Part shown: piece by piece, positions 1 to 64,000 of the stretch
Numbering within the stretch: the first letter of the stretch is position 1
Layout of the letters: each line of letters begins with the position of its first letter
NCBI RefSeq assembly: GCF_025699485.1
Contig: NZ_JANUXN010000019.1
Coordinates: forward strand, 1-64,000
DNA length: 64,000 nt
Direction: 5' to 3'
DNA from: Thauera carbonicopians
GTDB taxonomy: Bacteria; Pseudomonadota; Gammaproteobacteria; Burkholderiales; Rhodocyclaceae
The notes under the pieces: generated by a model
The model's input: the letters and a program-made list of their open reading frames with translations, nothing else
Databases searched by the model: none
What the model was told of the DNA's origin: nothing
Program-made: the position numbers and the translations under genes

Positions 1-79
1 GCCGCCGGGGTCCGCACCCCGACGGCGGGCGTTATACTTTCTGCCAGCCCCATCCGCAGCGATACATGAGGAGCACGAC

Positions 80-661
80 ATGGGCCTGGCTCTGTGCGAC
101 GACCGGACTTACACCTACGCCGATTACCTGACGTGGCCGGACGACGTTCGCTACGAGTTGATCGACGGCGTTCCCCATGCGATGTCGCCGGCACCGTCAC
201 GGACGCATCAGGAAATTCTGCTGCAAATTGCAAGCCAGACGCTCAACACGCTGGACGGTAAGCCCTGCCGCCCCTTCGTCGCCCCCTTCGACGTGCGCCT
301 GCCGCGCGGCAATGAAGCCAACGACGACATCGACACCGTGGTTCAACCCGATCTCGTCGTGGTCTGCGACCGCAGCAAACTCGACGAGCGCGGCTGCCGC
401 GGCGCGCCGGACTGGATCGTCGAAGTGCTGTCACCCTCGACCGCCGGCCACGACCTCATCACCAAGCGCCGGCTGTACGAACGCGCCGGCGTGCGCGAAT
501 ACTGGCTGGTGCATCCGGTCGACCACGTCGTCACCGTGTACCGGCTGCAGGACGGCGCCTTCGGCGCCCCCGACATTCACGAACTGAAGGAAACGCTCGC
601 CGTCGGCGTGCTGCCCGAGATCGTCATCGACTGGGAGCGCGCGCTGCGCAACGTCGGCTGA
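80..661 (+). CDS. Uma2 family (DUF820) putative endonuclease
   Basis: The 193-residue product matches the Uma2/DUF820 family, which has a PD-(D/E)XK-like nuclease fold. The family signature is visible as RYELIDGVP near residues 24-32, PDLVVV with Asp91, and DWIVEVLSPST with Glu115, followed by Lys129, which together suit a metal-dependent nuclease site. The ATG follows a GAGGAG ribosome-binding site at 68-73. It ends directly against yggT on the opposite strand. The biological role of this family is not settled. A second member lies at 19691-20263. Confidence 0.85.
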   Translation: MGLALCDDRTYTYADYLTWPDDVRYELIDGVPHAMSPAPSRTHQEILLQIASQTLNTLDGKPCRPFVAPFDVRLPRGNEANDDIDTVVQPDLVVVCDRSKLDERGCRGAPDWIVEVLSPSTAGHDLITKRRLYERAGVREYWLVHPVDHVVTVYRLQDGAFGAPDIHELKETLAVGVLPEIVIDWERALRNVG

Positions 662-1243
662 TCAGCCGCCGAACAGCAGCGGCGCGAAGTTGCCGCGCAT
701 GCCTCCGAGCAGCATCAGCACGATCTGCAGCACCAGCAGCAGGATCAGCGGCGACAGATCGACATTGGCGATCGTCGGCACGATGCGGCGGAAGGGGCGC
801 AAAAAAGGTTCGGCCAGCGCATGCAGCAGCGGCGCCAGCGGCGCGTGCGGGCTGACCCAGGACAGCACCGCCGAACCGAGCACGACGGCGAACAGCAGAT
901 ACACCATCATGCGGATCAGCTCGATCAGGCCGACGCCCCACAGGCCCACCAGCACCGAACCGACGTTGCCGCTGAACACCGCGCCGCGCAGGCTCAGCTC
1001 GATGGCGACCAGCAGCACCTGCACTACCCAGGCCGGCAGCAGGCTGGCCATGTCCAGGCCGAACAGGCCGGGCACGAAGCGGCGCAGCGGCCGCACCAGC
1101 CAGTCGGTGGTGGAGACGACGAACTGGCCGATCTGGTTGCGGAAGGAAATGCGCTGCCACTGCATGTAGAAGCGTGCCAGCAGCATCAACGTCAGGAAGC
1201 CGCCGGCGACGTCGAGGACCAGCAGCAGGATGTTGGCGAGCAT
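662..1243 (-). CDS. yggT: YggT family membrane protein
   Basis: This 193-residue integral membrane protein carries two YggT repeats. The N-terminal half has a hydrophobic segment followed by PLRRFVPGLFGLD, and the C-terminal half has PFRRIVPTIANVD followed by another hydrophobic stretch. That duplication is diagnostic for the family. It is last in the minus-strand order yggS-proC-yggT, six bases after proC, an arrangement seen in many proteobacteria. The molecular role is not firmly known; osmotic or envelope functions have been proposed for relatives. Confidence 0.93.
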   Translation of the reverse strand: MLANILLLVLDVAGGFLTLMLLARFYMQWQRISFRNQIGQFVVSTTDWLVRPLRRFVPGLFGLDMASLLPAWVVQVLLVAIELSLRGAVFSGNVGSVLVGLWGVGLIELIRMMVYLLFAVVLGSAVLSWVSPHAPLAPLLHALAEPFLRPFRRIVPTIANVDLSPLILLLVLQIVLMLLGGMRGNFAPLLFGG

Positions 1244-1249
1244 CGTGGA

Positions 1250-2074
1250 TCAGTCCTTGCCGAGTTCGGCGCCCAGTTCCTGCCCGCGTGCCCGCGCCGC
1301 GCCGACCGCCCTGACCAGCGCGCCGTGCCAGCCGGACTCGGCCAGGCTGTTCAGCGCCGCCGCGGTGGTGCCGCCCTTGGAGGTCACCTTCTCGCGCAGC
1401 ACCGCGGGCGAATCCTCGGAGCCGGCCGCCAGCTTCGCCGCGCCAAGCACGGTATCGATCGCCAGCCGGCGCGCATCGGCCTCGTCGAAGCCGAGCGCAC
1501 GCCCGGCATCTTCGAGCGCCTCGATGAAATGGAACACATAGGCCGGGCCGCTGCCGGAAATCGCCGTCACCGCGTCCATCTGGTCTTCGGTGTCGGCCCA
1601 CACCACGCTGCCGACCGCGGCCAGGATGCGCTCGGCGGCCTCGCGGCCGTCGGCATCAACGCTCGGATCGGCATACAGCCCGGTGACGCCGGCACCGATC
1701 AGCGCCGGCGTATTGGGCATGCAGCGCACCAGCCGGGAGTAAGACTGGCCCGGCGCACCCAGCCAGCGGCCGAGGTCGTCCAGGCGCAGGCCGGCGGCGA
1801 CGCTGATGACGATCTGCCTGCTCAGCTTGCCCGCGACCGGCGCCAGCGCGGCCTTCATCTGCTGCGGCTTCACTGCCAGCATCAGCACGTCGCAGTCCAG
1901 TGCCGCCGCGTCGAAGGACTCCACCGCGCGCAGGCCGAAGCGTTCGGCCAGCCGCGCACGCGTCTCGGCGCCGAGGTCGACGACCTGGATGTTCGCCGCT
2001 TCGAAACCGCGCTCGATCATGCCGCCGATCAGGGCCGCCGCCATGTTGCCACCGCCCAGGAAAGTGATCTTCAT
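1250..2074 (-). CDS. proC: pyrroline-5-carboxylate reductase
   Basis: ProC reduces 1-pyrroline-5-carboxylate to proline with NAD(P)H, the last step of proline synthesis in the cytoplasm. The 274-residue length is normal. The nucleotide-binding loop FLGGGNMAAALIGG sits at residues 4-17, and the conserved C-terminal block with SGSGPAYVFHFIEAL and VTSKGGTTAAAL is intact. It is transcribed between yggS and yggT, 67 bases after the first and 6 before the second, so the three probably form one operon. Confidence 0.97.
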   Translation of the reverse strand: MKITFLGGGNMAAALIGGMIERGFEAANIQVVDLGAETRARLAERFGLRAVESFDAAALDCDVLMLAVKPQQMKAALAPVAGKLSRQIVISVAAGLRLDDLGRWLGAPGQSYSRLVRCMPNTPALIGAGVTGLYADPSVDADGREAAERILAAVGSVVWADTEDQMDAVTAISGSGPAYVFHFIEALEDAGRALGFDEADARRLAIDTVLGAAKLAAGSEDSPAVLREKVTSKGGTTAAALNSLAESGWHGALVRAVGAARARGQELGAELGKD

Positions 2075-2141
2075 GATGTCCTTCTCTCTGTGAATGCCGG
2101 GCCAGACGCCCGGCTGTCATCCGTTGAATGTGCCTGCCGGC

Positions 2142-2867
2142 TCAAGACTCCACCGCCGGCCGCGTGCGCTCGCCGAAAATCGCCGTGCCCACGCGCACCA
2201 TCGTCGCACCTTCGGCCACCGCCGGCTCGATGTCGTGCGACATGCCCATCGACAAGGTGTCGAGCACCAGCCCTTCGTCCGCCAGTTCCGCCTTCAGCGC
2301 GCGCAGCAGCGCGAAGCGCGAGCGCAACAGGGCTTCGTCGTCGGTCGGCTCGGGAATGCACATCAGCCCACGCAGTTGCAGGCGCGGCAGCGCGGCCACC
2401 GCTTTCGCCAGCGCCGCGGCCTCGTCCGGCGCGACGCCGCTCTTGCTGTCCTCGCCGCTGACATTGACCTGGATGCAGACATTCAGCGGCGGCAGATGCA
2501 TGTCGCGCTGCGCCGACAGGCGCTCGGCGATCTTCAGCCGGTCGATGCTGTGCACCCAGTCGAAGGCATTTGCCACCGGCCTTGTCTTGTTGCTCTGCAG
2601 CGGGCCGATGAAGTGCCATTCGAGCGGCCCATCCAGCCCCTCTTTCGGCATCGACCCGCGCAGTGCCTCGACCTTGGCGACGCCTTCCTGCACGTAGTTC
2701 TCGCCGAAGGCGCGCTGGCCCGCGGCGGCGGCTTCGCGCACCGCATCGGCCGGCCAGGTCTTGCTGACGGCGAGCAGCCGGACCGAGGCCGGATCGCGCC
2801 CGGCCGCCTGAGCCGCCGCTGCAACACGGGCCTGCACGGCCCGCAGGCGCTGCTCGATTGTCGTCAT
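2142..2867 (-). CDS. yggS: PLP homeostasis protein (YggS/PLPBP family)
   Basis: This 241-residue alanine-racemase-fold protein binds pyridoxal 5'-phosphate and helps control free PLP and amino acid pools. The PLP lysine is Lys36 in LLAVSKTWP. FGENYVQEG, HFIGPLQSNK near residues 87-96 and MGMSHD plus RVGTAIFGER near the C terminus are the other family blocks. It begins the minus-strand yggS-proC-yggT operon and is divergent from pilT, with 91 bases between the start codons. This pairing is common in proteobacteria. Confidence 0.96.
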   Translation of the reverse strand: MTTIEQRLRAVQARVAAAAQAAGRDPASVRLLAVSKTWPADAVREAAAAGQRAFGENYVQEGVAKVEALRGSMPKEGLDGPLEWHFIGPLQSNKTRPVANAFDWVHSIDRLKIAERLSAQRDMHLPPLNVCIQVNVSGEDSKSGVAPDEAAALAKAVAALPRLQLRGLMCIPEPTDDEALLRSRFALLRALKAELADEGLVLDTLSMGMSHDIEPAVAEGATMVRVGTAIFGERTRPAVES

Positions 2868-2958
2868 GTCCGTGGTCTACTTCCTCTGGCTGAAGCGGCG
2901 AAAAGTATAACATTCCGCACCGATCGATCTTTTTGGGCGCCGCCCCCCAGGGAACACG

Positions 2959-4002
2959 ATGGACATCACCGAACTGCTCGCCTTCGCCGTCAAGAACAAG
3001 GCTTCCGACCTGCACCTTTCGGCCGGCCTGCCGCCGATGATCCGCGTCCATGGCGACGTGCGCCGGATAAACCTGCCGCCGATGGAGCACAAGGACGTGC
3101 ACGCCATGGTGTACGACATCATGAACGACGGCCAGCGCAAGCAGTTCGAGGAAACCTGGGAGTGCGACTTCTCCTTCGCCGTGCCCAACCTCGCCCGCTT
3201 CCGGGTCAACGCCTTCAACCAGAACCGCGGCGCCGGCGCGGTGTTCCGGACCATTCCGTCCAAGGTGCTGACGCTCGAAGAGCTGAACTGCCCGAAGATC
3301 TTCAAGGAGATCGCCGACACGCCGCGCGGCATCGTGCTGGTCACCGGCCCCACCGGCTCGGGCAAGTCGACCACGCTGGCGGCGATGATCGACTACATCA
3401 ACGAGAACGAGTACGGCCACATCCTGACCGTCGAGGACCCGATCGAATTCGTGCATGAATCCAAGCGCTGCCTGATCAACCAGCGCGAGGTGCACCGCGA
3501 CACGATGTCCTTCAACAACGCCCTGCGCGCCTCGCTGCGCGAGGACCCGGACGTGATCCTGGTCGGCGAAATGCGCGACCTCGAAACCATCCGCCTGGCG
3601 CTGACCGCGGCCGAGACCGGCCACCTGGTGTTCGGCACCCTGCACACCTCGTCGGCGGCCAAGACCATCGACCGTATCGTCGACGTCTTCCCCGCCGCCG
3701 AGAAGGACATGGTGCGCTCGATGCTGTCCGAATCGCTGCGCGCGGTGATCTCGCAGACCCTGCTCAAGACCAAGGACGGCCAGGGCCGCGTCGCTGCGCA
3801 CGAGATCATGATCGGCACCCCGGCGATCCGTAACCTGATCCGCGAGAACAAGATCGCGCAGATGTACTCGTCGATCCAGACCGGCCAGAACGTCGGCATG
3901 CAGACCCTGGACCAGTGCCTGGCCGACCTGGTGCGGCGCAATGTGGTGTCGCCGGTCGAGGCGCGCCTGCGCGCCCAGAACAAGGACAGCATCGCCGGCT
4001 GA
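2959..4002 (+). CDS. pilT: type IV pilus retraction ATPase PilT
   Basis: PilT is the hexameric cytoplasmic motor that depolymerises type IV pili for twitching motility and DNA uptake. The 347-residue length is usual. Walker A GPTGSGKS lies at residues 130-137, followed by the Asp box ILTVEDPIEF, Walker B DVILVGEMRD and the His box GTLHTSS. The C-terminal AIRNLIREN motif, needed for retraction in studied PilT proteins, is present. It is followed 69 bases later by pilU. The pilin gene is at 15416, away from this pair. Confidence 0.98.
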   Translation: MDITELLAFAVKNKASDLHLSAGLPPMIRVHGDVRRINLPPMEHKDVHAMVYDIMNDGQRKQFEETWECDFSFAVPNLARFRVNAFNQNRGAGAVFRTIPSKVLTLEELNCPKIFKEIADTPRGIVLVTGPTGSGKSTTLAAMIDYINENEYGHILTVEDPIEFVHESKRCLINQREVHRDTMSFNNALRASLREDPDVILVGEMRDLETIRLALTAAETGHLVFGTLHTSSAAKTIDRIVDVFPAAEKDMVRSMLSESLRAVISQTLLKTKDGQGRVAAHEIMIGTPAIRNLIRENKIAQMYSSIQTGQNVGMQTLDQCLADLVRRNVVSPVEARLRAQNKDSIAG

Positions 4003-4071
4003 ACGCCGGCTGTCATCCTTCCTTAACGCCTCCCGACCCCGCACCCCCACTCCGCAGGAGAGCACGCCCCG

Positions 4072-5205
4072 ATGGAACGCGACCAGGCACTCAAGTTCAT
4101 GCACGATCTGCTGCGGCTGATGCTGCAGAAGAACGGTTCCGACCTGTTTCTCACCGTCGGCTTTCCGCCGGCGATCAAGATCGACGGCCGCATCACGCCG
4201 CAATCCAACCAGGCGATGCAGCCCCAGCACACTGCCGAACTCGCGCGCGCGATCATGAACGACCGCCAGGCGGCCGAATTCGAGGCCACCAAGGAATGCA
4301 ACTTCGGCATCTCGCCGGCAGGCATCGGCCGCTTCCGCGCCAACGCCTTCGTCCAGCAGGGCAAGGTCGGACTGGTGCTGCGCACCATCCCGCAGCGCAT
4401 TCCCGGCCTGGAAGAGCTGGGCATGCCTGCGGTGCTGAACGACGTGGCGATGAGCAAGCGCGGCCTGGTGGTGTTCGTCGGCGGCACCGGCACCGGCAAG
4501 ACGACTTCGCTCGCCGCCATGGTCGATCATCGCAACGAGAACAGCTACGGCCACATCATCACGGTCGAGGACCCGATCGAGTTCGTGCACCCGCACAAGA
4601 ACTGCATCGTCACCCAGCGCGAGATCGGCATCGACTCCGACTCGTGGGAAACGGCGCTCAAGAACACCCTGCGCCAGGCGCCGGACGTCATCCTGATGGG
4701 CGAGATCCGCGACCGCGAGACCATGGACTACGCCATCGCCTTCGCCGAGACCGGCCACCTGTGCCTGGCCACGCTGCACGCCAACAGTGCCAACCAGGCG
4801 ATCGACCGCATCATCAACTTCTTCCCCGAGGAGCGCCGCCAGCAGTTGCTGATGGACCTGTCGCTGAACCTGCGCGCGATGATCTCGCAGCGGCTGCTGC
4901 CGCTGAAGGAGCGCAAGGGCCGCGTGCCGGCGGTGGAAGTGATGCTGAACTCGCCGCTGATCGCCGACCTGATCTTCAAGGGCAGCATCCCCGAGATCAA
5001 GGAAGTCATGAAGCGCTCGCGCGAAAGCGGCATGCAGACTTTCGACCAGGCCTTGTTCGAGCTCTACGAGGCCGGCAAGATCACTTACGAAGACGCGCTG
5101 CGCAACGCCGATTCCATCAACGACCTGCGCCTGCAGATCAAGCTCCACAGCAAGCTCGGCGAACAGCCGAGCAGCGGCGGGCTGCAGGACCTCGGCCTGG
5201 TCTGA
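4072..5205 (+). CDS. pilU: PilT-dependent retraction ATPase PilU
   Basis: PilU is a PilT paralogue that works with PilT to power pilus retraction. The 377-residue protein has Walker A GGTGTGKT at residues 137-144, the Asp box IITVEDPIEFV, Walker B VILMGEIRD and the His box ATLHANSANQ. It keeps the QTFDQALFELYEAG block typical of PilU and has the longer tail that separates PilU from PilT. The ATG at 4072 lies 10 bases after an AGGAG sequence. It ends three bases from the convergent methyltransferase gene. Confidence 0.97.
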   Translation: MERDQALKFMHDLLRLMLQKNGSDLFLTVGFPPAIKIDGRITPQSNQAMQPQHTAELARAIMNDRQAAEFEATKECNFGISPAGIGRFRANAFVQQGKVGLVLRTIPQRIPGLEELGMPAVLNDVAMSKRGLVVFVGGTGTGKTTSLAAMVDHRNENSYGHIITVEDPIEFVHPHKNCIVTQREIGIDSDSWETALKNTLRQAPDVILMGEIRDRETMDYAIAFAETGHLCLATLHANSANQAIDRIINFFPEERRQQLLMDLSLNLRAMISQRLLPLKERKGRVPAVEVMLNSPLIADLIFKGSIPEIKEVMKRSRESGMQTFDQALFELYEAGKITYEDALRNADSINDLRLQIKLHSKLGEQPSSGGLQDLGLV

Positions 5206-5208
5206 GGC

Positions 5209-6378
5209 TCAGCCTGCCGGGTCCGGCGCCCGGTCCTTGCGGCGATTGCTGCCGCTGACCATGCGGTACTCGAGCAGCCGGCATTCCAGTGCGCCGTTGA
5301 ACAGCGGCGTGCGCTTGCTGGCCTTCAGGCCGATCAGCTTCGGCAGCGCCGGATCGGCGCTGAAGAAATAACAGCGCCAGCCACCCCAGCGCTGCTTCAG
5401 CGCATCGCCCAGGCGCGGATAGAAGGCGGCCAGTTCCTCGGCCTCGCCGATGCGCACGCCGTAGGGCGGATTCGCCACCATCACGCCTTCGGCCGCGGGC
5501 GGCGTCCGCTCCAGCACGTCGGCGCGGTCCAGCGTCACGCACTTCGCCAGCCCGCCCGCATCCAGATTCACCCGCGTGCGCCGCACCCATTCGCCGACGA
5601 TGTCCGAGCCGAAGATCGGCAGGACACGCGGCGCCTGGCGCCGAGATTCCGCGGCGCGGCGCACCGCCGCCCAGCCGCTGCGGTCGTGGTGGCGGAACTT
5701 CTCGAAGCCGAAGCCGCGCCCCAGCCCCGGCGCGATGTCGAGCGCCATCATCGCCGCCTCGATCAGGAAAGTGCCGCTGCCGCACATCGGATCGAGCAGC
5801 ACTTCGCCCGGCGTCCAGCCGGACAGGCGCAGGATGCCGGCGGCAAGGTTCTCCTTCAGCGGCGCCTCGACCGCAGCGGGCTTGAAGCCGCGCTTGTACA
5901 GCGGCTCGCCCGATGTGTCGACGTACAGCGTCGCCGTGTCCTCGGTCAGGAAGAGATGGATGCGTACCACCGGATTGACCGTATCGACGCTCGGCCGCCG
6001 GCCGCTGACGGTGCGGAAGTGGTCGCACACCGCGTCCTTGACCCGCAGCGTGATGAACTCCAGGCTCTTCAACGGCGACTTGCGCGCGGTGACGTAGATG
6101 CGGATCGTGTCGTCGGCGGTGAACCACTTCGCCCAGGTCACGCTGTAGGCGAGCTTGTAGATGTCGATCTCGGCCCGGTAGCGGCCCTGCGCCACCCGCC
6201 ACAGCACGCGCGTGGCGAGCCGGCTTTCCAGGTTGGCGCGGTGGCAGGCCGCCCAGTCGCCCTGCCAGGCCACCCCGCCATGCACCGCCTGCACGCCCTT
6301 GGCGCCGAACGACCGCAGTTCGTCGGCGAGCAGGGCTTCGAGGCCTCGCGGACAGGGTGAAAAGAAGGCTTCGGCCAT
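5209..6378 (-). CDS. THUMP-domain class I SAM-dependent RNA methyltransferase
   Basis: The protein resembles the N-terminal, m2G-forming half of E. coli RlmL (23S rRNA G2445 N2-methyltransferase), as a stand-alone enzyme of 389 residues. A THUMP RNA-binding region covers roughly residues 40-150. The methyltransferase shows LLDPMCGSGTFLIEA, a SAM-binding motif, and VANPPYG, the NPPY catalytic motif of N2-guanine methyltransferases. ATG at 6378 is chosen because GGAG lies just upstream; an in-frame ATG 30 bases earlier is possible. The exact rRNA target is inferred from the family. Confidence 0.9.
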   Translation of the reverse strand: MAEAFFSPCPRGLEALLADELRSFGAKGVQAVHGGVAWQGDWAACHRANLESRLATRVLWRVAQGRYRAEIDIYKLAYSVTWAKWFTADDTIRIYVTARKSPLKSLEFITLRVKDAVCDHFRTVSGRRPSVDTVNPVVRIHLFLTEDTATLYVDTSGEPLYKRGFKPAAVEAPLKENLAAGILRLSGWTPGEVLLDPMCGSGTFLIEAAMMALDIAPGLGRGFGFEKFRHHDRSGWAAVRRAAESRRQAPRVLPIFGSDIVGEWVRRTRVNLDAGGLAKCVTLDRADVLERTPPAAEGVMVANPPYGVRIGEAEELAAFYPRLGDALKQRWGGWRCYFFSADPALPKLIGLKASKRTPLFNGALECRLLEYRMVSGSNRRKDRAPDPAG

Positions 6379-6598
6379 TGCGGGCTCCGGACAGAAAGAG
6401 GAGCGCATTGTACCGCCGGCCGCGGGCCTGCCGGGCGGAACGCCGCGTATCCGGCGCCGCCGACGCGATATGAGCAGGAAATATGCATTTTGGCGTTTTC
6501 CATGTATTTCTGCCCCCGCCTGGGGCTATCATTCAAAATGTAAGAAAAAACGTCGGGCGACGGCGGCCAGCGCATCGTCCACTGCCGCGAGGACCATC

Positions 6599-8254
6599 AT
6601 GGACATCAGACCCCAGCAGCGACCGCCTGCCTCGCGCGCAGCCGGGATGTCGCCCTTCCTGCTCGGCCTCGCCCTGCTCGGCCACTGCGCCGCCGCCCAG
6701 GCGCAGCAGGATTTCGACTACATCGTCCAGCCCGGCGACAACCCGTGGAACATCACCACGCGTTATCTCAAGCACATCAACTACTGGCCGCGGATCCAGG
6801 ACTACAACCAGATCCTCCAGCCGACCCGGATTCCGCCCGGCACCCGGCTGCGCATGCCGTTCGCGTGGATGCGGGTCGAAGCCGTGTCGGCACGCGTGCT
6901 CGATGTGCTCGGCACCGTCGAGCACGACAGCGGTGGCCGGACGGGCAGCCTTTCGCCCGGCATGACGCTTTCCGCCGGCACCCTGATCCGCACCGGCCAT
7001 GACGGCAGCGTGACGCTGCAGCTTCCGGACGGCAGCCGCAGCCTGATCGAGGCCAACTCCGAACTGCAGATACACACGCTGCATCGCCTGCAGGCCTCGG
7101 ACGGGCAACTGGTCGGCTTCGAACTGAAGCACGGCCGCATCGACAACAGCGTACAGTCCGTCCGGCACAACGGCGGCCGCTACACCATCGAGACGCCCGC
7201 TGCGGTGGCCGCCGTCCGCGGCACCGAATTCCGTGTCGCGGCGCTGGCCGGCGGCATGCTGGCGGAAACGGTGAGCGGCGAAGTCTCCCTGCGCAACCAG
7301 CGCGGCGAAACCCGCCTCGGCTCCGCCACAGGCGCGTATGCAGCCGCGGGCAAGGCGCCCGGGCAGGCCGTCCGCCTGCTGCCTGCACCGAGCGTGAAAG
7401 CCGTGCCCGACGTCATCGACCGCCTGCCTTTCCGCCTGCCGATCGAAGCCGTCGCCGGGGCGGTGCAATACCGTACCCAGATTTCTGCGCAGCAGAACTT
7501 CACCGCGCTCGCTTCGGACCTCGTCGCCGACGAAGCCGCGGTGCTCGGCAGCGCCGCGCTGGCCGACGGCCGCTACCGCATGCGCGTACGCGCGATTGAC
7601 AGCCGCGGCCTGGAGGGCTTGAGCACCGAGCGCGAGATCGTCGTCGATGCGCGGCCGGAGCCGCCCTTCCCCAGCCAGCCGCCGGCAGGCGGCTTCGCCG
7701 TGGAAGACAAGGTCGCCTTCCGCTGGGCACGCGTCCCCGACGCCCGGGCCTACCATTTCCAGCTCGCCACCGACAGCAGCTTCGCCGCGCCGGTCGTCGC
7801 CCATGAAGCACTCGACGGCACCGAGTTCGTTGTCGACGACGGCCTGCCCGCCGGCGATTATTTCTGGCGCATCGCCGTCAGCACGGCGGCCGAAGGTCGC
7901 GGACCGTGGTCCGATCCCCAACCCTTCCGGCGCCCGCCGGCCGGCCCTTCCGCCGCACAGGCCGAAGTGGACGACGACACCCTCCGGCTGCACTGGCGCG
8001 CCGGCGGCGAGGGCGATCGCTACCAGATCCAGCTCAGCCGTGACGCCGGCTTCGAGTCACCCGAGCACGAGTTCGACACCGCCACCCCCGAGATCGCCCT
8101 CCACCAGCCCGAAGCGGGGACCTGGCACGTGCGCATCCGCATCCAGGAACCCGGCAGCCCGCCCGGCCCCTGGGGCCAGCCGCAGCAGATCGACGTACCG
8201 CACAACCGCTGGCAGGCGCTCTTCCTGCTGCTGCCGGTCATCCTCGCCCTATGA
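6599..8254 (+). CDS. LysM-FecR domain exported protein with C-terminal Fn3-like modules
   Basis: The 551-residue protein starts with a likely signal peptide (hydrophobic stretch near residues 15-40), then a LysM-like segment YIVQPGDNPWNITTRYL, then a FecR-type domain with LIRTGHDGSVTLQLPDGS and TPAAVAAVRGTEFRV. Two repeated segments with FRW..P.A..Y..Q.A.D..F follow and look like fibronectin-type modules. A hydrophobic C terminus ends the protein. ATG 6599 follows GAGGA. LysM/FecR proteins of this kind are often adjacent to CHASE2-domain signalling proteins, as here with the next gene, and may modulate that sensor from the periplasm (inference). Confidence 0.85.
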   Translation: MDIRPQQRPPASRAAGMSPFLLGLALLGHCAAAQAQQDFDYIVQPGDNPWNITTRYLKHINYWPRIQDYNQILQPTRIPPGTRLRMPFAWMRVEAVSARVLDVLGTVEHDSGGRTGSLSPGMTLSAGTLIRTGHDGSVTLQLPDGSRSLIEANSELQIHTLHRLQASDGQLVGFELKHGRIDNSVQSVRHNGGRYTIETPAAVAAVRGTEFRVAALAGGMLAETVSGEVSLRNQRGETRLGSATGAYAAAGKAPGQAVRLLPAPSVKAVPDVIDRLPFRLPIEAVAGAVQYRTQISAQQNFTALASDLVADEAAVLGSAALADGRYRMRVRAIDSRGLEGLSTEREIVVDARPEPPFPSQPPAGGFAVEDKVAFRWARVPDARAYHFQLATDSSFAAPVVAHEALDGTEFVVDDGLPAGDYFWRIAVSTAAEGRGPWSDPQPFRRPPAGPSAAQAEVDDDTLRLHWRAGGEGDRYQIQLSRDAGFESPEHEFDTATPEIALHQPEAGTWHVRIRIQEPGSPPGPWGQPQQIDVPHNRWQALFLLLPVILAL

Positions 8255-8404
8255 ACTCCATCGCCCCCCCATCCACGAGAAACGCTTCCCCGCCCCCGGG
8301 GATGGCGAAGGGAGGCCGTTGCGGCGCATGTCGCCAGTTCGATGGATGGCATCACGCACGCATGATCCTGAACTTCCTGGCCGGGGTGAAAGGAGGCTAG
8401 CCCA

Positions 8405-11284
8405 GTGAGCCGCAGTCGCCTGGCCGAGGCCTCCGGACGCCACCTGCCATGGGCAGCGGCAGCCGCTCTCGCCTGCGCGCTGTCACTGCTGTCATGGCTG
8501 CCGGTGCAGCGCTTCGACCTGCTCGCCTACGACACGCTCGAACCGCTGTTCCACGGCAAGACCCGCACGCAGGATTCGGTCGTGATCGCGATCGACGACG
8601 ACGCGCTCGACGCGCTCGGACGCTGGCCCTGGAGCCGTGCCGTGCATGCCCGGCTGATCGACCGGCTCAGCGCCGCCGGGGTATCCGCCATCGGCATGTC
8701 GATCCTGTTTGCCGAACCCTCCGCCGACGACCAGCGGCTGGCAGCGGCGATTGCCGCCTCCGGCCGCGTGGTCCTGCCGGTCGCGCCACGCGAAGCCGGC
8801 GACGCCGGCGGCGGGGTGACCGACCTGCTGCCCACGCCCGAACTCGGCGCCGCTGCGGCCGCGCTCGGCCACGTCGACGTCGAGCTCGACGCCGACGCCC
8901 TGGTGCGCCGCACCTACAGCCGCGCCGGCAGCGGCACGCCGCGCTGGGAAGCGCTTGCGCTGGCAACGCTGCGCCTGTCCAGCCCGGCCGGCCACGCGGC
9001 CGCCCTCGAGCAGCAGGCACAGGGCAGCGCATGGATTCGCCGCATCGCTTCCAGCCCGCTGTGGGTGCGCGAAGGCGAGCTGCTGCTGCCCTATCCCGTC
9101 GGCGAAACCAAACCGGCTCGCGTTTCGTATCACAGCCTGCTCGAGCACCCCGAACTGGCCGAGCAACTGCGCGGCAGAACCGTGTTCGTCGGCCCCACGG
9201 CCAAGGGCCTCGACGCCAGCCTGCCCACGCCCGACTCTCGCCACAGCCAGCCGATGGCGGCGGTCGAATTCCATGCCCGTGCTTACGACGCCCTGCGCAG
9301 CGGCCTGGTCTATCGCGGCGCCGGCAGCAGCGCCGCCCTGGGCCTCGGCCTGGCCTTGCTGGCGCTTGCCGCCGTCGTCCACGCCCGTATCCAGTCACCT
9401 TCCATCGCCGCTGCCGCAGTAGCCGGCCTTGCGCTTCTTCCGCTCGCCGCCAGCGGCATGGCACTCAATGCCTGGCAGTTGTGGATCCCGCCGACCCCTG
9501 CGCTGAGCAGCCTGCTGTTCGGCAGCCTGCTGTGGTTCGGGCTGTACCTGCAGCGCACCCGCGGCAGGCTGCGCCACGCCCAGCAGGACGCCGACGCCAC
9601 GCTGCGCTCGATCGCCGACGCGGTATTCACCATCGACGAAAGCACCCGCGTCACGCTGACCAATCCGGTCGCGGAACGCCTGACCGGACTGAGCCGCGAC
9701 GAAGCCCAGGGCAGCCTGATCGGCAACCTGGTTCGGGAACACACGGAGCAGACCTCGCAGATCGTCGGAACCGTGCTCGCCTGTCTGAAGAACCGGCACA
9801 CGATACGCCTGCCGGAGCCGATCGAATGGCTGGGTCCCGACGGCAACAGCTACGCCCTCAAGCTCACCGCGACGCCGGTCGGCGGTGCCGGCGGCGGCGC
9901 GGTGCTGGCGTTCAACGACGTCACCGACGCCATCGCCGCCACCATCCGGCTGCGGCACGAAGCCACCCATGATCTGTTGACCGGACTGCCCAACCGCGCC
10001 CTGCTGCTCGACCGCCTGCGCCTGGCGCTTGCCAACGCGCGGCGCCACAACAGCATGCTGGCGCTGCTGTTCGTCGACCTCGACCGCTTCAAGCGCATCA
10101 ACGACAGCCTGGGACACGACGCCGGAGACACGGTGCTGCGGGACGTGGCCGCGCGCCTGCAGGCGTCGGTGCGGGCCGGCGACACCATCGCACGCTGGGG
10201 CGGCGACGAATTCATCATCCTGCTGGACAAGCTGGAGGACCGCAACGCGGTGATCGCGGTGGCGCTCAAGGTGCTCGAAATCCTCGATCGCGAATTCGAG
10301 GCCGACGGCAACACCGGCCTGCTGCTGTCATGCAGCATCGGCATCAGCGTCGGGCCCGACGACAGTCCGAATGCCGAAACCCTGCTGTCGATGGCCGACA
10401 AGGCCATGTACCGGGGCAAGATCGAAGGCGGCAGCCGCTACACCTTCTATTCGCCGGAGATGAACACCTGGTCGCGCGACCGCCTGGACATGGAAACCGC
10501 GCTGCGCCACGGCCTGGCCAACCAGGAGTTCGAGCTGTTCTATCAACCGCAGATCGAGATCGCCAGCGGCCGCCTGGCCGGCCTCGAATCGCTGATCCGC
10601 TGGCAACGCCAGGGCAAGGGCCGGGTGATGCCGGACGAGTTCATCCCCGCAGCGGAGGAATCGGGCATCATCCGCGGCATCGGCGAATGGGCGATCCATG
10701 CCGCGATGAGGCAGACCGCCCACTGGAACCGCGAAGGGCTGCTCACGGTGCCGCTCGCGGTCAACGTATCGGCGCGCCAGTTCTCCGACATGACCATCGT
10801 CGACACCATCCGCGAAGGCCTCGCCGACAGCGGGCTCGCGCCATCGATGCTGAAAGTGGAGCTGACCGAATCGACCGCGATGCGCAATCCCGGCTACGCT
10901 GCCGAGCTGCTGCACAGCATCCACAACCTGGGCGTCAGCATTGCGGTGGACGATTTCGGCACCGGTTACTCCTCGCTGTCGCTGCTCAAGCGCTTTCCGG
11001 TTTCGGAACTGAAGATCGACAGGAGCTTCGTCGGCGACGTCAACGACCACGACGCCGCCGCCATCGTGCGCGGCACCATCGCGCTGGCCCACGGCCTCGG
11101 CATGACCGTAGTGGCCGAAGGTGTCGAGACCCAGGCGCAACTGCGCTTTCTCGCCGACCACGGCTGCGACGTCGCCCAGGGCTACCTGTTCGCCCAGCCC
11201 CTGCCGCCGGACGAGATCCGCAACTGGCTCAGCGGCCCGCCGCCGCACGTGCTGCACGCCATCGGCCTGCTTTCCAGCAAGTGA
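8405..11284 (+). CDS. CHASE2-PAS-GGDEF-EAL c-di-GMP signalling protein
   Basis: This 959-residue membrane protein has an N-terminal transmembrane helix, an extracytoplasmic CHASE2 sensor (about residues 40-300), further transmembrane helices to about residue 385, a PAS domain, then GGDEF and EAL domains. The cyclase motif reads RWGGDEFIIL. The EAL signature is the ESL variant (LESLIRW), but the other catalytic blocks are intact: NVSARQF, ELTES, DDFGTGYSSL and LKIDRSF. It could therefore make or degrade c-di-GMP. The start is GTG at 8405, preceded by AGGAGG. It follows the LysM/FecR gene by 150 bases and is probably co-regulated. Confidence 0.93.
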   Translation: MSRSRLAEASGRHLPWAAAAALACALSLLSWLPVQRFDLLAYDTLEPLFHGKTRTQDSVVIAIDDDALDALGRWPWSRAVHARLIDRLSAAGVSAIGMSILFAEPSADDQRLAAAIAASGRVVLPVAPREAGDAGGGVTDLLPTPELGAAAAALGHVDVELDADALVRRTYSRAGSGTPRWEALALATLRLSSPAGHAAALEQQAQGSAWIRRIASSPLWVREGELLLPYPVGETKPARVSYHSLLEHPELAEQLRGRTVFVGPTAKGLDASLPTPDSRHSQPMAAVEFHARAYDALRSGLVYRGAGSSAALGLGLALLALAAVVHARIQSPSIAAAAVAGLALLPLAASGMALNAWQLWIPPTPALSSLLFGSLLWFGLYLQRTRGRLRHAQQDADATLRSIADAVFTIDESTRVTLTNPVAERLTGLSRDEAQGSLIGNLVREHTEQTSQIVGTVLACLKNRHTIRLPEPIEWLGPDGNSYALKLTATPVGGAGGGAVLAFNDVTDAIAATIRLRHEATHDLLTGLPNRALLLDRLRLALANARRHNSMLALLFVDLDRFKRINDSLGHDAGDTVLRDVAARLQASVRAGDTIARWGGDEFIILLDKLEDRNAVIAVALKVLEILDREFEADGNTGLLLSCSIGISVGPDDSPNAETLLSMADKAMYRGKIEGGSRYTFYSPEMNTWSRDRLDMETALRHGLANQEFELFYQPQIEIASGRLAGLESLIRWQRQGKGRVMPDEFIPAAEESGIIRGIGEWAIHAAMRQTAHWNREGLLTVPLAVNVSARQFSDMTIVDTIREGLADSGLAPSMLKVELTESTAMRNPGYAAELLHSIHNLGVSIAVDDFGTGYSSLSLLKRFPVSELKIDRSFVGDVNDHDAAAIVRGTIALAHGLGMTVVAEGVETQAQLRFLADHGCDVAQGYLFAQPLPPDEIRNWLSGPPPHVLHAIGLLSSK

Positions 11285-11370
11285 GCACCCGCGGCCCGGG
11301 TCCGCCTCGCCCTGCTTGCCGGCGAGCCGCTACAATCGACAGACTATCCCGAGACCTCATCGCCCGCACG

Positions 11371-12030
11371 ATGTCCACACCCGCTCCACGTCCAGCCGAC
11401 CGCCGCGTCACCGGGGTACTGCTCGCCGGCGGCCAGGGCAGCCGCATGGGCGGCGTCGACAAGGGTCTCACGGAGCTGGCCGGCAGGCCGATGGCGGCGC
11501 ACGCGCTCGAGCGCCTCGCGCCGCAGGTGGATGAGCTCGTCATCAATGCCAACCGCAACCTCGATGCCTGGCGCAGCTTCGGCCACCCGGTGTTCGGCGA
11601 CGACATCGGCGGCTTCGCCGGCCCGCTCGCCGGCCTGCATGCCGCGCTGCTGCACGCCCGCCACCCGCTGGTGGCCACCGTGCCCTGCGACTCGCCCTTC
11701 CTGCCGGGCGATCTCGTCGACCGTCTCGCCGGCGCGCTGCACACGGCCGGCGCCCAGCTCGCCGTCGCGCGCACCTTCGACCGGCTGCAGCCGGTGTTCT
11801 GCCTGTGCCGCCGCGAACTCGCCGGCCCGCTCGCCGAATACCTTCGCGGCGGCGGGCGCGGCGTCGCCCGCTGGCACGACACGCTGGACGTGGTAGAAGT
11901 GTCCTTCGACAACGAGGCCGCCGCCTTCCGCAACATCAACACCCCCGCGGAACTCGCGGAGGCCGGCCGCAGCATGAGCCTCGACGGCGCCCCGGCCGTC
12001 ACCGACATCCAGCAAAGGAACCCGACATGA
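11371..12030 (+). CDS. mobA: molybdenum cofactor guanylyltransferase
   Basis: MobA transfers GMP from GTP to molybdopterin to form the bis-MGD cofactor used by nitrate reductase, DMSO reductase and relatives. The 219-residue product begins its fold with [19 protein letters not shown], the nucleotide-binding signature, and keeps VPCDSPFLP and the [11 protein letters not shown]-terminal block. ATG 11371 is chosen because the homologous sequence begins about 15 residues later. Its stop overlaps the start of the next gene (ATGA at 12027-12030), so the two are translationally coupled. Confidence 0.95.
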
Positions 12031-13367
12031 AGCAATACGACTACATCGCAATCGGCGGCGGCAGCGGCGGCGTCGCCACCGCACGGCGCGCGGCGGAATA
12101 CGGCGCCAGCGTGCTGCTGGTCGAAGCCGCCCGCCTCGGCGGCACCTGCGTGAACGTCGGCTGCGTGCCGAAGAAGGTGATGTGGTACGCCTCCAACATC
12201 GCCCAGACCATGCGCGATGCACCCGGCTACGGCTTCGACGCGCCGGCAAGCCGCTTCGACTGGAACACGCTCAAGACCCGCCGCGACGCCTACATCGCCC
12301 GCCTCAACGGCATCTACGCCAACATGCTGGACAAGGCCGGCGTCGACGTCGTCGAAGGCTGCGCCCGCTTCGTCGATGCCCGCAGCATCGAAGTCGAGGG
12401 CCAGCGCTACAGCGCGCCGCACATCGTCATCGCCACCGGCGGCCGCCCGGCGCTGCCGGACATCGAAGGCGCCGAACTCGGCATCGACTCGGACGGCTTC
12501 TTCGCCCTCGACCGGCAGCCGCGCCGCGTCGCCGTCGTCGGCGCCGGCTACATCGCAGTGGAACTGGCCGGCGTGTTCAACGGCCTCGGCAGTCAAGTCG
12601 ACATGCTGGTGCGCGGCCCCCACCTGCTGCGCCCCTTCGACACCATGCTGCGTGACGAACTCGGCGAACAGATGCAGGCCAGCGGCGTGCGCCTGAACTT
12701 CGGTACCCAGCCCAAGGCCGTCAGCCGCCAGTCCGACGGCAGCCTGCGCATAGCCTGCGGCGACGGCAAGGTCTTCGAAGCCGACGCGCTGGTGTGGGCC
12801 ACCGGCCGCCGCGCCAACACCGACCGCCTGAATCTCGAAGCCGCCGGCATCGCCGCCGACGACAAGGGCGTCATCCACACCGACGCCTTCCAGAACACCG
12901 CCGTGCCCGGCGTCTACGCCATCGGCGACATCACCGGCCGCGCCGAACTCACCCCGGTCGCCATCGCCGCCGGCCGCAGGCTGGCCGCCCGCCTGTTCCT
13001 GGACCAGGCCGACAGCCGGCTCGACTACGACGACATCCCCACCGTCATCTTCAGCCACCCGCCGATCGGTACCGTCGGCCTCACCGAAGAAGAAGCCCGC
13101 AAGCGCTTCGCCAAGGTCAAGGTCTACACCACCCGCTTCACCGCGATGTACCACGCGCTGACCGAACACCGTCCGCGGACGGCGATGAAGCTGGTCTGCG
13201 AAGGTGCCGACGAACGCATCGTCGGCCTGCACGTCATCGGCGACGGCGCCGACGAGATGCTGCAGGGCTTCGCCGTCGCCGTCCGCATGGGCGCGCGCAA
13301 GGCCGACTTCGACCGCACCGTCGCCATCCACCCCACCAGTGCCGAAGAACTCGTCACGCTGCGCTGA
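12027..13367 (+). CDS. gor: glutathione-disulfide reductase family flavoprotein
   Basis: The 446-residue FAD/NAD(P)H disulfide oxidoreductase has the FAD loop [19 protein letters not shown] at the N terminus, the redox-active disulfide in [13 protein letters not shown], the second nucleotide-binding loop [13 protein letters not shown], the FAD motif [10 protein letters not shown] and the dimer-interface active base region [10 protein letters not shown]. These match glutathione reductase rather than lipoamide dehydrogenase. It starts within the mobA stop codon (4-bp overlap). A 90-residue hypothetical protein follows 13 bases later. Confidence 0.95.
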
Positions 13368-13380
13368 GGGACCGGACACC

Positions 13381-13653
13381 ATGCCGATGAACTACGAACA
13401 GCATCTGGACGAAGTCGCCACCCTGCTCTACGAACGCTACGAGCAGAGCGAAGAAACCGCGATCAAGCTGGTCATGACCGCGCAGGAGGACGACTTCTTC
13501 AGCGGCCACGACGACGATCCGTCCATCTGTACGCAGGAACGCGCGGAGGCCGACGCCCGCGCGGTTTACCGGAAGTACGGCCAGCCGCGCCCGGCGGCGG
13601 CTGCACAAAAACAGGCGGAACAACGGCCGAAGCGGAAACCCAAAAGGAAATGA
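13381..13653 (+). CDS. small hypothetical protein with basic tail
   Basis: I do not recognise the family. The 90-residue protein has an acidic N-terminal two thirds (YEQHLDEVATLLYERYEQSEETA, interrupted by D and E clusters) and a strongly basic C terminus ending KRKPKRK. It sits 13 bases after the gor-like gene and is probably co-transcribed. ATG 13381 is used; an alternative ATG six bases later gives two fewer residues. Codon use looks like that of its neighbours, so it is likely a real gene. Confidence 0.65.
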   Translation: MPMNYEQHLDEVATLLYERYEQSEETAIKLVMTAQEDDFFSGHDDDPSICTQERAEADARAVYRKYGQPRPAAAAQKQAEQRPKRKPKRK

Positions 13654-13800
13654 GATGGCGATTCAAGGGCGAAGCGCTGGATGGCGTACGCCCTTGAACC
13701 AGCAATGATGGCCCCGGCCTGACACGATCGGCAGCACTTCACCATCGACTGCATGCGCCGGAACCTGCAGCGATCGCCGGCCCGCCGTGGCCGGGCACGC

Positions 13801-14034
13801 CTACTTCAGATCATCCAGCGAAGCGCCGAAGTTGATGTGGAAAGGCTGGCCGTCGATGACCAGCGCCGGCACCGACTTGACGCCAAGGCCTTCGGCTTCG
13901 GCGATGCGGGATTTCTGCTCGCCCAGATGCACGACTTCGACCGTATAGCGCGCAGGGTCGAGCGCGCTGGCGAACTGCTGCTCCGCAGATACGCAAACCG
14001 GGCAACCCGCGTGGAAGAACACAGCCTTGCTCAT
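13801..14034 (-). CDS. thioredoxin/glutaredoxin-like small protein
   Basis: The 77-residue protein has a thioredoxin-fold N terminus with a CPVC redox motif in FHAGCPVCVSAEQQF and the later SVPALVIDGQPFHINFG segment carrying the cis-proline. ATG 14034 is preferred because AGGAGAG lies 6 bases upstream, over a longer in-frame reading from 14061. It is divergent from a MarR-type regulator, and a perfect palindrome lies in its leader. Likely role: thiol-disulfide exchange under control of that regulator (inference). Confidence 0.8.
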   Translation of the reverse strand: MSKAVFFHAGCPVCVSAEQQFASALDPARYTVEVVHLGEQKSRIAEAEGLGVKSVPALVIDGQPFHINFGASLDDLK

Positions 14035-14062
14035 GATGACTCTCCTCTGTTCCATGGACATT

Positions 14063-14083
14063 TATGCATCGACTCGATGCATA
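14063..14083. promoter_or_regulatory. palindromic operator, perfect 10-1-10
   Basis: A perfect inverted repeat reads TATGCATCGA, C, TCGATGCATA. It lies 29 bases upstream of the thioredoxin-like start codon, between it and the divergent marR gene. A second copy centred 56 bases away supports it as the binding site of the adjacent MarR protein. On the minus strand, TTGACT at 14116-14111 could serve as a -35 element, placing this palindrome over the -10/start region. Confidence 0.7.
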
Positions 14084-14119
14084 TTAAGCTTAGACCCCGC
14101 ACATCATGCTAGTCAAGTC

Positions 14120-14138
14120 ATGCATCGAGGCGATACAT
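14120..14138. promoter_or_regulatory. second, imperfect copy of the MarR operator
   Basis: This 19-base site repeats ATGCATCGA exactly on its left half and has GCGATACAT on its right half, so 7 of 9 positions pair. It ends 7 bases before the marR start codon and overlaps the likely -10 and ribosome-binding region. Occupancy here would give negative autoregulation of marR, while the perfect copy at 14063-14083 would control the divergent gene. Confidence 0.62.
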
Positions 14139-14145
14139 TATCTCC

Positions 14146-14694
14146 ATGAGCACCGCCACCCTGTACCTCGAACGCCTGAGCGCACTGCTCCAGCAGGCCG
14201 TGCGCGAGGACGCTGCGCGCCACGGCCTGCTGCCGATCCACATCCAGGTGCTGCAATACCTCGTCCAGGCCAACCAGTACAGCGACCTGCCGATCGCCAT
14301 CGCCGACTACTTCGGCATCACCCGCGGCACGGTATCGCAGACCCTGGCCGTACTCGAACGCAAGGCGCTGATCGTCAAGCAGGCCGACGCGCGCCACGGC
14401 AAGCGCATCCACCTGAAGCTGACGCCCGCCGGCATGGCGGTGCTGCAGGACAGCTGGGCCGAGCGCATGCAGCGCGCACTCGACATGCAGCCCGACGGCG
14501 CCGCGCTCGCCGGCACCCTGCGCGACATCCTCGTCGCCCTGCAACGCCTCAACGGCCAGCACGCCTTCGGCATCTGCCGGCAATGCGCCCACTTCCGCAC
14601 CGACGGCGGCACCACGCACTGCGGCCTGACCGGCGAAGCGCTGGCCACCGAACAGACCGGGAAAATATGCCGAGAATGGGCAACGCCCGCCTGA
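14146..14694 (+). CDS. MarR family transcriptional regulator with C-terminal cysteine cluster
   Basis: The 182-residue protein has a MarR winged helix: LLPIHIQVLQYL, the recognition-helix region FGITRGTVSQTLAVLERKGL-like (here KAL) and the wing DARHGKRIHLKLTPAG. After the usual MarR end it carries an extra tail with a CxxC pair (ICRQCAHF), one Cys in HCGL and one in ICREW. Four cysteines suggest metal or redox sensing, which suits its divergent thioredoxin-like partner. Two palindromes sharing ATGCATCGA lie in the intergenic region. Its 3' end abuts a truncated vapC. Confidence 0.9.
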   Translation: MSTATLYLERLSALLQQAVREDAARHGLLPIHIQVLQYLVQANQYSDLPIAIADYFGITRGTVSQTLAVLERKALIVKQADARHGKRIHLKLTPAGMAVLQDSWAERMQRALDMQPDGAALAGTLRDILVALQRLNGQHAFGICRQCAHFRTDGGTTHCGLTGEALATEQTGKICREWATPA

Positions 14695-14701
14695 CGGCGA
14701 G

Positions 14702-15061
14702 ATTCCCGTATCAGTTCTGCAGTGCCTGGCGGCCGTCAGCGCGCGAAATCACCGCGTAGTGATCTCGGAGATCACCTATGCAGAAATGCGCTATGGCCAG
14801 ATCGGCAGAAAAGCCTTCCCTCGTCACAAGACGCTGGTCGACGAGTTCGTGCTTCGGCTGGATGAGATCCTGCCCTGGGACAGACACGCCGTGGACGCCG
14901 CCACGGAAGTGAAAAGAGCGCTGTCACAGGCAGGGACACCCATCGGCCCCAACGATGCAGCCATCGCAGGCCATGCCATTTCAAGCGGCCGCATACTGGT
15001 CACGAACAGCACGCGCGAATTCTGCAGGGTTCCCCGACTGATCCATGAGGATTGGGTCTGA
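14702..15061 (+). pseudogene. VapC-type PIN toxin remnant lacking its N terminus
   Basis: From about 14702 the frame reads PVSVLQCLAAVSARNHRVVISEITYAEMRYGQIG and then a complete VapC C-terminal half with LDEILPWD, IGPNDAAIAGHA and ILVTNSTREFCRV. The usual VapC start, MxxLDTN followed by a short helix with the first catalytic Asp, is absent. Upstream, the same frame runs into the end of marR. A GTG at 14759 would give at most 100 residues. With one catalytic acid lost and no vapB next to it, the toxin is most likely dead. Confidence 0.75.
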
Positions 15062-15227
15062 CCGGCCTGCGCCGCCTCTTCAGCGCCTTTCCTTCGGCGC
15101 AGAATCCTGCTCCGGCTTGCCCCGGACAGTCTGGCTACAGCCAAATCAGCCATCGCTGTCCGCAGCTCCCGGACATGCAGCCCGACTCTGTACGGTCATT
15201 TGCGCCGAATGACCGGCATGACTCCGA

Positions 15228-15272
15228 AGCGGAAAGCGGGAATGTCAACTTTTGACAATCCCGCTTTCCGCT
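15228..15272. repeat. long inverted repeat, 21-bp arms, upstream of pilA
   Basis: Arms at 15228-15248 and 15252-15272 pair at 20 of 21 positions around a 3-base loop. The core of each arm is AGCGGAAAGCGGGA and its complement. It lies in the 354-base gap between the vapC remnant and pilA. It is followed by CTTTG rather than a long T tract. It may act as a terminator insulating pilA, or as binding sites for a pilin regulator. The rest of the gap holds only the sigma-54-type promoter. Confidence 0.6.
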
Positions 15273-15351
15273 TTGTCACATCCCGCCCCGCCCTGCTGTC
15301 AACCCGGCGGTCAAAAATCACGGAAACTTCCCCGAATTTGCGCTCCCGGAC

Positions 15352-15368
15352 CTGGCACGGCTTTCGCT
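15352..15368 (+). promoter_or_regulatory. sigma-54-type (-24/-12) promoter of pilA
   Basis: The stretch CTGGCACGGCTTTCGCT matches the RpoN consensus YTGGCACGRNNNTTGCW at all fixed positions except one T. GG at 15354-15355 and GC at 15366-15367 have the required 10-base spacing. Transcription would begin near 15379, giving a leader of about 37 bases with AAGGAG at 15402-15407. Type IV pilin genes are commonly RpoN/PilR controlled, so context agrees. No pilS or pilR is in the window. Confidence 0.78.
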
Positions 15369-15415
15369 AAGTAGTTCTCAAGCGGAATGACCGCCGTACT
15401 CAAGGAGCAAGACAA

Positions 15416-15595
15416 ATGAAAAAGATTCAGAAAGGCTTCACGCTGATCGAATTGATGATCGTCGTGGCGATCATCGGCATTCTGGCTGCGGTGGCGATCC
15501 CGCAGTTCAATGAATATCGTGCGAAGGCGAATGACTCGACAGCTCAAGCTGATGCCAAAAACGCAATTACCGTAATGACTGCGGCTCAACGCTAA
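15416..15595 (+). CDS. pilA: short type IV prepilin
   Basis: The product is only 59 residues. The leader MKKIQKG is followed by [24 protein letters not shown], the canonical class III signal with Phe1 and Glu5 of the mature protein and the hydrophobic pilin helix. It then stops 28 residues later at AAQR, with no globular head or disulfide loop. Mature length is 52 residues against about 140-160 for ordinary type IVa pilins. AAGGAG lies 8 bases before ATG. It resembles the N-terminal-only pilins of Geobacter (PilA-N) and Azoarcus (known from memory). The next gene may supply the missing head. Confidence 0.93.
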
Positions 15596-15625
15596 GTCTG
15601 GTGACGAGAAATCGGAGATACTGAA

Positions 15626-16096
15626 ATGAAAAAACTGCTTCTTTCCCTCGCCCTGGGGTTCGGCTTGGCCGGAAATTTGATGGCGGCTGACAACGCGGGC
15701 ACAACAATTGCCGGAGCCGTTACCACTACCGATTGCAGCCTCCTGACAGAGGACGTCAGACTCAACCTTTCCTCCGCAGTGTTTGGCTCATATGCTTGCA
15801 ATACCACCGACAACGTCATCGGCATTGCAACCTGCCACCCGCAAGGTCGTAAGGGCAACGTAACTGTAGCTTGCGACCCGGTTGATAACCCCGCCGCAAT
15901 CCCACCATACACTGCCCCGGATGGTTGCACTGTACGAGCAGGTGGAACCGGTCCTAACGACGGTGAGATGACGGTACAGGGCGGTCTTGCATTTACTGCA
16001 AGCTCGGCCGGAGGCCGAGTTCAGGGAGAAGCCGCTCAGAACTGCACCACTGGCGGCAACACCAATGCTGAAGCTGAAAACGCGGCAGGGCTGTAA
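15626..16096 (+). CDS. secreted cysteine-rich partner of the short pilin (PilB/PilA-C-like position)
   Basis: The 156-residue protein begins with a clear Sec signal peptide, MKKLLLSLALGFGLAGNLMA, cleaved before ADNAGTT. The mature part is rich in Thr, Gly and Ala with six cysteines, enough for three disulfides. I recognise no domain. It begins 30 bases after the pilA stop, so both should share the sigma-54-type promoter. Position and size recall the second gene of the Azoarcus pilAB locus and Geobacter PilA-C. Base composition is visibly less GC-rich than neighbouring genes. Confidence 0.8.
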   Translation: MKKLLLSLALGFGLAGNLMAADNAGTTIAGAVTTTDCSLLTEDVRLNLSSAVFGSYACNTTDNVIGIATCHPQGRKGNVTVACDPVDNPAAIPPYTAPDGCTVRAGGTGPNDGEMTVQGGLAFTASSAGGRVQGEAAQNCTTGGNTNAEAENAAGL

Positions 16097-16149
16097 AAGC
16101 TGAAATAATCTGTATTCTGCTGGCCGAGCATTTAGGCTTTAGTCCATCG

Positions 16150-16196
16150 AAACCAAGCCATTGCGGTATCTACACGCAGGGCTTGGTTTTGGCTTT
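16150..16196 (+). terminator. probable terminator after the pilin pair
   Basis: AAACCAAGCC at 16150-16159 pairs perfectly with GGCTTGGTTT at 16180-16189, with a 20-base loop and the T-rich TGGCTTTTTC behind it. It lies 53 bases after the secreted-protein stop and before the permease gene, so it could end or attenuate pilA transcription. The long loop makes it weaker than a classic terminator. Confidence 0.5.
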
Positions 16197-16270
16197 TTCA
16201 TATCTATGTATCGATATTTTCAGAATAGTCCGGCTACTCAAAATAATCGTTTCGATAAGCCTACTTCAAA

Positions 16271-17080
16271 ATGAAATTCCGACCGAAGGTCTATGCCGGG
16301 TTTCGCATTGCCCTCCGGGCACGCGTTGCATTTTTCGCTCTCTGGATAATCTTGATAGTTGTTGCCTGCGCAGTACTAGCAGCCCAATTCAGCGCCCGTC
16401 AACCAGTTACCACAGCACTCGATGTCGGGCTCACCACGATTCGACTGGCACTTCCGATCATAGCCATCCTCCTCCTCCAGGAACTCCTCTCCCGCGAGTT
16501 CGACCGCAAGCTCTATCTGACTTCCCTGACCTACCCGCGCCCTCGCCACCAGTTCCTGCTCGGCCGCGTCGCCGCCATCGCGCTGCTGATGCTCGGCCTG
16601 CTCGCCGTACTCGGTGTTTTGCTCGCCGGCCTGACCACCTGGATCGCCCACGGCTACGCCCAGTCCACACCCCCCGATCTCGGCCTGTCCTACCTCGTCA
16701 CCCTCGCTTTCATCGCACTCGACCTGCTGGTCGTGCTCGCCATCGGCACCCTGATCGCCGTCACCACCACCACGCCCAGCTTCGTCCTGATCGGCACCCT
16801 CGGCTTCATGCTGGTGGCGCGCTCCTATTCCGCCATCGTCGCGCTGCTGACCCGCGACAGCACGCTGGTCGGCCATGCCGACAGCTACCAGTCGTCGCTG
16901 AGCCTGCTCGGCTATCTGCTGCCTGATCTGGCCGCGCTGGATGTGCGGATGATCTCGCTCTACGGCCAGTGGCAGTTCCTGCCCGAGGACTGGGCGCTGC
17001 GCGTGGTGTCGGCGCTGGCTTATGCAGCGGCGCTGCTGGGGCTGTCGGTATGGGCGCTGAACCGCAAGAAGTTCGCATGA
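16271..17080 (+). CDS. ABC-2 type transporter permease
   Basis: The 269-residue protein has about six hydrophobic membrane segments arranged as in ABC-2 exporters, starting after a short cytoplasmic N terminus (MKFRPKVYAGFRIALRARVAFF). The loop REFDRKLYLTSLTYPRPRHQFLLGR is the amphipathic coupling region typical of these permeases. Its ATPase partner is probably the gene at 18774, beyond a hypothetical gene and a toxin-antitoxin pair. The stop overlaps the next start (ATGA). The substrate is unknown; the pilin locus next door suggests a role in pilus or surface assembly (inference). Confidence 0.85.
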   Translation: MKFRPKVYAGFRIALRARVAFFALWIILIVVACAVLAAQFSARQPVTTALDVGLTTIRLALPIIAILLLQELLSREFDRKLYLTSLTYPRPRHQFLLGRVAAIALLMLGLLAVLGVLLAGLTTWIAHGYAQSTPPDLGLSYLVTLAFIALDLLVVLAIGTLIAVTTTTPSFVLIGTLGFMLVARSYSAIVALLTRDSTLVGHADSYQSSLSLLGYLLPDLAALDVRMISLYGQWQFLPEDWALRVVSALAYAAALLGLSVWALNRKKFA

Positions 17081-17928
17081 TGGATCGGAGGAACCTCGCT
17101 CCGCTGGCGGTCGCGGTGGCCGGCTTCGGCCTGTTTGCCACGATCTGGGCAACGCGCCCGCTCGTCAATGCCACACCATCGGCCGAAGTGTTCGACCGTG
17201 TGGTGCTGTCGGCGCCGGTGCAGTTGCTGCTGACCGGCGGTGACCGCTTCCTGGCGGCGAACTTCGAGTCGATCCGCGCCGTCGCCACCGCCAGTGACGC
17301 GCCCGAGGCGGCGGAAGCCAATGCGTCCTTCGCCATCCGTGCGCGGCGCGTGGTGGCGCAGTTGAATCCCTGCCACGAGGACAACTACTACCAAGGCAAC
17401 GCATTGCTGACCTGGGGCGGCGCAGTGGCCGAAGGCAACGACTTGCTCAAGCGCGCGACCGATTGCCGCTTCTGGGACGAGGTCCCGCCTTTCTTCTACG
17501 GCTTCAACCAGTATTTCTTCCTGCACGACGTCGACGGTGCCCGCGCTGCACTGGAGACTGCTGCCGAGCGCGCCACCGACAACGCGGCCGGCTTTCGCAA
17601 GTTCGCCATCATGCTGGCCGCAGGCGAGTTGAAGGACGACAGCGCGGCGCTGGAATTCCTGCAGCGCGAGCGCGCCCAGACGAATGACCCCAAACTGCAG
17701 GGCATGCTCGACAAGCGCATCGCCCGGCTGCAGGGCCTGATGGCGCTGCGCGCCGCCCAGCAGCGCTACGAGGCGCGCTTCGGCCAGGCGCTGACCAACC
17801 CACAGGCACTGATCGACAGCGGCGAGCTGAACGCCTTTCCGGACGATCCGCTGCGCATCGGCTATGAGTTCGCCGAGGGGCGCTTCCGCTTGCGGGAGCT
17901 GAAGATTGCCGGGCTGGAAAGGCCGTAG
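17077..17928 (+). CDS. membrane-anchored hypothetical protein of the pilin/ABC locus
   Basis: I do not recognise a named family. The 283-residue protein has one N-terminal membrane segment (residues 8-27, LAPLAVAVAGFGLFATIWAT) and a mostly helical extracytoplasmic body with TPR-like alpha-hairpin character (AAEGNDLLKRATDCRFWDEVPPF and AALETAAERATDNA). It is coupled to the permease by a 4-bp overlap. Arrangement suggests a periplasmic partner of the ABC-2 exporter. A second ATG directly follows the first. Confidence 0.75.
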   Translation: MMDRRNLAPLAVAVAGFGLFATIWATRPLVNATPSAEVFDRVVLSAPVQLLLTGGDRFLAANFESIRAVATASDAPEAAEANASFAIRARRVVAQLNPCHEDNYYQGNALLTWGGAVAEGNDLLKRATDCRFWDEVPPFFYGFNQYFFLHDVDGARAALETAAERATDNAAGFRKFAIMLAAGELKDDSAALEFLQRERAQTNDPKLQGMLDKRIARLQGLMALRAAQQRYEARFGQALTNPQALIDSGELNAFPDDPLRIGYEFAEGRFRLRELKIAGLERP

Positions 17929-18079
17929 GCAAGGGGTATCCAAACCGTCCTTGCCACAGAACGAGGCACCCGCCCAAGCTACCGGCATCGCCGACCTTCT
18001 CTTGGCGGCAACCTGGATTTGCTACCGAGTGCTTGCCTTCAGGCTAGAATTAAGGCGTCAACTCTGTACAGCCACCATC

Positions 18080-18373
18080 ATGACCATCACCGCACGAGAC
18101 ATCGTTTCGCTGACCACCGCCCGCGCCCAGTTGTCGGAACTGGCGGATCAGGTCAAGGCAGGCGCGGAGAAGATCATCACCAAGAATGGTGAGAGCTATG
18201 TCGCACTGATCGATGCGCAACGCCTGGATCACTACCATCGGCTCGAACGCGCGCACATCCACATGCTGCTGATCGACGATGCCGCAAGCGGCTTGCGAGA
18301 CGTTGCCGAGGGCCGCAGCCGGGACGCCCGCACGGCAATCGCCGATTTCAAGACACGCCGCGCCAAGGGATGA
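18080..18373 (+). CDS. Phd/YefM-type antitoxin
   Basis: The 97-residue protein has the N-terminal Phd/YefM fold ending in TTARAQLSELADQVKAGAEKIITKNGESYVALID, which binds the promoter DNA and represses the operon. The C-terminal part should wrap the toxin. Its stop overlaps the toxin start by 4 bases (ATGA at 18370-18373), as expected of a type II toxin-antitoxin pair. The module is placed between a hypothetical gene and the ATPase gene of an ABC transporter, so it may be a later insertion. Confidence 0.85.
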   Translation: MTITARDIVSLTTARAQLSELADQVKAGAEKIITKNGESYVALIDAQRLDHYHRLERAHIHMLLIDDAASGLRDVAEGRSRDARTAIADFKTRRAKG

Positions 18374-18753
18374 GCAGGATCGCTGCCGTCCTCGTCACCC
18401 GAAGCTTCGAGTTTCATCTCGGAGCCATCGAAGGCTTCCTGGATGAGACCGATGCGTCCGGGCATTTCGATACGCTCCTCGATACCCTGCACGACGTGGT
18501 GATTCCGAACCTCGAGCGGCACCCGGGCATGGGCCGCGATTTCCTCGCCCGCCCTGCGCAATCCGTCGAAGCGGCCTCACAGCTCGAGCGGCTCGTCTCA
18601 CAACTCGAAAAGCTGGACCCCGCGGCCAGCCTGCGGGAATACGTGACGGCACAGCATCTGGTGCTGTATGCACACATCGGCGATACCGTGCATCTGCTCG
18701 CCATCCGTCACCATCGCCAGCTTTCGTTCGATTTCGAATCGCTGGACATGTAA
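18370..18753 (+). CDS. RelE/ParE-superfamily toxin
   Basis: The 127-residue product is the second gene of the TA pair and has the compact RelE/ParE fold ending LVLYAHIGDTVHLLAIRHHRQLSFDF. The last strand and its His/Arg residues are where RelE family ribonuclease residues lie. It is slightly longer than usual RelE (about 95 residues), with a helical N-terminal part LDTLHDVVIPNLERHPGMGRDFL. Identification rests on partner type, overlap and the C-terminal pattern; the target is not known. Confidence 0.75.
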   Translation: MSRIAAVLVTRSFEFHLGAIEGFLDETDASGHFDTLLDTLHDVVIPNLERHPGMGRDFLARPAQSVEAASQLERLVSQLEKLDPAASLREYVTAQHLVLYAHIGDTVHLLAIRHHRQLSFDFESLDM

Positions 18754-18773
18754 AGTAGCCAAGGAAACCACCC

Positions 18774-19676
18774 ATGACCTCCGCTCTCGAATTCCGCTCC
18801 GTCAGCAAGACTTTCCATTCGCGCGGCAAGACCGTGCAGGCCCTGCGCGACGTCAGCTTCGACGTCAGCGAAGGCGAGGTCTTCGGCTTCGTCGGCCCAA
18901 ACGGCGCAGGCAAGTCGACCACGATCAAGGTGATGCTCGACGTCATCAACGACTACGAAGGCGAAGTGAAGTTGTACGGCGTGTCGGCGCGCGAGGCGGC
19001 TTCGCGCAAGGGCATCGCCTACGTGCCGGAATCGCCCGCGCTGTACGAGCAATTCACGCCGATGGAGATCCTGCGCATGGCGCTGGACATGTACGACATC
19101 CGCCGCGCGGATGCCGAGGCCTGGTGCATGCAGTGGCTGGAACGCTTTTCGGTGGCGCAGAACGCCCGGCGCCGCATCCGCGAGCTGTCGAAGGGCAACG
19201 TGCAGCGGGTGGCGCTGGCCCATGCGCTGGTCGTCGAACCGCGCCTGCTGGTGCTGGACGAACCGCTGTCGGGCCTGGACCCGGTGGGGCGCAAGGACGT
19301 GGTGGACATCCTCGCCGACTACAAGCGCGAAGGCGGCGCGATCTTCTTCACTTCGCACGTGCTGCACGACGTCGAGCGCATCGCCGACCGCTTCGGCTTC
19401 ATCCACCAGGGCGAGTTGCTGACCACGCGCTCGCCGCGCGACCTGGTCAGCGAACGCGCCGACCGCTTCATCGTCCGCTACCAGGCCAATGCGCCGCTCG
19501 ACGGCGAACACGCGGTGATCCGCGAAGGCGAGTACGAACAGGAACTGGACGAATCCGCCCTGCCCGCCTTCCTCGCTCGCCTGCAGACCGCCGGCGGCCG
19601 GCTGGTGACGGTGAAGCCGGCGGTGTCGCTGGAGACGGTGTTCTTCAAGATTCTGGAAGAGCGGCAGCCGGCCTGA
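18774..19676 (+). CDS. ABC transporter ATP-binding protein
   Basis: The 300-residue ATPase has Walker A GPNGAGKST, the signature motif in RELSKGNVQRVALAHAL, Walker B LLVLDEPLSGLDP and the switch His in FTSHVLHDVERIADR. The C-terminal 90 residues form the extension seen in ABC-2 exporter ATPases. It should energise the permease at 16271. The intervening TA pair separates the two genes by about 1.7 kb, which is odd for partner subunits. Twenty bases separate it from the toxin gene. Confidence 0.92.
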   Translation: MTSALEFRSVSKTFHSRGKTVQALRDVSFDVSEGEVFGFVGPNGAGKSTTIKVMLDVINDYEGEVKLYGVSAREAASRKGIAYVPESPALYEQFTPMEILRMALDMYDIRRADAEAWCMQWLERFSVAQNARRRIRELSKGNVQRVALAHALVVEPRLLVLDEPLSGLDPVGRKDVVDILADYKREGGAIFFTSHVLHDVERIADRFGFIHQGELLTTRSPRDLVSERADRFIVRYQANAPLDGEHAVIREGEYEQELDESALPAFLARLQTAGGRLVTVKPAVSLETVFFKILEERQPA

Positions 19677-19690
19677 AGGGCAACGCGAGC

Positions 19691-20263
19691 CTAAGCCCCC
19701 TCCACGCCTTCGAATACCTCGGCCACCGGGCAGCGGAAGTCGACGCTGGCCAGTTCCAACTCTTCATCCGCCGCAAACGGATAGAGCACCCAGTGCCCGG
19801 TGGCATCGCGGCGGAAAACTTCGACGCGGCGCTGCTCCGCCGAAACCAGCACGTACTCCTGCAATGAGGGCAGCGTGCGGTAAGCAGCGAACTTGTCGCC
19901 ACGGTCGTAGGCTTCAGTGCTGGGCGACAGCACTTCGACGACCAGCACCGGGTGGCGCTTGACGTGGCTTGCCTCGGGCGTGCGGTCGCGCGGGTCGCAG
20001 GTGACGAGGATGTCCGGGTAGTAAAAGCTGTTTGCTGCTTCGACATGGACCTTCATGTCGGAGATGAAGGTCTTGCAGGGCTTGCCACGCAAAAGAGCAT
20101 GCAAGCTGGCAAACAGGTTTCCCGCCACCGTGCCATGCGCGTCGGAAGCACCGCCCATGGCGAACACTTCGCCGTCCACGTATTCGCTGCGGAAAGGCTG
20201 TTCGCTTTCCCAGGCCAGGTAATCGTCTGGCCCGAAAGGCATCTTGGGCTGGGGCAGGCTCAT
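19691..20263 (-). CDS. Uma2 family (DUF820) putative endonuclease
   Basis: This 190-residue Uma2 member shows SEYVDGEVFAMGGAS, FYYPDILVTCDPRD with the conserved Asp, and HPVLVVEVLSPSTEAYDRGDKFAAYR with Glu and Lys of the nuclease-like core. GAGGAAAACC precedes the ATG. It converges on the ABC ATPase gene with only 14 bases between stops. It differs clearly from the copy at 80-661, so it is a separate family branch rather than a recent duplication. Role unknown. Confidence 0.85.
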   Translation of the reverse strand: MSLPQPKMPFGPDDYLAWESEQPFRSEYVDGEVFAMGGASDAHGTVAGNLFASLHALLRGKPCKTFISDMKVHVEAANSFYYPDILVTCDPRDRTPEASHVKRHPVLVVEVLSPSTEAYDRGDKFAAYRTLPSLQEYVLVSAEQRRVEVFRRDATGHWVLYPFAADEELELASVDFRCPVAEVFEGVEGA

Positions 20264-20365
20264 GGTTTTCCTCGCCGCACATCAGGGTTTCACGCCATCA
20301 AGCATAGCCGCCCGGCACGGGTGCAGCAATCTCGCGGGCCGATGGAGATTCCGCGGCGTGCTCGC

Positions 20366-20776
20366 TCAGAACGGCTTGAGCACGACGAGGAAGACCACGA
20401 CGAAGAGAACGAGCACCGGAATCTCGTTGAACACCCGGAACCACACGTGGCTGCGGGTGTTGCGGCCCTCGGCGAAGGCGCGCAGCAGGCGGCCACAGTA
20501 GAGGTGGTAGCCGATCAGGAAGACGACGAGCAGGGTCTTGACGTGAAGCCAGCCACCCGCGAAGCCGTAGCCGAACCACAGCCAGAAACCCAGCACCACG
20601 GCGAGGATGCCCAGCGGCGTCATGAAACGGTAGAGCTTCATTTCCATCATCGCCAGGCGCTCGCGGGTGGCGGCGTCCTCGACCATGGCGTGATTGACGA
20701 ACAGGCGCGGCAGGTAGAACAGGCCGGCGAACCAGCTCACGACGAAGATGATGTGCAAGGCCTTGATGGTCAGCAT
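20366..20776 (-). CDS. hemJ: protoporphyrinogen IX oxidase HemJ (UPF0093)
   Basis: HemJ oxidises protoporphyrinogen IX to protoporphyrin IX in the inner membrane during haem synthesis. The 136-residue protein has four hydrophobic segments. The conserved His8 in MLTIKALHIIFVVSWFAGLFYLPRLFVNH, the lysine in HVKTLLVVFLIGYHLYCG and the FRVFNEIPVLVL block all match the family. Length is typical. It is transcribed from the minus strand between the epimerase gene and the second Uma2 gene. Confidence 0.93.
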   Translation of the reverse strand: MLTIKALHIIFVVSWFAGLFYLPRLFVNHAMVEDAATRERLAMMEMKLYRFMTPLGILAVVLGFWLWFGYGFAGGWLHVKTLLVVFLIGYHLYCGRLLRAFAEGRNTRSHVWFRVFNEIPVLVLFVVVFLVVLKPF

Positions 20777-20821
20777 GGCTACAAATCCGGATGATGGAAA
20801 AAAGAAGACGGAAGCGACGGC

Positions 20822-21697
20822 TCAGCGCCGGCCCGGCAGGGCGCGCAGTCCGTCCGCCACCGTCGAGTAGCGCAGCGCCGTGCGCAGTTCCCGCTTGATG
20901 CGGTGGTTGTCGAGCCGGCGCGATTCGCCCATGAAGGACAGCGTCAGCGGCGACAGCCGCTGGACGATCTGCTCGCGCGGCAGCCGCGGCGGACGCGGCA
21001 GCCCCAGCGCGTCGGCCACCGCGTCGAAATACTCGCCCATCTTCAGGCCGGAGTCGTCGCTGGCGTTATACACACGGCCGGCGCCGGCACGGAACATCGC
21101 CATGCAGGCCAGCCGGGCAAGGTCGTCGGCATGGATGTGGTTGGTGAAGACGTCGTCTGCCGCTGCGAGCACCGGGTCGCCGCGCCGCAGGCGTTCGAGC
21201 GGCAGGCGGTCTGCAGCGTAGATGCCGGGCGCCCGCAGCACGCTGACGCGCACGCCGTTGCGGCGCCCGAAGCGGCGCAGCCGGCGCTCAGCATCGACCC
21301 GCCGCAATGCCCGCGCGGTGCTGGCGCGACAGGGCCGCGTCTCGTCGACGAAGGCGCCGCCGCAGTCGCCGTAAACCCCTGTCGTACTTATGTATACGAG
21401 GCCCTGTGGTAGACTCCGGCCCGCTCCGGACGCGGCCAGGAAGCGTTTCATCCGGGTGTCGATGGCCCCCTGCGCAGGCGGCGGAGCGAAGTACAATACG
21501 ACATCGGCAAGCCCGGCCAGCCGGATCAGACTCCTGCGGTCGTCGAGATCGGCCCGTACCGGCACCGCGCCCGCAATACGCAGCGCGTCGGCCGCATCGG
21601 CATGGCGTACGAGGGCGAGAACACGAAAGCGCTGCGTCAACCACGGCAAGCAGCGGGCGGCAACATCGCCACTGCCGACGATCAGGACTCTTTTCAT
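20822..21697 (-). CDS. NAD(P)-dependent epimerase/dehydratase (SDR family)
   Basis: The 291-residue protein starts with a Rossmann loop, MKRVLIVGSGDVAARCLPWL, close to the extended SDR pattern GxxGxxG. VYISTTGVYGDCGG contains the Tyr-type region of these enzymes, and FTNHIHADDLARL is the usual C-terminal substrate-domain block. ATG 21697 is chosen because the glycine loop begins right after it. The gene is divergent from the ferredoxin reductase gene; the two start codons are about 20 bases apart, so their promoters must overlap coding sequence. Substrate unknown. Confidence 0.85.
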   Translation of the reverse strand: MKRVLIVGSGDVAARCLPWLTQRFRVLALVRHADAADALRIAGAVPVRADLDDRRSLIRLAGLADVVLYFAPPPAQGAIDTRMKRFLAASGAGRSLPQGLVYISTTGVYGDCGGAFVDETRPCRASTARALRRVDAERRLRRFGRRNGVRVSVLRAPGIYAADRLPLERLRRGDPVLAAADDVFTNHIHADDLARLACMAMFRAGAGRVYNASDDSGLKMGEYFDAVADALGLPRPPRLPREQIVQRLSPLTLSFMGESRRLDNHRIKRELRTALRYSTVADGLRALPGRR

Positions 21698-21718
21698 CCC
21701 GTCATTATCACACGCACC

Positions 21719-22741
21719 ATGAGCTACCGGATTTCCCTCCAGCCCGGCGACCATTCGTTCGACGCCGCCGACAGCCAGACCGTTCTCGAAGCCGCCCAGG
21801 ACGCCGGCCTGCTGCTGCCGCACAGTTGCCGCGACGGCGCCTGTGGCGCCTGCAAGGGCAGGATCGTGCAGGGCTCGGTGGATTACGGCAAATACTCCGC
21901 CGGCGCGCTGAGCGCCGCCGACCAGGCCGAGGGCTATGCGCTGTTCTGCTGTGCAAAGCCGCTTTCCGACCTGGTGCTGGAAGCGCGCAACGTCACCCGC
22001 GCCGGCGACATCCCGGTCAGGAAGCTGCCCAGCCGGGTGCAGAAGCTACAGCGGCTGGCCGACGACGTGATGCTGCTCGACCTCAAGCTGCCGGCCAGCG
22101 AGGCCTTCCGCTTCAAGGCCGGCCAGTATATCGACATCCTGCTCACCGACGGCCAGCGCCGCAGCTTCTCGATCGCCAACGCGCCGCACGATGCCAGCCA
22201 CATCGAACTGCACGTGCGCCGCATCGACGGCGGCCGCTTCACGTCCCACGTCTTCGAGGGCATGAAGGAGAAGGAAATCCTGCGCCTGGAAGGTCCGCTG
22301 GGCACGTTCTGGCTGCGCGAGGATTCGCCGCGCCCGATCGTCATGGTCGCGGGCGGCACCGGCTTCGCGCCGATCAAGAGCATCGTCGAACATGCGATCG
22401 AGACCGGCCTGCAGCGCCCGATCACGCTGTACTGGGGTTCGCGCGACCGCGCCGGCCTGTATCTGGACGAACTGGCGCGCAGCTGGGAAAGCCGCCTGCC
22501 GAACCTGCGCTACATTCCGGTGCTGTCGGACGAAAAACCCGGCGACGCCTGGGACGGCCGCCGCGGCCTGGTGCACCAGGCCGTGCTGGACGACTTCGCC
22601 GACCTGTCGGGCCACGAGGTCTACGCCTGTGGCGCACCGGCAATGATCGATGCGGCACGGGTGGGCTTCCATACGGAGCGCGGCCTGCCCGAGGACGCCT
22701 TCTTCGCCGACGCCTTTACCTTCGCCAGCCCGGCAAACTGA
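21719..22741 (+). CDS. 2Fe-2S ferredoxin-NAD(P)H reductase (CDP-6-deoxyglucoseen reductase-like)
   Basis: The 340-residue protein fuses an N-terminal plant-type ferredoxin domain, with cysteines in CRDGACGAC and later in LFCCAKP, to a ferredoxin-NADP+ reductase module. FAD is bound by RRSFSIAN (RxYS-type) and NAD(P)H by VAGGTGFAPIKSI, ending YACGAPAMI. The order matches AscD-like reductases and oxygenase reductases. No oxygenase is next to it, so the electron acceptor is unknown. There is no strong ribosome-binding site before ATG 21719. Confidence 0.88.
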   Translation: MSYRISLQPGDHSFDAADSQTVLEAAQDAGLLLPHSCRDGACGACKGRIVQGSVDYGKYSAGALSAADQAEGYALFCCAKPLSDLVLEARNVTRAGDIPVRKLPSRVQKLQRLADDVMLLDLKLPASEAFRFKAGQYIDILLTDGQRRSFSIANAPHDASHIELHVRRIDGGRFTSHVFEGMKEKEILRLEGPLGTFWLREDSPRPIVMVAGGTGFAPIKSIVEHAIETGLQRPITLYWGSRDRAGLYLDELARSWESRLPNLRYIPVLSDEKPGDAWDGRRGLVHQAVLDDFADLSGHEVYACGAPAMIDAARVGFHTERGLPEDAFFADAFTFASPAN

Positions 22742-22760
22742 GCCGCCCACCGGAGCCGCA

Positions 22761-23897
22761 ATGAGCCAGACCGTCCTGCTGACCCGCGAACCCGTGGTCA
22801 ACAAGCGCCACGCCATCACCGCCAACCGCATCGTCGCCCATGGCCCCAACATCGCGGCGGTGGTCGAGGCGCTGAACGCGCAGGCGGCAGCCTGGCCGGC
22901 TCAGCACGCCGTCTTCGTCAGCCTCGGGCGCCTGGTGCCGACAGCGGAACTGATGAACTGGCAGATCCCGGACAACGCCACGATCGAGATTCCAGCCCAG
23001 ACCCTGGGCCATCCGCACACGCAGGAGCTGATGGCCCAGTTGCAGGAAACCGGCCGGCCGATGAACCTGACCTGGTATACGCCCGGCACCGCCCTGCCGG
23101 CCGGCATCGACTGGCGATTCGTGCTGATGGATGCGCGCCGCGTCGCTTCCCCGGTCGGCGCGCCCGGCCTCAAGCTGGCCTGGGGCCTGGCCGACGCCGG
23201 CGCCTTCCCGCCGGCGATCGGCGCCGGCTTCGACGGCGCCTCGGGCTGGTTCTTCCTGCGCGGCAACCCGCCCACCCGGGAACTGTCGCCCAACCATGCG
23301 CAGATCGTTCGCCTGCTCAACCTGGTGCGCAACAATGGCGAAATCCGCGACATCGAAGCGGTACTGAAACAGGACGTCGCGCTGTCGTACAAGCTGCTGC
23401 GCTACATCAATTCGGCCGGTTTCGGCCTGATGTGCGAGATCCAGTCCTTCCGCCACGCGGTCAGCATCCTCGGCTATACCACGCTCAACAAATGGCTGTC
23501 GCTGCTGCTCGTCACCGCCAGCCGCGACCCGAGCGCGCCGGCGATGATGCAGACCGCGATCGCCCGCGGCCGCTTCATGGAAGAAATCGGCGCCGGCTAC
23601 TTCGACGCCGCCGAGCGCGACAACCTCTTCATCACCGGCGCGTTCTCGCTGCTGCCGCTGCTGCTCGGCACTTCGATGCAATCGGTGCTCGACGAAATGA
23701 ACCTGCCCGCCAGCATCACCGATGCCCTGGTGCATGGCGAGGGTGAATTCGCCCCCTTCCTGCGGCTGGCGCAACAGTGCGAGAATTTCGACGGCAGCGG
23801 CCTGGCCAAGGCGGTCGACGACCTTCACCTGCCCCGCGAGCGCGTCAACCACGCCTTGCTGACCGGCCTCGGCTTCGCCGACAGCCTGCAGGCGTGA
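22761..23897 (+). CDS. HDOD-domain signalling protein with degenerate EAL region
   Basis: The 378-residue protein has an N-terminal region laid out like EAL domains of the YuxH type (REPVVNKRHAITANRIV; FVLMDARRVASP; GWFFLRGNP) but without the catalytic ExL and Asp pairs, so no phosphodiesterase activity is expected. The C-terminal half is a HDOD domain: LLNLVRNNGEIRDIEAVLKQDVALSYKLLRYINSAGF followed by FRHAVSILGYTTLNKWLSLLL. It is first in a run of three signalling genes and probably acts as a c-di-GMP or protein interaction module. Confidence 0.88.
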   Translation: MSQTVLLTREPVVNKRHAITANRIVAHGPNIAAVVEALNAQAAAWPAQHAVFVSLGRLVPTAELMNWQIPDNATIEIPAQTLGHPHTQELMAQLQETGRPMNLTWYTPGTALPAGIDWRFVLMDARRVASPVGAPGLKLAWGLADAGAFPPAIGAGFDGASGWFFLRGNPPTRELSPNHAQIVRLLNLVRNNGEIRDIEAVLKQDVALSYKLLRYINSAGFGLMCEIQSFRHAVSILGYTTLNKWLSLLLVTASRDPSAPAMMQTAIARGRFMEEIGAGYFDAAERDNLFITGAFSLLPLLLGTSMQSVLDEMNLPASITDALVHGEGEFAPFLRLAQQCENFDGSGLAKAVDDLHLPRERVNHALLTGLGFADSLQA

Positions 23898-23992
23898 GAA
23901 GCCTGACCCCGGCTGCAAACTCGGTCACATGCGTGACCGGCACGACCCGCTAAAATCCTCCCAAGCCACACCCACCGCGCGCCTCGCCGCCC

Positions 23993-25993
23993 ATGCTTCC
24001 CGCCGCATTCTGCACTCTCGCACGCCAGCCCCGAACCGACGGCGCGGTGACCATCCTGCGCCTGCTGGCGGCCAGTTCGCCCAACTGGCCGGAAGTCGCC
24101 CTCGTCGCCGCCCGCGATCCCGTGCTGAGCCTCGCCCTGCTGATTGCCCAGCCGCTGGCCGGCGACGAACTCGCCGATGGGCTCAACAGCGTGCTGCGCC
24201 GGCGCCTCGAACGCATCGGCATCGACCTGCTGCGGGCCTGGCTGGTGGGGATCGGGCAAGCGGCCGGCCATGACGCGGCGGCATCCGAGCAAACCTTGCT
24301 GCAGGCCGAATGCGCGCTGCATCTCGCGATCGAAACACGCTATGCCCGCCCCGACGAAGCCTATCTGGCCGGGTTGTGGCACGGTTTCGCTCCCCCTTCG
24401 CCGGATGGCGGCAAAACCGCCGCCCCGGCCCGGCACATGCCTTCGCTGGCCGCGCTGGTCCATGACTGCGGCCTGCCCGCCAGCCTCGGCGACGCGCTCG
24501 AACTGGGCACCGTACTGGAAGAGCAGCTCGCGAGCGCACACCCTTTGCTGCCCATCGTCGCCGCGGCGCTGCAACTGGCCGACCCGCAATGGCAGGAGCG
24601 GCTGCCCGAAGCAGCCCGCCTGACCGGACTGCACGAAGGGGTGTTGAGCAGCCTGCGCACCGATGTGGGCTACATCGTCTCCGGCCATGCCGCCTATCCG
24701 CCGCGACCTGCCCCGGCAACCGGCGCTGCAGCAGCGGATGCTGCAGCAACCGGCCCGGCGGCGGCCGTAGCACTGGCCGACGACCCTTACCGCAGCGCCG
24801 GCATGCTCGGCCTGCTGACGGCGGCATTCGTCGACCTCGATCCGGCGCAGGTCGAAGACCGCCTCGCCATTGCCTGCCCACTGTTCGGCCTGCACGGCGT
24901 CCCCACGCTGCTGGCGGCCGACGAGGGCGGCATCCTGCGCCCCATGCTGCCCGCCACGGCAGGCAGCGCCGCCGCGCTCATCGACGAGCTGCGGCTCAGG
25001 CTGGACGACGAAGCCAGCGTCGTCGCACTGTGCGCGCGCAATGAGCACACTACCCGCTTCGTCCGGCACGGCGGACGCAGCGGACGCAGCCTGGCCGACT
25101 GGCAGATCGCCCGCTGGCTCGGCTTCGAAGGTTTCTGCTGCCTGCCGCTCACCACCAACGGCAAAGCCGTGGTGGCGCTGGTCGGCGTGGACCATGAAGG
25201 CGAACTCGACAACGATCTCTGCTGGCGCTACGCCGCACTGCTCGGCGCCGCAGTGCGTTCGCTGCGTGCCGCGCAGCGGACGCAGAGCGAAATCAGCGGC
25301 CGCGAAGCCGCGCTGCACCAGCGCTTCCACGATCACCTGCGCAAGATCGTGCACGAAGCGAGCAATCCGCTGACGATCATCAAGAGCCGGCTGGAAATGC
25401 TCGGCATCCAGCGCCCGGACGACACGCCGCTGAAGGACGAACTGGTGCTGCTCAACACCGAACTGGACCGCATCGACAACCTGCTGCGCAGCGCCAGCGC
25501 GTTGCCGCAGGAAACCCCCGAGACGCCGCGCTGCCAGGTACCGGCGCTGCTGCTCGACATGCGCTCGATCTACGGCGACACGCTGTTCGGCCAACGCGGC
25601 ATCCAGTTCGAACTGCGCACGGCCGGGCAGCTTCCGCCAGCGGCGATTCCCGCCTCCGCGCTCAAGCAGGTATTGCTCAACCTGTTCCGCAACGCCTCCG
25701 AAGCGCTGCAGCCCGGCAGGCGCCTGGTGGTGTCGGCGTTGCCGCAGATCATCGTCGATGGCCGCGCCAGCCTCGAAATCCGTCTCGTCGACAACGGCCC
25801 CGGCCTGCCGCCGGAACGCATGGTCGATCCGTTCTCGCCGCAGCGCAGCCGGAAGGGCGGCAAGCATCAAGGCGTCGGCCTCAACATCGTGCACGACATC
25901 CTGTCACACTGGGGCGCAACCCTCCTGTGCCGGAGCCAGCCGGGCAACGGCACGAGCTTCCAGATCTTCCTGCCACTGGAACAATCGGCCTGA
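23993..25993 (+). CDS. HDOD-like / GAF sensor histidine kinase
   Basis: The 666-residue soluble kinase starts with an HDOD-like region (VTILRLLAASSPNWPEVALVAARDPVLSLALLIAQ), then a linker rich in Ala, a GAF-like segment around residues 300-430, and a kinase core. The phosphoacceptor His is in KIVHEASNPLTIIKSRLEML. ATP-binding boxes are NLFRNASEAL (N), DNGPGLPP (G1) and GKHQGVGLNIVHDI (G2). No membrane segment is seen, so the signal is cytoplasmic. The next gene encodes a response regulator, its likely partner. Confidence 0.9.
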   Translation: MLPAAFCTLARQPRTDGAVTILRLLAASSPNWPEVALVAARDPVLSLALLIAQPLAGDELADGLNSVLRRRLERIGIDLLRAWLVGIGQAAGHDAAASEQTLLQAECALHLAIETRYARPDEAYLAGLWHGFAPPSPDGGKTAAPARHMPSLAALVHDCGLPASLGDALELGTVLEEQLASAHPLLPIVAAALQLADPQWQERLPEAARLTGLHEGVLSSLRTDVGYIVSGHAAYPPRPAPATGAAAADAAATGPAAAVALADDPYRSAGMLGLLTAAFVDLDPAQVEDRLAIACPLFGLHGVPTLLAADEGGILRPMLPATAGSAAALIDELRLRLDDEASVVALCARNEHTTRFVRHGGRSGRSLADWQIARWLGFEGFCCLPLTTNGKAVVALVGVDHEGELDNDLCWRYAALLGAAVRSLRAAQRTQSEISGREAALHQRFHDHLRKIVHEASNPLTIIKSRLEMLGIQRPDDTPLKDELVLLNTELDRIDNLLRSASALPQETPETPRCQVPALLLDMRSIYGDTLFGQRGIQFELRTAGQLPPAAIPASALKQVLLNLFRNASEALQPGRRLVVSALPQIIVDGRASLEIRLVDNGPGLPPERMVDPFSPQRSRKGGKHQGVGLNIVHDILSHWGATLLCRSQPGNGTSFQIFLPLEQSA

Positions 25994-26044
25994 ATATTGC
26001 ATCATGTTGTGATAAATAACATTTAGACATAATTTTGGCGACTC

Positions 26045-28210
26045 ATGTCGATTCCGGGCGATAAACCTTTCCAGCCCACAAAAAGCCTCGGCCCTGTGGA
26101 ACCCGATTTCCGCATCCTGATCGTCGATGATGATCCGGCGCTGCGGCGCACCTTTCCGCACGTCCTCGCCCACCCCGGCCGCAGCTTCGACGAAACGGGC
26201 AGCATCGCCGAAGCCATCGTTCGGCTGGAGCAGCAGCATTACGACCTGATCCTGCTCGACTACCGGTTGCCGGACGCTTCCGGCCTCGCCCTGCTCGACT
26301 GGCTGGTCGAGCGCCGGCGCGACGAAGCCGTCATCATCATCAGCGGCGAAGACGCCATCGATGCCGCGATCGGTGCGCTGCGCCGCGGCGCCGACGACTA
26401 CGTGCGCAAGCCCTACCACGTCGCCCAGTTGCAGCGCGCGGTGGAAAGCACGCTGCACAAGGGCGCGCTCGAGAAGGCCAACCGCGCGATGAGCCAGCGC
26501 CTCAGGGCCTCCGAGCAGTTGCACCGCTACCTGGTCGAAAGCTCACCCGACCTCATCTTCACCCTCGATGCCGAAGGCCGCTTCAGCTACATCAACCCGC
26601 GCATCAAGCCCCTGCTCGGCTTCGAACGCAACGCACTGATGCGGCGCCCGTTCACGACCCTGGTCATGCCCGAGGACATCGACCGGATCTGCAACCTGCT
26701 CAATCAGCCCAGCCGGATGCCGGGCGAGAGCTTCAACGTCGAACTGCGCCTGCGCCGCAGCCGCGGCAGCAGCATCGACGACTGCGTCACGGTCTCGCTC
26801 ACCGGCCTGCCGATGCTGGCCCAGCCCGGCGACGGCCGCAGCGCCGGGCTCTACGGCGTCGCCCGCGACATCTCCGAACGCAAGCGGGCCGAGGAGATCA
26901 TCTCCTTCCAGGCCTATCACGACCAATTGACGCACCTGCCGAACCGGGTGCTGTTCAAGGACCGCCTCGAACTGGCGATCGCGCAGGCCCAGCGCCGCAC
27001 CGGCGCCCTGGCGGTGATGTTCATCGACATCGACCGCTTCAAGCTGGTCAACGACACCTACGGCCACGCCGAAGGCGACGCCCTGCTGCGCGCGATCGCG
27101 GCTCGCCTGTCGACCACGCTGCGCCGCGGAGACACGCTGGCCCGGCTCGGCGGCGACGAATTCACGATCCTGCTGCCCGACATCAACGTCCCCGAAGACG
27201 CGGAAACCATCGCCACCAAGATCCTCGACGCCCTTGCCGCGCCGATCACGCTGAGCCAGGGTGAATATCGCGCGACCATGAGCATCGGCATCGCCCTGTT
27301 CCCGCGCGACGGCACCACGGCCGAAGACCTGACGCGCCACGCCGACATCGCCATGTACCAGGTCAAGCGCTCGGGCAAGAATGCCTTCCGCTTCTTCGAC
27401 CCGACGCTGAACACCCATCATCACGAGCGCATCGCGCTGGAAAACGACTTGCGCAACGCCCTGCTGCGCGGCGAGTTCGAGCTGCACTACCAGCCCCAGG
27501 TCAGCATCGCCCGCCGCCAGATCGTCGGCATGGAAGCACTGCTGAGATGGCGGCACCCGGTACTCGGCTCCCTGTCGCCCAACACTTTCATCCAGGTCGC
27601 CGAGGAGCTGGGCATGATCGGCGAGATCAGCCGCTGGGTCATGGAAGAAGCCTGCACCCAGTTGGCGCAGTGGCGCAGCGCCGGCCACCTGGAACTGCGC
27701 ATGTCGGTGAACCTGTCGCCGCTGGATTTCGACAAGCGCGACATCGTCAGCTCGATCACCAGTTGCCTGACCCGCCATGCGCTGCCGCCGGGCCAGATCG
27801 AGCTGGAGATCACCGAGAGCCTGATGATGAACGACACCGCCGACGTCGCCACCAAGGTCCGGGAACTGCGCAGCGCCGGCCTCAGCGTCGCCATCGACGA
27901 CTTCGGCACCGGGTACTCGGCGCTGGCCTACCTGCAGAAATTTCCGGTCAGCACGCTGAAGATCGATCGCAGCTTCGTCCGCGACCTCGACGGCCCGAGC
28001 ACCAATCCGATCATTTCGGCCATCACCGGCATTGCCCGCGGCTTCGCACTCGACATCGTCGCCGAAGGCGTCGAACAGCCCGAGCAGGCCGAAGCCCTGC
28101 AGTTGCTGGGCTGCGACGTCATGCAGGGCTACTGGTTCGCGCGCCCGGCACCGGCCCACGAAGCACTGGAATGGCTGGCACAGCCGGCACGGCTGTTCGC
28201 CGGCCACTGA
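26045..28210 (+). CDS. response regulator with PAS, GGDEF and EAL domains
   Basis: The 721-residue protein opens with a receiver domain, FRILIVDDDPALR with the phosphoacceptor Asp in LILLDYRLPD and the switch Lys in DDYVRKPYH. A PAS domain follows (ESSPDLIFTLDAEGRFSYINP), then GGDEF (ARLGGDEFTILL) and EAL (MEALLRWRHP, DDFGTGYSALAYLQ, LKIDRSF). Both catalytic domains look intact, so it may switch between making and breaking c-di-GMP on phosphorylation by the kinase encoded just upstream. Confidence 0.95.
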   Translation: MSIPGDKPFQPTKSLGPVEPDFRILIVDDDPALRRTFPHVLAHPGRSFDETGSIAEAIVRLEQQHYDLILLDYRLPDASGLALLDWLVERRRDEAVIIISGEDAIDAAIGALRRGADDYVRKPYHVAQLQRAVESTLHKGALEKANRAMSQRLRASEQLHRYLVESSPDLIFTLDAEGRFSYINPRIKPLLGFERNALMRRPFTTLVMPEDIDRICNLLNQPSRMPGESFNVELRLRRSRGSSIDDCVTVSLTGLPMLAQPGDGRSAGLYGVARDISERKRAEEIISFQAYHDQLTHLPNRVLFKDRLELAIAQAQRRTGALAVMFIDIDRFKLVNDTYGHAEGDALLRAIAARLSTTLRRGDTLARLGGDEFTILLPDINVPEDAETIATKILDALAAPITLSQGEYRATMSIGIALFPRDGTTAEDLTRHADIAMYQVKRSGKNAFRFFDPTLNTHHHERIALENDLRNALLRGEFELHYQPQVSIARRQIVGMEALLRWRHPVLGSLSPNTFIQVAEELGMIGEISRWVMEEACTQLAQWRSAGHLELRMSVNLSPLDFDKRDIVSSITSCLTRHALPPGQIELEITESLMMNDTADVATKVRELRSAGLSVAIDDFGTGYSALAYLQKFPVSTLKIDRSFVRDLDGPSTNPIISAITGIARGFALDIVAEGVEQPEQAEALQLLGCDVMQGYWFARPAPAHEALEWLAQPARLFAGH

Positions 28211-28229
28211 TTCCCGGCGCTGTAGACAC

Positions 28230-28253
28230 AAAAAAGCCGGCATCGCTGCCGGC
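28230..28253 (-). terminator. intrinsic terminator of the cytochrome c gene
   Basis: GCCGGCA and TGCCGGC pair around TCGC at 28236-28253. Read on the minus strand the stem is followed by TTTTTTGTG (28235-28230). It lies 50 bases past the cytochrome stop codon. On the plus strand it would form a hairpin 26 bases after the response regulator stop, but without a T tract. Confidence 0.8.
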
Positions 28254-28303
28254 CTGCGCCGGGGCGCCACCTGCAGGCGGCACCCATCATCCCGGAAGCG
28301 GGA

Positions 28304-28612
28304 TCACTTCTGCGACAGGATCCACTCCACCAGCGCCTTGGCGTCGGCGTCATTGACCTGCGGGTTGGGGGGCATCGGAATCTGGCCCCAGTTGCCCACG
28401 CCGCCCTTCTGGATCTTGGTGGCCAGCGTGGCAGCGGCATCGGCCTGGCCGGCATACTTGGCCGCGACATCCTTGTAGGACGGGCCGACCAGCTTCTTCT
28501 CCACCGAATGACAGGCCATACAGTTCTTGGCTTTGGCCAGGTCGGCACTGGCGAAGGCCGGCGCGCTCGAAAGAAGACCCGCGGCAACCGCGGCAGCGAC
28601 GAACAGTTTCAT
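28304..28612 (-). CDS. class I cytochrome c (c551/c552 type)
   Basis: The 102-residue precursor has a signal peptide (MKLFVAAAVAAGLLSSAPAFA) and an 81-residue periplasmic domain with the haem motif CMACH and the distal Met ligand in IPMPPNP. It resembles small electron carriers that feed nitrite reductase or oxidases. ATG 28612 is chosen since it starts the signal peptide and is preceded by GAGGAAA. A hairpin with T tract ends it. A candidate FNR-type box lies about 135 bases upstream. Confidence 0.94.
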   Translation of the reverse strand: MKLFVAAAVAAGLLSSAPAFASADLAKAKNCMACHSVEKKLVGPSYKDVAAKYAGQADAAATLATKIQKGGVGNWGQIPMPPNPQVNDADAKALVEWILSQK

Positions 28613-28745
28613 GTTTATTTCCTCGTTGATGGTGTTGGCCCTGTGGGGGCGGCCCGATGTTAACCCAGCACCTGAGCCATTCCTACCCGAAATCCCCACA
28701 TAAAACAGCATCTTCGTAAGAAATTCACAGAATCGACCCGCGGAT

Positions 28746-28759
28746 TTGACTCACATCAA
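28746..28759 (-). promoter_or_regulatory. candidate FNR/ANR-type box upstream of cytochrome c
   Basis: On the minus strand the site reads TTGATGTGAGTCAA, matching the FNR consensus TTGATNNNNATCAA at nine of ten fixed positions. A TTTTAT sequence near 28705-28700 could be a -10 element, which would put the box near -60, a usual class I activator position. Anaerobic induction of the cytochrome is inferred from this alone. Confidence 0.5.
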
Positions 28760-28773
28760 AACCACATCCGGCG

Positions 28774-29643
28774 CTACTGCCTGACCTCCATGCGTTCGTC
28801 CGCCGGCAGGCCCTCGCGGCTGGCGCGGAAAGGGTTTATGTCGAGTCCACCCCTGCGCGTGTAACGCGCCCACACCGCCAGTTCGCGCGGCCTGCAGCGC
28901 GCCATCAGGTCGCAGAACACGCGTTCGACGCATTGCTCGTGGAATTCGTTGTGGCCGCGGAAGGACACGATGTAGCGCAGCAGGCCTTCACGCTCGATCG
29001 CCGGTCCGCTGTAGCGCACCACCAGCATGCCCCAGTCGGGCTGGCCGGTGACCAGGCAGTTCGACTTCAGCAGGTGGGAATACAGGGTTTCGGTCACCTC
29101 CTCACCGCCGGCGCGCAACTGCTCGGGCGCCGGCTGGTAGGTGTCGATGTCGAGCTCCAGACCGTCGAGGCAGATCCCGTCCGGATAGGCCGAAGTCCGT
29201 TGCGGGCGCTGCGCCAAGGGTTCGACGCTCACCCCCACCTCGGCGCCGGCAGCGGCCGAGAGGTCGCGCGCGATCAGGCCGCGCACCTCGTCCGCATCCG
29301 CGCAGTGCTGCTGATTGAAGGCGTTGAGATAGAGCTTCAGCGACTTGGACTCGATCAGCCGCGGCGAGGACGCCGGCACGCGAAAACTCGCTAATGCCAC
29401 CACCGGCTTGCCGCGCGGATCGAGCCAGGACAGTTCATAGGCGTTCCACAGGTCTTCGCCGACGAAAGGCAGCGCATCGGGCTTCAGCCCCAGTTCGTCG
29501 CGCTTCAACTGCCGCTCGATCGGAAACAGCAGTTCGGGCGCGTAAGTGTCGCGGTAGGCGACGGCGCGGCCGAGCGGGGAGGATTCGGCGCCGTGCGGGC
29601 GGCTGCCAGCGGGATTCGCGGAGGTACTCATCGGCATGCTCAT
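28774..29643 (-). CDS. queF: NADPH-dependent 7-cyano-7-deazaguanine reductase
   Basis: QueF reduces preQ0 to preQ1 in queuosine synthesis. The protein (289 residues from 29643) is the long, two-lobed E. coli type. The catalytic Cys is in [14 protein letters not shown] and the substrate Glu region in [19 protein letters not shown]. The first ATG overlaps the cobQ stop (ATGA); ATGs at 29637 and 29631 are also possible and fit the usual length of about 280 better. Linkage with cobQ seems to be operon packing, not pathway. Confidence 0.93.
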
Positions 29644-31127
29644 TTCGGCAGGGAGTGATCGAACAGGGCGTCGAGGTCGCAGGCGGCTTCGACCGCGTCG
29701 GCCAGGCGGTCCAGGTCGGCTTCGCGGCGCGCTGCCAGGTCGACCTGCTGCGCATCGTTCAGGCCAGCCCAGGCCAGCAACGCAGCCTGCGCCTCGGGCG
29801 CATCGAACAGGCCGTGCAGATAGGAGCCCAGAATCTGGCCGTCTTCCGACAGCGCGCCGTCTGCACGGCAGCCTTCCGCCCCGTCCAGCCACAGTGCGGG
29901 CCGCCGCAGCGCCGGGCCGGCGGACACGCCCATGTGAATTTCGTAGCCGCGCACCGGCGCTTCGCCGCCGAGCGCGGCATCGAGCCGGCCGGCGGCATTG
30001 ACGAGCTGCTTGTGCGCTTCCAGCGTCGTTTCCATCTCCAGCCAGCCCAGCCCGGGCGTCGTCCCCGGTGCGCCTTCCAGCCCCAGCGGATCGGCCAGTT
30101 GCCGGCCCAGCATCTGGAAGCCGCCGCAGATGCCGACGACTTTGCCGCCATAACGAAGGTGACGGCGTATCGCCTCCTCCCAGCCTTGCGTCCGCAGCCA
30201 GGCCAGGTCGGACCGCACGCTCTTGGAGCCGGGCAGCACGATCAGGTCGGCCGGCGGAATCCTCTGCCCCGGCCCCACCCAATGGAAATCGACCTGCGGA
30301 TGCAGGCGCAGCGCGTCGAGGTCGGTATGGTTGGAAATGCGCGGGTACACCGGCGCCACCACGCGCAGCGCGCCCTCGCCGGCGCGTACGTCGGCGGCGC
30401 CATCGGCCAGCGCATCCTCGGCGTCGAGGAACAGCCCGTGCAGATAGGGCAGCACACCGAACACCTTGCGCCCGGTACGCGCCTCCAGCCAGTCGAGGCC
30501 GGACTGGAGCAGGCCGATGTCGCCGCGGAAGCGGTTGATGATGAAGCCCCGTACCCGCGCCTGCTCGGACGGCGACAGCAGCTCGAGGGTGCCGACCAGG
30601 TGGGCGAAGACGCCGCCGCGGTCGATGTCGGCCACCAGCACCACCGGCACGTCCGCCGCCTCGGCAAAACCCATGTTGGCGATGTCGCGGTCGCGCAGGT
30701 TGATCTCGGCCGGACTGCCAGCGCCTTCGACCAGCAGCGCATCGTATTTCGCGCACAGGCGGCCCCAGCTCTGCAGCACCGCCGCCATCGCGGTGGGCTT
30801 GTAGGCGTGGTAGTCGCGCGCCGACAGGTTGGCGACCGCGCGGCCGTGGATGATGACCTGGGCGCCGATGTCGCTGGACGGCTTGAGCAGCACCGGATTG
30901 AAGTCGGTATGCGGCTCGACGCCGGCGGCAGCGGCCTGCAGCGCCTGGGCACGGCCGATCTCGCCGCCGTCGACGGTGACGGCGGAATTCAGCGCCATGT
31001 TCTGCGGCTTGAACGGTGCCACGGTCAGGCCACGGCGGCGCAGCGCACGCGCCAGCCCGGCGACCAGCGTGCTCTTGCCGGCATCGGAAGTGGTGCCCTG
31101 CACCATCAGGGAGATCGGAGGGGACAT
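29640..31127 (-). CDS. cobQ: cobyric acid synthase
   Basis: CobQ/CbiP amidates side chains b, d, e and g of adenosylcobyrinic a,c-diamide using glutamine and ATP. The 495-residue protein has the dethiobiotin-synthetase-like P-loop region [31 protein letters not shown], and a class I glutamine amidotransferase domain with catalytic Cys in [10 protein letters not shown] and His in GSYLHGLFD. Length is normal. It is divergent from cbiB with a 304-base gap holding tandem repeats. No cobalamin riboswitch was found in that gap. Confidence 0.96.
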
Positions 31128-31277
31128 GGCGTAGAATCCGGGGTCCTCGGGTAAAGGGGGGCCTCTGGCCGGGCACTCGGCCGGAGCGGCCGGCCAGGAG
31201 CACGAAGCTCGCGGGCGGAAATCAGGCGCAGGATTATCGCCGATACCGCTGTTCCAGGCACGGCACCGCTCCTGAGC

Positions 31278-31347
31278 CGGGCGCCCTCCGGCCGGGCACC
31301 CCTAACCGGGCACCCCTAACCGGGCGTCCCTAACCGGGCGTCCCTCT
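31278..31347. repeat. five tandem 14-bp repeats between cobQ and cbiB
   Basis: The unit CCGGGCACCCCTAA occurs at 31292 and 31306, CCGGGCGTCCCTAA at 31320, and divergent copies CCGGGCGCCCTCCG at 31278 and CCGGGCGTCCCTCT at 31334. The gap 31128-31431 is otherwise without recognisable genes or a riboswitch. A related copy (CCGGGCACCCCT) occurs in the 3' end of the gene at 41171-42130. Function unknown; slippage-prone minisatellite is the simplest reading. Confidence 0.8.
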
Positions 31348-31431
31348 CCCCTGCCGCCCCCGGGGAGGAAGAAAACAGTACGGCTTCATGCATCCTCCCA
31401 GTCTTTTACTCCAGCCCTGCCCTCATCCTCG

Positions 31432-32394
31432 ATGCTGCTTTCGCTCCCAATCGTCCTTGCGCTGAAAATGGCTGCCGGCCTGCTGGCCGACCGGCTGTTC
31501 GGCGAAGTCCGCCGCTTCCATCCGCTGGTGGGCTTCGGCCGCTGGGCGCGCGCGGTCGAAGCCACCGTGCGCCGCCTGCTCGGTGAGCAGCGCTTCGCCG
31601 GCGTGCTGGCCTGGGCGCTTGCCGTGCTGCCCTGGGCGGCGCTGGCGCTGTGGCTGCGCGGCCTGCACCCGCTGGCGCACTGGCCGGTGGACATCGTGTT
31701 GTTGTATCTCGCCCTCGGCGGGCAGAGCCTCGCCGAGCACGCCGAAGCCATTGCCGTGCCGCTCGACGCCGGCGACCTGGACGAAGCGCGCCGCCGCGTG
31801 GGCTGGATCGTCAGCCGCGACACCCGTGCGCTGGACGCCGAAGGCGTGGCCCGCGCAGGCACCGAGTCGGTGCTGGAAAACGGCAACGACGCGGTGTTCG
31901 GTGCGCTGTTCTGGTTCCTGCTGGGCGGCGGCGTGGGCGTGCTGCTGTTCCGCCTGGCGAACACGCTGGATGCGATGTGGGGTTATCGCACGCCGCGCTA
32001 CCTGCACTTCGGCTGGGCTGCGGCACGCATCGACGACCTGCTCAACGCCGTACCCGCCCGCCTCACCGCGCTGACCTACGCCCTGCTCGGCAACACCCGG
32101 CGTGCGCTGGCCTGCTGGCGTGCGCAGGCGCCTGCCTGGGACAGCCCCAACGCCGGGCCGGTGATGGCCGCCGGTGCGGGCGCGATCGGCATCGCGCTGG
32201 GCGGCGCGGCGATCTACCACGGCAAGCTGGAGCAGCGTCCACCGCTCGGCGAAGGTCCGCCGCCGGATGCCCGCGCCATCCGCGCCGCCGTCGCGCTGGT
32301 GCGGCGCGGCGTGCTGCTGTGGTGGATCGTCACCGCGGCGATGGCGCTTGTCTTCCCGCTTGCCTTCGCACTCGCAGGCCTGCCCCATGCTTGA
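31432..32394 (+). CDS. cbiB: adenosylcobinamide-phosphate synthase CbiB
   Basis: CbiB (CobD in the Pseudomonas naming) joins aminopropanol phosphate to adenosylcobyric acid at the inner membrane. The 320-residue protein has several membrane helices and the conserved blocks [48 protein letters not shown] and [40 protein letters not shown]. It overlaps cobC by 8 bases, so the pair is co-translated. It leads a cbiB-cobC-btuF operon. Confidence 0.96.
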
Positions 32395-33415
32395 GCACGG
32401 CGGACGCCTGCGCCGCGCCGCGCAGCAATACGGCATCGCCCTGGACCAGTGGCTGGACCTGTCCACCGGCATCAACCCCTGCGCCTATCCTGTGCCTGAC
32501 ATCCCGCTGTCGGCCTGGCATCGCCTGCCCGAAGACGACGACGGCCTGGAAGCCGCCGCCGCGCGCTACTACGGCAGCGATGCGCTGCTGCCGGTGGCCG
32601 GCTCGCAGCCGGCGATCCAGGCCCTGCCCGCCGTGCTGCCCGGCCGGCGCGTCAGCCTGCTGGCGCCGAGCTACGCCGAGCATGCCCACGCCTGGCAGGG
32701 GCGCGAACCACGATGGTTCGGCGACGACATCGATGGTGCTGAAACGGCGGTGGATGCCAGCGACATCGTCGTGCTGGTTCAGCCCAACAACCCCACCGGC
32801 CTGCTGTTCGAGCGCGACCGCCTGCTGGACTGGCGCACCCGGCTCGCCCGGCGTGGCGGCTGGCTGGTGGTGGACGAAGCCTTCATCGACACCACGCCCG
32901 AAGCCAGCCTGGTGCCGGAAGCGGGCGCCGACGGCCTGGTGGTGCTGCGTTCGCTGGGCAAGTTCTTCGGCCTCGCCGGCGCACGCGTCGGCTTCGTCTT
33001 CGCCCCAACGACGGTGCGCCGGCAACTGGCCGAAATCCTCGGTCCATGGACGGTCAGCGGCCCGGCACGCCATGCGGCGGGCGCCGCGCTGACCGACGCT
33101 GCATGGCAGGCACAGGCACGCACGCGGCTGGCGGCCGACGGTGAACGCCTCGCCGAGCTGCTGCACGCCGCCGGCCCGGACCGGCCCGGCGGCCCCAGCC
33201 TGTTCAAATGGCTGCCGACGCCCCGCGCCGCCGAATTGCACGATGCACTTGCCCGGCACGGCGTCCTCGTCCGCCTGTTCGACGGCGAGCCGCCCGGCGG
33301 CGCCTTGCCCGCCGTACCGCCTTCCCTGCGCTTCGGCCTGCCGCCCGACGAAGCGGGCTGGCGGCGGCTGGAGCGCGCACTGCGCGAATGCGCACCGGAG
33401 CGCTCCGCACCATGA
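32387..33415 (+). CDS. cobC: threonine-phosphate decarboxylase / L-threonine kinase-associated aminotransferase-fold enzyme
   Basis: This PLP-dependent class I aminotransferase-fold enzyme (CobC in Pseudomonas, CobD in Salmonella) makes the aminopropanol phosphate used by CbiB. The 342-residue protein shows [29 protein letters not shown] and the PLP-lysine segment [19 protein letters not shown] 32387 lies inside the end of cbiB. Its own stop overlaps the btuF start (ATGA). No separate threonine kinase domain is visible. Confidence 0.93.
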
Positions 33416-34329
33416 CCCTCGCACGCCTGCTCGCTTCCTTCGCTGCCATCGCCTGCCTGGGCCAAGGCGTGGCCCTTGCCTCCCCGGCTGCGGTCGAAAC
33501 CATCGACGACAGCGACGCGGCCATCAGGCTCGAACGCCCGGCGCAGCGCATCGTCAGCCTCGCGCCTCACATCACCGAGCTGCTGTTCGCCGCGGGCGCC
33601 GGCCCGCGGGTCGTCGGCGTGGTCGCCTACAGCGATTTCCCGCCCGAAGCGAAGTCGCTGCCGCAGGTGGGCGGCTACACTCAGGTCAACCTGGAAGCCG
33701 TGGCCGCGCTGCGGCCCGACCTCGTCGTCGCCTGGCGCAGCGGCAACCGCGACGCCCACCTCGACCGCTTGCGCGCGCTGGGCATCCCGGTCTTCATCAA
33801 CGAGCCGCGCAGCCTCGACGACGTCGCCCTCAGCCTGGAAAAGCTCGGCCGCCTGGCCGGCACCGATGCCGTTGCCGCCGAAGCGGCGCAGGTTTTTCGC
33901 ACCCGCCACGCCGACCTCGCCAAGCGCTACCGCGACCGGCCGCCGGTAAGCACTTTCTATCAGGTCTGGAACGAGCCGATGGTGACGATCAACGACGAGC
34001 ATCTGATCGCCGACGTCATCCGCCTGTGCGGCGGGCGCAACGTCTTCGGCAGCCTCGACACGCTGGCACCGAAGGTCGGCATCGAGGCGGTGCTCGCCGC
34101 CAACCCGGAAGCGATCGTCGCCAGTGGCATGGGCGAGGCGCGCCCCGACTGGCTGGACCAGTGGAAGCGCTGGCCGGATCTGGCCGCCAATACCAACGGC
34201 CACCTGTTCTTCGTTCCACCCGACCTCCTGCAGCGCCACACGCCGCGCATCCTGGACGGCGCCGCCCGCCTGTGCGAGCAGCTCGAATCGGTGCGGGCCG
34301 ACCGCGGCGACGCGCCGGCCGCGCACTGA
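33412..34329 (+). CDS. btuF: cobalamin-binding periplasmic protein (BtuF-like)
   Basis: The 305-residue protein has a signal peptide ending near ALASP and a type III periplasmic-binding fold with RIVSLAPHITELLFAAGAGPRVVGV, the hallmark of BtuF, and a long central helix. It would deliver cobalamin or cobinamide to a BtuCD permease. No permease is adjacent; those at 42127-44069 or 56674-58589 could serve. The 4-bp overlap with cobC ties it to corrinoid assembly and salvage. Confidence 0.9.
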   Translation: MTLARLLASFAAIACLGQGVALASPAAVETIDDSDAAIRLERPAQRIVSLAPHITELLFAAGAGPRVVGVVAYSDFPPEAKSLPQVGGYTQVNLEAVAALRPDLVVAWRSGNRDAHLDRLRALGIPVFINEPRSLDDVALSLEKLGRLAGTDAVAAEAAQVFRTRHADLAKRYRDRPPVSTFYQVWNEPMVTINDEHLIADVIRLCGGRNVFGSLDTLAPKVGIEAVLAANPEAIVASGMGEARPDWLDQWKRWPDLAANTNGHLFFVPPDLLQRHTPRILDGAARLCEQLESVRADRGDAPAAH

Positions 34330-34549
34330 CAGTCGGCAGAGCGGAGCGAACCCCATCACGCCCAGCCACAGGCGAACCCCACGGACCTTGACGCCCCAAT
34401 CCCGGAATGATGGCTTTCGCCTTCGGCTCCACCCTGCCGCTTCAGTCGCGACGAGACGCTCATCGGCAAGCCCGAAACACGGACTGGCAGCGAAGAAAAT
34501 CAGTTTTCGTTAATATTCTGCGTACGACAGCACACGCAGGAGACGCCCG

Positions 34550-35596
34550 ATGCGCACGCCACAACCCGACTCACCCCCGTCCTGTCGCCCGCGCCGGCGC
34601 TTCGTGCAAGCGGGGCTTGCCGGCGCCGCTGCGTTCGGCCTCGCCGGCAACTGGTCGCGGCTGTCGGCCTTCGCCGCCGACATCGACAATTTCGTCCGCG
34701 GCCCCGCCGTGCCCGACATCGCACCCACACAGCTGTCGGAACACGTCTGGATGATCTGGTCGAAGGACGGCTTCCCGACGCCCGAGAACCAGGGAATGAT
34801 GAGCAACATCACCTTCGTCCTCAGCCGCGAAGGCGTGGTGGTGCTCGACCCGGGCGGTTCGGTGCAGATCGGCGAGATGGCGCTGCGCATGCTCCGCCGC
34901 ATCACCGACAAGCCGGTGGTGGCGGTCTTCAACTCCCACTACCACGGCGACCACTGGCTGGCGAACCACGCTTTCGAGGACGCCTTCGGCAAGGATCTGC
35001 CGATCCATGCGCATCCGGTAACGAAGCGGGAAATCGAAGGCATCCAGGGCAGCGCCTGGCACAGCCTGATGGAGCGCTGGACCAACCAGGCCACCGTCGG
35101 CACCCGCATCGTGCCGCCCACGCGCACCGTCGAGCACGGCGCCGAATTCGACTTCGGCGACGTCACGCTGCGCATCCACCATTACGGCACGGCCCACACG
35201 CCGGGCGACATCTGCGTCGAAGTCGTGCAGGACGGCCTGACCCATATCGGCGACATCGCCATGGACCGCCGCATCGCCAACATGGACGACGGCTCCTACG
35301 TCGGCACCTTCCGCTTCTACGACGAACTGGAAAAGAATGCGCCCTCGCGCATCTGGGTACCCGGCCACGGCCACCCCGGCGCCGAGGTGCTGAACTGGAA
35401 CCGTGCGCTGTTCGAGGGCATCTACGAAAACTGCCTGAAAGCGGTCGAAGACGGCCACGGCGCCGACAGCGCCCGCGAGGCGGTGCTGAAAGACCCCCGC
35501 GTCGCCAGCCGCGCCGCCGATACCGCGGGCTTCGAATCGAACATCGGCAAGTACGTCAGCCTGGCCTATCTGGAAGCCGAGCAGAACGCTTTCTGA
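34550..35596 (+). CDS. exported metallo-beta-lactamase-fold hydrolase
   Basis: The 348-residue protein has a Tat-type leader (RRRFVQAGLAGAAAFGLAG) and a metallo-beta-lactamase domain with the zinc motif HYHGDH near residue 125, later zinc ligands in HTPGD and GDIAMDRR, and VPGHGHPG. No closer assignment is possible; relatives include sulfur and quinohemoprotein-associated hydrolases. The 220 bases upstream hold TTAATATT near 34510, a possible -10 element. The gene ends 58 bases before sdhB on the opposite strand. Confidence 0.85.
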   Translation: MRTPQPDSPPSCRPRRRFVQAGLAGAAAFGLAGNWSRLSAFAADIDNFVRGPAVPDIAPTQLSEHVWMIWSKDGFPTPENQGMMSNITFVLSREGVVVLDPGGSVQIGEMALRMLRRITDKPVVAVFNSHYHGDHWLANHAFEDAFGKDLPIHAHPVTKREIEGIQGSAWHSLMERWTNQATVGTRIVPPTRTVEHGAEFDFGDVTLRIHHYGTAHTPGDICVEVVQDGLTHIGDIAMDRRIANMDDGSYVGTFRFYDELEKNAPSRIWVPGHGHPGAEVLNWNRALFEGIYENCLKAVEDGHGADSAREAVLKDPRVASRAADTAGFESNIGKYVSLAYLEAEQNAF

Positions 35597-35654
35597 ACCG
35601 CATGCGCGCTTTCCGGACCCGGTCTTGCCGGCCGCTTCCGGCGGACGCAGGAAC

Positions 35655-36350
35655 TCAGGACGAACGCTGCAGCAGCGCCAGGCGGATGCGCTCGATCGCG
35701 TGCGAGGGGCTCAGGCCCTTCGGGCAGACTTCGGTGCAGTTCATGATCGTGCGGCAGCGGTACAGGCGGTAGACGTCGTCGAGGTAGTCCAGGCGCTCGG
35801 CCGTGGCGGTGTCGCGGCTATCGGCGATGAAGCGGTAAGCCTGCAGCAGCCCGGAAGGGCCGATGAACTTGTCGGGATTCCACCAGTAGGACGGACAGAA
35901 GGCGCTGCAGCAGGCGCACAGGATGCATTCGTAGAGGCCGTCGAGGCGGGCGCGCTGTTCGGGCGTCTGCAGCCGCTCGCGCTCGGGCGGCGGGCCGTCG
36001 GCAATCAGGTAGGGCTTGATCGAGTGGTAGTGGGCGAAAAACTGCGTCATGTCCACGATCAGATCGCGGATCACCGGAAAGCCGGGCAGGGGGCGCAGCA
36101 CCACCGGCTCGGCCAGCCCGTCCAGTGCGGTCAGGCAGGCGAGGCCGTTGCGGCCGTTGATGTTCATCGCGTCGGAACCGCACACGCCCTCGCGACAGGA
36201 GCGGCGGAAGGCCAGGCTGTCGTCGACCGTGCGCAGGCGCATCAGCAGGTCGAGCAGTTTCTTGTCGCCGGCCTCGGCTTCGATCTCGTAGGCCTGCATG
36301 CGTGGCCTGTCGCCGGTTTCCGGGTTGAAGCGGTAGATCGAGAGCTTCAT
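35655..36350 (-). CDS. sdhB: succinate dehydrogenase iron-sulfur subunit
   Basis: SdhB carries electrons from the flavoprotein SdhA to quinone. The 231-residue protein has all cluster ligands: CREGVCGSD and a following Cys for [2Fe-2S], CILCACCSAFCPS for [4Fe-4S], and CRTIMNCTEVCPKGLSP for [3Fe-4S]. It follows sdhD by only 34 bases, so sdhA, normally placed between D and B, is not here. SdhA must be encoded elsewhere for a working enzyme. Confidence 0.96.
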   Translation of the reverse strand: MKLSIYRFNPETGDRPRMQAYEIEAEAGDKKLLDLLMRLRTVDDSLAFRRSCREGVCGSDAMNINGRNGLACLTALDGLAEPVVLRPLPGFPVIRDLIVDMTQFFAHYHSIKPYLIADGPPPERERLQTPEQRARLDGLYECILCACCSAFCPSYWWNPDKFIGPSGLLQAYRFIADSRDTATAERLDYLDDVYRLYRCRTIMNCTEVCPKGLSPSHAIERIRLALLQRSS

Positions 36351-36384
36351 GTCGTCTCCTCCGCGCGGGCCTTGCCGGCAGTGC

Positions 36385-36729
36385 TCAGGCGAGCGGGGCG
36401 AAATGGGTGGCGAGCGTCAGCAGCACGCGCACGAGCACCGCGAACAGGATGAGCGCAAGCAACGTCAGCACGACCAGACGCAGGGCGCGGGGGTGGATGT
36501 AGTCGAGCACGATGTCGCGCATGCCGACCCAGGCGTGCGCGCACAGCGCAGCGAACAGCAGCATGATCAACGGGCCGCCGTGAAGGCCGGTGGCGAAAGC
36601 GTGCCAGCGCGCATGCTCGAGCGGCGGGCCGGACAGCAGCGCCAGGCTGCCGGCCGCGAGCAGGACCAGCACCAGCAGCGCGCTGATGCGCTGCACCAGC
36701 CAGGCGCTCTGGCCGCGGAACAGTCTCAT
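36385..36729 (-). CDS. sdhD: succinate dehydrogenase membrane anchor subunit
   Basis: The 114-residue protein has three hydrophobic helices. HAWVGMRDIVLDYIHP carries the haem-ligand His and the quinone-site Asp/Tyr region of SdhD. It overlaps the end of sdhC by 4 bases (ATGA). Length is normal for a betaproteobacterial SdhD. It lies directly before sdhB without sdhA between. Confidence 0.93.
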   Translation of the reverse strand: MRLFRGQSAWLVQRISALLVLVLLAAGSLALLSGPPLEHARWHAFATGLHGGPLIMLLFAALCAHAWVGMRDIVLDYIHPRALRLVVLTLLALILFAVLVRVLLTLATHFAPLA

Positions 36730-37112
36730 GACAGCCCCCGCCAGGCCGCGAACAGGGCGGCGAGCAGCGCAATCGCCAGCACTGCGCGGGCGCTGGCACG
36801 TGCCGTACCGAGCGCGCTGCCGACGCCGACGTCCATCAGCAGGTGGCGGATGCCGGCGAGCAGATGGTGCGTTGCTGCCCATGCCAGGATCGTGCCGAGC
36901 ACGATCCGCCACGGTGCCGGCAGCAAGCTGCGCAGGGCCTCGAACTGCGCTTCGCCACGCAGCGACATCTCCAGCCCGAGTGCCAGCGGCGGCAGGGCGA
37001 GGAAGAGCAGGACGCCGGAGACCCGGTGGAGGATCGATGCGATCGCACCGATCGGAAAGCGGATCCGGAAGAGATCCAGGAACACGGGGCGCGAGTCGCC
37101 GGGTTTCGCCAT
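36726..37112 (-). CDS. sdhC: succinate dehydrogenase cytochrome b556 subunit
   Basis: The 128-residue membrane protein shows RPVFLDLFRIRFPIGAIASILHRVSG, containing the Ser/Arg quinone-site region, and HHLLAGIRHLLMD with the haem b His. Three hydrophobic helices are present. ATG 37112 is set by the strong AGGAGG just upstream. It is the first gene of the sdhC-sdhD-sdhB group on the minus strand. The 283 bases upstream, to the M48 protease stop, show no gene. Confidence 0.94.
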   Translation of the reverse strand: MAKPGDSRPVFLDLFRIRFPIGAIASILHRVSGVLLFLALPPLALGLEMSLRGEAQFEALRSLLPAPWRIVLGTILAWAATHHLLAGIRHLLMDVGVGSALGTARASARAVLAIALLAALFAAWRGLS

Positions 37113-37395
37113 GCCCTCCTCCCTCATCCGCTCTGCAGCGGCTGTGCGAAGTCTGCCGGAGCCGCATCTGCGCCGGCTTCTCGTCTGACCATAGACCATG
37201 AAACGGGAAAAGGCTGCTCAGGCGGAGGTCGGAAGCATCGGGGGAGGGGCGCCGTCGAACCGTGCCCGGGCCAAGCCATGGCCGTGCGTCCAGAGAGCTT
37301 TCATCGGGCCGTGTTCTGAGCGGTCCGGCGTCGGGCCGATGAGCGTCGTGCCTGGCATCGTGGTCACGGCGCTTCCGGCCTGCGAGGCGCTCCTC

Positions 37396-38526
37396 TCAGC
37401 CTTCGAACATCTCGTAGCGCCTGCGCCTGTTCTTGCGCCACGCCCGCCACCAAGCGCGGTCGAAGGACATCGCCAGGCGCGGCAGCATCGGCGCGAGGAA
37501 ATGCACGGCGGCCGAAGTCCCTTCGCCCTCGGGTACCCGGCAAGGCACGCGCAGCGCGCTCAAACGCTGCTGCAGGGACGGATGAAAGGCGTAGCGCTCG
37601 TCCAGGCTCTCCTCGACCGCCACCGCATGGTCGGACACCGTGCGCATGAAACCCGCCTCCACACCGAGCGCCATGTCGCGGAACGGCCACAATGCCGGCC
37701 GCGCGCGGCTGGCATTGTAGGCCTCGATCTGCGGCCAGAAATCGTGTTCGAGGAAATGCGACTTGAGGCTGACTTCGACCAGCGCTTCGCCCATCAGGTC
37801 ATGGCCGACGAGCTCGGCCGCAATGGCATCCGCCTCGAACTCCTCGATGCGCGCCAGGCGCAGCATCTGGACGCAGAAGCCGACCGACTTCTCGTCCAGC
37901 CACGGCGCGATGCAGGCAAACCCGGTGCTCGCACGATCCAGGGTCCGCGCCCACCACGCGCGCAATGCTCCGGCGACACCGGCCCAGCCGCGCCGCTGGG
38001 CCGAAAGATGCCCGAGCTCATGGGCCAGTACCGCGGTGAACTGTGCCGGCGACAGGCTGTGCGCAAGCGGCAGGCCGATCATCAGGCAGGTGCTCAGCGG
38101 CCCGGCCATGCCCCAGGCAGGCCGCTGGTGGATGTGCGCGTTCATGTCGTCGGTGATGAACACCTGCTGGATCGGCTCGATGCCCAGCCGGGCGGCCATG
38201 GTATCGAGCAGCGCAAACAACCGCCCGGCCGTCTCGCGTGTCAGGCAGATGCCCTGCGGCCGGGGAGGTGCGCTGAACAGGACGTCGGCGACCGCGGCGC
38301 TACACAGCGACAGCAGCACCGCGCACAGGCTCCACAAGCCGCTGGCGAAGGGATGGCCGCTGACGACCGCGTCCCAGCTGCAGGCCAGCGCATGCACCAC
38401 CCCACCGACCAGGGCGGCGAGCAACAGCATGCCTCCCGCCAGACCCGCCAGGGCAAGCAAGGTCAGACGCCGGGCGAGGCGTGCGCGTAATACGAACAGC
38501 CTTTTGCCGGAAGCGGGCGATTTCAT
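37396..38526 (-). CDS. M48 family membrane metalloprotease
   Basis: The 376-residue protein has two N-terminal membrane helices (LTLLALAGLAGGMLLLAALVGG and LWSLCAVLLSLCSAAVADVLF) and a zinc-protease site HELGH in FTAVLAHELGHLSAQRR, with the third ligand Glu in RIEEFEADAIAAELVG. This matches HtpX-like M48 proteases used in membrane protein quality control. The start is uncertain: ATG 38526 is used, but in-frame ATGs at 38550 and 38589 are open and none has a good ribosome-binding site. Confidence 0.85.
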   Translation of the reverse strand: MKSPASGKRLFVLRARLARRLTLLALAGLAGGMLLLAALVGGVVHALACSWDAVVSGHPFASGLWSLCAVLLSLCSAAVADVLFSAPPRPQGICLTRETAGRLFALLDTMAARLGIEPIQQVFITDDMNAHIHQRPAWGMAGPLSTCLMIGLPLAHSLSPAQFTAVLAHELGHLSAQRRGWAGVAGALRAWWARTLDRASTGFACIAPWLDEKSVGFCVQMLRLARIEEFEADAIAAELVGHDLMGEALVEVSLKSHFLEHDFWPQIEAYNASRARPALWPFRDMALGVEAGFMRTVSDHAVAVEESLDERYAFHPSLQQRLSALRVPCRVPEGEGTSAAVHFLAPMLPRLAMSFDRAWWRAWRKNRRRRYEMFEG

Positions 38527-39095
38527 GGGAAATGGAGTACCTGAGAACATAGAGCACCATTCTGAACCAGGAACTTTAACGCATTCCACGCAGGGTTCTC
38601 AGCCGGCACGGCCGGGCTTCCGGCACCGTGCAGCACCTTCCTCCGCCCGGGCAAACGCGGCATCTCCTCCATGCCTCTTCCTGCACGCAAGCACCGGCGC
38701 CCCTCCATGCTTTTTAATTATGTGTTACGAATTATTCCGAACGGATTTTCATTTTGCAACATATTTTTTTGGCATAGTTTGATTTTGCTCTGCAGCAAGG
38801 GCTTTCGGGCGGCATGGCAGGGGCCAGGCAGCGACTGTCGCCGGCAGCCCCCTGCCAGCCCAGGCATCGATTCGGGCACAGAGGCGATGCCGTCCGAGAT
38901 GCGCCTTCACGCTGCTGTGCACAAAAAGCTCGCATCAAACCCGCATAGCCTCTATAGTGCCGGCTCGCCGTGGCTTGACCGATCGACCGCGGCGGCTCCT
39001 GCAACGATCCGGCCGGCGCCCGCCGCGGATCTCTCCCGCCAGCCCGGATTGGTGTCGCCACGAATGCGCGACGGACTGGCGCCGGACACCATCGA
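38527..39095. other. 569-base intergenic region with an AT-rich core
   Basis: No convincing gene is seen between the divergent M48 protease and rhlE genes. The stretch 38703-38795 is strikingly AT-rich (TTTTTAATTATGTG, then ATATTTTTTTGG) against the very GC-rich surroundings. It is a likely promoter or UP-element/nucleoid-protein site. Part of the rest may be a long rhlE leader, which is common for cold-induced RNA helicase genes. The two short open frames here lack family resemblance. Confidence 0.5.
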
Positions 39096-40682
39096 ATGAA
39101 TTCCGAAGTCGTCACTTTCGCCAGCCTCGGGCTGGCCGAACCCATCCTGCGCGCCATCGGCGAAGCGGGCTATACCTCGCCGACGCCGATCCAAGCCCAG
39201 GCCATTCCGCAAGTGCTCGCCGGTGGCGACCTGCTCGCCGCCGCCCAGACCGGCACCGGCAAGACCGCCGGTTTCACGCTGCCGCTGCTGCACATGCTGT
39301 CGCAGACCCACGCCCACCCGCATCCGCCCGGCCGCCCGCGCTGCCTGATCCTGACGCCGACGCGCGAACTCGCCGCCCAGGTCGAGGAGTCGGTCAAGAC
39401 CTACGGCAAGCATCTGCCGCTGAGTTCGCTGGTGATGTTCGGCGGCGTCAACATCAACCCGCAGATCGGCGCGCTGAAAAAGCGCGTGGACATCCTGGTC
39501 GCCACTCCCGGCCGCCTGCTCGACCACGTCGGGCAGAAAACCGTGGACCTGTCCGGCGTCGAGATCCTGGTGCTGGACGAAGCCGACCGCATGCTCGACA
39601 TGGGCTTCATCCGCGACATCCGCAAGGTGCTCGCGCTGCTGCCGAAGAAGCGCCAGAACCTGCTGTTCTCGGCCACCTTCTCGGACGAGATCCGCGAGCT
39701 CGCCCACGGCCTGCTGCACGATCCGGCCACGGTCGAAGTCGCGCCGCGCAACACCACCGCCGAACGCGTCGACCAGGCGGTCTACATGATCGGCCAGAAG
39801 CAGAAGCGCGAACTGCTGGCCCACCTGATCAAGGAAAAGCAGTGGTTCCAGGCGCTGGTGTTCACCCGCACCAAGCATGGCGCCAACAAGCTCGCCGAAT
39901 ACCTCACCAAGCACGGCATCGCCGCCGCCGCGATCCACGGCAACAAGAGCCAGGCAGCGCGCACGCGGGCACTGGCCCAGTTCAAGGACGGTTCGCTGCC
40001 GGTGCTGGTAGCGACCGACATCGCCGCGCGCGGCCTCGACATCGACCAGTTGCCGCAGGTGGTCAACTTCGAACTGCCCAACGTGCCGGAAGACTATGTG
40101 CACCGCATCGGCCGCACCGGCCGCGCCGGCGCCGCCGGCAACGCGATCTCGCTGGTCGATGACGAAGAGATCAAGCTGCTGACCGCGATCGAGCGCCTGA
40201 TCAAGCGCCGCATCGACCGCGCCGTGGCCGAGGACTTCGTGCCCAGCGCCGGTGCCGAAGCGGCCCACGACGCCGACCACCAGCGCGAACCCTTGCAACG
40301 CCGTGGCGGCGGCCGTCCCGGCCAGGGCCGCAATGGCGCCCAGCCCGGCGCACCGCGCGGCGATCGTGCCAACGCCGGCGGACGCGGCACCGGCCAGGGC
40401 AAGCCGGGCAGCCGCTCGCAGCCGCGCCGCGGCGAGGCGGACGGCAACCGCGCGCCGCGCAGCAGCGAGTCACGCGAGATCAACGGCAACCGCACGCAGC
40501 CCTCGCGCCCCGATGTGGACGGCAACCGCATTTCCCATGCGCCCCGCCGCGGTGAGGTCAACGGCAACCGCGCTGTCGACAACCGCCGCACGGACGTCGA
40601 TGGCAATCGCGCCCGCGCCAGCCGTCCCGCCGCGCCGCGCGCAGCCTTGTTCTCCGCCAAGCCCGGCAGCGGCAACCGCTGA
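39096..40682 (+). CDS. rhlE: DEAD-box RNA helicase RhlE
   Basis: The 528-residue protein has the full DEAD-box set: Q motif [16 protein letters not shown], motif [10 protein letters not shown], motif II DEAD, motif III SATF, and motif [12 protein letters not shown]. RhlE acts in ribosome assembly and mRNA decay. After about residue 380 the tail is Arg/Gly-rich and contains repeated DGNR or NGNR units preceded by an acidic or Val/Ile residue, spaced about 13-15 residues, likely an RNA-binding tail. It is longer than typical RhlE (about 450-480). Confidence 0.95.
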
Positions 40683-40789
40683 GCATGAAGCGCCGGGGCA
40701 GCGCGGCCGCGCGCGCCCCGGCCCACTCCCACCCGGCTCGCGGCTTGCCAAACCCCCCGGCCCTCACTTAAGCTTCGCGCGCATTCGAT

Positions 40790-40975
40790 CCAGGTGCCCT
40801 GTCACGCCGTCGCGGACAGGGTGAAACGGGAAGTCCGGTGATACCGCCTCCAGCGGCCATTCCGGCGCAGCCCCCGCTGCTGTAGTCCTGACGGATTCCG
40901 CCCCCTGCCACTGGGCCATGCCCGGGAAGGCCGCGGACATCCGGACGAAGGAGAGCCAGAAGACCGGCCTGGTCG
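40790..40975 (+). promoter_or_regulatory. cobalamin riboswitch (AdoCbl-type) before the uptake-cobN operon
   Basis: The conserved elements occur in order: GGTGCCC with a pairing CCCTGTC/GACAGGG, GGTGAAACGGGAAGTCCGGTG, CGCAGCCCCCGCTGCTGTAG, CTGCCACTGGG, CCCGGGAAGG and the B12 box AGCCAGAAGACCGGCC at 40954-40969. It lies about 195 bases before the substrate-binding protein gene. Binding of adenosylcobalamin should lower expression of the operon 41171-51474. CCGGGGTGCGGG at 40992-41003 follows and may form part of the expression platform. Confidence 0.96.
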
Positions 40976-41082
40976 ATTGAAGGTCACTGCCCCGGGGTGC
41001 GGGCGATCGCCGTCTGGCCTGCCGTCCCGGCTTTGGCCTTCCGTTCTCCGTCCCCAGGCCGATCGTCGCCACAGCCGCAGCC

Positions 41083-41169
41083 ATGGACCAGGACAGCAAG
41101 CACCACGACATCTCTTCTTCCCACGCCTTCGGGGCCGGCACGGCGCAAGCGCCCGGCGCCGGCGGCTGA
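41083..41169 (+). CDS. possible 28-residue leader peptide ORF
   Basis: An ATG at 41083 opens a 28-codon frame (MDQDSKHHDISSSHAFGAG then a Gly/Ala end) whose TGA lies one base before the ATG of the substrate-binding protein gene. That gene lacks its own ribosome-binding site, so translational coupling is possible. There are three His residues. The frame is short and could be chance in GC-rich DNA. Confidence 0.2.
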   Translation: MDQDSKHHDISSSHAFGAGTAQAPGAGG

Positions 41170-41170
41170 G

Positions 41171-42130
41171 ATGGCCGTGCGCCTGCTCGCCGCGCTGCTG
41201 GCCATGCTGCCCGGCACTTTCGCCTTCGCTGCGTCCAGCGCAGCACTGCCGCGCGTGATGTCGACCAACCTGTGCGCCGACATGCTGGTGCTCGGCCTCG
41301 CCGACCCGGCGCAGATCGTCTCGGTGTCGCGCAAGAGCCAGGACCCGCGCCGTACCGACATGTACGAACAGGCTCGCCGCCATCCCGTCAACGACGGCAG
41401 CGCCGAGGAAGTGCTGGCCCTGCGCCCCGATGTCGTGCTGGCGTCGCGGCGCTGGCAGGCACGCCACCAGGCCGCGCTGTTCGAGCGCCACGGCATCGAG
41501 ATCGTCACCGTGCCCTACCCCACCGACTGGGACGGCATCTTCGCCAGCACCCGGCAGATCGCCGGTCGGCTCGGCCGCAGCGCCGCCGGCGAGGCGCTGG
41601 TGGCGAACGTCCAGGCCCGCATCGCCCACCTGCAGGCGAGCACGCATCCGGCCCGCGCGCTCTACCTGCGCCCCAACGGCGGCACTGCCGGCGCCGACAC
41701 CTATGTCGACGCGGTGCTCCAGGCCGCCGGCGTGCGCAACCATGCCGCCGAGTCCGGCCGCCGCGGCTGGGGCCGGGTCGCGCTGGAGGACGTGATCACC
41801 GACCCGCCCGATGTCTTCGTCGTCAGCAGCATGCTGAACGACACCGCCTATGCCCGCTCCGGCTTCGCCCGCCATCCGCTGATGCGGACGCTGCTCGCCG
41901 AACGCCAGGTGGTGCGCATGGACGGCAACGACTGGGGCTGCAGCAACTGGCAGCTCATCGAGGCCGCCGAAGACATCGCCGCACAATTGGCCCGCCTGAG
42001 CCCGCCAGCCCCGATGCCCTTCAGCCGGGCACCCCTGAGCCGGGCGCCTTTCTACCCTGGCCGAGCAGGAGTGGAAGAAACAAGCGCCACACAGCCAATC
42101 ACGGCCTCACCGGCACGGATACCACAATGA
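41171..42130 (+). CDS. corrinoid/iron-type ABC transporter substrate-binding protein
   Basis: The 319-residue protein has a signal peptide (MAVRLLAALLAMLPGTFAFA) and a BtuF/FhuD-type periplasmic-binding fold: RVMSTNLCADMLVLGLADPAQIVSV, ALRPDVVLASRRWQARH and a C-terminal lobe. Being first after a cobalamin riboswitch and coupled to a BtuCD pair, corrinoid uptake is likely. The last 35 residues (from about SRAPLSRAPF) come from a CCGGGCACCCCT-type repeat and look like a recent extension by repeat sequence. The stop overlaps the permease start by 4 bases. Confidence 0.88.
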   Translation: MAVRLLAALLAMLPGTFAFAASSAALPRVMSTNLCADMLVLGLADPAQIVSVSRKSQDPRRTDMYEQARRHPVNDGSAEEVLALRPDVVLASRRWQARHQAALFERHGIEIVTVPYPTDWDGIFASTRQIAGRLGRSAAGEALVANVQARIAHLQASTHPARALYLRPNGGTAGADTYVDAVLQAAGVRNHAAESGRRGWGRVALEDVITDPPDVFVVSSMLNDTAYARSGFARHPLMRTLLAERQVVRMDGNDWGCSNWQLIEAAEDIAAQLARLSPPAPMPFSRAPLSRAPFYPGRAGVEETSATQPITASPARIPQ

Positions 42131-43182
42131 CGGCCGGCCAAGCCACATCCCACGCACCGCTGCCGCGCACCAGCCAACGCGCGCTGCCGCTCAACGGCCT
42201 GCTCGCGCTGGCCCTGCTTGCGCTCGCACTGGTCTCGCTCGGCATCGGCCCGGTGCAACTGGCTCTGACCGACGTCGCCGCCGCGCTGCTGCCGGTCGGC
42301 GATGGCGCGTCCGAAGCGCTGGCCCGCCAGCATGCCATCGTCGCCGAGATCCGCCTGCCGCGCGTGCTGCTGGCGATCCTGGTCGGCGCCTCGCTCGGCA
42401 TGTCGGGCGCGGCGCTGCAGGGCCTGCTGCGCAATCCGCTCGCCGAGCCGGGCCTGCTCGGCATCAGCTCCAGCGCCAGCCTGGGCGCAGTGCTGTGCCT
42501 GTACTTCGGCCTCGCCCAGTTGACGCCCTGGCTGCTGCCGGCGGCGGCGATGAGCTGCGCCGGCCTGGCGACGCTGGTGCTGTACCGCATCGCCCGCCGC
42601 GGCACCGGCAACCTGACGCTGATCCTCGCCGGCGTGGCGCTGTCCTCGCTGGCCGGCGCGCTGACTTCGCTGGCGATCAACCTCGCCCCCAACCCGACCG
42701 ACGTCCAGGACATCGTGCTGTGGCTGCTCGGCTCGCTGGCCGACCGCAGCTTCGACGACATCCGCCTGTGCCTGCCTTTCGTGCTCGCCGGCCTGGCCCT
42801 GCTGGCCGCCTGCGGACGCGACCTCGATGCGCTGTCGGTGGGCGAGGACGAAGCCGCCAGCATGGGCGTCAATCTCGCCCGCCTGCGCGCGCAGGTGGTC
42901 GTCGGCACCGCGCTGTGCGTCGGCGCCAGCGTCGCCGTGACCGGCGCGATCGGCTTCGTCGGCCTGGTGGTGCCGCACATGCTGCGCCGCGCGGTGGGCT
43001 ACCACCCGGCGCGCCTGCTGGTGTCGAGCGCGCTCGGCGGTGCAGTGCTGCTGCTGGCCGCCGACGTCGTGCTGCGCCTGGTCAGCGGCGGCTTCGAACT
43101 GATGCTGGGCGTGGTCACGGCGCTGATCGGCGCGCCCTTCTTCTTCGTGCTAGTGCTGCGCGAACGGCTGGGGCAGGCATGA
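42127..43182 (+). CDS. btuC: BtuC-type ABC transporter permease
   Basis: The 351-residue FecCD/BtuC family permease has about ten hydrophobic helices and the family blocks RLPRVLLAILVGASLGMSGAALQGLLRNPLAEPGLLGIS and AIGFVGLVVPHMLRRAVGYHPARLL. It forms the membrane channel of the corrinoid importer with the adjacent ATPase. ATGA overlaps occur at both ends, linking substrate-binding protein, permease and ATPase in one tightly coupled unit. Confidence 0.93.
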   Translation: MTAGQATSHAPLPRTSQRALPLNGLLALALLALALVSLGIGPVQLALTDVAAALLPVGDGASEALARQHAIVAEIRLPRVLLAILVGASLGMSGAALQGLLRNPLAEPGLLGISSSASLGAVLCLYFGLAQLTPWLLPAAAMSCAGLATLVLYRIARRGTGNLTLILAGVALSSLAGALTSLAINLAPNPTDVQDIVLWLLGSLADRSFDDIRLCLPFVLAGLALLAACGRDLDALSVGEDEAASMGVNLARLRAQVVVGTALCVGASVAVTGAIGFVGLVVPHMLRRAVGYHPARLLVSSALGGAVLLLAADVVLRLVSGGFELMLGVVTALIGAPFFFVLVLRERLGQA

Positions 43183-44069
43183 CGCGGCTGCTCATCGAAT
43201 CCCTCTTCGTGCGCCACGGCAGCGCGACCCTGGTCGACGGCGTCTCCGCCGAAATCGGCCAGGGCGAACTGTTCGGCCTGATCGGCCCCAACGGCGCCGG
43301 CAAGAGCAGCCTGCTGCGGGCGGTGGCGCAGTTGCTGCCGCACCAGGGCGCGGTCGGGCTCGATGGCACGCCGCTGGCCGCGCTGTCGCCGCGCCAGCGC
43401 GCCACCCGGCTGGCCTATCTCGCCCAGGGCGACCATGCCGCCTGGCCGCTGACGGTGCGCGACTTCGTCGCCCTCGGCCGCCTGCCGCACCGCCCGCGCT
43501 GGCGCGCGGCGCCGGACGGCGACGAGGTCGTCGCCCAGGCGATGGCCCAGATGCGGCTGGAAGCGCTGGCCGAGCGCCGGCTCGACCAATTGTCCGGCGG
43601 TGAGCGCGCTCGCGCCCGGCTGGCACGCGCCCTGGCCGTCGATGCGCCGCTGCTGCTGGCCGACGAGCCGGTCGCGGCACTCGACCCCTTCCACCAGTTG
43701 AGCGTGATGGAACTGCTGCGCGAGCAGTGCGCGCTCGGCCGCACGGTGATGGTGGTGCTGCACGACCTGACGCTGGCGAGCCGCTTCTGCCACCGCGTGC
43801 TGCTGATGGACCACGGCCGCGCCGTGGCCTGCGGCGCCCCGCGCACCGTGCTCACCGCCGCCAACCTGCAGCGCGTGTACCAGGTGCAGGCAATGCTGGG
43901 CGAGCACGAACGCCAGCCCTACGTCGTGCCCTGGCGCTGCCGGCCCGAAGGCGCGGCACAAGCACCTGAGAACGATGTGGGCGCATCGGCGCCTGCACCC
44001 TCCAGCAAAGATTCGCATGCCGGAACGGCTGCTCCGCCCGCAAGCGCGTTCGCATCCCCTAGCCACTGA
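43179..44069 (+). CDS. btuD: BtuD-type ABC transporter ATP-binding protein
   Basis: The 296-residue ATPase has Walker A GPNGAGKSS, the signature LSGGERARARLARAL, Walker B LLLADEPVAALDP and switch His in VVLHDLTLASRFC. It pairs with the permease gene it overlaps by 4 bases. The C-terminal 40 residues are low-complexity Ala/Pro/Ser and unlikely to matter for function. It ends 26 bases before cobW. Confidence 0.93.
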   Translation: MTRLLIESLFVRHGSATLVDGVSAEIGQGELFGLIGPNGAGKSSLLRAVAQLLPHQGAVGLDGTPLAALSPRQRATRLAYLAQGDHAAWPLTVRDFVALGRLPHRPRWRAAPDGDEVVAQAMAQMRLEALAERRLDQLSGGERARARLARALAVDAPLLLADEPVAALDPFHQLSVMELLREQCALGRTVMVVLHDLTLASRFCHRVLLMDHGRAVACGAPRTVLTAANLQRVYQVQAMLGEHERQPYVVPWRCRPEGAAQAPENDVGASAPAPSSKDSHAGTAAPPASAFASPSH

Positions 44070-44095
44070 ATTCCCGACCTTCCAGGAGAAACTCC

Positions 44096-45186
<1,091 letters not shown>

Positions 45187-45187
<1 letters not shown>

Positions 45188-48100
45188 TGCACCTGCTCGC
45201 GGCCCAGCCCGGCGGCTTCGTCGACGACGCCTCGATCATCACGCGCATCGCGCAGGATCCGGCCGACATCGTCGTCCTCAGCGCCGCCGACACCACGCTG
45301 GCGCTGCTCGCCGCCGCCTGGCCGGCCGCGAGCGAGGGCATCGAAGGTTTTCCGACCCTGCGGCTGGCCAACCTGCTGCACCTGCGCCAGCCGGCGTCGG
45401 TCGACCTCTACCTCGACGACGTGCTGCAGCACGCCCGCGTCATCGTCATCGACCACCTCGGCGGCGAAAGCTACTGGCCCTACGGCACCGAGCGCATCGG
45501 CGAACTGTGCCGCGCGCGCAGCATCGCGCTGGTGATGTTCTCCGGCGACACCACCGAAGACAGCAACCTGCTGCAGAAGAGCACGGCCGATGCCGACACC
45601 TGCCGCACGCTGTGGCGCTACCTGCGCGAAGGCGGACCGGCCAACGCGCGCGCCTTCCACCAGTTCCTCGCCGCGCAGTTCTTCGCGCTGCCCTTGCCGG
45701 TGCCGCCGCCGCGGCCGCTGCCCTCGGTGGCGGTGTTCCACCCGCGCCAGGAGCTCGGCTCGGTGGAAAGCTGGCGCGGCGACTGGCAGCCCGGCGCACC
45801 CTGCGTCGCCGTGCTGTTCTACCGCGCCCACCTGCAGGCCGGCAACACCGCGGTGTTCGCCCACCTGTGCGACACGCTGGCCGCACGCGGCATGAACCCG
45901 CTGCCGATCGCGCTGCTGTCGCTGAAGGACGCGCTGTGCGCCGACACCCTGCGCCGGCTGTGCCGCGAACACGAGGTGGCGCTGATCCTCAACACCACCG
46001 CGTTCTCGCAGTCCGCGCTCGACGATCCCGGCGACCATGCGCTGGTCGACGACATCCCGGTGCTGCAGGTCATTCTGTCCGGCGGCAACGAGGAAGGCTG
46101 GCGGAGCGATCCGCACGGCCTGGCGCCGCGCGACATCGCCATGCACATCGCCCTGCCCGAAGTGGACGGCCGCATCATCAGCCGCGCGGTCAGCTTCAAG
46201 GGCTTGTCGCACCGCTGCGAACTGACCCAGTGCGACGTCGTGCAATACCGTCCGCAACCCGAGCGCATGGCCTTCGTCGCCGAGCTGGCGCGGCGCTGGT
46301 GCCGGCTGCGCGCGCTGCCCAACGCCGACAAGCGGCTGGCGCTGATCCTGGCCAACTACCCCAGCCGCGAAGGCCGGCTGGGCAACGGCGTCGGCCTCGA
46401 CACCCCGGCCTCGGTGATCACCATCCTCGAACGCCTGCGCGACGAGGGCTATGCCACCGAGGCCATCCCGGCCGACGGCGACGCACTGATGCTGCAGTTG
46501 AAGGAAGGCATCACCAACGATCCCGAGCAGTGGGCCTTACGCCCGGCGCGGCAGAGCCTGGCGATGGAGACCTACCTCGCTTTCTTCGAGCGCCTGCCGC
46601 AGGCCGTGCGCAACGCGGTAAACGAGCGCTGGGGCCCGCCGGCCGACGACCCGATGACACGCCGGGGCCGCTTCATGATCGCCGGGCTGCGCTGCGGCCA
46701 GGTCTTCGTCGGCATCCAGCCCGCGCGCGGCTACGAGCTCGATGCCCAGGCCAGCTACCACGACCCCGACCTGGTGCCGCCGCACCACTACCTCGCCTTC
46801 TACTGCTGGCTGCGCGAAGTCTGGCGCAGCGACGCCATCGTGCACGTCGGCAAGCACGGCAACCTCGAATGGCTGCCGGGCAAGAGCGTGGCGCTGTCGG
46901 ACGAATGCTGGCCCGACGTCGCCTTCGGCCCGCTGCCCCACCTCTACCCCTTCATCGTCAACGACCCCGGCGAAGGCACCCAGGCCAAGCGCCGCGCCCA
47001 GGCGGTGATCATCGACCACCTGATGCCGCCGCTGACCCGCGCCGAAAGCTACGGCCCGACGCGCGACCTCGAACGCCAGGTCGACGAATACTACGAAGCG
47101 CTGATGCTCGACCCGCGCCGCGCCGAGCTGCTGCGCCGCCAGATCCTCGACCACATCCTGCGCCACGACCTGCACCGCGATCTCGGCTTCGACGAGCCGC
47201 AGACGGCCGAGGAAGAGCAGCGCCTGCTCAACCGCACCGACGCCTACCTGTGCGACCTGAAGGAAGCGCAGATCCGCGACGGCCTGCACATCTTCGGCCG
47301 CTCGCCCACCGAACGGCTGCGGCGCGACACCCTGCTCGCGCTGGCGCGCCATCCGGTCGGCGACGGCCGCGGCGGCAAGGAAGGCCTGACCCGCGCGCTG
47401 GCGACCGACCTCGGCCTGTGCGGCGAGGATGGCAACAACAGCTTCAACCCGCTCGACTCCGACTGGGGCCAGCCCTGGCACGGCCCGCGCCCGGCCGTGC
47501 TCGCAGAACTCGGCGACGGCCTGTGGCGCAATGCCGGCGATACCCGCGAACGGCTCGAACTGCTGGCATTGCAGGTGCTGGAACAAGGCCTGCCGGCAGG
47601 CCACGACTGGCCGCTCGCCGGCGCCGTGCTCGAGCGCATCGACCACGAACTGCGCCCGCGCCTCGACGCCTGCGGTGAACAGGAACTGCTGCAACTGACG
47701 CGCGGCCTCGCCGGCCGCTTCGTGCCGCCGGGGCCGAGCGGGGCGCCCACCCGCGGCCGCCCCGACGTGCTGCCGACCGGGCGCAACTTCTACTCGGTCG
47801 ACACCCGCGCCGTGCCCACCCAGACCAGTTGGGCGCTCGGCCTGAAGTCCGCCGCGCTGCTGGTCGAACGCTATGTGCAGGAGCACGGCGACTACCCGCG
47901 TGCGATCGGCCTGTCGGTATGGGGCACGGCGACGATGCGCACCGGCGGCGACGACATCGCCCAGGCCTTCGCGCTGATCGGCGTGCGGCCCAAATGGGCC
48001 GACGGCAGCCACCGCGTGGCCGACTTCGAGATCCTGCCGATGTCGCTGTTCGACCGTCCGCGCATCGACGTCACGCTGCGCGTGTCCGGCTTCTTCCGCG

Positions 48101-48981
48101 ACGCCTTCGCCAACGTCATCCGCCTGTTCGACGCCGCGGTGCAGGCCGTCGCCGAGCTGGACGAAGCCGAGGACGTCAACCCGATCCGCGCCCGCATCCT
48201 GCGCGAAGCCGCCACACTGGCGGCCGAAGGCATGGATGCGAGCGAGGCCCGCCGCCACGCCGGCCACCGCATCTTCGGCGCCAAGCCCGGTGCCTACGGC
48301 GCCGGCCTGCAAGGCCTGATCGACGGCCGCAACTGGGACGACGACGCCGACCTCGCCACCGCCTGGCTCGAATGGGGCGGCCACGCCTACGGCCAGCACG
48401 ACTACGGCAGCGAGGCCCGCAGCACCTTCGCCCGCCGCCTGTCCGGCATCGACCTGGTGATGCAGAACCAGGACAACCGCGAGCACGACCTGCTCGACTC
48501 CGACGACTACTACCAGTTCCAGGGCGGCATGACCGCCGCGGTGCGCCACCTGTCCGGCAGCCAGCCGGCGGTGTATTTCGGCGACCACGCCAACCCGCAG
48601 GCACCGGTGGTGCGTTCGCTGGAGGAGGAAATCAGCCGCGTCGTGCGCTCGCGCGTGACCAACCCGAAATGGATCGCCGGCATCAAGCGCCACGGCTACA
48701 AGGGCGCGTTCGAGATGGCGGCCACGGTCGATTACCTGTTCGCCTTCGACGCCACCGCCCGCGTCGTCCGCGACGACCAGTACGCCCGCGTCGCCGACGC
48801 CTACATCGAAGACACCCACACCCGCGACTTCCTGCAGCGCCACAACCCCGATGCGCTGCGCGAGATGTGCGAACGCCTGCTCGAAGCCATGCAGCGCGGC
48901 CTGTGGCAGGAACCCGGCGACTGGCGCGAACGCATCGAGCAGCACCTGCTCGCCGCCGAACAGCATCTGGAAAAACGATGA
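45187..48981 (+). CDS. cobN: cobaltochelatase large subunit CobN
   Basis: CobN is the porphyrinoid-binding subunit that, with two AAA+ subunits, inserts cobalt into hydrogenobyrinic acid a,c-diamide in the oxygen-requiring B12 pathway. The 1264-residue length is normal. Recognisable blocks are [62 protein letters not shown] and the late [25 protein letters not shown]. Starts overlap cobW (TGATG) and its stop overlaps the chlD-type gene (ATGA), so all chelatase parts are co-translated. Confidence 0.97.
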
Positions 48982-50063
48982 ACGCCTCCACGACCTCCGC
49001 CGTGCCCCACTATCCTTTCGCCGCGCTGCACGGCCAGCCGCGCCTGCGCACCGCGCTGCTGCTCGCCGCCGTCGACCCGCTGATCGGCGGCGTGCTGATC
49101 GAAGGCCCGCGCGGCACGGCCAAATCCACCAGCGCACGTGCGCTCGCCGAACTGCTGCCGAAGGAGCACGGCGGCGGCCGCTTCGTCGACCTGCCGCTGG
49201 GTACCAGCGAAGAACAGCTCGTCGGCTCGCTCGACCTCGAAGCTGCGCTGCAGGACGGCCAGGTGCGCTTCCGCCCCGGCCTGCTGGCCCAGGCCCACGA
49301 CGGTCTGCTCTACATCGACGAAGTCAATCTGCTCGCCGACGGCCTGGTCGATCTGCTGCTCGACGTCTGCGCCAGCGGCACCAACCGTGTCGAACGCGAC
49401 GGCGTCTCGCACCAGCACCCGGCAAGGCTGACCCTGGTCGGCACCATGAACCCGGAAGAAGGCGAGCTGCGCCCGCAACTGCTGGACCGCTTCGGCCTGT
49501 TCGTGCACCTGGACGAGGCCATCGCCCCCGCCGCACGCCAGGCCATCGTGCGTGCCCGGCTGGCCTTCGATGCCGACCCGGCCGGCTTCGTCCGCCGCTT
49601 CGAGGCCGAACAGCGCGAGCTTGCCGGGCGCATCGCCCGCGCCCGCACGGCACTGGCCGGCATCGATTTCAGCGACGCGACCCACGACCGCGTCGCGACG
49701 CTGTGCCATGCCGCGCAGGTCGAAGGCGTGCGCGCCGACCTCGTGATGCTGCGCGCTGCGCGTGCCCACGCCGCGCTCGACGGCCGCAGCGAGATCACCG
49801 ATACCGACATCGACGCCGTGGCCGAACTGGTGCTCGCCCATCGCCGCAAGGCAGCCGAGGATGTTCCGCCGCAGCGCCGCGACGAATCGGCGCCTAACGA
49901 CACCCCCCAACGCAAGGATGCCGCGAACGATCAAACGGATCCGGGCGACTCCACCAACACCGAGCAGCAGGACCAACAGGACGACTGGGGCGCCCTGCCG
50001 CCGCAGCCTGTGCCCATCCAGGCCGTCAAGAATGTCAGGCCACTACGCCCAAAAAAGCCCTGA
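48978..50063 (+). CDS. chlD: chelatase AAA+ ATPase (ChlI-like product; N-terminal part of frameshifted ChlD)
   Basis: In the zero frame the gene gives a 361-residue AAA+ ATPase of the magnesium/cobalt chelatase type: Walker [15 protein letters not shown], Walker [11 protein letters not shown], the sensor region [23 protein letters not shown]. It ends in an acidic, Gln-rich linker followed by [11 protein letters not shown] and TGA at 50061. The slippery A AAA AAG lies just before this stop. A -1 shift joins residues 1-360 to the vWA part (50057-50728), giving about 583 residues, the size of ChlD. Both products together would serve CobN. Confidence 0.92.
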
Positions 50064-50106
50064 CGCGTCCGGCGGCCGCGCCCGGCAGGGCGACCGCCGG
50101 ACGCGT
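50051..50106 (+). promoter_or_regulatory. programmed -1 ribosomal frameshift signal
   Basis: The heptamer A AAA AAG (50051-50057), in register with the zero-frame codons CCA AAA AAG, is the same as the dnaX slippery site. Five bases later a perfect 13-bp stem begins: 50063-50075 pairs with 50094-50106. Inside its 18-base loop CGCCC and GGGCG (50079-50083, 50088-50092) form a second hairpin. The zero-frame stop TGA is at 50061-50063. The -1 frame is open to 50728 and has no ATG, GTG or TTG until 50246, inside the vWA domain. An AGG at 50037-50039 is only a weak upstream Shine-Dalgarno-like element. Confidence 0.88.
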
Positions 50107-50728
50107 TGCCAGCCCGACAAAAAAAGGCCGCCCTGGCCCGGTCGCAGGCACACGCATCGACTGGCCGCGCACGCTCGCGGCCAAGGCGAACACGACACTC
50201 GCCCCCGCCCATCTGCGCTGGCGCCCGCAGCCGGCCGGCGGCGGCGTGCTGCACTGCATCCTGCTCGACTGCTCGGCCTCGATGCTGCGCGGCAAACGCC
50301 TGTCGCTGGCCAAGGGCCTGCTGCTGCGCTGGACCGCCGAGTTCTACCGCCGCCGCGAAGACCTCGCCGTGATCGGCTTCTCCGGCGAGCAGGCGCGCGT
50401 GCTGCAGCCGCCGCGCAAGGCCGTCGCCTTCAACGAAGCCTGGATCGCCGCCATCCCCGGCGGCGGCGGCACCCCGGCGCAGTCGGCCGTCGCCCTTGCC
50501 GACGCCCTGCTGCGCAAACGCCGCCGCGCCGTACCCGAACAGCACGTCGCGCTGTGGCTGCTGACCGACGCCCGCTTCGACGACATCCCGCCGCGCCCGC
50601 GCGGTGCCGACATCTGCACGGTGGTGGATTTCGACGATCCGGCAGTCACGCTCGGCCGCGCGACACGCATCGGCGCAGCCTGGGATGCGGAAGTGGTCCG
50701 CGCAACCGATCTGCTTGGAGTCCTATGA
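50057..50728 (+). CDS. chlD: von Willebrand A part of ChlD, read after -1 frameshift
   Basis: The -1 frame encodes 223 residues. It begins with a Pro/Ala/Lys-rich linker, then [36 protein letters not shown], the typical ChlD/CobT entry to a vWA domain. The MIDAS metal motif DCSAS is present in [21 protein letters not shown], with GGGGTP and LLTDARFDD following. A GTG at 50246 falls after the conserved entry segment and next to the MIDAS strand, so independent initiation would give a broken domain. Frameshifting explains the missing start codon. Confidence 0.9.
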
Positions 50729-50790
50729 ACCGTTCCCTATTCACCTGTAGTTAGCTGCACCCAACCCGCATCATTTCCCTGGAGAAAACC

Positions 50791-51474
50791 ATGCACATCG
50801 AACCCGGAATCGTCGAAGGCTCCAAGATGCTCCTGAGCTACGGTACCGCCGCCGCAGCACTCGCCTACACCGCCAGGACCTCGCTCGACACCATCCGGCG
50901 CGACGGCGCCGCTTCGCTGCTGCTGCGCGCCGCGCTGGCCAGCCTGCTGGTGTTCTGCTTCTTCGAGGTCTTCCCCCACCACCCGGTCGGCGTCTCGGAA
51001 GTCCACCTGATCCTCGGCACCACGCTGCTGCTGATCTTCGGCCTCGCCCCGGCGGCGATCGGGCTGGCTGGCGGCCTGCTGGCGCAAGGCCTGCTGTTCG
51101 CCTCCTTCGACCTGCCGCAGTACGGCATCAACGTCACCACCCTGCTGGTGCCGCTGTTCGCCACCGCCGTGCTGGCGAAGAAGATCATCCCCGCCGATAC
51201 GCCCTACGTGGATATCCGCTACGGCCAGGCGCTGAAGCTCTCGCTCGCCTATCAGGGCGGCATCGTCGCCTGGGTCGCCTTCTGGGCCTTCTACGGCCAG
51301 GGCATCGGCGCCGACAACCTGGCGGAAGTCGTCTCCTTCGGCGCCGCCTACATGACCGTCGTCATCGTCGAGCCGCTGATCGACCTCGCCGTGCTCGCCG
51401 CGGCGAAATTCCTCAACGGCCTGCGCAACACGATGTTCGTGGAGAAGCGGCTGTACAGCGGGACGCAGGGGTAA
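50791..51474 (+). CDS. CbiM-like cobalt energy-coupling permease
   Basis: The 227-residue membrane protein starts MHIEPGIV, keeping the N-terminal Met-His used by CbiM/NikM to bind Co or Ni, and has six to seven hydrophobic helices including ILGTTLLLIFGLAPAAIGLAGGLLAQGLLFASFDLPQYGINVTTLL. TGGAGAA precedes the ATG. It is last in the cobN operon, so cobalt supply is the likely role. The usual partners CbiN, CbiQ and CbiO are not in the window. A hairpin follows its stop. Confidence 0.8.
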   Translation: MHIEPGIVEGSKMLLSYGTAAAALAYTARTSLDTIRRDGAASLLLRAALASLLVFCFFEVFPHHPVGVSEVHLILGTTLLLIFGLAPAAIGLAGGLLAQGLLFASFDLPQYGINVTTLLVPLFATAVLAKKIIPADTPYVDIRYGQALKLSLAYQGGIVAWVAFWAFYGQGIGADNLAEVVSFGAAYMTVVIVEPLIDLAVLAAAKFLNGLRNTMFVEKRLYSGTQG

Positions 51475-51482
51475 ACGACAAG

Positions 51483-51509
51483 GCGGCGGGCGCACGAAAC
51501 GCCCGCCGC
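51483..51509. terminator. hairpin between convergent cbiM-like and GFA genes
   Basis: GCGGCGGGCG at 51483-51492 pairs perfectly with CGCCCGCCGC at 51500-51509 around CACGAAA. It starts 9 bases after the CbiM-like stop and precedes a convergent gene. There is no T tract, so termination strength is uncertain; it may serve both strands. Confidence 0.6.
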
Positions 51510-51537
51510 ACGTTGATCAAGGGCACAGGATGAGTGG

Positions 51538-51942
51538 TCAACCCGCTGGACGCTCCGCGAACTGCGGCAGGGAATCGCAGATTTCGTACCAGTCTGCCTT
51601 GGAAGCAACGAAGATATGTGCCGATGGGCGCGCGGACACCAATGGTGAATCAAGCGTGCCGAGTCGCAGCCGAAGCACACCGGGCATGCTGTCCCGCTTG
51701 CTGAAGATCGGCGAGCCGCAAGTGGAACAGAACAAGCGATGGACGCCTTCTGGCGTACTGAACGATTTCAGCATCCCTTTCCCACTCATGAGTTCGAGCG
51801 CGGCCTCATCCACAGTGGCATTCGCCGCAAACACCGAGCCGCTGGCCTTGCGGCAACGGGAGCAATGACAGAAAGCCGCGGCACGAAGATCGCCACGAAT
51901 CACGTACTTGACGGAACCACACAAGCAGCTACCTTCATACAT
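51538..51942 (-). CDS. GFA (glutathione-dependent formaldehyde-activating) family protein
   Basis: The 134-residue protein has the zinc-binding cysteine pattern of the GFA family: SCLCGSVKY, FCHCSRCRKASGS and FCSTCGSPIF. Family members include glutathione-dependent formaldehyde-activating enzymes and centromere protein V-like proteins, but most bacterial members have no known reaction. It stands alone on the minus strand between the cobN operon and a toxin-antitoxin pair. Confidence 0.9.
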   Translation of the reverse strand: MYEGSCLCGSVKYVIRGDLRAAAFCHCSRCRKASGSVFAANATVDEAALELMSGKGMLKSFSTPEGVHRLFCSTCGSPIFSKRDSMPGVLRLRLGTLDSPLVSARPSAHIFVASKADWYEICDSLPQFAERPAG

Positions 51943-52035
51943 TGGGAAACTCCTCGTTCTACGCGTAAACCGCTCACGATGGGCGTGTGAAACGCCGCTG
52001 TAGCCAAAAGTGATATATTGAATCCGCCTAGGAAT

Positions 52036-52455
52036 TCAACTGTCCCAAGGATCAATGAGCTCAATTCCGCAGTCGCTGAAATCCTTGACATTGCGGGTAG
52101 CCACACTCGCCCCCCGTGACTTGGCAATAGCCGCGATCATCGCGTCGAACTGGCTGATCGGCTTTCCGGCTGCTTTGCGCGAGGCTGCAATATCGGCGTA
52201 GGCATCCGCAGCGTCGGTATCGAAGCTCAAAACCTGCCCCAGCAGGTCAATGGCAAAGATGTCCATCACCGCAGCCTGGAGCCTGACCTTGCGCTGTCCG
52301 TCAGGCAGCAACTTGACGCCATAGAGCAACTCGCCTCGCGTGACCGTCGTCGTGAAGAGTGCAGAACGTGGCTGAGCTCCGAGCCATGCCATTGGCCGGG
52401 CTGCTGGGGCCGGCCGCAGGATCTCGGAAAGCACATTGGTGTCCAGAACGATCAT
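52036..52455 (-). CDS. fitB: VapC/FitB-type PIN domain toxin
   Basis: The 139-residue PIN nuclease has all four acidic positions: Asp5 in MIVLDTNVLSE, Glu in TVTRGELLYGV, Asp in ISQFDAMIAAIA and the C-terminal VATRNVKDFSDCGIELIDPW block. The toxin is expected to cleave RNA, often tRNA. Its start overlaps the antitoxin stop by 4 bases. Length and sequence fit the FitB/VapC family of intact toxins, in contrast with the truncated copy at 14702. Confidence 0.9.
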   Translation of the reverse strand: MIVLDTNVLSEILRPAPAARPMAWLGAQPRSALFTTTVTRGELLYGVKLLPDGQRKVRLQAAVMDIFAIDLLGQVLSFDTDAADAYADIAASRKAAGKPISQFDAMIAAIAKSRGASVATRNVKDFSDCGIELIDPWDS

Positions 52456-52700
52456 GTCCTGAACTCCGGAGGCGGACGAACCGCTTCACGCGGCGGCAGT
52501 TCCAGTTCGACCCCACCGAGCTCCGCCACGCGTGCGCGGATGGCTTCCACCAGCGAAGCCCCCCGCACCGGTTCGACCGACAGCGCACCACGCAGGATGT
52601 CACGCGCTTCATCTTCCATCGAGCGGCCGTGTTGCGCTGCCCGGATCCGTAGCCGGGCCTTGAGTTCGTCGTCGATGTTGCGGATGGTCATGGTTGCCAT
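52452..52700 (-). CDS. fitA: FitA/VapB-type ribbon-helix-helix antitoxin
   Basis: The 82-residue protein opens with the ribbon-helix-helix DNA-binding unit MATMTIRNIDDELKARLRIRAAQHGRSMEDEARDIL and ends in a flexible tail that should block the FitB active site. ATG 52700 is set by GGAGGTGA upstream; a GTG six bases earlier overlaps that site. Palindromes immediately upstream are probable autoregulatory operators. Confidence 0.9.
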   Translation of the reverse strand: MATMTIRNIDDELKARLRIRAAQHGRSMEDEARDILRGALSVEPVRGASLVEAIRARVAELGGVELELPPREAVRPPPEFRT

Positions 52701-52714
52701 AGTCACCTCCGACC

Positions 52715-52746
52715 TGCAGTCAATGACTGCAGATTAGTCATTGACT
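52715..52746. promoter_or_regulatory. nested palindromic operators of the fitAB pair
   Basis: TGCAGTCA-A-TGACTGCA (52715-52731) is a perfect palindrome. AGTCAATGACT (52718-52728) also forms a perfect 11-bp inverted repeat with AGTCATTGACT (52736-52746) across 7 bases. They begin 15 bases upstream of the antitoxin start, where the promoter should be. This is the arrangement expected for cooperative binding by a ribbon-helix-helix antitoxin. The region 52747-53031 beyond holds no recognisable gene. Confidence 0.72.
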
Positions 52747-53031
52747 GACCGTCCGGCAAGCCATACACGCTCTTGCATCTTCTTGAACTGACAACGGCCT
52801 CCGGCCTATTAATGCTGAAAGCATGGATTCGGCGATCTTGCTGCACATCCAAGCCATACCGTAATAGCCGGCCATCATCCGGCTCATCACCTGATACCGA
52901 AGGCCATCTCGGCGAGCCGCGCAAGTTCACGGTGAACCTGAAGCACGAACACTGATGCGGTGCGTGCAACCCGTGTTCCGGACCGGGCACGAAGAAGCTG
53001 TACCGGGCGGGCATCCATGCCTGCCCTTGAA

Positions 53032-53828
53032 TCACCGTACAGTCCCGGCGGCACTCGTGTGGCCGAATACCTGCCCGATGGAGACCGCGCCCGGCGCGTA
53101 GGCGGACATGGCAGCGCCGAGGATGGCGACGCGGCAAACGGGACGATGGTGCGGCTGACGGCACTCGTGAGCCAATGCTGGGGGTCGTGACCGCGCAGAT
53201 GGCGGAACAGGGCGTAGGAAAGCGCACCATCCACGAGGACTTCCGCAAAGACGACCGGCGCGATGTAGATGACGTAGAGCGATGCAATGGCGAGGCCAGC
53301 GGCAAGCGCCAGCGCGACGAGCGGAATTGCGAGTTCGTCTGCATCTTCGATAGGGCTGAGCACCTCTTTGAATGGTGCGCTGGCGCCCGTGGCCAAACCG
53401 TCTGGAGGGATTGCGATCACATCGCTTGCGCCAGATGAGGCCTCGAAGGAGGCGGATGCCCCACCACCACCGAAATCACCGCCTTCGCCACTGCGGAACT
53501 CCGGTGCCGAAGAGCCTTGCCCGCCGCCCGTATTGCCGAAACCCGGCGAGAGATCGGGCAGATCCAGATAATCCTCGGCGTTGGTGCGAAGCCAGAGCCA
53601 GACAAGGAACAGAAAGCACAGGTAGGCGCAGCAAACCGCAAGCGGGTAGCGAATAGCCATGCTGTCCAGGCCGAGCTGGAGCATCACGAAGGAGCTCAGC
53701 AAACCGAAACCGCCGGTCAAGGCTGCGATGAGCGTCATCTGGGCGCGGGGAAAGGACCGATCGAGCAGTCGCTGCCTGACCCGGGCCACAGCCAAGGAGC
53801 GGAGAAAGGCGGAAGAACGCTGTCGCAT
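53032..53828 (-). pseudogene. membrane protein gene with a single-base frameshift near its end
   Basis: The frame starting at 53828 encodes membrane segments MTLIAALTGGFGLLSSFVMLQLGL, PLAVCCAYLCFLFLVWLWL and a Gly/Ser-rich loop, then LAIPLVALALAAGLAIASLYVIYIAPVVFAEVLVDGALSYALFR. After TIVPFAA it turns into Arg/Ser-rich nonsense to 52887. One base later, another frame gives VAILGAAMSAYAPGAVSIGQVFG and a stop at 53032-53034, a sensible membrane C terminus. A lost base near 53129-53132 explains this. Family unrecognised. It could be a true mutation or a sequencing error. Confidence 0.7.
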
Positions 53829-53840
53829 CTGCTGAATTCT

Positions 53841-54440
53841 TCATCGGCCGCGAGGCCGGCTCAGCAGATCGTCGAGGTGCGCGCGCACCTCCGGCCATTC
53901 GCCCTGGTGCAGGCTGTACATCACCGTGTCGCGGATGCTGCCGTCGCGTCGCAGCGCATGGCCGCGGATCACGCCATCCTTTTTCGCACCCAGGCGCTCG
54001 ATCGCACGCTGGCTGGCAAAGTTGAAATTGTCGGTGCGCCAGCCGACCACGTTGCAGCCCAGGGTATCGAAAGCATGTGTCAATAGCAGCAACTTGCAGA
54101 CGGTATTGACGTGCGTGCGCTGCACCCGCTTTGCGTACCAGGTGTAGCCGATTTCCAGCCGCTTCACGGCAGGCAGGATGTCGTGATAGCTCGTGGAGCC
54201 GAGGACCGTGCCGCTGACCTTGTCGATGACGGCAAAGGCAAAGCGCTGGCCTTCCTCACGGCTCTTCAGGGCTGCTTCGACATACCCGCGTGTCTCATCG
54301 GGTTCAGGCACCGACGTAACACGCAGCTTCCACAACTCTCCGTCGGCGGCGGCGGCACGCAGGCCGGCTTCATGCTCGAGAGCGAGCGGGCGGAGCTGCA
54401 CGCCGTGAGCAGCGAGAACAACGGGTTCGACAAAAGCCAT
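53841..54440 (-). CDS. GNAT family N-acetyltransferase (RimJ/RimL type)
   Basis: The 199-residue protein has the RimJ/RimL-like acetyltransferase layout: VQLRPLALEHEAGL at the N terminus, FAVIDKVSGTVLGSTSY, RLEIGYTWYAKRVQRTHVNTVCKLLLLTHAFDTLGCNVVGWRTDNFNFASQRAIERLGAKKDGVIRGH, the acetyl-CoA-binding region. Substrate unknown. It lies 12 bases upstream of the frameshifted membrane gene on the same strand. Confidence 0.88.
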   Translation of the reverse strand: MAFVEPVVLAAHGVQLRPLALEHEAGLRAAAADGELWKLRVTSVPEPDETRGYVEAALKSREEGQRFAFAVIDKVSGTVLGSTSYHDILPAVKRLEIGYTWYAKRVQRTHVNTVCKLLLLTHAFDTLGCNVVGWRTDNFNFASQRAIERLGAKKDGVIRGHALRRDGSIRDTVMYSLHQGEWPEVRAHLDDLLSRPRGR

Positions 54441-54491
54441 ATGTACGCTCGAATGTCTTCCTGAATCAAACCGGTCCGGCCTGTGATCCAG

Positions 54492-54731
54492 TCATGGATG
54501 ACGGGACTGAGCCAATGCGATCGCAGCCTGGATCGCAGCCCGAGCCTGGGGGCTGTTCTTCCACCAGGTGGAGCCGACGATGGCCGAGGCTCGAGAAACG
54601 ATATCCAGCGTATTCGCTTTACTCAGATGGACCAGGGATTCGAACCCCATCTGCTCGAGGCGGGCCACCACCGTGGGGCCTACTCCCTTCACGCCCAGCA
54701 AGGCCTTACGTTCTTCAGGCGAAAATGGCAC
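54492..54731 (-). CDS. small helix-hairpin-helix protein
   Basis: The 79-residue protein contains a helix-hairpin-helix nucleic-acid-binding motif, LLGVKGVGPTVVARLEQMGFESLVHL, similar to small Cdd1-like proteins of bacterial genomes. It begins with GTG at 54731, preceded by GGAG. Its DNA contains a chance GGTTCGAATCCC-like string resembling a tRNA T-arm. Function unknown. Confidence 0.75.
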   Translation of the reverse strand: MPFSPEERKALLGVKGVGPTVVARLEQMGFESLVHLSKANTLDIVSRASAIVGSTWWKNSPQARAAIQAAIALAQSRHP

Positions 54732-54826
54732 GGTATTTCTCCATCGAAGTGCAGCAGTTCCTCAGTTGCTCTCTTCTTGCTGCACAGCCGGCTCCAGCAC
54801 CGGCAACGCCCCTACCAGGCACGATG

Positions 54827-55096
54827 TCAGCCACGAAACGGTTCCTGAGTGCGCGGAGCATCCGGCGCCTGCTCGTCCAGAGACTCACGATACCTGATGC
54901 AGCCACGCATGAAGTGCTGCCACTCTGGAACGGCTATCCTGGGTTCCACTTTCTCCGGCAGGAGCGCCCACAGCGCCGGATGGTGCCAGCACAGATCATG
55001 GCCGGTACTGTCCCTGTGCGCGCGGATGCCTTGACGCAGCTTGAGAACCTCCACGATCAGCTGCTCTCGCGACATGTCCTGCAGGTCACTGTCCAT
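54827..55096 (-). CDS. small conserved hypothetical protein
   Basis: The 89-residue protein has a helical N terminus (MSREQLIVEVLKLRQGIRAHRDS) followed by CWHHPALWALLPEK and PEWQHFMRGCIRYRESLDEQ. I recall similar short proteins in many proteobacteria but know no function. It carries two Cys and several His that could bind metal. It precedes the helix-hairpin-helix gene and follows a VOC protein gene on the minus strand. Confidence 0.7.
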   Translation of the reverse strand: MDSDLQDMSREQLIVEVLKLRQGIRAHRDSTGHDLCWHHPALWALLPEKVEPRIAVPEWQHFMRGCIRYRESLDEQAPDAPRTQEPFRG

Positions 55097-55114
55097 CGTC
55101 TTTCCAATACGGCA

Positions 55115-55531
55115 TCAGTTGTCGGACGCCCATGGCGCCCCTTTCAGCTCGACGACATTTCCTTCCGGATCGCTTACATAGATCGACGGCCCCTGGCCCT
55201 CCGCCCCATAGCGGGATTCGACGGCACCCGGCTCGACGCCTTTGCTCTTCAAGTGGCGAACGATCTCCTCGGCGTCGAAGGGATCGATGCGAAGGCAGAA
55301 ATGATCCAGGTTCCTGCCTTCCTTCCCCGGAGCAACTCCACCCATGCTTCCCAGGCGACCATCCACGGGAATCAGGTCTATCAGCGAATCGCCAGCCCTG
55401 AGCTGGTACAGGCCAAGCTCCTCCTGAACCCTCTCCAACGAGCAGCCAATCACGCCGACGTAGAAATCGAGCATCGCCTGGACATCGGCCACCCTGAGCA
55501 CGAGGTGGTCTATATGCCTGATTTTCAGCAT
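55115..55531 (-). CDS. VOC family (glyoxalase/bleomycin resistance-type) protein
   Basis: The 138-residue protein has two beta-alpha-beta-beta-beta modules: IRHIDHLVLRVADVQAMLDFYVGVIGCSLE and LDHFCLRIDPFDAEEIVRHLKSKGV, with YVSDPEGNVVELKG closing the second. His and Glu residues at the usual metal positions (HLV, NVVEL) are present. The reaction is unknown. It lies 18 bases before the small hypothetical gene. Confidence 0.88.
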   Translation of the reverse strand: MLKIRHIDHLVLRVADVQAMLDFYVGVIGCSLERVQEELGLYQLRAGDSLIDLIPVDGRLGSMGGVAPGKEGRNLDHFCLRIDPFDAEEIVRHLKSKGVEPGAVESRYGAEGQGPSIYVSDPEGNVVELKGAPWASDN

Positions 55532-55582
55532 CTCAACGCCCCCTCTGACAAATACACGGCAAAGAAAGATCGATTGCGATCA

Positions 55583-55819
55583 CTACGCCAGCGGCAAACC
55601 ATGCTCCTGGACATAGGCGTTGGAGCTCTCCAGCGCCTCTCGATTCTCCGCCAGCCAACGCTCGCCCCTTTTCGCAGCTACTGCGCTCGCCAGCCCTGCC
55701 TCGGCTGCCTGCGAAATATCGATATGCAGCACTTCCGCCTCGGCAAGCAGCGCTTCGTCCAGCGAAACCTTGGCAGCTTTTCGCGCAATACCGGACATAG
55801 CGGATACGGTAGCAAGCAT
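55583..55819 (-). CDS. orphan CcdA-like antitoxin
   Basis: The 78-residue protein resembles CcdA antitoxins: KAAKVSLDEALLAEAEVLHIDISQAAEAGLASAVAAKRGERWLAENREALESSNAYVQEHGLPLA. CcdA normally ends a few residues later and is followed directly by ccdB. Here the stop comes early and only 51 noncoding bases precede the unrelated VOC gene. No CcdB is present, so this is likely a relic or a free antitoxin. ATG 55819 is preceded by AGGAAAAG. Confidence 0.75.
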   Translation of the reverse strand: MLATVSAMSGIARKAAKVSLDEALLAEAEVLHIDISQAAEAGLASAVAAKRGERWLAENREALESSNAYVQEHGLPLA

Positions 55820-55925
55820 TGTCTTTTCCTCATGATGGAACGACGGACTCTCACGTCGAAGCATGGGCAGAAACACCCGACCTGTAAACCTTCACCCTCG
55901 GTTGCGCTGCACTCACCGCCTCGAA

Positions 55926-56687
55926 TCACCCCTCGCCCCGATACACGCAACACTCCTCATCCACCGTCCCTTGATCCAGATGTTGGTCGACGATGCGGTC
56001 GATGGCCGCCTCGTCCAATTTTCCGTACCAGGTTCCATCGGGATAGACGATCATCAGCGGCCCGTGGTTGCAGGGATACTGGCAGCTGGTCTGCAGCATC
56101 ATCACGGTTTTCTGCAGTTTGCCGCTGGCGCGCAGGCGGTCGCCGAGGTGCTGCCAGAGCGTGGCGCCGCCGAGCGCGGCGCAGCGCGGACCGAGGCAGA
56201 ACAGCACGTGGCGTTTGTGGGGCGGAATGTTCGACCAGGCGATGGGATCGCGCTGCCAGTCGCCGCCTGCCGTATCCGCCACGTCGGGCAACGGGTCGGC
56301 GGCGCAGGCCTGGCGGGCGAGCAGCGCCGGGAGCTCCGGCAGGCTGCCGAGCGCAGGGGCAAAGGCGATCTCCGGCAGCGGCCGATCCGCCGGCTGGCGG
56401 GTGCGCCAGCGCATCGCGACCTTGTGCAGCCAACGCAGCAGGGATTTGTCGCCGGGGATGAATACCGGCTGCACGACGATCCTGCGCACACCGGCGCAGG
56501 CGTCCAGCGCTTCCGGCAGCGAAGGGGCTTCGCGGTCGACGAAGGCGGGTTCCACCCGGGTACCGGGCAGGGTCGCGCGCACGCCTTCAATCATGGATTC
56601 CATTTCTTCCCTGGCGGCGGGGCCGAGGCCACCGCGGCCGAGCAGGATGATGGCAGGCGGCGTTTGCGAAATATCAGACGGGTTCAT
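55926..56687 (-). CDS. CbiX-like domain fused to a thioredoxin-like [2Fe-2S] ferredoxin domain
   Basis: The 253-residue protein has an N-terminal half laid out like sirohydrochlorin chelatase CbiX (AIILLGRGGLGPAAREEMESMIEGVRATLP ... VQPVFIPGDKSLLRWL). The metal-binding His residues expected in HGS and G.H are replaced by RGG and GDKS, so chelation is doubtful. The C-terminal half is a [2Fe-2S] ferredoxin with CLGPRC and SCQYPCNHGPLMIVYPDGTWYG. It overlaps btuD by 14 bases at the end of a riboswitch-controlled operon, which points to corrinoid or cobalt metabolism. Confidence 0.82.
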   Translation of the reverse strand: MNPSDISQTPPAIILLGRGGLGPAAREEMESMIEGVRATLPGTRVEPAFVDREAPSLPEALDACAGVRRIVVQPVFIPGDKSLLRWLHKVAMRWRTRQPADRPLPEIAFAPALGSLPELPALLARQACAADPLPDVADTAGGDWQRDPIAWSNIPPHKRHVLFCLGPRCAALGGATLWQHLGDRLRASGKLQKTVMMLQTSCQYPCNHGPLMIVYPDGTWYGKLDEAAIDRIVDQHLDQGTVDEECCVYRGEG

Positions 56688-57480
56688 CGGGCATGAATTC
56701 GATATGGGGCCTGCCGGTTCGCGGATGCAGGCGGATGGTGGCGCGGACGCCGTATACGCGGGCGATGGTTTCTTCGGTCAACACCTCGACGGGCGTGCCG
56801 CTCGCGGCGAGGCGACCGTTCTGCAGCAGGTAGAGCCGGTCGCAGTAGTGCGCGGCGATATGCAGCTCGTGCAAGGCGGCGATGGCGGTGACGCCCAGGC
56901 TGCGGATCAGGTTCATGATCTCGAACTGGTAGCGCACGTCGAGATGGTTGGTCGGCTCGTCGAGCACCAGCAGGCCGGCCTGCTGGGCGAGCGCACGGGC
57001 CATCAGCACGCGCTGCTTCTCACCGCCGGACAGGGTGGCGAAGCTGCGTTCGGCCATGGCCAGCACACCGGTGCGCTGCATCGCGGACTGCACGATGTCG
57101 GCATCGTGCCGGTCGTCGCGAGCGAAGGGCGATTTGTGCGGCGTGCGCCCCATCGACACCATTTCGCGCACACTGAAGCCGCCGAAATCACCACCGGCGT
57201 CGAAACCGCCGCCCTGCTCCTGCGCCAGCACCGCCATCAGGCGGGCGTTTTCGCGCGCGGAGATGTCCCATACGTCGCGGCCATCGATCGACACCGCGCC
57301 CGCCGTCGGCCGCAGGATGCGGTAGATCATGCGCAGCACGGTGGACTTGCCGCTGCCGTTGGGGCCGATCAGGCCGACCAGTTCGCCTTCGCCGACGTGC
57401 AGCGACACGTCCTCGACGATCGCCCGTGCCGTACCGGAATGGGGTGGACGCCAGCGCAGATCACGGGCCTGCAGCTTCAT
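56674..57480 (-). CDS. btuD: BtuD-type ABC transporter ATP-binding protein
   Basis: The 268-residue ATPase has Walker A GPNGSGKST, the signature LSGGEKQRVLMARAL, Walker B LLVLDEPTNHLD and the switch His in AALHELHIAAHYCD. It is of the FecE/BtuD class and overlaps the permease gene by 4 bases. It forms the second corrinoid-type importer of the window with the permease and lipoprotein upstream. Confidence 0.93.
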   Translation of the reverse strand: MKLQARDLRWRPPHSGTARAIVEDVSLHVGEGELVGLIGPNGSGKSTVLRMIYRILRPTAGAVSIDGRDVWDISARENARLMAVLAQEQGGGFDAGGDFGGFSVREMVSMGRTPHKSPFARDDRHDADIVQSAMQRTGVLAMAERSFATLSGGEKQRVLMARALAQQAGLLVLDEPTNHLDVRYQFEIMNLIRSLGVTAIAALHELHIAAHYCDRLYLLQNGRLAASGTPVEVLTEETIARVYGVRATIRLHPRTGRPHIEFMPDEPV

Positions 57481-58589
57481 CGCCCCACTCCGGGCGACAT
57501 GCCGCGCCGATACAGCATCCAGACGAAGAAGGGACCGCCGATCAGCGAGGTGATGATGCCCACCGGCAGCTCGGTGGGCGCGAAGGCAATGCGCGCGCCC
57601 GCATCCACCCACACCAGGAAGATGGCGCCGACCAGCGCCGCCACCGGCAGCACGCGGCGGTGCTCGGTGCCCACCAGCATGCGGGTGACGTGCGGCACCA
57701 TCAGGCCGATGAAGCCGATGGCGCCGCTGACGGCCACCATCACGCCAGTCAGCAGCGACACCAGCACGAACAGGCCGCGCCGCATCCGCGTCGTGTCCAC
57801 GCCCAGGGTATTGGCGGTTTCGTCGCCGGCAAGCAGGGCATTGAGCCCGCGCGCCTGCAGCAGCAGCCAGGCGATGCCCGCGACCAGCACCAGCGCCGGC
57901 AGGCCGAGCTCGTCCCAGCGCGTGCCGGCCAGGCTGCCCAGCGTCCACGACAGTACCGCATTGGCCAGTTCCCGCTGCCCGGCGGTCAGCGTGACGAGGC
58001 TGGTGATGCCGCTGAGGCAATAGCCGATCGCCACCCCGCCCAGGATCAGCCGCGGCGCCAGCAGCCTGCCGCTGCTGTGCGCCAGCCAATACACCGCGAC
58101 GCAGGCCAGCAGCGCACCGGAGAACGCGCCCAGCGGCAAGGCATAGATGCCGGCGAAGCCTAGCACACCATAGGCCAGCACCATCACCGCGCCGACCGAG
58201 GCGCCGGACGACACGCCGAGCAGATAGGGGTCGGCCAGCGGGTTGCGCACCATCGCCTGCATGGTCACGCCGACCACCGCCAGCCCGGCGCCCACCAGCG
58301 CCGCCAGCAGCACGCGCGGCATGCGTATCAGCCACACGATCTGATGCTGGGCATGCGTCCATTCGCCCGGCGCCGAACCCAGCCCCAGCCCCAGCGCAAG
58401 CTCGTGGCCGGCGATGCGCCAGACGCTGGCCGGCGAGATATCCACCGGCCCCAGGGTGATGCCGAAGGTGATCGAGAGCAGCAGCAGACCGGACAGCGCA
58501 AGCATCAGCACCGGCATGCGCCGCCGCCGTGCGGAAAGGACGTCCGCGGCTTCCCCCCTTCGGACTGGCAGTACGTCCTGCTGCCTCAC
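57477..58589 (-). CDS. btuC: BtuC/FecD-type ABC transporter permease
   Basis: The 370-residue permease shows RMPRVLLAALVGAGLAVVGVTMQAMVRNPLADPYLLGVSSGASVGAV and AIGFIGLMVPHVTRMLVGTEHRRVLP, both FecCD/BtuC signatures, and about ten helices. The start is taken as GTG 58589, which overlaps the btuF stop (GTGA) and keeps an RRRR cluster before the first helix; ATG 58517 would give 346 residues. The ATPase overlaps its stop. Confidence 0.9.
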   Translation of the reverse strand: MRQQDVLPVRRGEAADVLSARRRRMPVLMLALSGLLLLSITFGITLGPVDISPASVWRIAGHELALGLGLGSAPGEWTHAQHQIVWLIRMPRVLLAALVGAGLAVVGVTMQAMVRNPLADPYLLGVSSGASVGAVMVLAYGVLGFAGIYALPLGAFSGALLACVAVYWLAHSSGRLLAPRLILGGVAIGYCLSGITSLVTLTAGQRELANAVLSWTLGSLAGTRWDELGLPALVLVAGIAWLLLQARGLNALLAGDETANTLGVDTTRMRRGLFVLVSLLTGVMVAVSGAIGFIGLMVPHVTRMLVGTEHRRVLPVAALVGAIFLVWVDAGARIAFAPTELPVGIITSLIGGPFFVWMLYRRGMSPGVGR

Positions 58590-59581
58590 TGCATCCGTCC
58601 GGGATGGAAGGCCTGCGCCAGCGTGCGCACCCGCGCGACGTTGCTCGGCCCCGGCGTGGCCTCGGCATAGGTGAGGACGACGTAATTCCCGCGCCGGATC
58701 GCTTCGACTTCGGACAGCTCGGGCCTGGAGCGCAGGAAGTCGATCTTGCCCTGCGGGCCGGGGTGGTCGTAGTCGATGATCACGATCCACTCGGGATTGC
58801 GCTCGACGACGTCCTCCCAGTTGCCGCGCGGCCAGTTGCTGGGAATGTCGTCGAAGATATTGCTTCCCCCGGCCGCTTCGATCATGGCATTGGGCATGCC
58901 GAAACGGCCGGCGGTGGTGAATGCGTCGGTGCCGCCGTCATAGACGAACACCTTCGGGCGCGATTCGATGTCTTCCAGGGCATCGGTGACGGCCTGCAGC
59001 TCGGCGCGCTGCTGCTCGACCAGAGCCTGGGCGCGCTGTTCGATGCGGAAGATCCGGCCGAGATTGAGCATGTCGTTGAAGGTGTCCTCCAGCGACACCC
59101 GGGTGCGCGCCACCTTGCGCACGCAGGACTCGGTCAGGATGTAGGACTGGATGCCGAACTCCCGCAAGGCCGCCGGCGTCACCTCGCCTTCGCGGAAGCC
59201 GTAGCTCCAGCCGGCGAAGACGAAATCGGCCTGGGCGCCGACGATCGCCTCGATGTTCATGCCTTTCCGGGACAACTCGGGCACGCGGGCCAGTTGCTCG
59301 CGGTATTCCGGCGCGATGTTCTTGTTGCCGCGGATGCCGCTGTAGCCGACCAGGGTATCGCCGAGGCCGAGATACAGGAACATCTCGGTGATGTTGACGT
59401 CGTGCGTGACGACCCGCTGCGGCACGCTGTCGTAGCGCACCGTTTCGCCGCACACGTCGATGCTGACCGGCTGCACCCGATCTTCGGCCACCGGCGGCGC
59501 GGACACGGCCGGCGGCGCATCCGGCGCACAGGCGGCCAACGCATTCACACCCATCACCAGCAGAAAACGATTGATCCACAT
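58586..59581 (-). CDS. btuF: lipoprotein substrate-binding protein of a corrinoid-type importer
   Basis: The 331-residue protein begins MWINRFLLVMGVNALAACAPD, a lipoprotein signal with the acylated Cys after LAA, and has the BtuF/FepB-type fold: VPQRVVTHDVNITEMFLYLGLGDTLVGYSG, FREGEVTPAALREFGIQSYILTES and a C-terminal FHPGRMQ. ATG 59581 gives this lipobox at the normal distance; an ATG seven codons earlier is less likely. It lies 66 bases after the TonB receptor gene in the same riboswitch-led operon. Confidence 0.88.
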   Translation of the reverse strand: MWINRFLLVMGVNALAACAPDAPPAVSAPPVAEDRVQPVSIDVCGETVRYDSVPQRVVTHDVNITEMFLYLGLGDTLVGYSGIRGNKNIAPEYREQLARVPELSRKGMNIEAIVGAQADFVFAGWSYGFREGEVTPAALREFGIQSYILTESCVRKVARTRVSLEDTFNDMLNLGRIFRIEQRAQALVEQQRAELQAVTDALEDIESRPKVFVYDGGTDAFTTAGRFGMPNAMIEAAGGSNIFDDIPSNWPRGNWEDVVERNPEWIVIIDYDHPGPQGKIDFLRSRPELSEVEAIRRGNYVVLTYAEATPGPSNVARVRTLAQAFHPGRMQ

Positions 59582-59647
59582 AACTGCTTCCCAAACGGCC
59601 ATGCCGCTACTGGCCGTGCCGGCACGATACCGGCACGGCCGCAGGCA

Positions 59648-61756
59648 TCAGAACTTCATTTCGGCAATCAACTCCACCCTGCGGTCGTCGCCCATGACGA
59701 AGTTGCCGCCATAGGAAGCCGCCGCATAGACCTTGTCGGTCAGGTTGCGGCCGAGCAGGCGCAGCGTGGTGTTCTGGTCGTATTGCCAACTGATGGCGGC
59801 GTCGAACACGGTGTAGGACGGCAGCGTCAGCGAGTTTGCGTTGTTGGCGTAACGCTTGCCGACGTAGCGCGCACCCAGCGAAGCCTGCCAGTCGCCGACC
59901 TGGTAATGGCCCCACAGGTTGGCGATGTTGCGGGCCACGTTGCTCGGCCGGTTGCCGGCACGGTCGGCGCCGCCGGCTTCGACCAGTTCGTCGAACTCGG
60001 CATCGATCAGTGCGTAGTTGCCTTCGAACATCAACTGCCGGGTCGGCCGCAGCACTGCAGTCAACTCGATGCCCTTCGAATGCTGGCTGCCGCCCTGCAC
60101 CGAGATCGCCGGCTGCACCGGGTCGCGGGTGATGATGTCGTCCTTCTCGATGCGGTAGATCGCCGCCGTCCATTCGCCGAGGCCCTGGCCGAACTGCTGC
60201 TTCAGGCCCACTTCGACCTGCTTCGCCGAAGCGAGCTTGAACGCGCTGTTGGCCAGGCTCAGCGACAGCATGTTGTCGATCGGGTCGTAGCCCTTGCTGA
60301 GCTGGCCATAGACGCTGAGATCGTCGCTGACGAAGTGCGTCAGCCCCAGCCGCCACGACGTGCCGGACAGCTTCTTGCCGAAGGACACGCCGGTCAGCCG
60401 GTCGCGGCGGTCGTAGTCGCTCAGGTCGCGGCGCGCGCCGAACAGCAACTGCCACTTGTCGCTGAAGCGCCAGGCGTCCTCGAAGTAGAAGGCGTGCTGG
60501 GTGGTGTCGGTATCGGTCTTGGGCTGGGTGACGCCCGGGTTCACCCACAGACCATGGACCGGATCGCGCGCCGAGACGCTGGACGAGCCGCCGTAGGGCG
60601 CGTTGTTGGAAAGCCGCAGATCGGCCTGCGAGTATTCCCAGCCGAGCACCGCCTTGTGCTGGCCGGCGGTGATCGTCGCCTCCAAACGGTTACCCGTCTG
60701 CTCCAGGTCGTGGAAGATTTCCAGGTAATCGGAGCGCGACACCCTGTCCGTCGCGGGGTCGTAGCGATAGCCCTCGACGTTCTTCCAGTGCCGGTCGGAG
60801 GCGAAGTGATAGACCTCGTTGCGGATGCTCAGCCACTCGTTGGCCGTCCATTCGGCCCGCGCGCGCAGGCGGGTGTCCTCGTAGCGGACGACGCCGTCGG
60901 TGACGTTGTAGTTCTCGTGGCGCAGATGCTTCAGCACCTTGCCGTTGTAGACCGGCGTGCCCCAGTAGTCCCCCGGCTTCTGCTCGCTGAAGTCGGCCAG
61001 CAGTTCGAAGCGCAGATCGCTCGACGGCTGCAGGCGCAGCGTGCTCATGACCTTGCCGCCCTGCGAACGCGCATAGTCGCGCTTGGCATCCGACTGGTGG
61101 CCATAGACGTCGACGCGATAGCTGGCGATCTCGCCGATGGGGCCGGTGGCGCCCAGGCCCAGGCGATAGGTATCGTACTGGCCCAGGCCCAGCAGCAATT
61201 CGGTGGAGCGCTCGCGGCTGGGCTGCTTGCGCACCGCGTTGATGACGGCACCCGCCGTGCCGGCGCCGGAGACGATCGAAGCCGGGCCGCGCAGCACTTC
61301 GATGCGCTCGTAACCCCAACTGGTATTGGGATAGTTGATCGTGCCGGCGGCGGTGCCGATGCGCGCGCCGTCTTCGGCGACACCGACCGAGTTGACGCCC
61401 GCGAAACCGCGCGCGGAAAACGACAGGCCGCCGTTGCCGCCGGTGCCCTGCGAAGTCAGGCCGGTCGTGCGGGTGACGGCCTCGACGACGCCGAAGTCGC
61501 CGCGCCGGCGCATCGTGTCGGCATCCATCTGCTCCAGGCTGGCAGGCAGCTCCTGCGCGGACAGGCCGGTGCGGCTGCCGGTGGCGGACGGCCGGTTCAG
61601 GCCCAGGCTGCCGTCGGGCACGGCCGTCACCTCCACCGGCGGCAAGGTCGTTTGCGCCACGGCGGGCGCGGACAGGAATGCCGCCAGCAGGGCGAAGGGG
61701 AGCGGGCGAAGCTTCGCCGGGCTACGGCGGGAAACACAAGATTTGGTGAGTTTCAT
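59648..61756 (-). CDS. TonB-dependent siderophore-type outer membrane receptor
   Basis: The 702-residue receptor has a signal peptide ending SAPAVAQ, a TonB box-like LPPVEVTAV, a plug domain (LEQMDADTMRRRGDFGVVEAVTRTTGL, YERIEVLRGPASIVSGAGTAGAVINAVRKQP) and a beta-barrel ending in the terminal Phe. The plug is closest to ferric siderophore (FhuA/FpvA-like) receptors, not BtuB. Yet it stands behind a cobalamin riboswitch and before a corrinoid-type importer. A corrinoid or a cobalt chelate is the probable substrate (inference). Confidence 0.92.
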   Translation of the reverse strand: MKLTKSCVSRRSPAKLRPLPFALLAAFLSAPAVAQTTLPPVEVTAVPDGSLGLNRPSATGSRTGLSAQELPASLEQMDADTMRRRGDFGVVEAVTRTTGLTSQGTGGNGGLSFSARGFAGVNSVGVAEDGARIGTAAGTINYPNTSWGYERIEVLRGPASIVSGAGTAGAVINAVRKQPSRERSTELLLGLGQYDTYRLGLGATGPIGEIASYRVDVYGHQSDAKRDYARSQGGKVMSTLRLQPSSDLRFELLADFSEQKPGDYWGTPVYNGKVLKHLRHENYNVTDGVVRYEDTRLRARAEWTANEWLSIRNEVYHFASDRHWKNVEGYRYDPATDRVSRSDYLEIFHDLEQTGNRLEATITAGQHKAVLGWEYSQADLRLSNNAPYGGSSSVSARDPVHGLWVNPGVTQPKTDTDTTQHAFYFEDAWRFSDKWQLLFGARRDLSDYDRRDRLTGVSFGKKLSGTSWRLGLTHFVSDDLSVYGQLSKGYDPIDNMLSLSLANSAFKLASAKQVEVGLKQQFGQGLGEWTAAIYRIEKDDIITRDPVQPAISVQGGSQHSKGIELTAVLRPTRQLMFEGNYALIDAEFDELVEAGGADRAGNRPSNVARNIANLWGHYQVGDWQASLGARYVGKRYANNANSLTLPSYTVFDAAISWQYDQNTTLRLLGRNLTDKVYAAASYGGNFVMGDDRRVELIAEMKF

Positions 61757-61904
61757 GGTCAGATCGCAGTGCTGACCGTCCGGACATGCGCAGCGGCACA
61801 CCACGTCACCCGATGCACACGACATCCGGACCACCTGGAGCCACCACCTGCTTCCCCGCAGACGGTCTGTTGCCAAAAGCCGCGCATCCAACGCGGGATG
61901 CACG

Positions 61905-62175
61905 GCGCCAACAGGCCGGTCTCCGGGCTTGCACAGCGTATCCGGGCGCGCAGCGCCGGATACCGGACTCACCGCCTTCCCGATGCGTTCGCGCGCTTCC
62001 TCGGCGGAAGCCACGTGGCGCATCAGTGGCTGGCCCGGGCGTCGATCGCTCGACGGCCGGAGCCGGGGTGAATCCCGATGTGCTTACCGTTGCGGGGGCA
62101 GCCAAGGCCTTGCGCAGCCGGAACGACGATCGCTCCGGCCGCACGCACCTTGTTCCCGTTTAACCGGGCGCCCCA
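61905..62175 (-). promoter_or_regulatory. cobalamin riboswitch on the minus strand before the siderophore-type receptor
   Basis: Read on the minus strand the elements are GCCCGGTTAAACGGGAACAAGGTG (about 62169-62146), GGCTGCCCCCGCAACGGTAAGCAC (62103-62080), CAGCCACTG, GGGAAGGCGGTGAG and the B12 box AAGCCCGGAGACCGGCC (about 61930-61913). Downstream, GCATCC and GGATGC (61901-61884) can pair shortly before CTTTT and may form the terminator that controls readthrough. It should regulate the operon 61756-55926. Confidence 0.95.
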
Positions 62176-62344
62176 TCGAAGGAGCCGCCCGGCACCTGTA
62201 GTCCTCATCGATCGCAGCGCACACAGGCGCGCAGCCGCATCGACGTGGCGGGCAGTATAGCTCCACGGCAACACCGATGGCTGACAGCCGGGGGCACGAG
62301 CTTGCGACGCCACATCCGATTGCGTATGCTCGCCGCCACTTGAT

Positions 62345-62540
62345 CCGGTGTCCGTCCACGCAGCCGCGTGGCCGGGTGAAACGGGAAGTCCGGTAAGCGA
62401 AGCTCGTCAGCCTCGCCATCCCGGCGCAGCCCCCGCTGCTGTAAACCTTTCAGATGCCGCCATCCATGCCACTGGGCCATTCAGTTGCCCGGGAAGGCGG
62501 CGGCATCGGTCGAAGGCGAGCCAGAAGACCGGCCGGATCA
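62345..62540 (+). promoter_or_regulatory. cobalamin riboswitch before the BtuB-like receptor
   Basis: GGGTGAAACGGGAAGTCCGGT, GGCGCAGCCCCCGCTGCTGTAAACC, ATGCCACTGGGCC, GCCCGGGAAGGCGGCGG and the B12 box AGCCAGAAGACCGGCC (62519-62534) appear in the canonical order. It is very similar to the element at 40790-40975, including CCGGGGTGTGGG at 62557-62568 after the aptamer. It lies about 155 bases before a TonB receptor gene and is divergent from the riboswitch at 61905-62175. Confidence 0.96.
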
Positions 62541-62693
62541 GGAAGAAGTACCAACTCCGGGGTGTGGGTTGTCCGTCTTTTGTGCGCGTGCCGGCAGAAG
62601 CTTTCTCCGTCGCATGCCGCAATCGTCTGCTGTCGCCGCAGGGACGCACGGTCTGCACGTACTTTTTGCCGTTTGCAGGCGATGCGACACATC

Positions 62694-64000
62694 ATGAAAA
62701 CTTCCATTCCTCAAGGCCTCCGCTCCGCGCTGGCGCTTTCCGGCGCGGCCTTGTGCCAGCCGCTGTGGGCCGTGACGCCCACCGTCACGCTCAACAGCGT
62801 CGTGATCGAGGCGCCATCGGTGGAGACCACCACCACCGCCGAACTGGCCCAGTTCGGCAGCAAGACCGAAATCGTCACCCGCGAGCAGATCGAGCGCGCC
62901 GGCCCCAGCGCGGACGTGGCGCGGGTGCTGCAGATGTACGTGCCCGGCCTGTTCATCGCGCCCAAGAACGGCCCCTTCGACTACACCGCGGTGTCGCTGC
63001 TGGGCGGCCGCACCGACGACACGCTGATCCTGCTCGACGGCGTGCGCCTCAACAACCGCCTGTACGGCGGCATCTACATCGACACGCTGCCGGCCGCCGC
63101 AGTGGAACGCATCGAAGTGCTCAAGGGCGGGCAGAGCCTGTTCTTCGGCACCCAGGCCATTTCCGGCGTCATCAACATCGTCACCCGCCGCGCCCAGAGC
63201 CGCGAGTATTCCGGCCAGGCCAGCCTCGGCGTGGACACTTTCGGCGGCATCAATGCCGAAGGCCGCGTCGAGCGCGTGTTCGAGAACGGCCTCGGCGCAT
63301 TCGAGTTCCTCGCTTTCGCCAGCCACAACGAATCCGACGGCTACGAACCCTATCGCCGCAGCGACACCACGGCGACGCTGAGCAAGCGCAAGCGCGCCTA
63401 CGAAGTCACCACGGTCGGCGCCAAGCTGGCGCAGAACTTCGGCAGCAATGCGCGCGCCGAGCTGTTCTACCAATACACCGATGCCGATCTCGATTTCGCC
63501 CGGCCGACGCAGAACCGCGACACGCGCAACGTCCGCGATCATCACATCCTGACGGCGACCTTCGAGCATGCGCCGAGCGACAGCTTCCGCTATTTCGTCA
63601 AGGGCCACTTCAACAAGTGGGACACCGATTACACCCGCGTCTACAACCTGCCGGGCGGCGGCATCAGCGTGATCAACGACAAGGACTACTGGGGCTTCAA
63701 GGACTGGGGCGTGCAGGCCCAGGCCACCGCCGTGCTGCCCGGCGCGCACGAACTGGTGTTCGGCGTGGACAGCCAGCGCTATCGCGCCCGCGACGACATC
63801 ACCGAAGTCCATGACCACCAGGCCGAAGCCTATGGCGCCTACGTGCAGTTCCGCCCGGTGTTCAAGTCCATGCCGCAGTGGCAGCCGGCCGTCGGCGTGC
63901 GCCACGAGAAGATGAGCGGCGGCGGCAGCGCCACGGTGTGGAACCTCAGCTCGCGCTACCAGCTCGACGACCAGTGGGCCTTGCGCGGCCAGATCGGCAC
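62694..64000 (+). CDS. btuB: BtuB-like TonB-dependent receptor (cut by the window end)
   Basis: The frame is open from ATG 62694 to the end of the window, 435 codons so far. A signal peptide (MKTSIPQGLRSALALSGAALCQPLWA) is followed by a TonB box-like NSVVIEAP and a plug domain: EIVTREQIERAGPSADVARVLQMYVPGLFIA, SLLGGRTDDTLILLDGVRLNN, AVERIEVLKGGQSLFFGTQAISGVINIVTRR. This is of the BtuB/vitamin B12 or CirA class. An in-frame ATG at 62682 is an alternative start. The preceding riboswitch makes corrinoid uptake the best assignment. Confidence 0.92.
   Translation, partial: MKTSIPQGLRSALALSGAALCQPLWAVTPTVTLNSVVIEAPSVETTTTAELAQFGSKTEIVTREQIERAGPSADVARVLQMYVPGLFIAPKNGPFDYTAVSLLGGRTDDTLILLDGVRLNNRLYGGIYIDTLPAAAVERIEVLKGGQSLFFGTQAISGVINIVTRRAQSREYSGQASLGVDTFGGINAEGRVERVFENGLGAFEFLAFASHNESDGYEPYRRSDTTATLSKRKRAYEVTTVGAKLAQNFGSNARAELFYQYTDADLDFARPTQNRDTRNVRDHHILTATFEHAPSDSFRYFVKGHFNKWDTDYTRVYNLPGGGISVINDKDYWGFKDWGVQAQATAVLPGAHELVFGVDSQRYRARDDITEVHDHQAEAYGAYVQFRPVFKSMPQWQPAVGVRHEKMSGGGSATVWNLSSRYQLDDQWALRGQIG

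Follow-up and report, generated by a model that had tools for sequence, protein, structure and literature searches.

A conserved frameshift signal in the chlD gene beside cobN of Thauera carbonicopians and its two predicted chelatase subunits

The chlD gene that follows cobN in Thauera carbonicopians carries the anatomy of a programmed -1 frameshift, and we consider it about 93% probable that frameshifting on this single gene yields two chelatase subunits, both serving the adjacent CobN. The gene lies in a B12-controlled operon within the window, a term that refers here to the whole stretch of 64,000 nucleotides that was analysed. Judged from its sequence, the locus would illustrate cleanly how a ribosomal slip lets a single gene supply two subunits to a machine that inserts metal. 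The setting is of interest as well, the operon being found in a bacterium in which several of the B12-ring genes tested were not found.

The recoding site and its reading frames

By direct reading of the sequence, chlD starts at an ATG (position 48978) that overlaps the cobN stop codon. The AAA codon of the heptamer A_AAA_AAG stands in the zero frame of this ATG, as was read directly and then recomputed, and a single sense codon, CCC at 50058-50060, separates the heptamer from the zero-frame stop TGA (Table 1). The zero frame comprises 361 codons. The -1 frame is open for 223 codons from position 50057 and leads to a fusion product of 583 residues. The earlier note had described the heptamer in register, a 5-base spacer, a 13-bp stem with a nested 5-bp hairpin, a stop 3 bases past the heptamer and the 223-codon -1 frame, all of which proved exact to the base; its product lengths of 361 and 583 residues were likewise recovered, and the masses that it gave as about 38 and 62 kDa were recomputed as 38.9 and 62.6 kDa.

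The zero-frame part matches TIGR02442 (E 1.1e-122) and TIGR02030 (E 8.8e-94), in both cases under the whole-protein cut-off, which is expected because it is only part of the protein. The -1 extension does encode the vWA part that had been assigned to it: it matches VWA_2 (PF13519) with 34.9 bits against a cut-off of 27 (E 2.5e-8), positions 457-583 of the TIGR02442 profile (E 3.7e-18) and also the C-terminal part of TIGR02031. The 583-residue fusion contains motifs, DCSAS among them, that we take to be the Walker A, Walker B and vWA metal site. A second run of seven A occurs at 50119-50125, shortly past the stem and in the -1 frame; because no seven-A run is present at the corresponding place in the congener G022, lysine coding seems a better account of it than a signal.

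Table 1. Coordinates of the recoding elements and of the surrounding operon in the window
Feature	Position	Strand	Evidence
Cobalamin riboswitch (RF00174), operon head	40774..40986	+	Rfam 106.7 bits, gathering score 31.5
Periplasmic binding protein, B12/siderophore-type ABC importer	40997..42130	+	PF01497, E 4.9e-24
FecCD/BtuC-type permease	42214..43182 (start of Pfam match; gene begins earlier)	+	PF01032, E 6e-87
Transporter ATPase, BtuD-like	43188..44069 (start of best family match)	+	PF00005; NCBIfam ABC importer matches
cobW, cobalt chaperone GTPase	44096..45187	+	TIGR02475, 514 bits, cut-off 332.1
cobN, large chelatase subunit	45187..48981	+	TIGR02257, 1607.7 bits, cut-off 822.05
Zero-frame chlD product, ChlI-like AAA+ subunit, 361 aa	48978..50063	+	Partial TIGR02442, TIGR02030, TIGR02031; AAA_lid_2, Mg_chelatase
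SD-like element site; relatives GTGAGG, window GTCAGG (weak form)	50034..50039	+	AGG codon bias; pairing energy
Slippery heptamer A_AAA_AAG	50051..50057	+	In register; A_AAA_AAR in 85/86 loci
-1 extension (223 codons + stop), vWA domain of 583-aa ChlD-like product	50057..50728	+	PF13519, TIGR02442, dN/dS
Zero-frame stop TGA	50061..50063	+	One codon past heptamer; equal spacing in 85/86 loci
Putative stimulatory stem-loop, 13-bp outer stem + nested 5-bp hairpin	50063..50106	+	Folding; conserved in relatives
CbiM-like cobalt uptake protein, gene directly after chlD	50791..51474	+	PF01891, E 2.9e-15

Conservation of the signal in relatives

A protein search covered 61 genomes, including the own genome (G000) and 28 congeners, and close orthologues of chlD were found in the own genome and in five of the 28 congeners (72-82% identity), all five of which display A_AAA_AAG, one codon, TGA and then a stem. 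A scan of a species-representative collection gave 589 confirmed stretches; the best 80 of these, a sample that leans to near relatives, come mostly from Pseudomonas and the Burkholderia group, and also from Azoarcus, Thauera, Cupriavidus and a few others. Own genome, five congeners and these 80 make up a set of 86 loci, 85 of them distinct (L036 duplicates G004), outside which lie the separate ChlI genes of G053, G048, G033 and G037 (L009-L012) and weak matches to other AAA+ proteins (L013-L032).

The vWA part lies in the -1 frame in 84 of the 86 loci, and A_AAA_AAR stands exactly one codon ahead of the stop in 85 (AAAAAAG in 57, AAAAAAA in 28), the zero-frame stop being TGA in 50 loci and TAG in 36, L100 counted. 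The same genes of the 84 loci with the -1 relation offer 45,770 other codon positions, of which 1 carries an in-frame A_AAA_AAR. The Marinomonas locus L100 carries the fusion in a single frame and without the heptamer. A locus of Cupriavidus basilensis OR16 (L045) retains heptamer and stem, its -1 frame ends early and no vWA match was found in it.

In the ten pairs of five congeners, G004 included, dN/dS ranges from 0.14 to 0.52 over both frames and from 0.27 to 0.52 in the vWA part; the six pairs among G000, G001, G013 and G018 give 0.23-0.43 for the AAA+ part and 0.27-0.52 for the vWA part, and both chlD reading frames look constrained. These figures, with no value above 0.52 in either part, weigh against a pseudogene, or an intact chlD disrupted by a sequencing or assembly error within the A run, as does the recurrence of heptamer, stop distance and -1 relation in independent genomes. 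A homopolymer of six A would indeed be an error-prone place, but with the pattern so conserved this explanation retains next to no probability and was rejected.

Making the vWA part separately, by translational coupling or by re-initiation past the stop, would require a start of its own. In the window, the earliest ATG, GTG or TTG of the -1 frame is GTG 50246, which by our own reading appears to sit within the first strand of the vWA domain, in its core, and the earlier claim that no usable start precedes the conserved entry of this domain agrees with that position. At least one such codon does lie in the -1 frame between slip site and vWA domain in 66 of the 84 loci (two of the congeners, G013 and G004, have GTGs there), and some tested fs-genes also showed downstream initiation according to PMC3711429; none lies there in the other 18 loci, however, no start position is common to all, and the commonest candidate, a TTG at +119, was seen in Pseudomonas loci. 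Coupling would, moreover, need no heptamer in register. A separate start was rejected because none is usable in the window, and we regard it as very unlikely.

Elements flanking the heptamer

Five bases downstream of the heptamer begins an outer stem of 13 pairs (A50063-G50075 with C50094-T50106, plus a G50062-T50107 wobble), inside which a hairpin of 5 bp is nested (50079-50083/50088-50092). The 65-nt fold reaches -42.2 kcal/mol (z -3.94), and 0 of 200 dinucleotide shuffles were equally stable; folding z falls below -2 in 60 of 85 loci. This stem had been called unusually long, a description that does not hold among relatives: the longest uninterrupted stem, G-U pairs allowed, counts at least 13 pairs in 39 of 85 loci, 15 in the window and 21 in one congener. 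With the start offset (5, 6 or 7) and the end freely chosen, and with L036 and L100 excluded, 78 of 84 loci show the complete outer stem (8 of 8 pairs), compared with 39 of 756 control stretches of the same genes; the loci that fall short are L035, L039, L043, L049, L055 and L105.

Covariation was assessed in the 34 of 35 TGA loci with a start offset of 6 that have at least 7 pairs. Pair types vary there at all 8 positions, and the arms of a locus form 7.9 of 8 pairs with each other against 5.2 of 8 when arms are swapped between loci, a contrast that is largely one between clades. The 32 TAG loci with offset 5 (own arms 8.0, swapped 7.87) give no covariation support because their stem hardly varies; the window (TGA, offset 5) falls in neither group but belongs with 14 further TGA loci, whose offset is 5 or 7. 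The sequence of the stem differs from clade to clade, and the stem is nevertheless maintained. A dispersed repeat as its origin was also considered and rejected: a 301-base query matched, in the own genome, just itself and its own palindrome.

The stem also bears on whether RNA polymerase, rather than the ribosome, slips on the A run, so that a mixed mRNA population gives both products. Such transcriptional slippage is known for Thermus dnaX, as stated in a review that names runs of 9 (PMC5009743). Six A are short by comparison, the heptamer reads AAAAAAG in most loci (57 of 86), and a conserved stem at a near-fixed distance fits ribosomal slipping; on account of the short run and the conserved stem, slippage by the polymerase was rejected as highly improbable.

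Upstream of the heptamer, at a distance of about 11 bases, relatives read GTGAGG or similar, whose GAGG is a Shine-Dalgarno (SD)-like element. Arginine stands five codons before the slip codon in 23 of 85 loci and is encoded by AGG in 20 of these 23 (one a duplicate), while AGG has a 1.6% share of the arginine codons in the rest of these reading frames. The five congeners have a strong form of the element and the window a weak one, CAGG, which pairs with -2.5 kcal/mol and is equalled by 9.5% of synonymous recodings. Compared with 200 synonymous recodings per locus, pairing falls in the lowest 5% in 9 of 21 TGA/AAAAAAG, 5 of 28 TGA/AAAAAAA and 1 of 35 TAG loci, counts that are not independent, the loci being related. 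An upstream stimulator seems genuine for the five congeners, for L033, L044, L052 and L039, and for some of the Caballeronia/Paraburkholderia loci; it is absent in the TAG-type Pseudomonas group, with a mean native pairing of -4.1 kcal/mol against -5.3 in synonymous controls.

Conserved heptamer, stop distance, -1 vWA frame and stem together fit the prediction of a programmed -1 frameshift. This reading, proposed in the earlier note, gains support from the relatives (frame in 84 of 86 loci, heptamer in 85 of 86, conserved stem) and from the frameshifting measured for three family members in PMC3711429. Counting against it are the weak upstream element of the window, the lack of covariation in the TAG group, the exceptions L100 and L045, and a second small and medium pair, of CobS/CobT type, in the own genome.

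Operon context and partner subunits

The operon runs from the riboswitch through binding protein, permease, ATPase, cobW, cobN and chlD to the CbiM-like gene. Homologues of all its genes surround cobN-chlD in G018, G013 and G001, with a riboswitch past the binding protein. For G004, no importer was matched in the stretch that precedes cobW (L121), and about 0.8 kb separate the riboswitch from cobW; the short contig of G022 ends within chlD and has the riboswitch about 1.2 kb before cobN. Among the 86 loci, cobN was detected in 84 and adjoins chlD (within about 250 bases) in 78. Two further cobalamin riboswitches occur in the window, making three: one at 61897-62214 (-), overlapping the start of a TonB receptor ORF (59651-62023, -), and one at 62329-62551, at the start of a plus-strand region that holds the ORFs 62348-63811, for which no Pfam match was found, and 62454-63998.

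Ribosomes on the chlD message would meet A_AAA_AAG with the stem 5 bases downstream. Those that do not slip would stop one codon on and release a ChlI-like AAA+ subunit of 361 residues; those that slip back one base would read on and complete a ChlD-like subunit of 583 residues with its vWA domain. Both products may then assemble with the CobN of the same operon, and cobalt, the presumed metal, would be handled by CobW and the CbiM-like protein. The AAA+ and vWA parts and the neighbouring cobN are consistent with the earlier suggestion of ChlI-like and ChlD-like products for CobN. Efficiency is not readable from anatomy, as a seven-A family member with 10% frameshifting shows (PMC3711429).

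Could the products serve another large subunit, or several, and not mainly the adjacent CobN? Two further CobN-like large subunits are indeed encoded in the own genome (L114:7019-11158 on C16 and L115:6683-10633 on C22), each adjoining a TonB-dependent receptor. HmuS, a CobN homologue of a hmu operon, is described in PMC12583661 as a heme de-chelatase, which counts against the idea. So does linkage: wherever a chlD with this frameshift site (fs-chlD) is present among the own genome and the congeners, six genomes altogether, it comes after cobN, TIGR02257 CobN exceeds its cut-off in exactly 6 of 61 genomes, those with a close relative of chlD, and G011, G035 and G060, with CobN-like matches under the cut-off, have no such relative. 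We hold a main partner other than the adjacent CobN to be unlikely.

The earlier note had also proposed a genome search for a separate chlI or cobS gene, and its two halves came out differently. At E 1e-20, TIGR02030 matched chlD itself and nothing else in the own genome, so no separate ChlI was found; a CobS-like gene was found on contig C8, with 553 bits just under the cut-off of 558.55, and next to it lies a divergent CobT-like gene with 307.5 bits against a cut-off of 759.05. The same region (L113:4897-8107) holds a Lin0512-family ORF near sulfoacetaldehyde acetyltransferase. Of the 61 genomes, 14 have a CobS-like match above 450 bits and three of these 14 (G000, G004, G018) also TIGR02257 CobN over its cut-off, and G001, G013 and G022 combine CobN and fs-chlD without a CobS-like match of this strength. 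Given these distributions, it is fs-chlD that tracks CobN in the 61 genomes, and CobS/CobT does not. Nine of the 28 congeners combine a strong CobS-like with a CobT-like match and lack TIGR02257 CobN, and the pair there therefore probably has a function other than cobalamin synthesis.

Corrin-ring genes and possible substrates

Five ring markers were tested: CobJ/CbiH, CobH/CbiC, CobM/CbiF, CobG and, for the anaerobic route, CbiD. In the own genome, rated 100% complete by the tool used, CobJ/CbiH, CobM/CbiF and CobG stayed below their cut-offs and CobH/CbiC and CbiD gave no match whatsoever, so that, for the first four markers, the corrin-ring genes of an aerobic (CobNST-type) pathway were not found. 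Three CobM matches under the cut-off comprise a uroporphyrinogen methyltransferase on C47 and two matches on C22. The outcome was equally negative for all five markers in G001 (2 contigs) and G013, and for the four that were searched in G018 (CobJ/CbiH, CobH/CbiC, CobM/CbiF and CbiD). In G004, CobJ, CobH and CobM exceed their cut-offs and lie within about 8 kb downstream of chlD, as does a CobG-like match slightly under its cut-off (209 bits against 234.8); in the fragmented assembly of G022, CobH and CobM exceed theirs and CobJ does not. Late or salvage genes over the cut-off in the own genome are CobB, cobinamide kinase and DMB phosphoribosyltransferase; its BtuB-like receptor is below.

Because both chlD frames are constrained yet the ring markers were not found, the chelatase seems to be retained in genomes unable to make its usual substrate. 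Its cobalamin role is uncertain since the tested ring-synthesis markers are not over cut-off, and with the signal kept where those genes were not found, the chelatase would need another source of substrate or another role. A tentative and rather doubtful possibility for G000, G001, G013 and G018 is that a chelatase under a cobalamin riboswitch inserts or replaces cobalt in imported corrin without the de novo pathway, together with the ABC importer, CobW and the CbiM-like protein; that the operon transporter would bring in the corrin, with cobalt insertion or exchange to follow, is a guess. If true, this would add to B12 acquisition a branch that works by metal salvage, in an organism auxotrophic for B12. 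A literature search on cobN, corrinoid salvage, metal-free corrins and Thauera returned no paper.

Comparison with known systems

Frameshifting in the chlD family has reportedly been linked to cobalt chelatase by Antonov (Mol. Biol. Evol., 2020). PMC3711429 (2013) lists 23 magnesium chelatase fs-genes from six genera and gives 63, 40 and 10% frameshifting in E. coli for three family constructs. A 2016 review (PMC5009743) places A_AAA_AAR under strong purifying selection and the stem sequence under no strong conservation, and chlD frameshifting may supply small and medium subunits for CobN according to PMC9227772. The present case shares with the family (PMC3711429; PMC5009743; PMC9227772) the gene, the A_AAA_AAR -1 site, the downstream stem and the proposed two-subunit output for CobN. 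Chelatase frameshifting as described here is thus of a kind already known, and this gene is a further member. It differs in that reporter tests concern other members, while here, in Thauera, the tested corrin-ring markers stay below cut-off and the genome also has a CobS/CobT-like pair. In a text search, no paper came up that treats frameshifting and cobN in Thauera.

The E. coli dnaX gene is alike in its A_AAA_AAG, its downstream stem and the N-terminal part shared by its short and long products. Its shifted product is the short one and its signal includes an upstream SD stimulator (PMC5009743), whereas the shifted product of fs-chlD is the long one and the upstream element is weak in the window. 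The CobNST chelatase of the Pseudomonas denitrificans type likewise combines a large CobN with AAA+ small and medium subunits; here, by contrast, small and medium subunits would come from one gene that matches the ChlI/ChlD models, and the CobS/CobT-like pair of the own genome lies on another contig.
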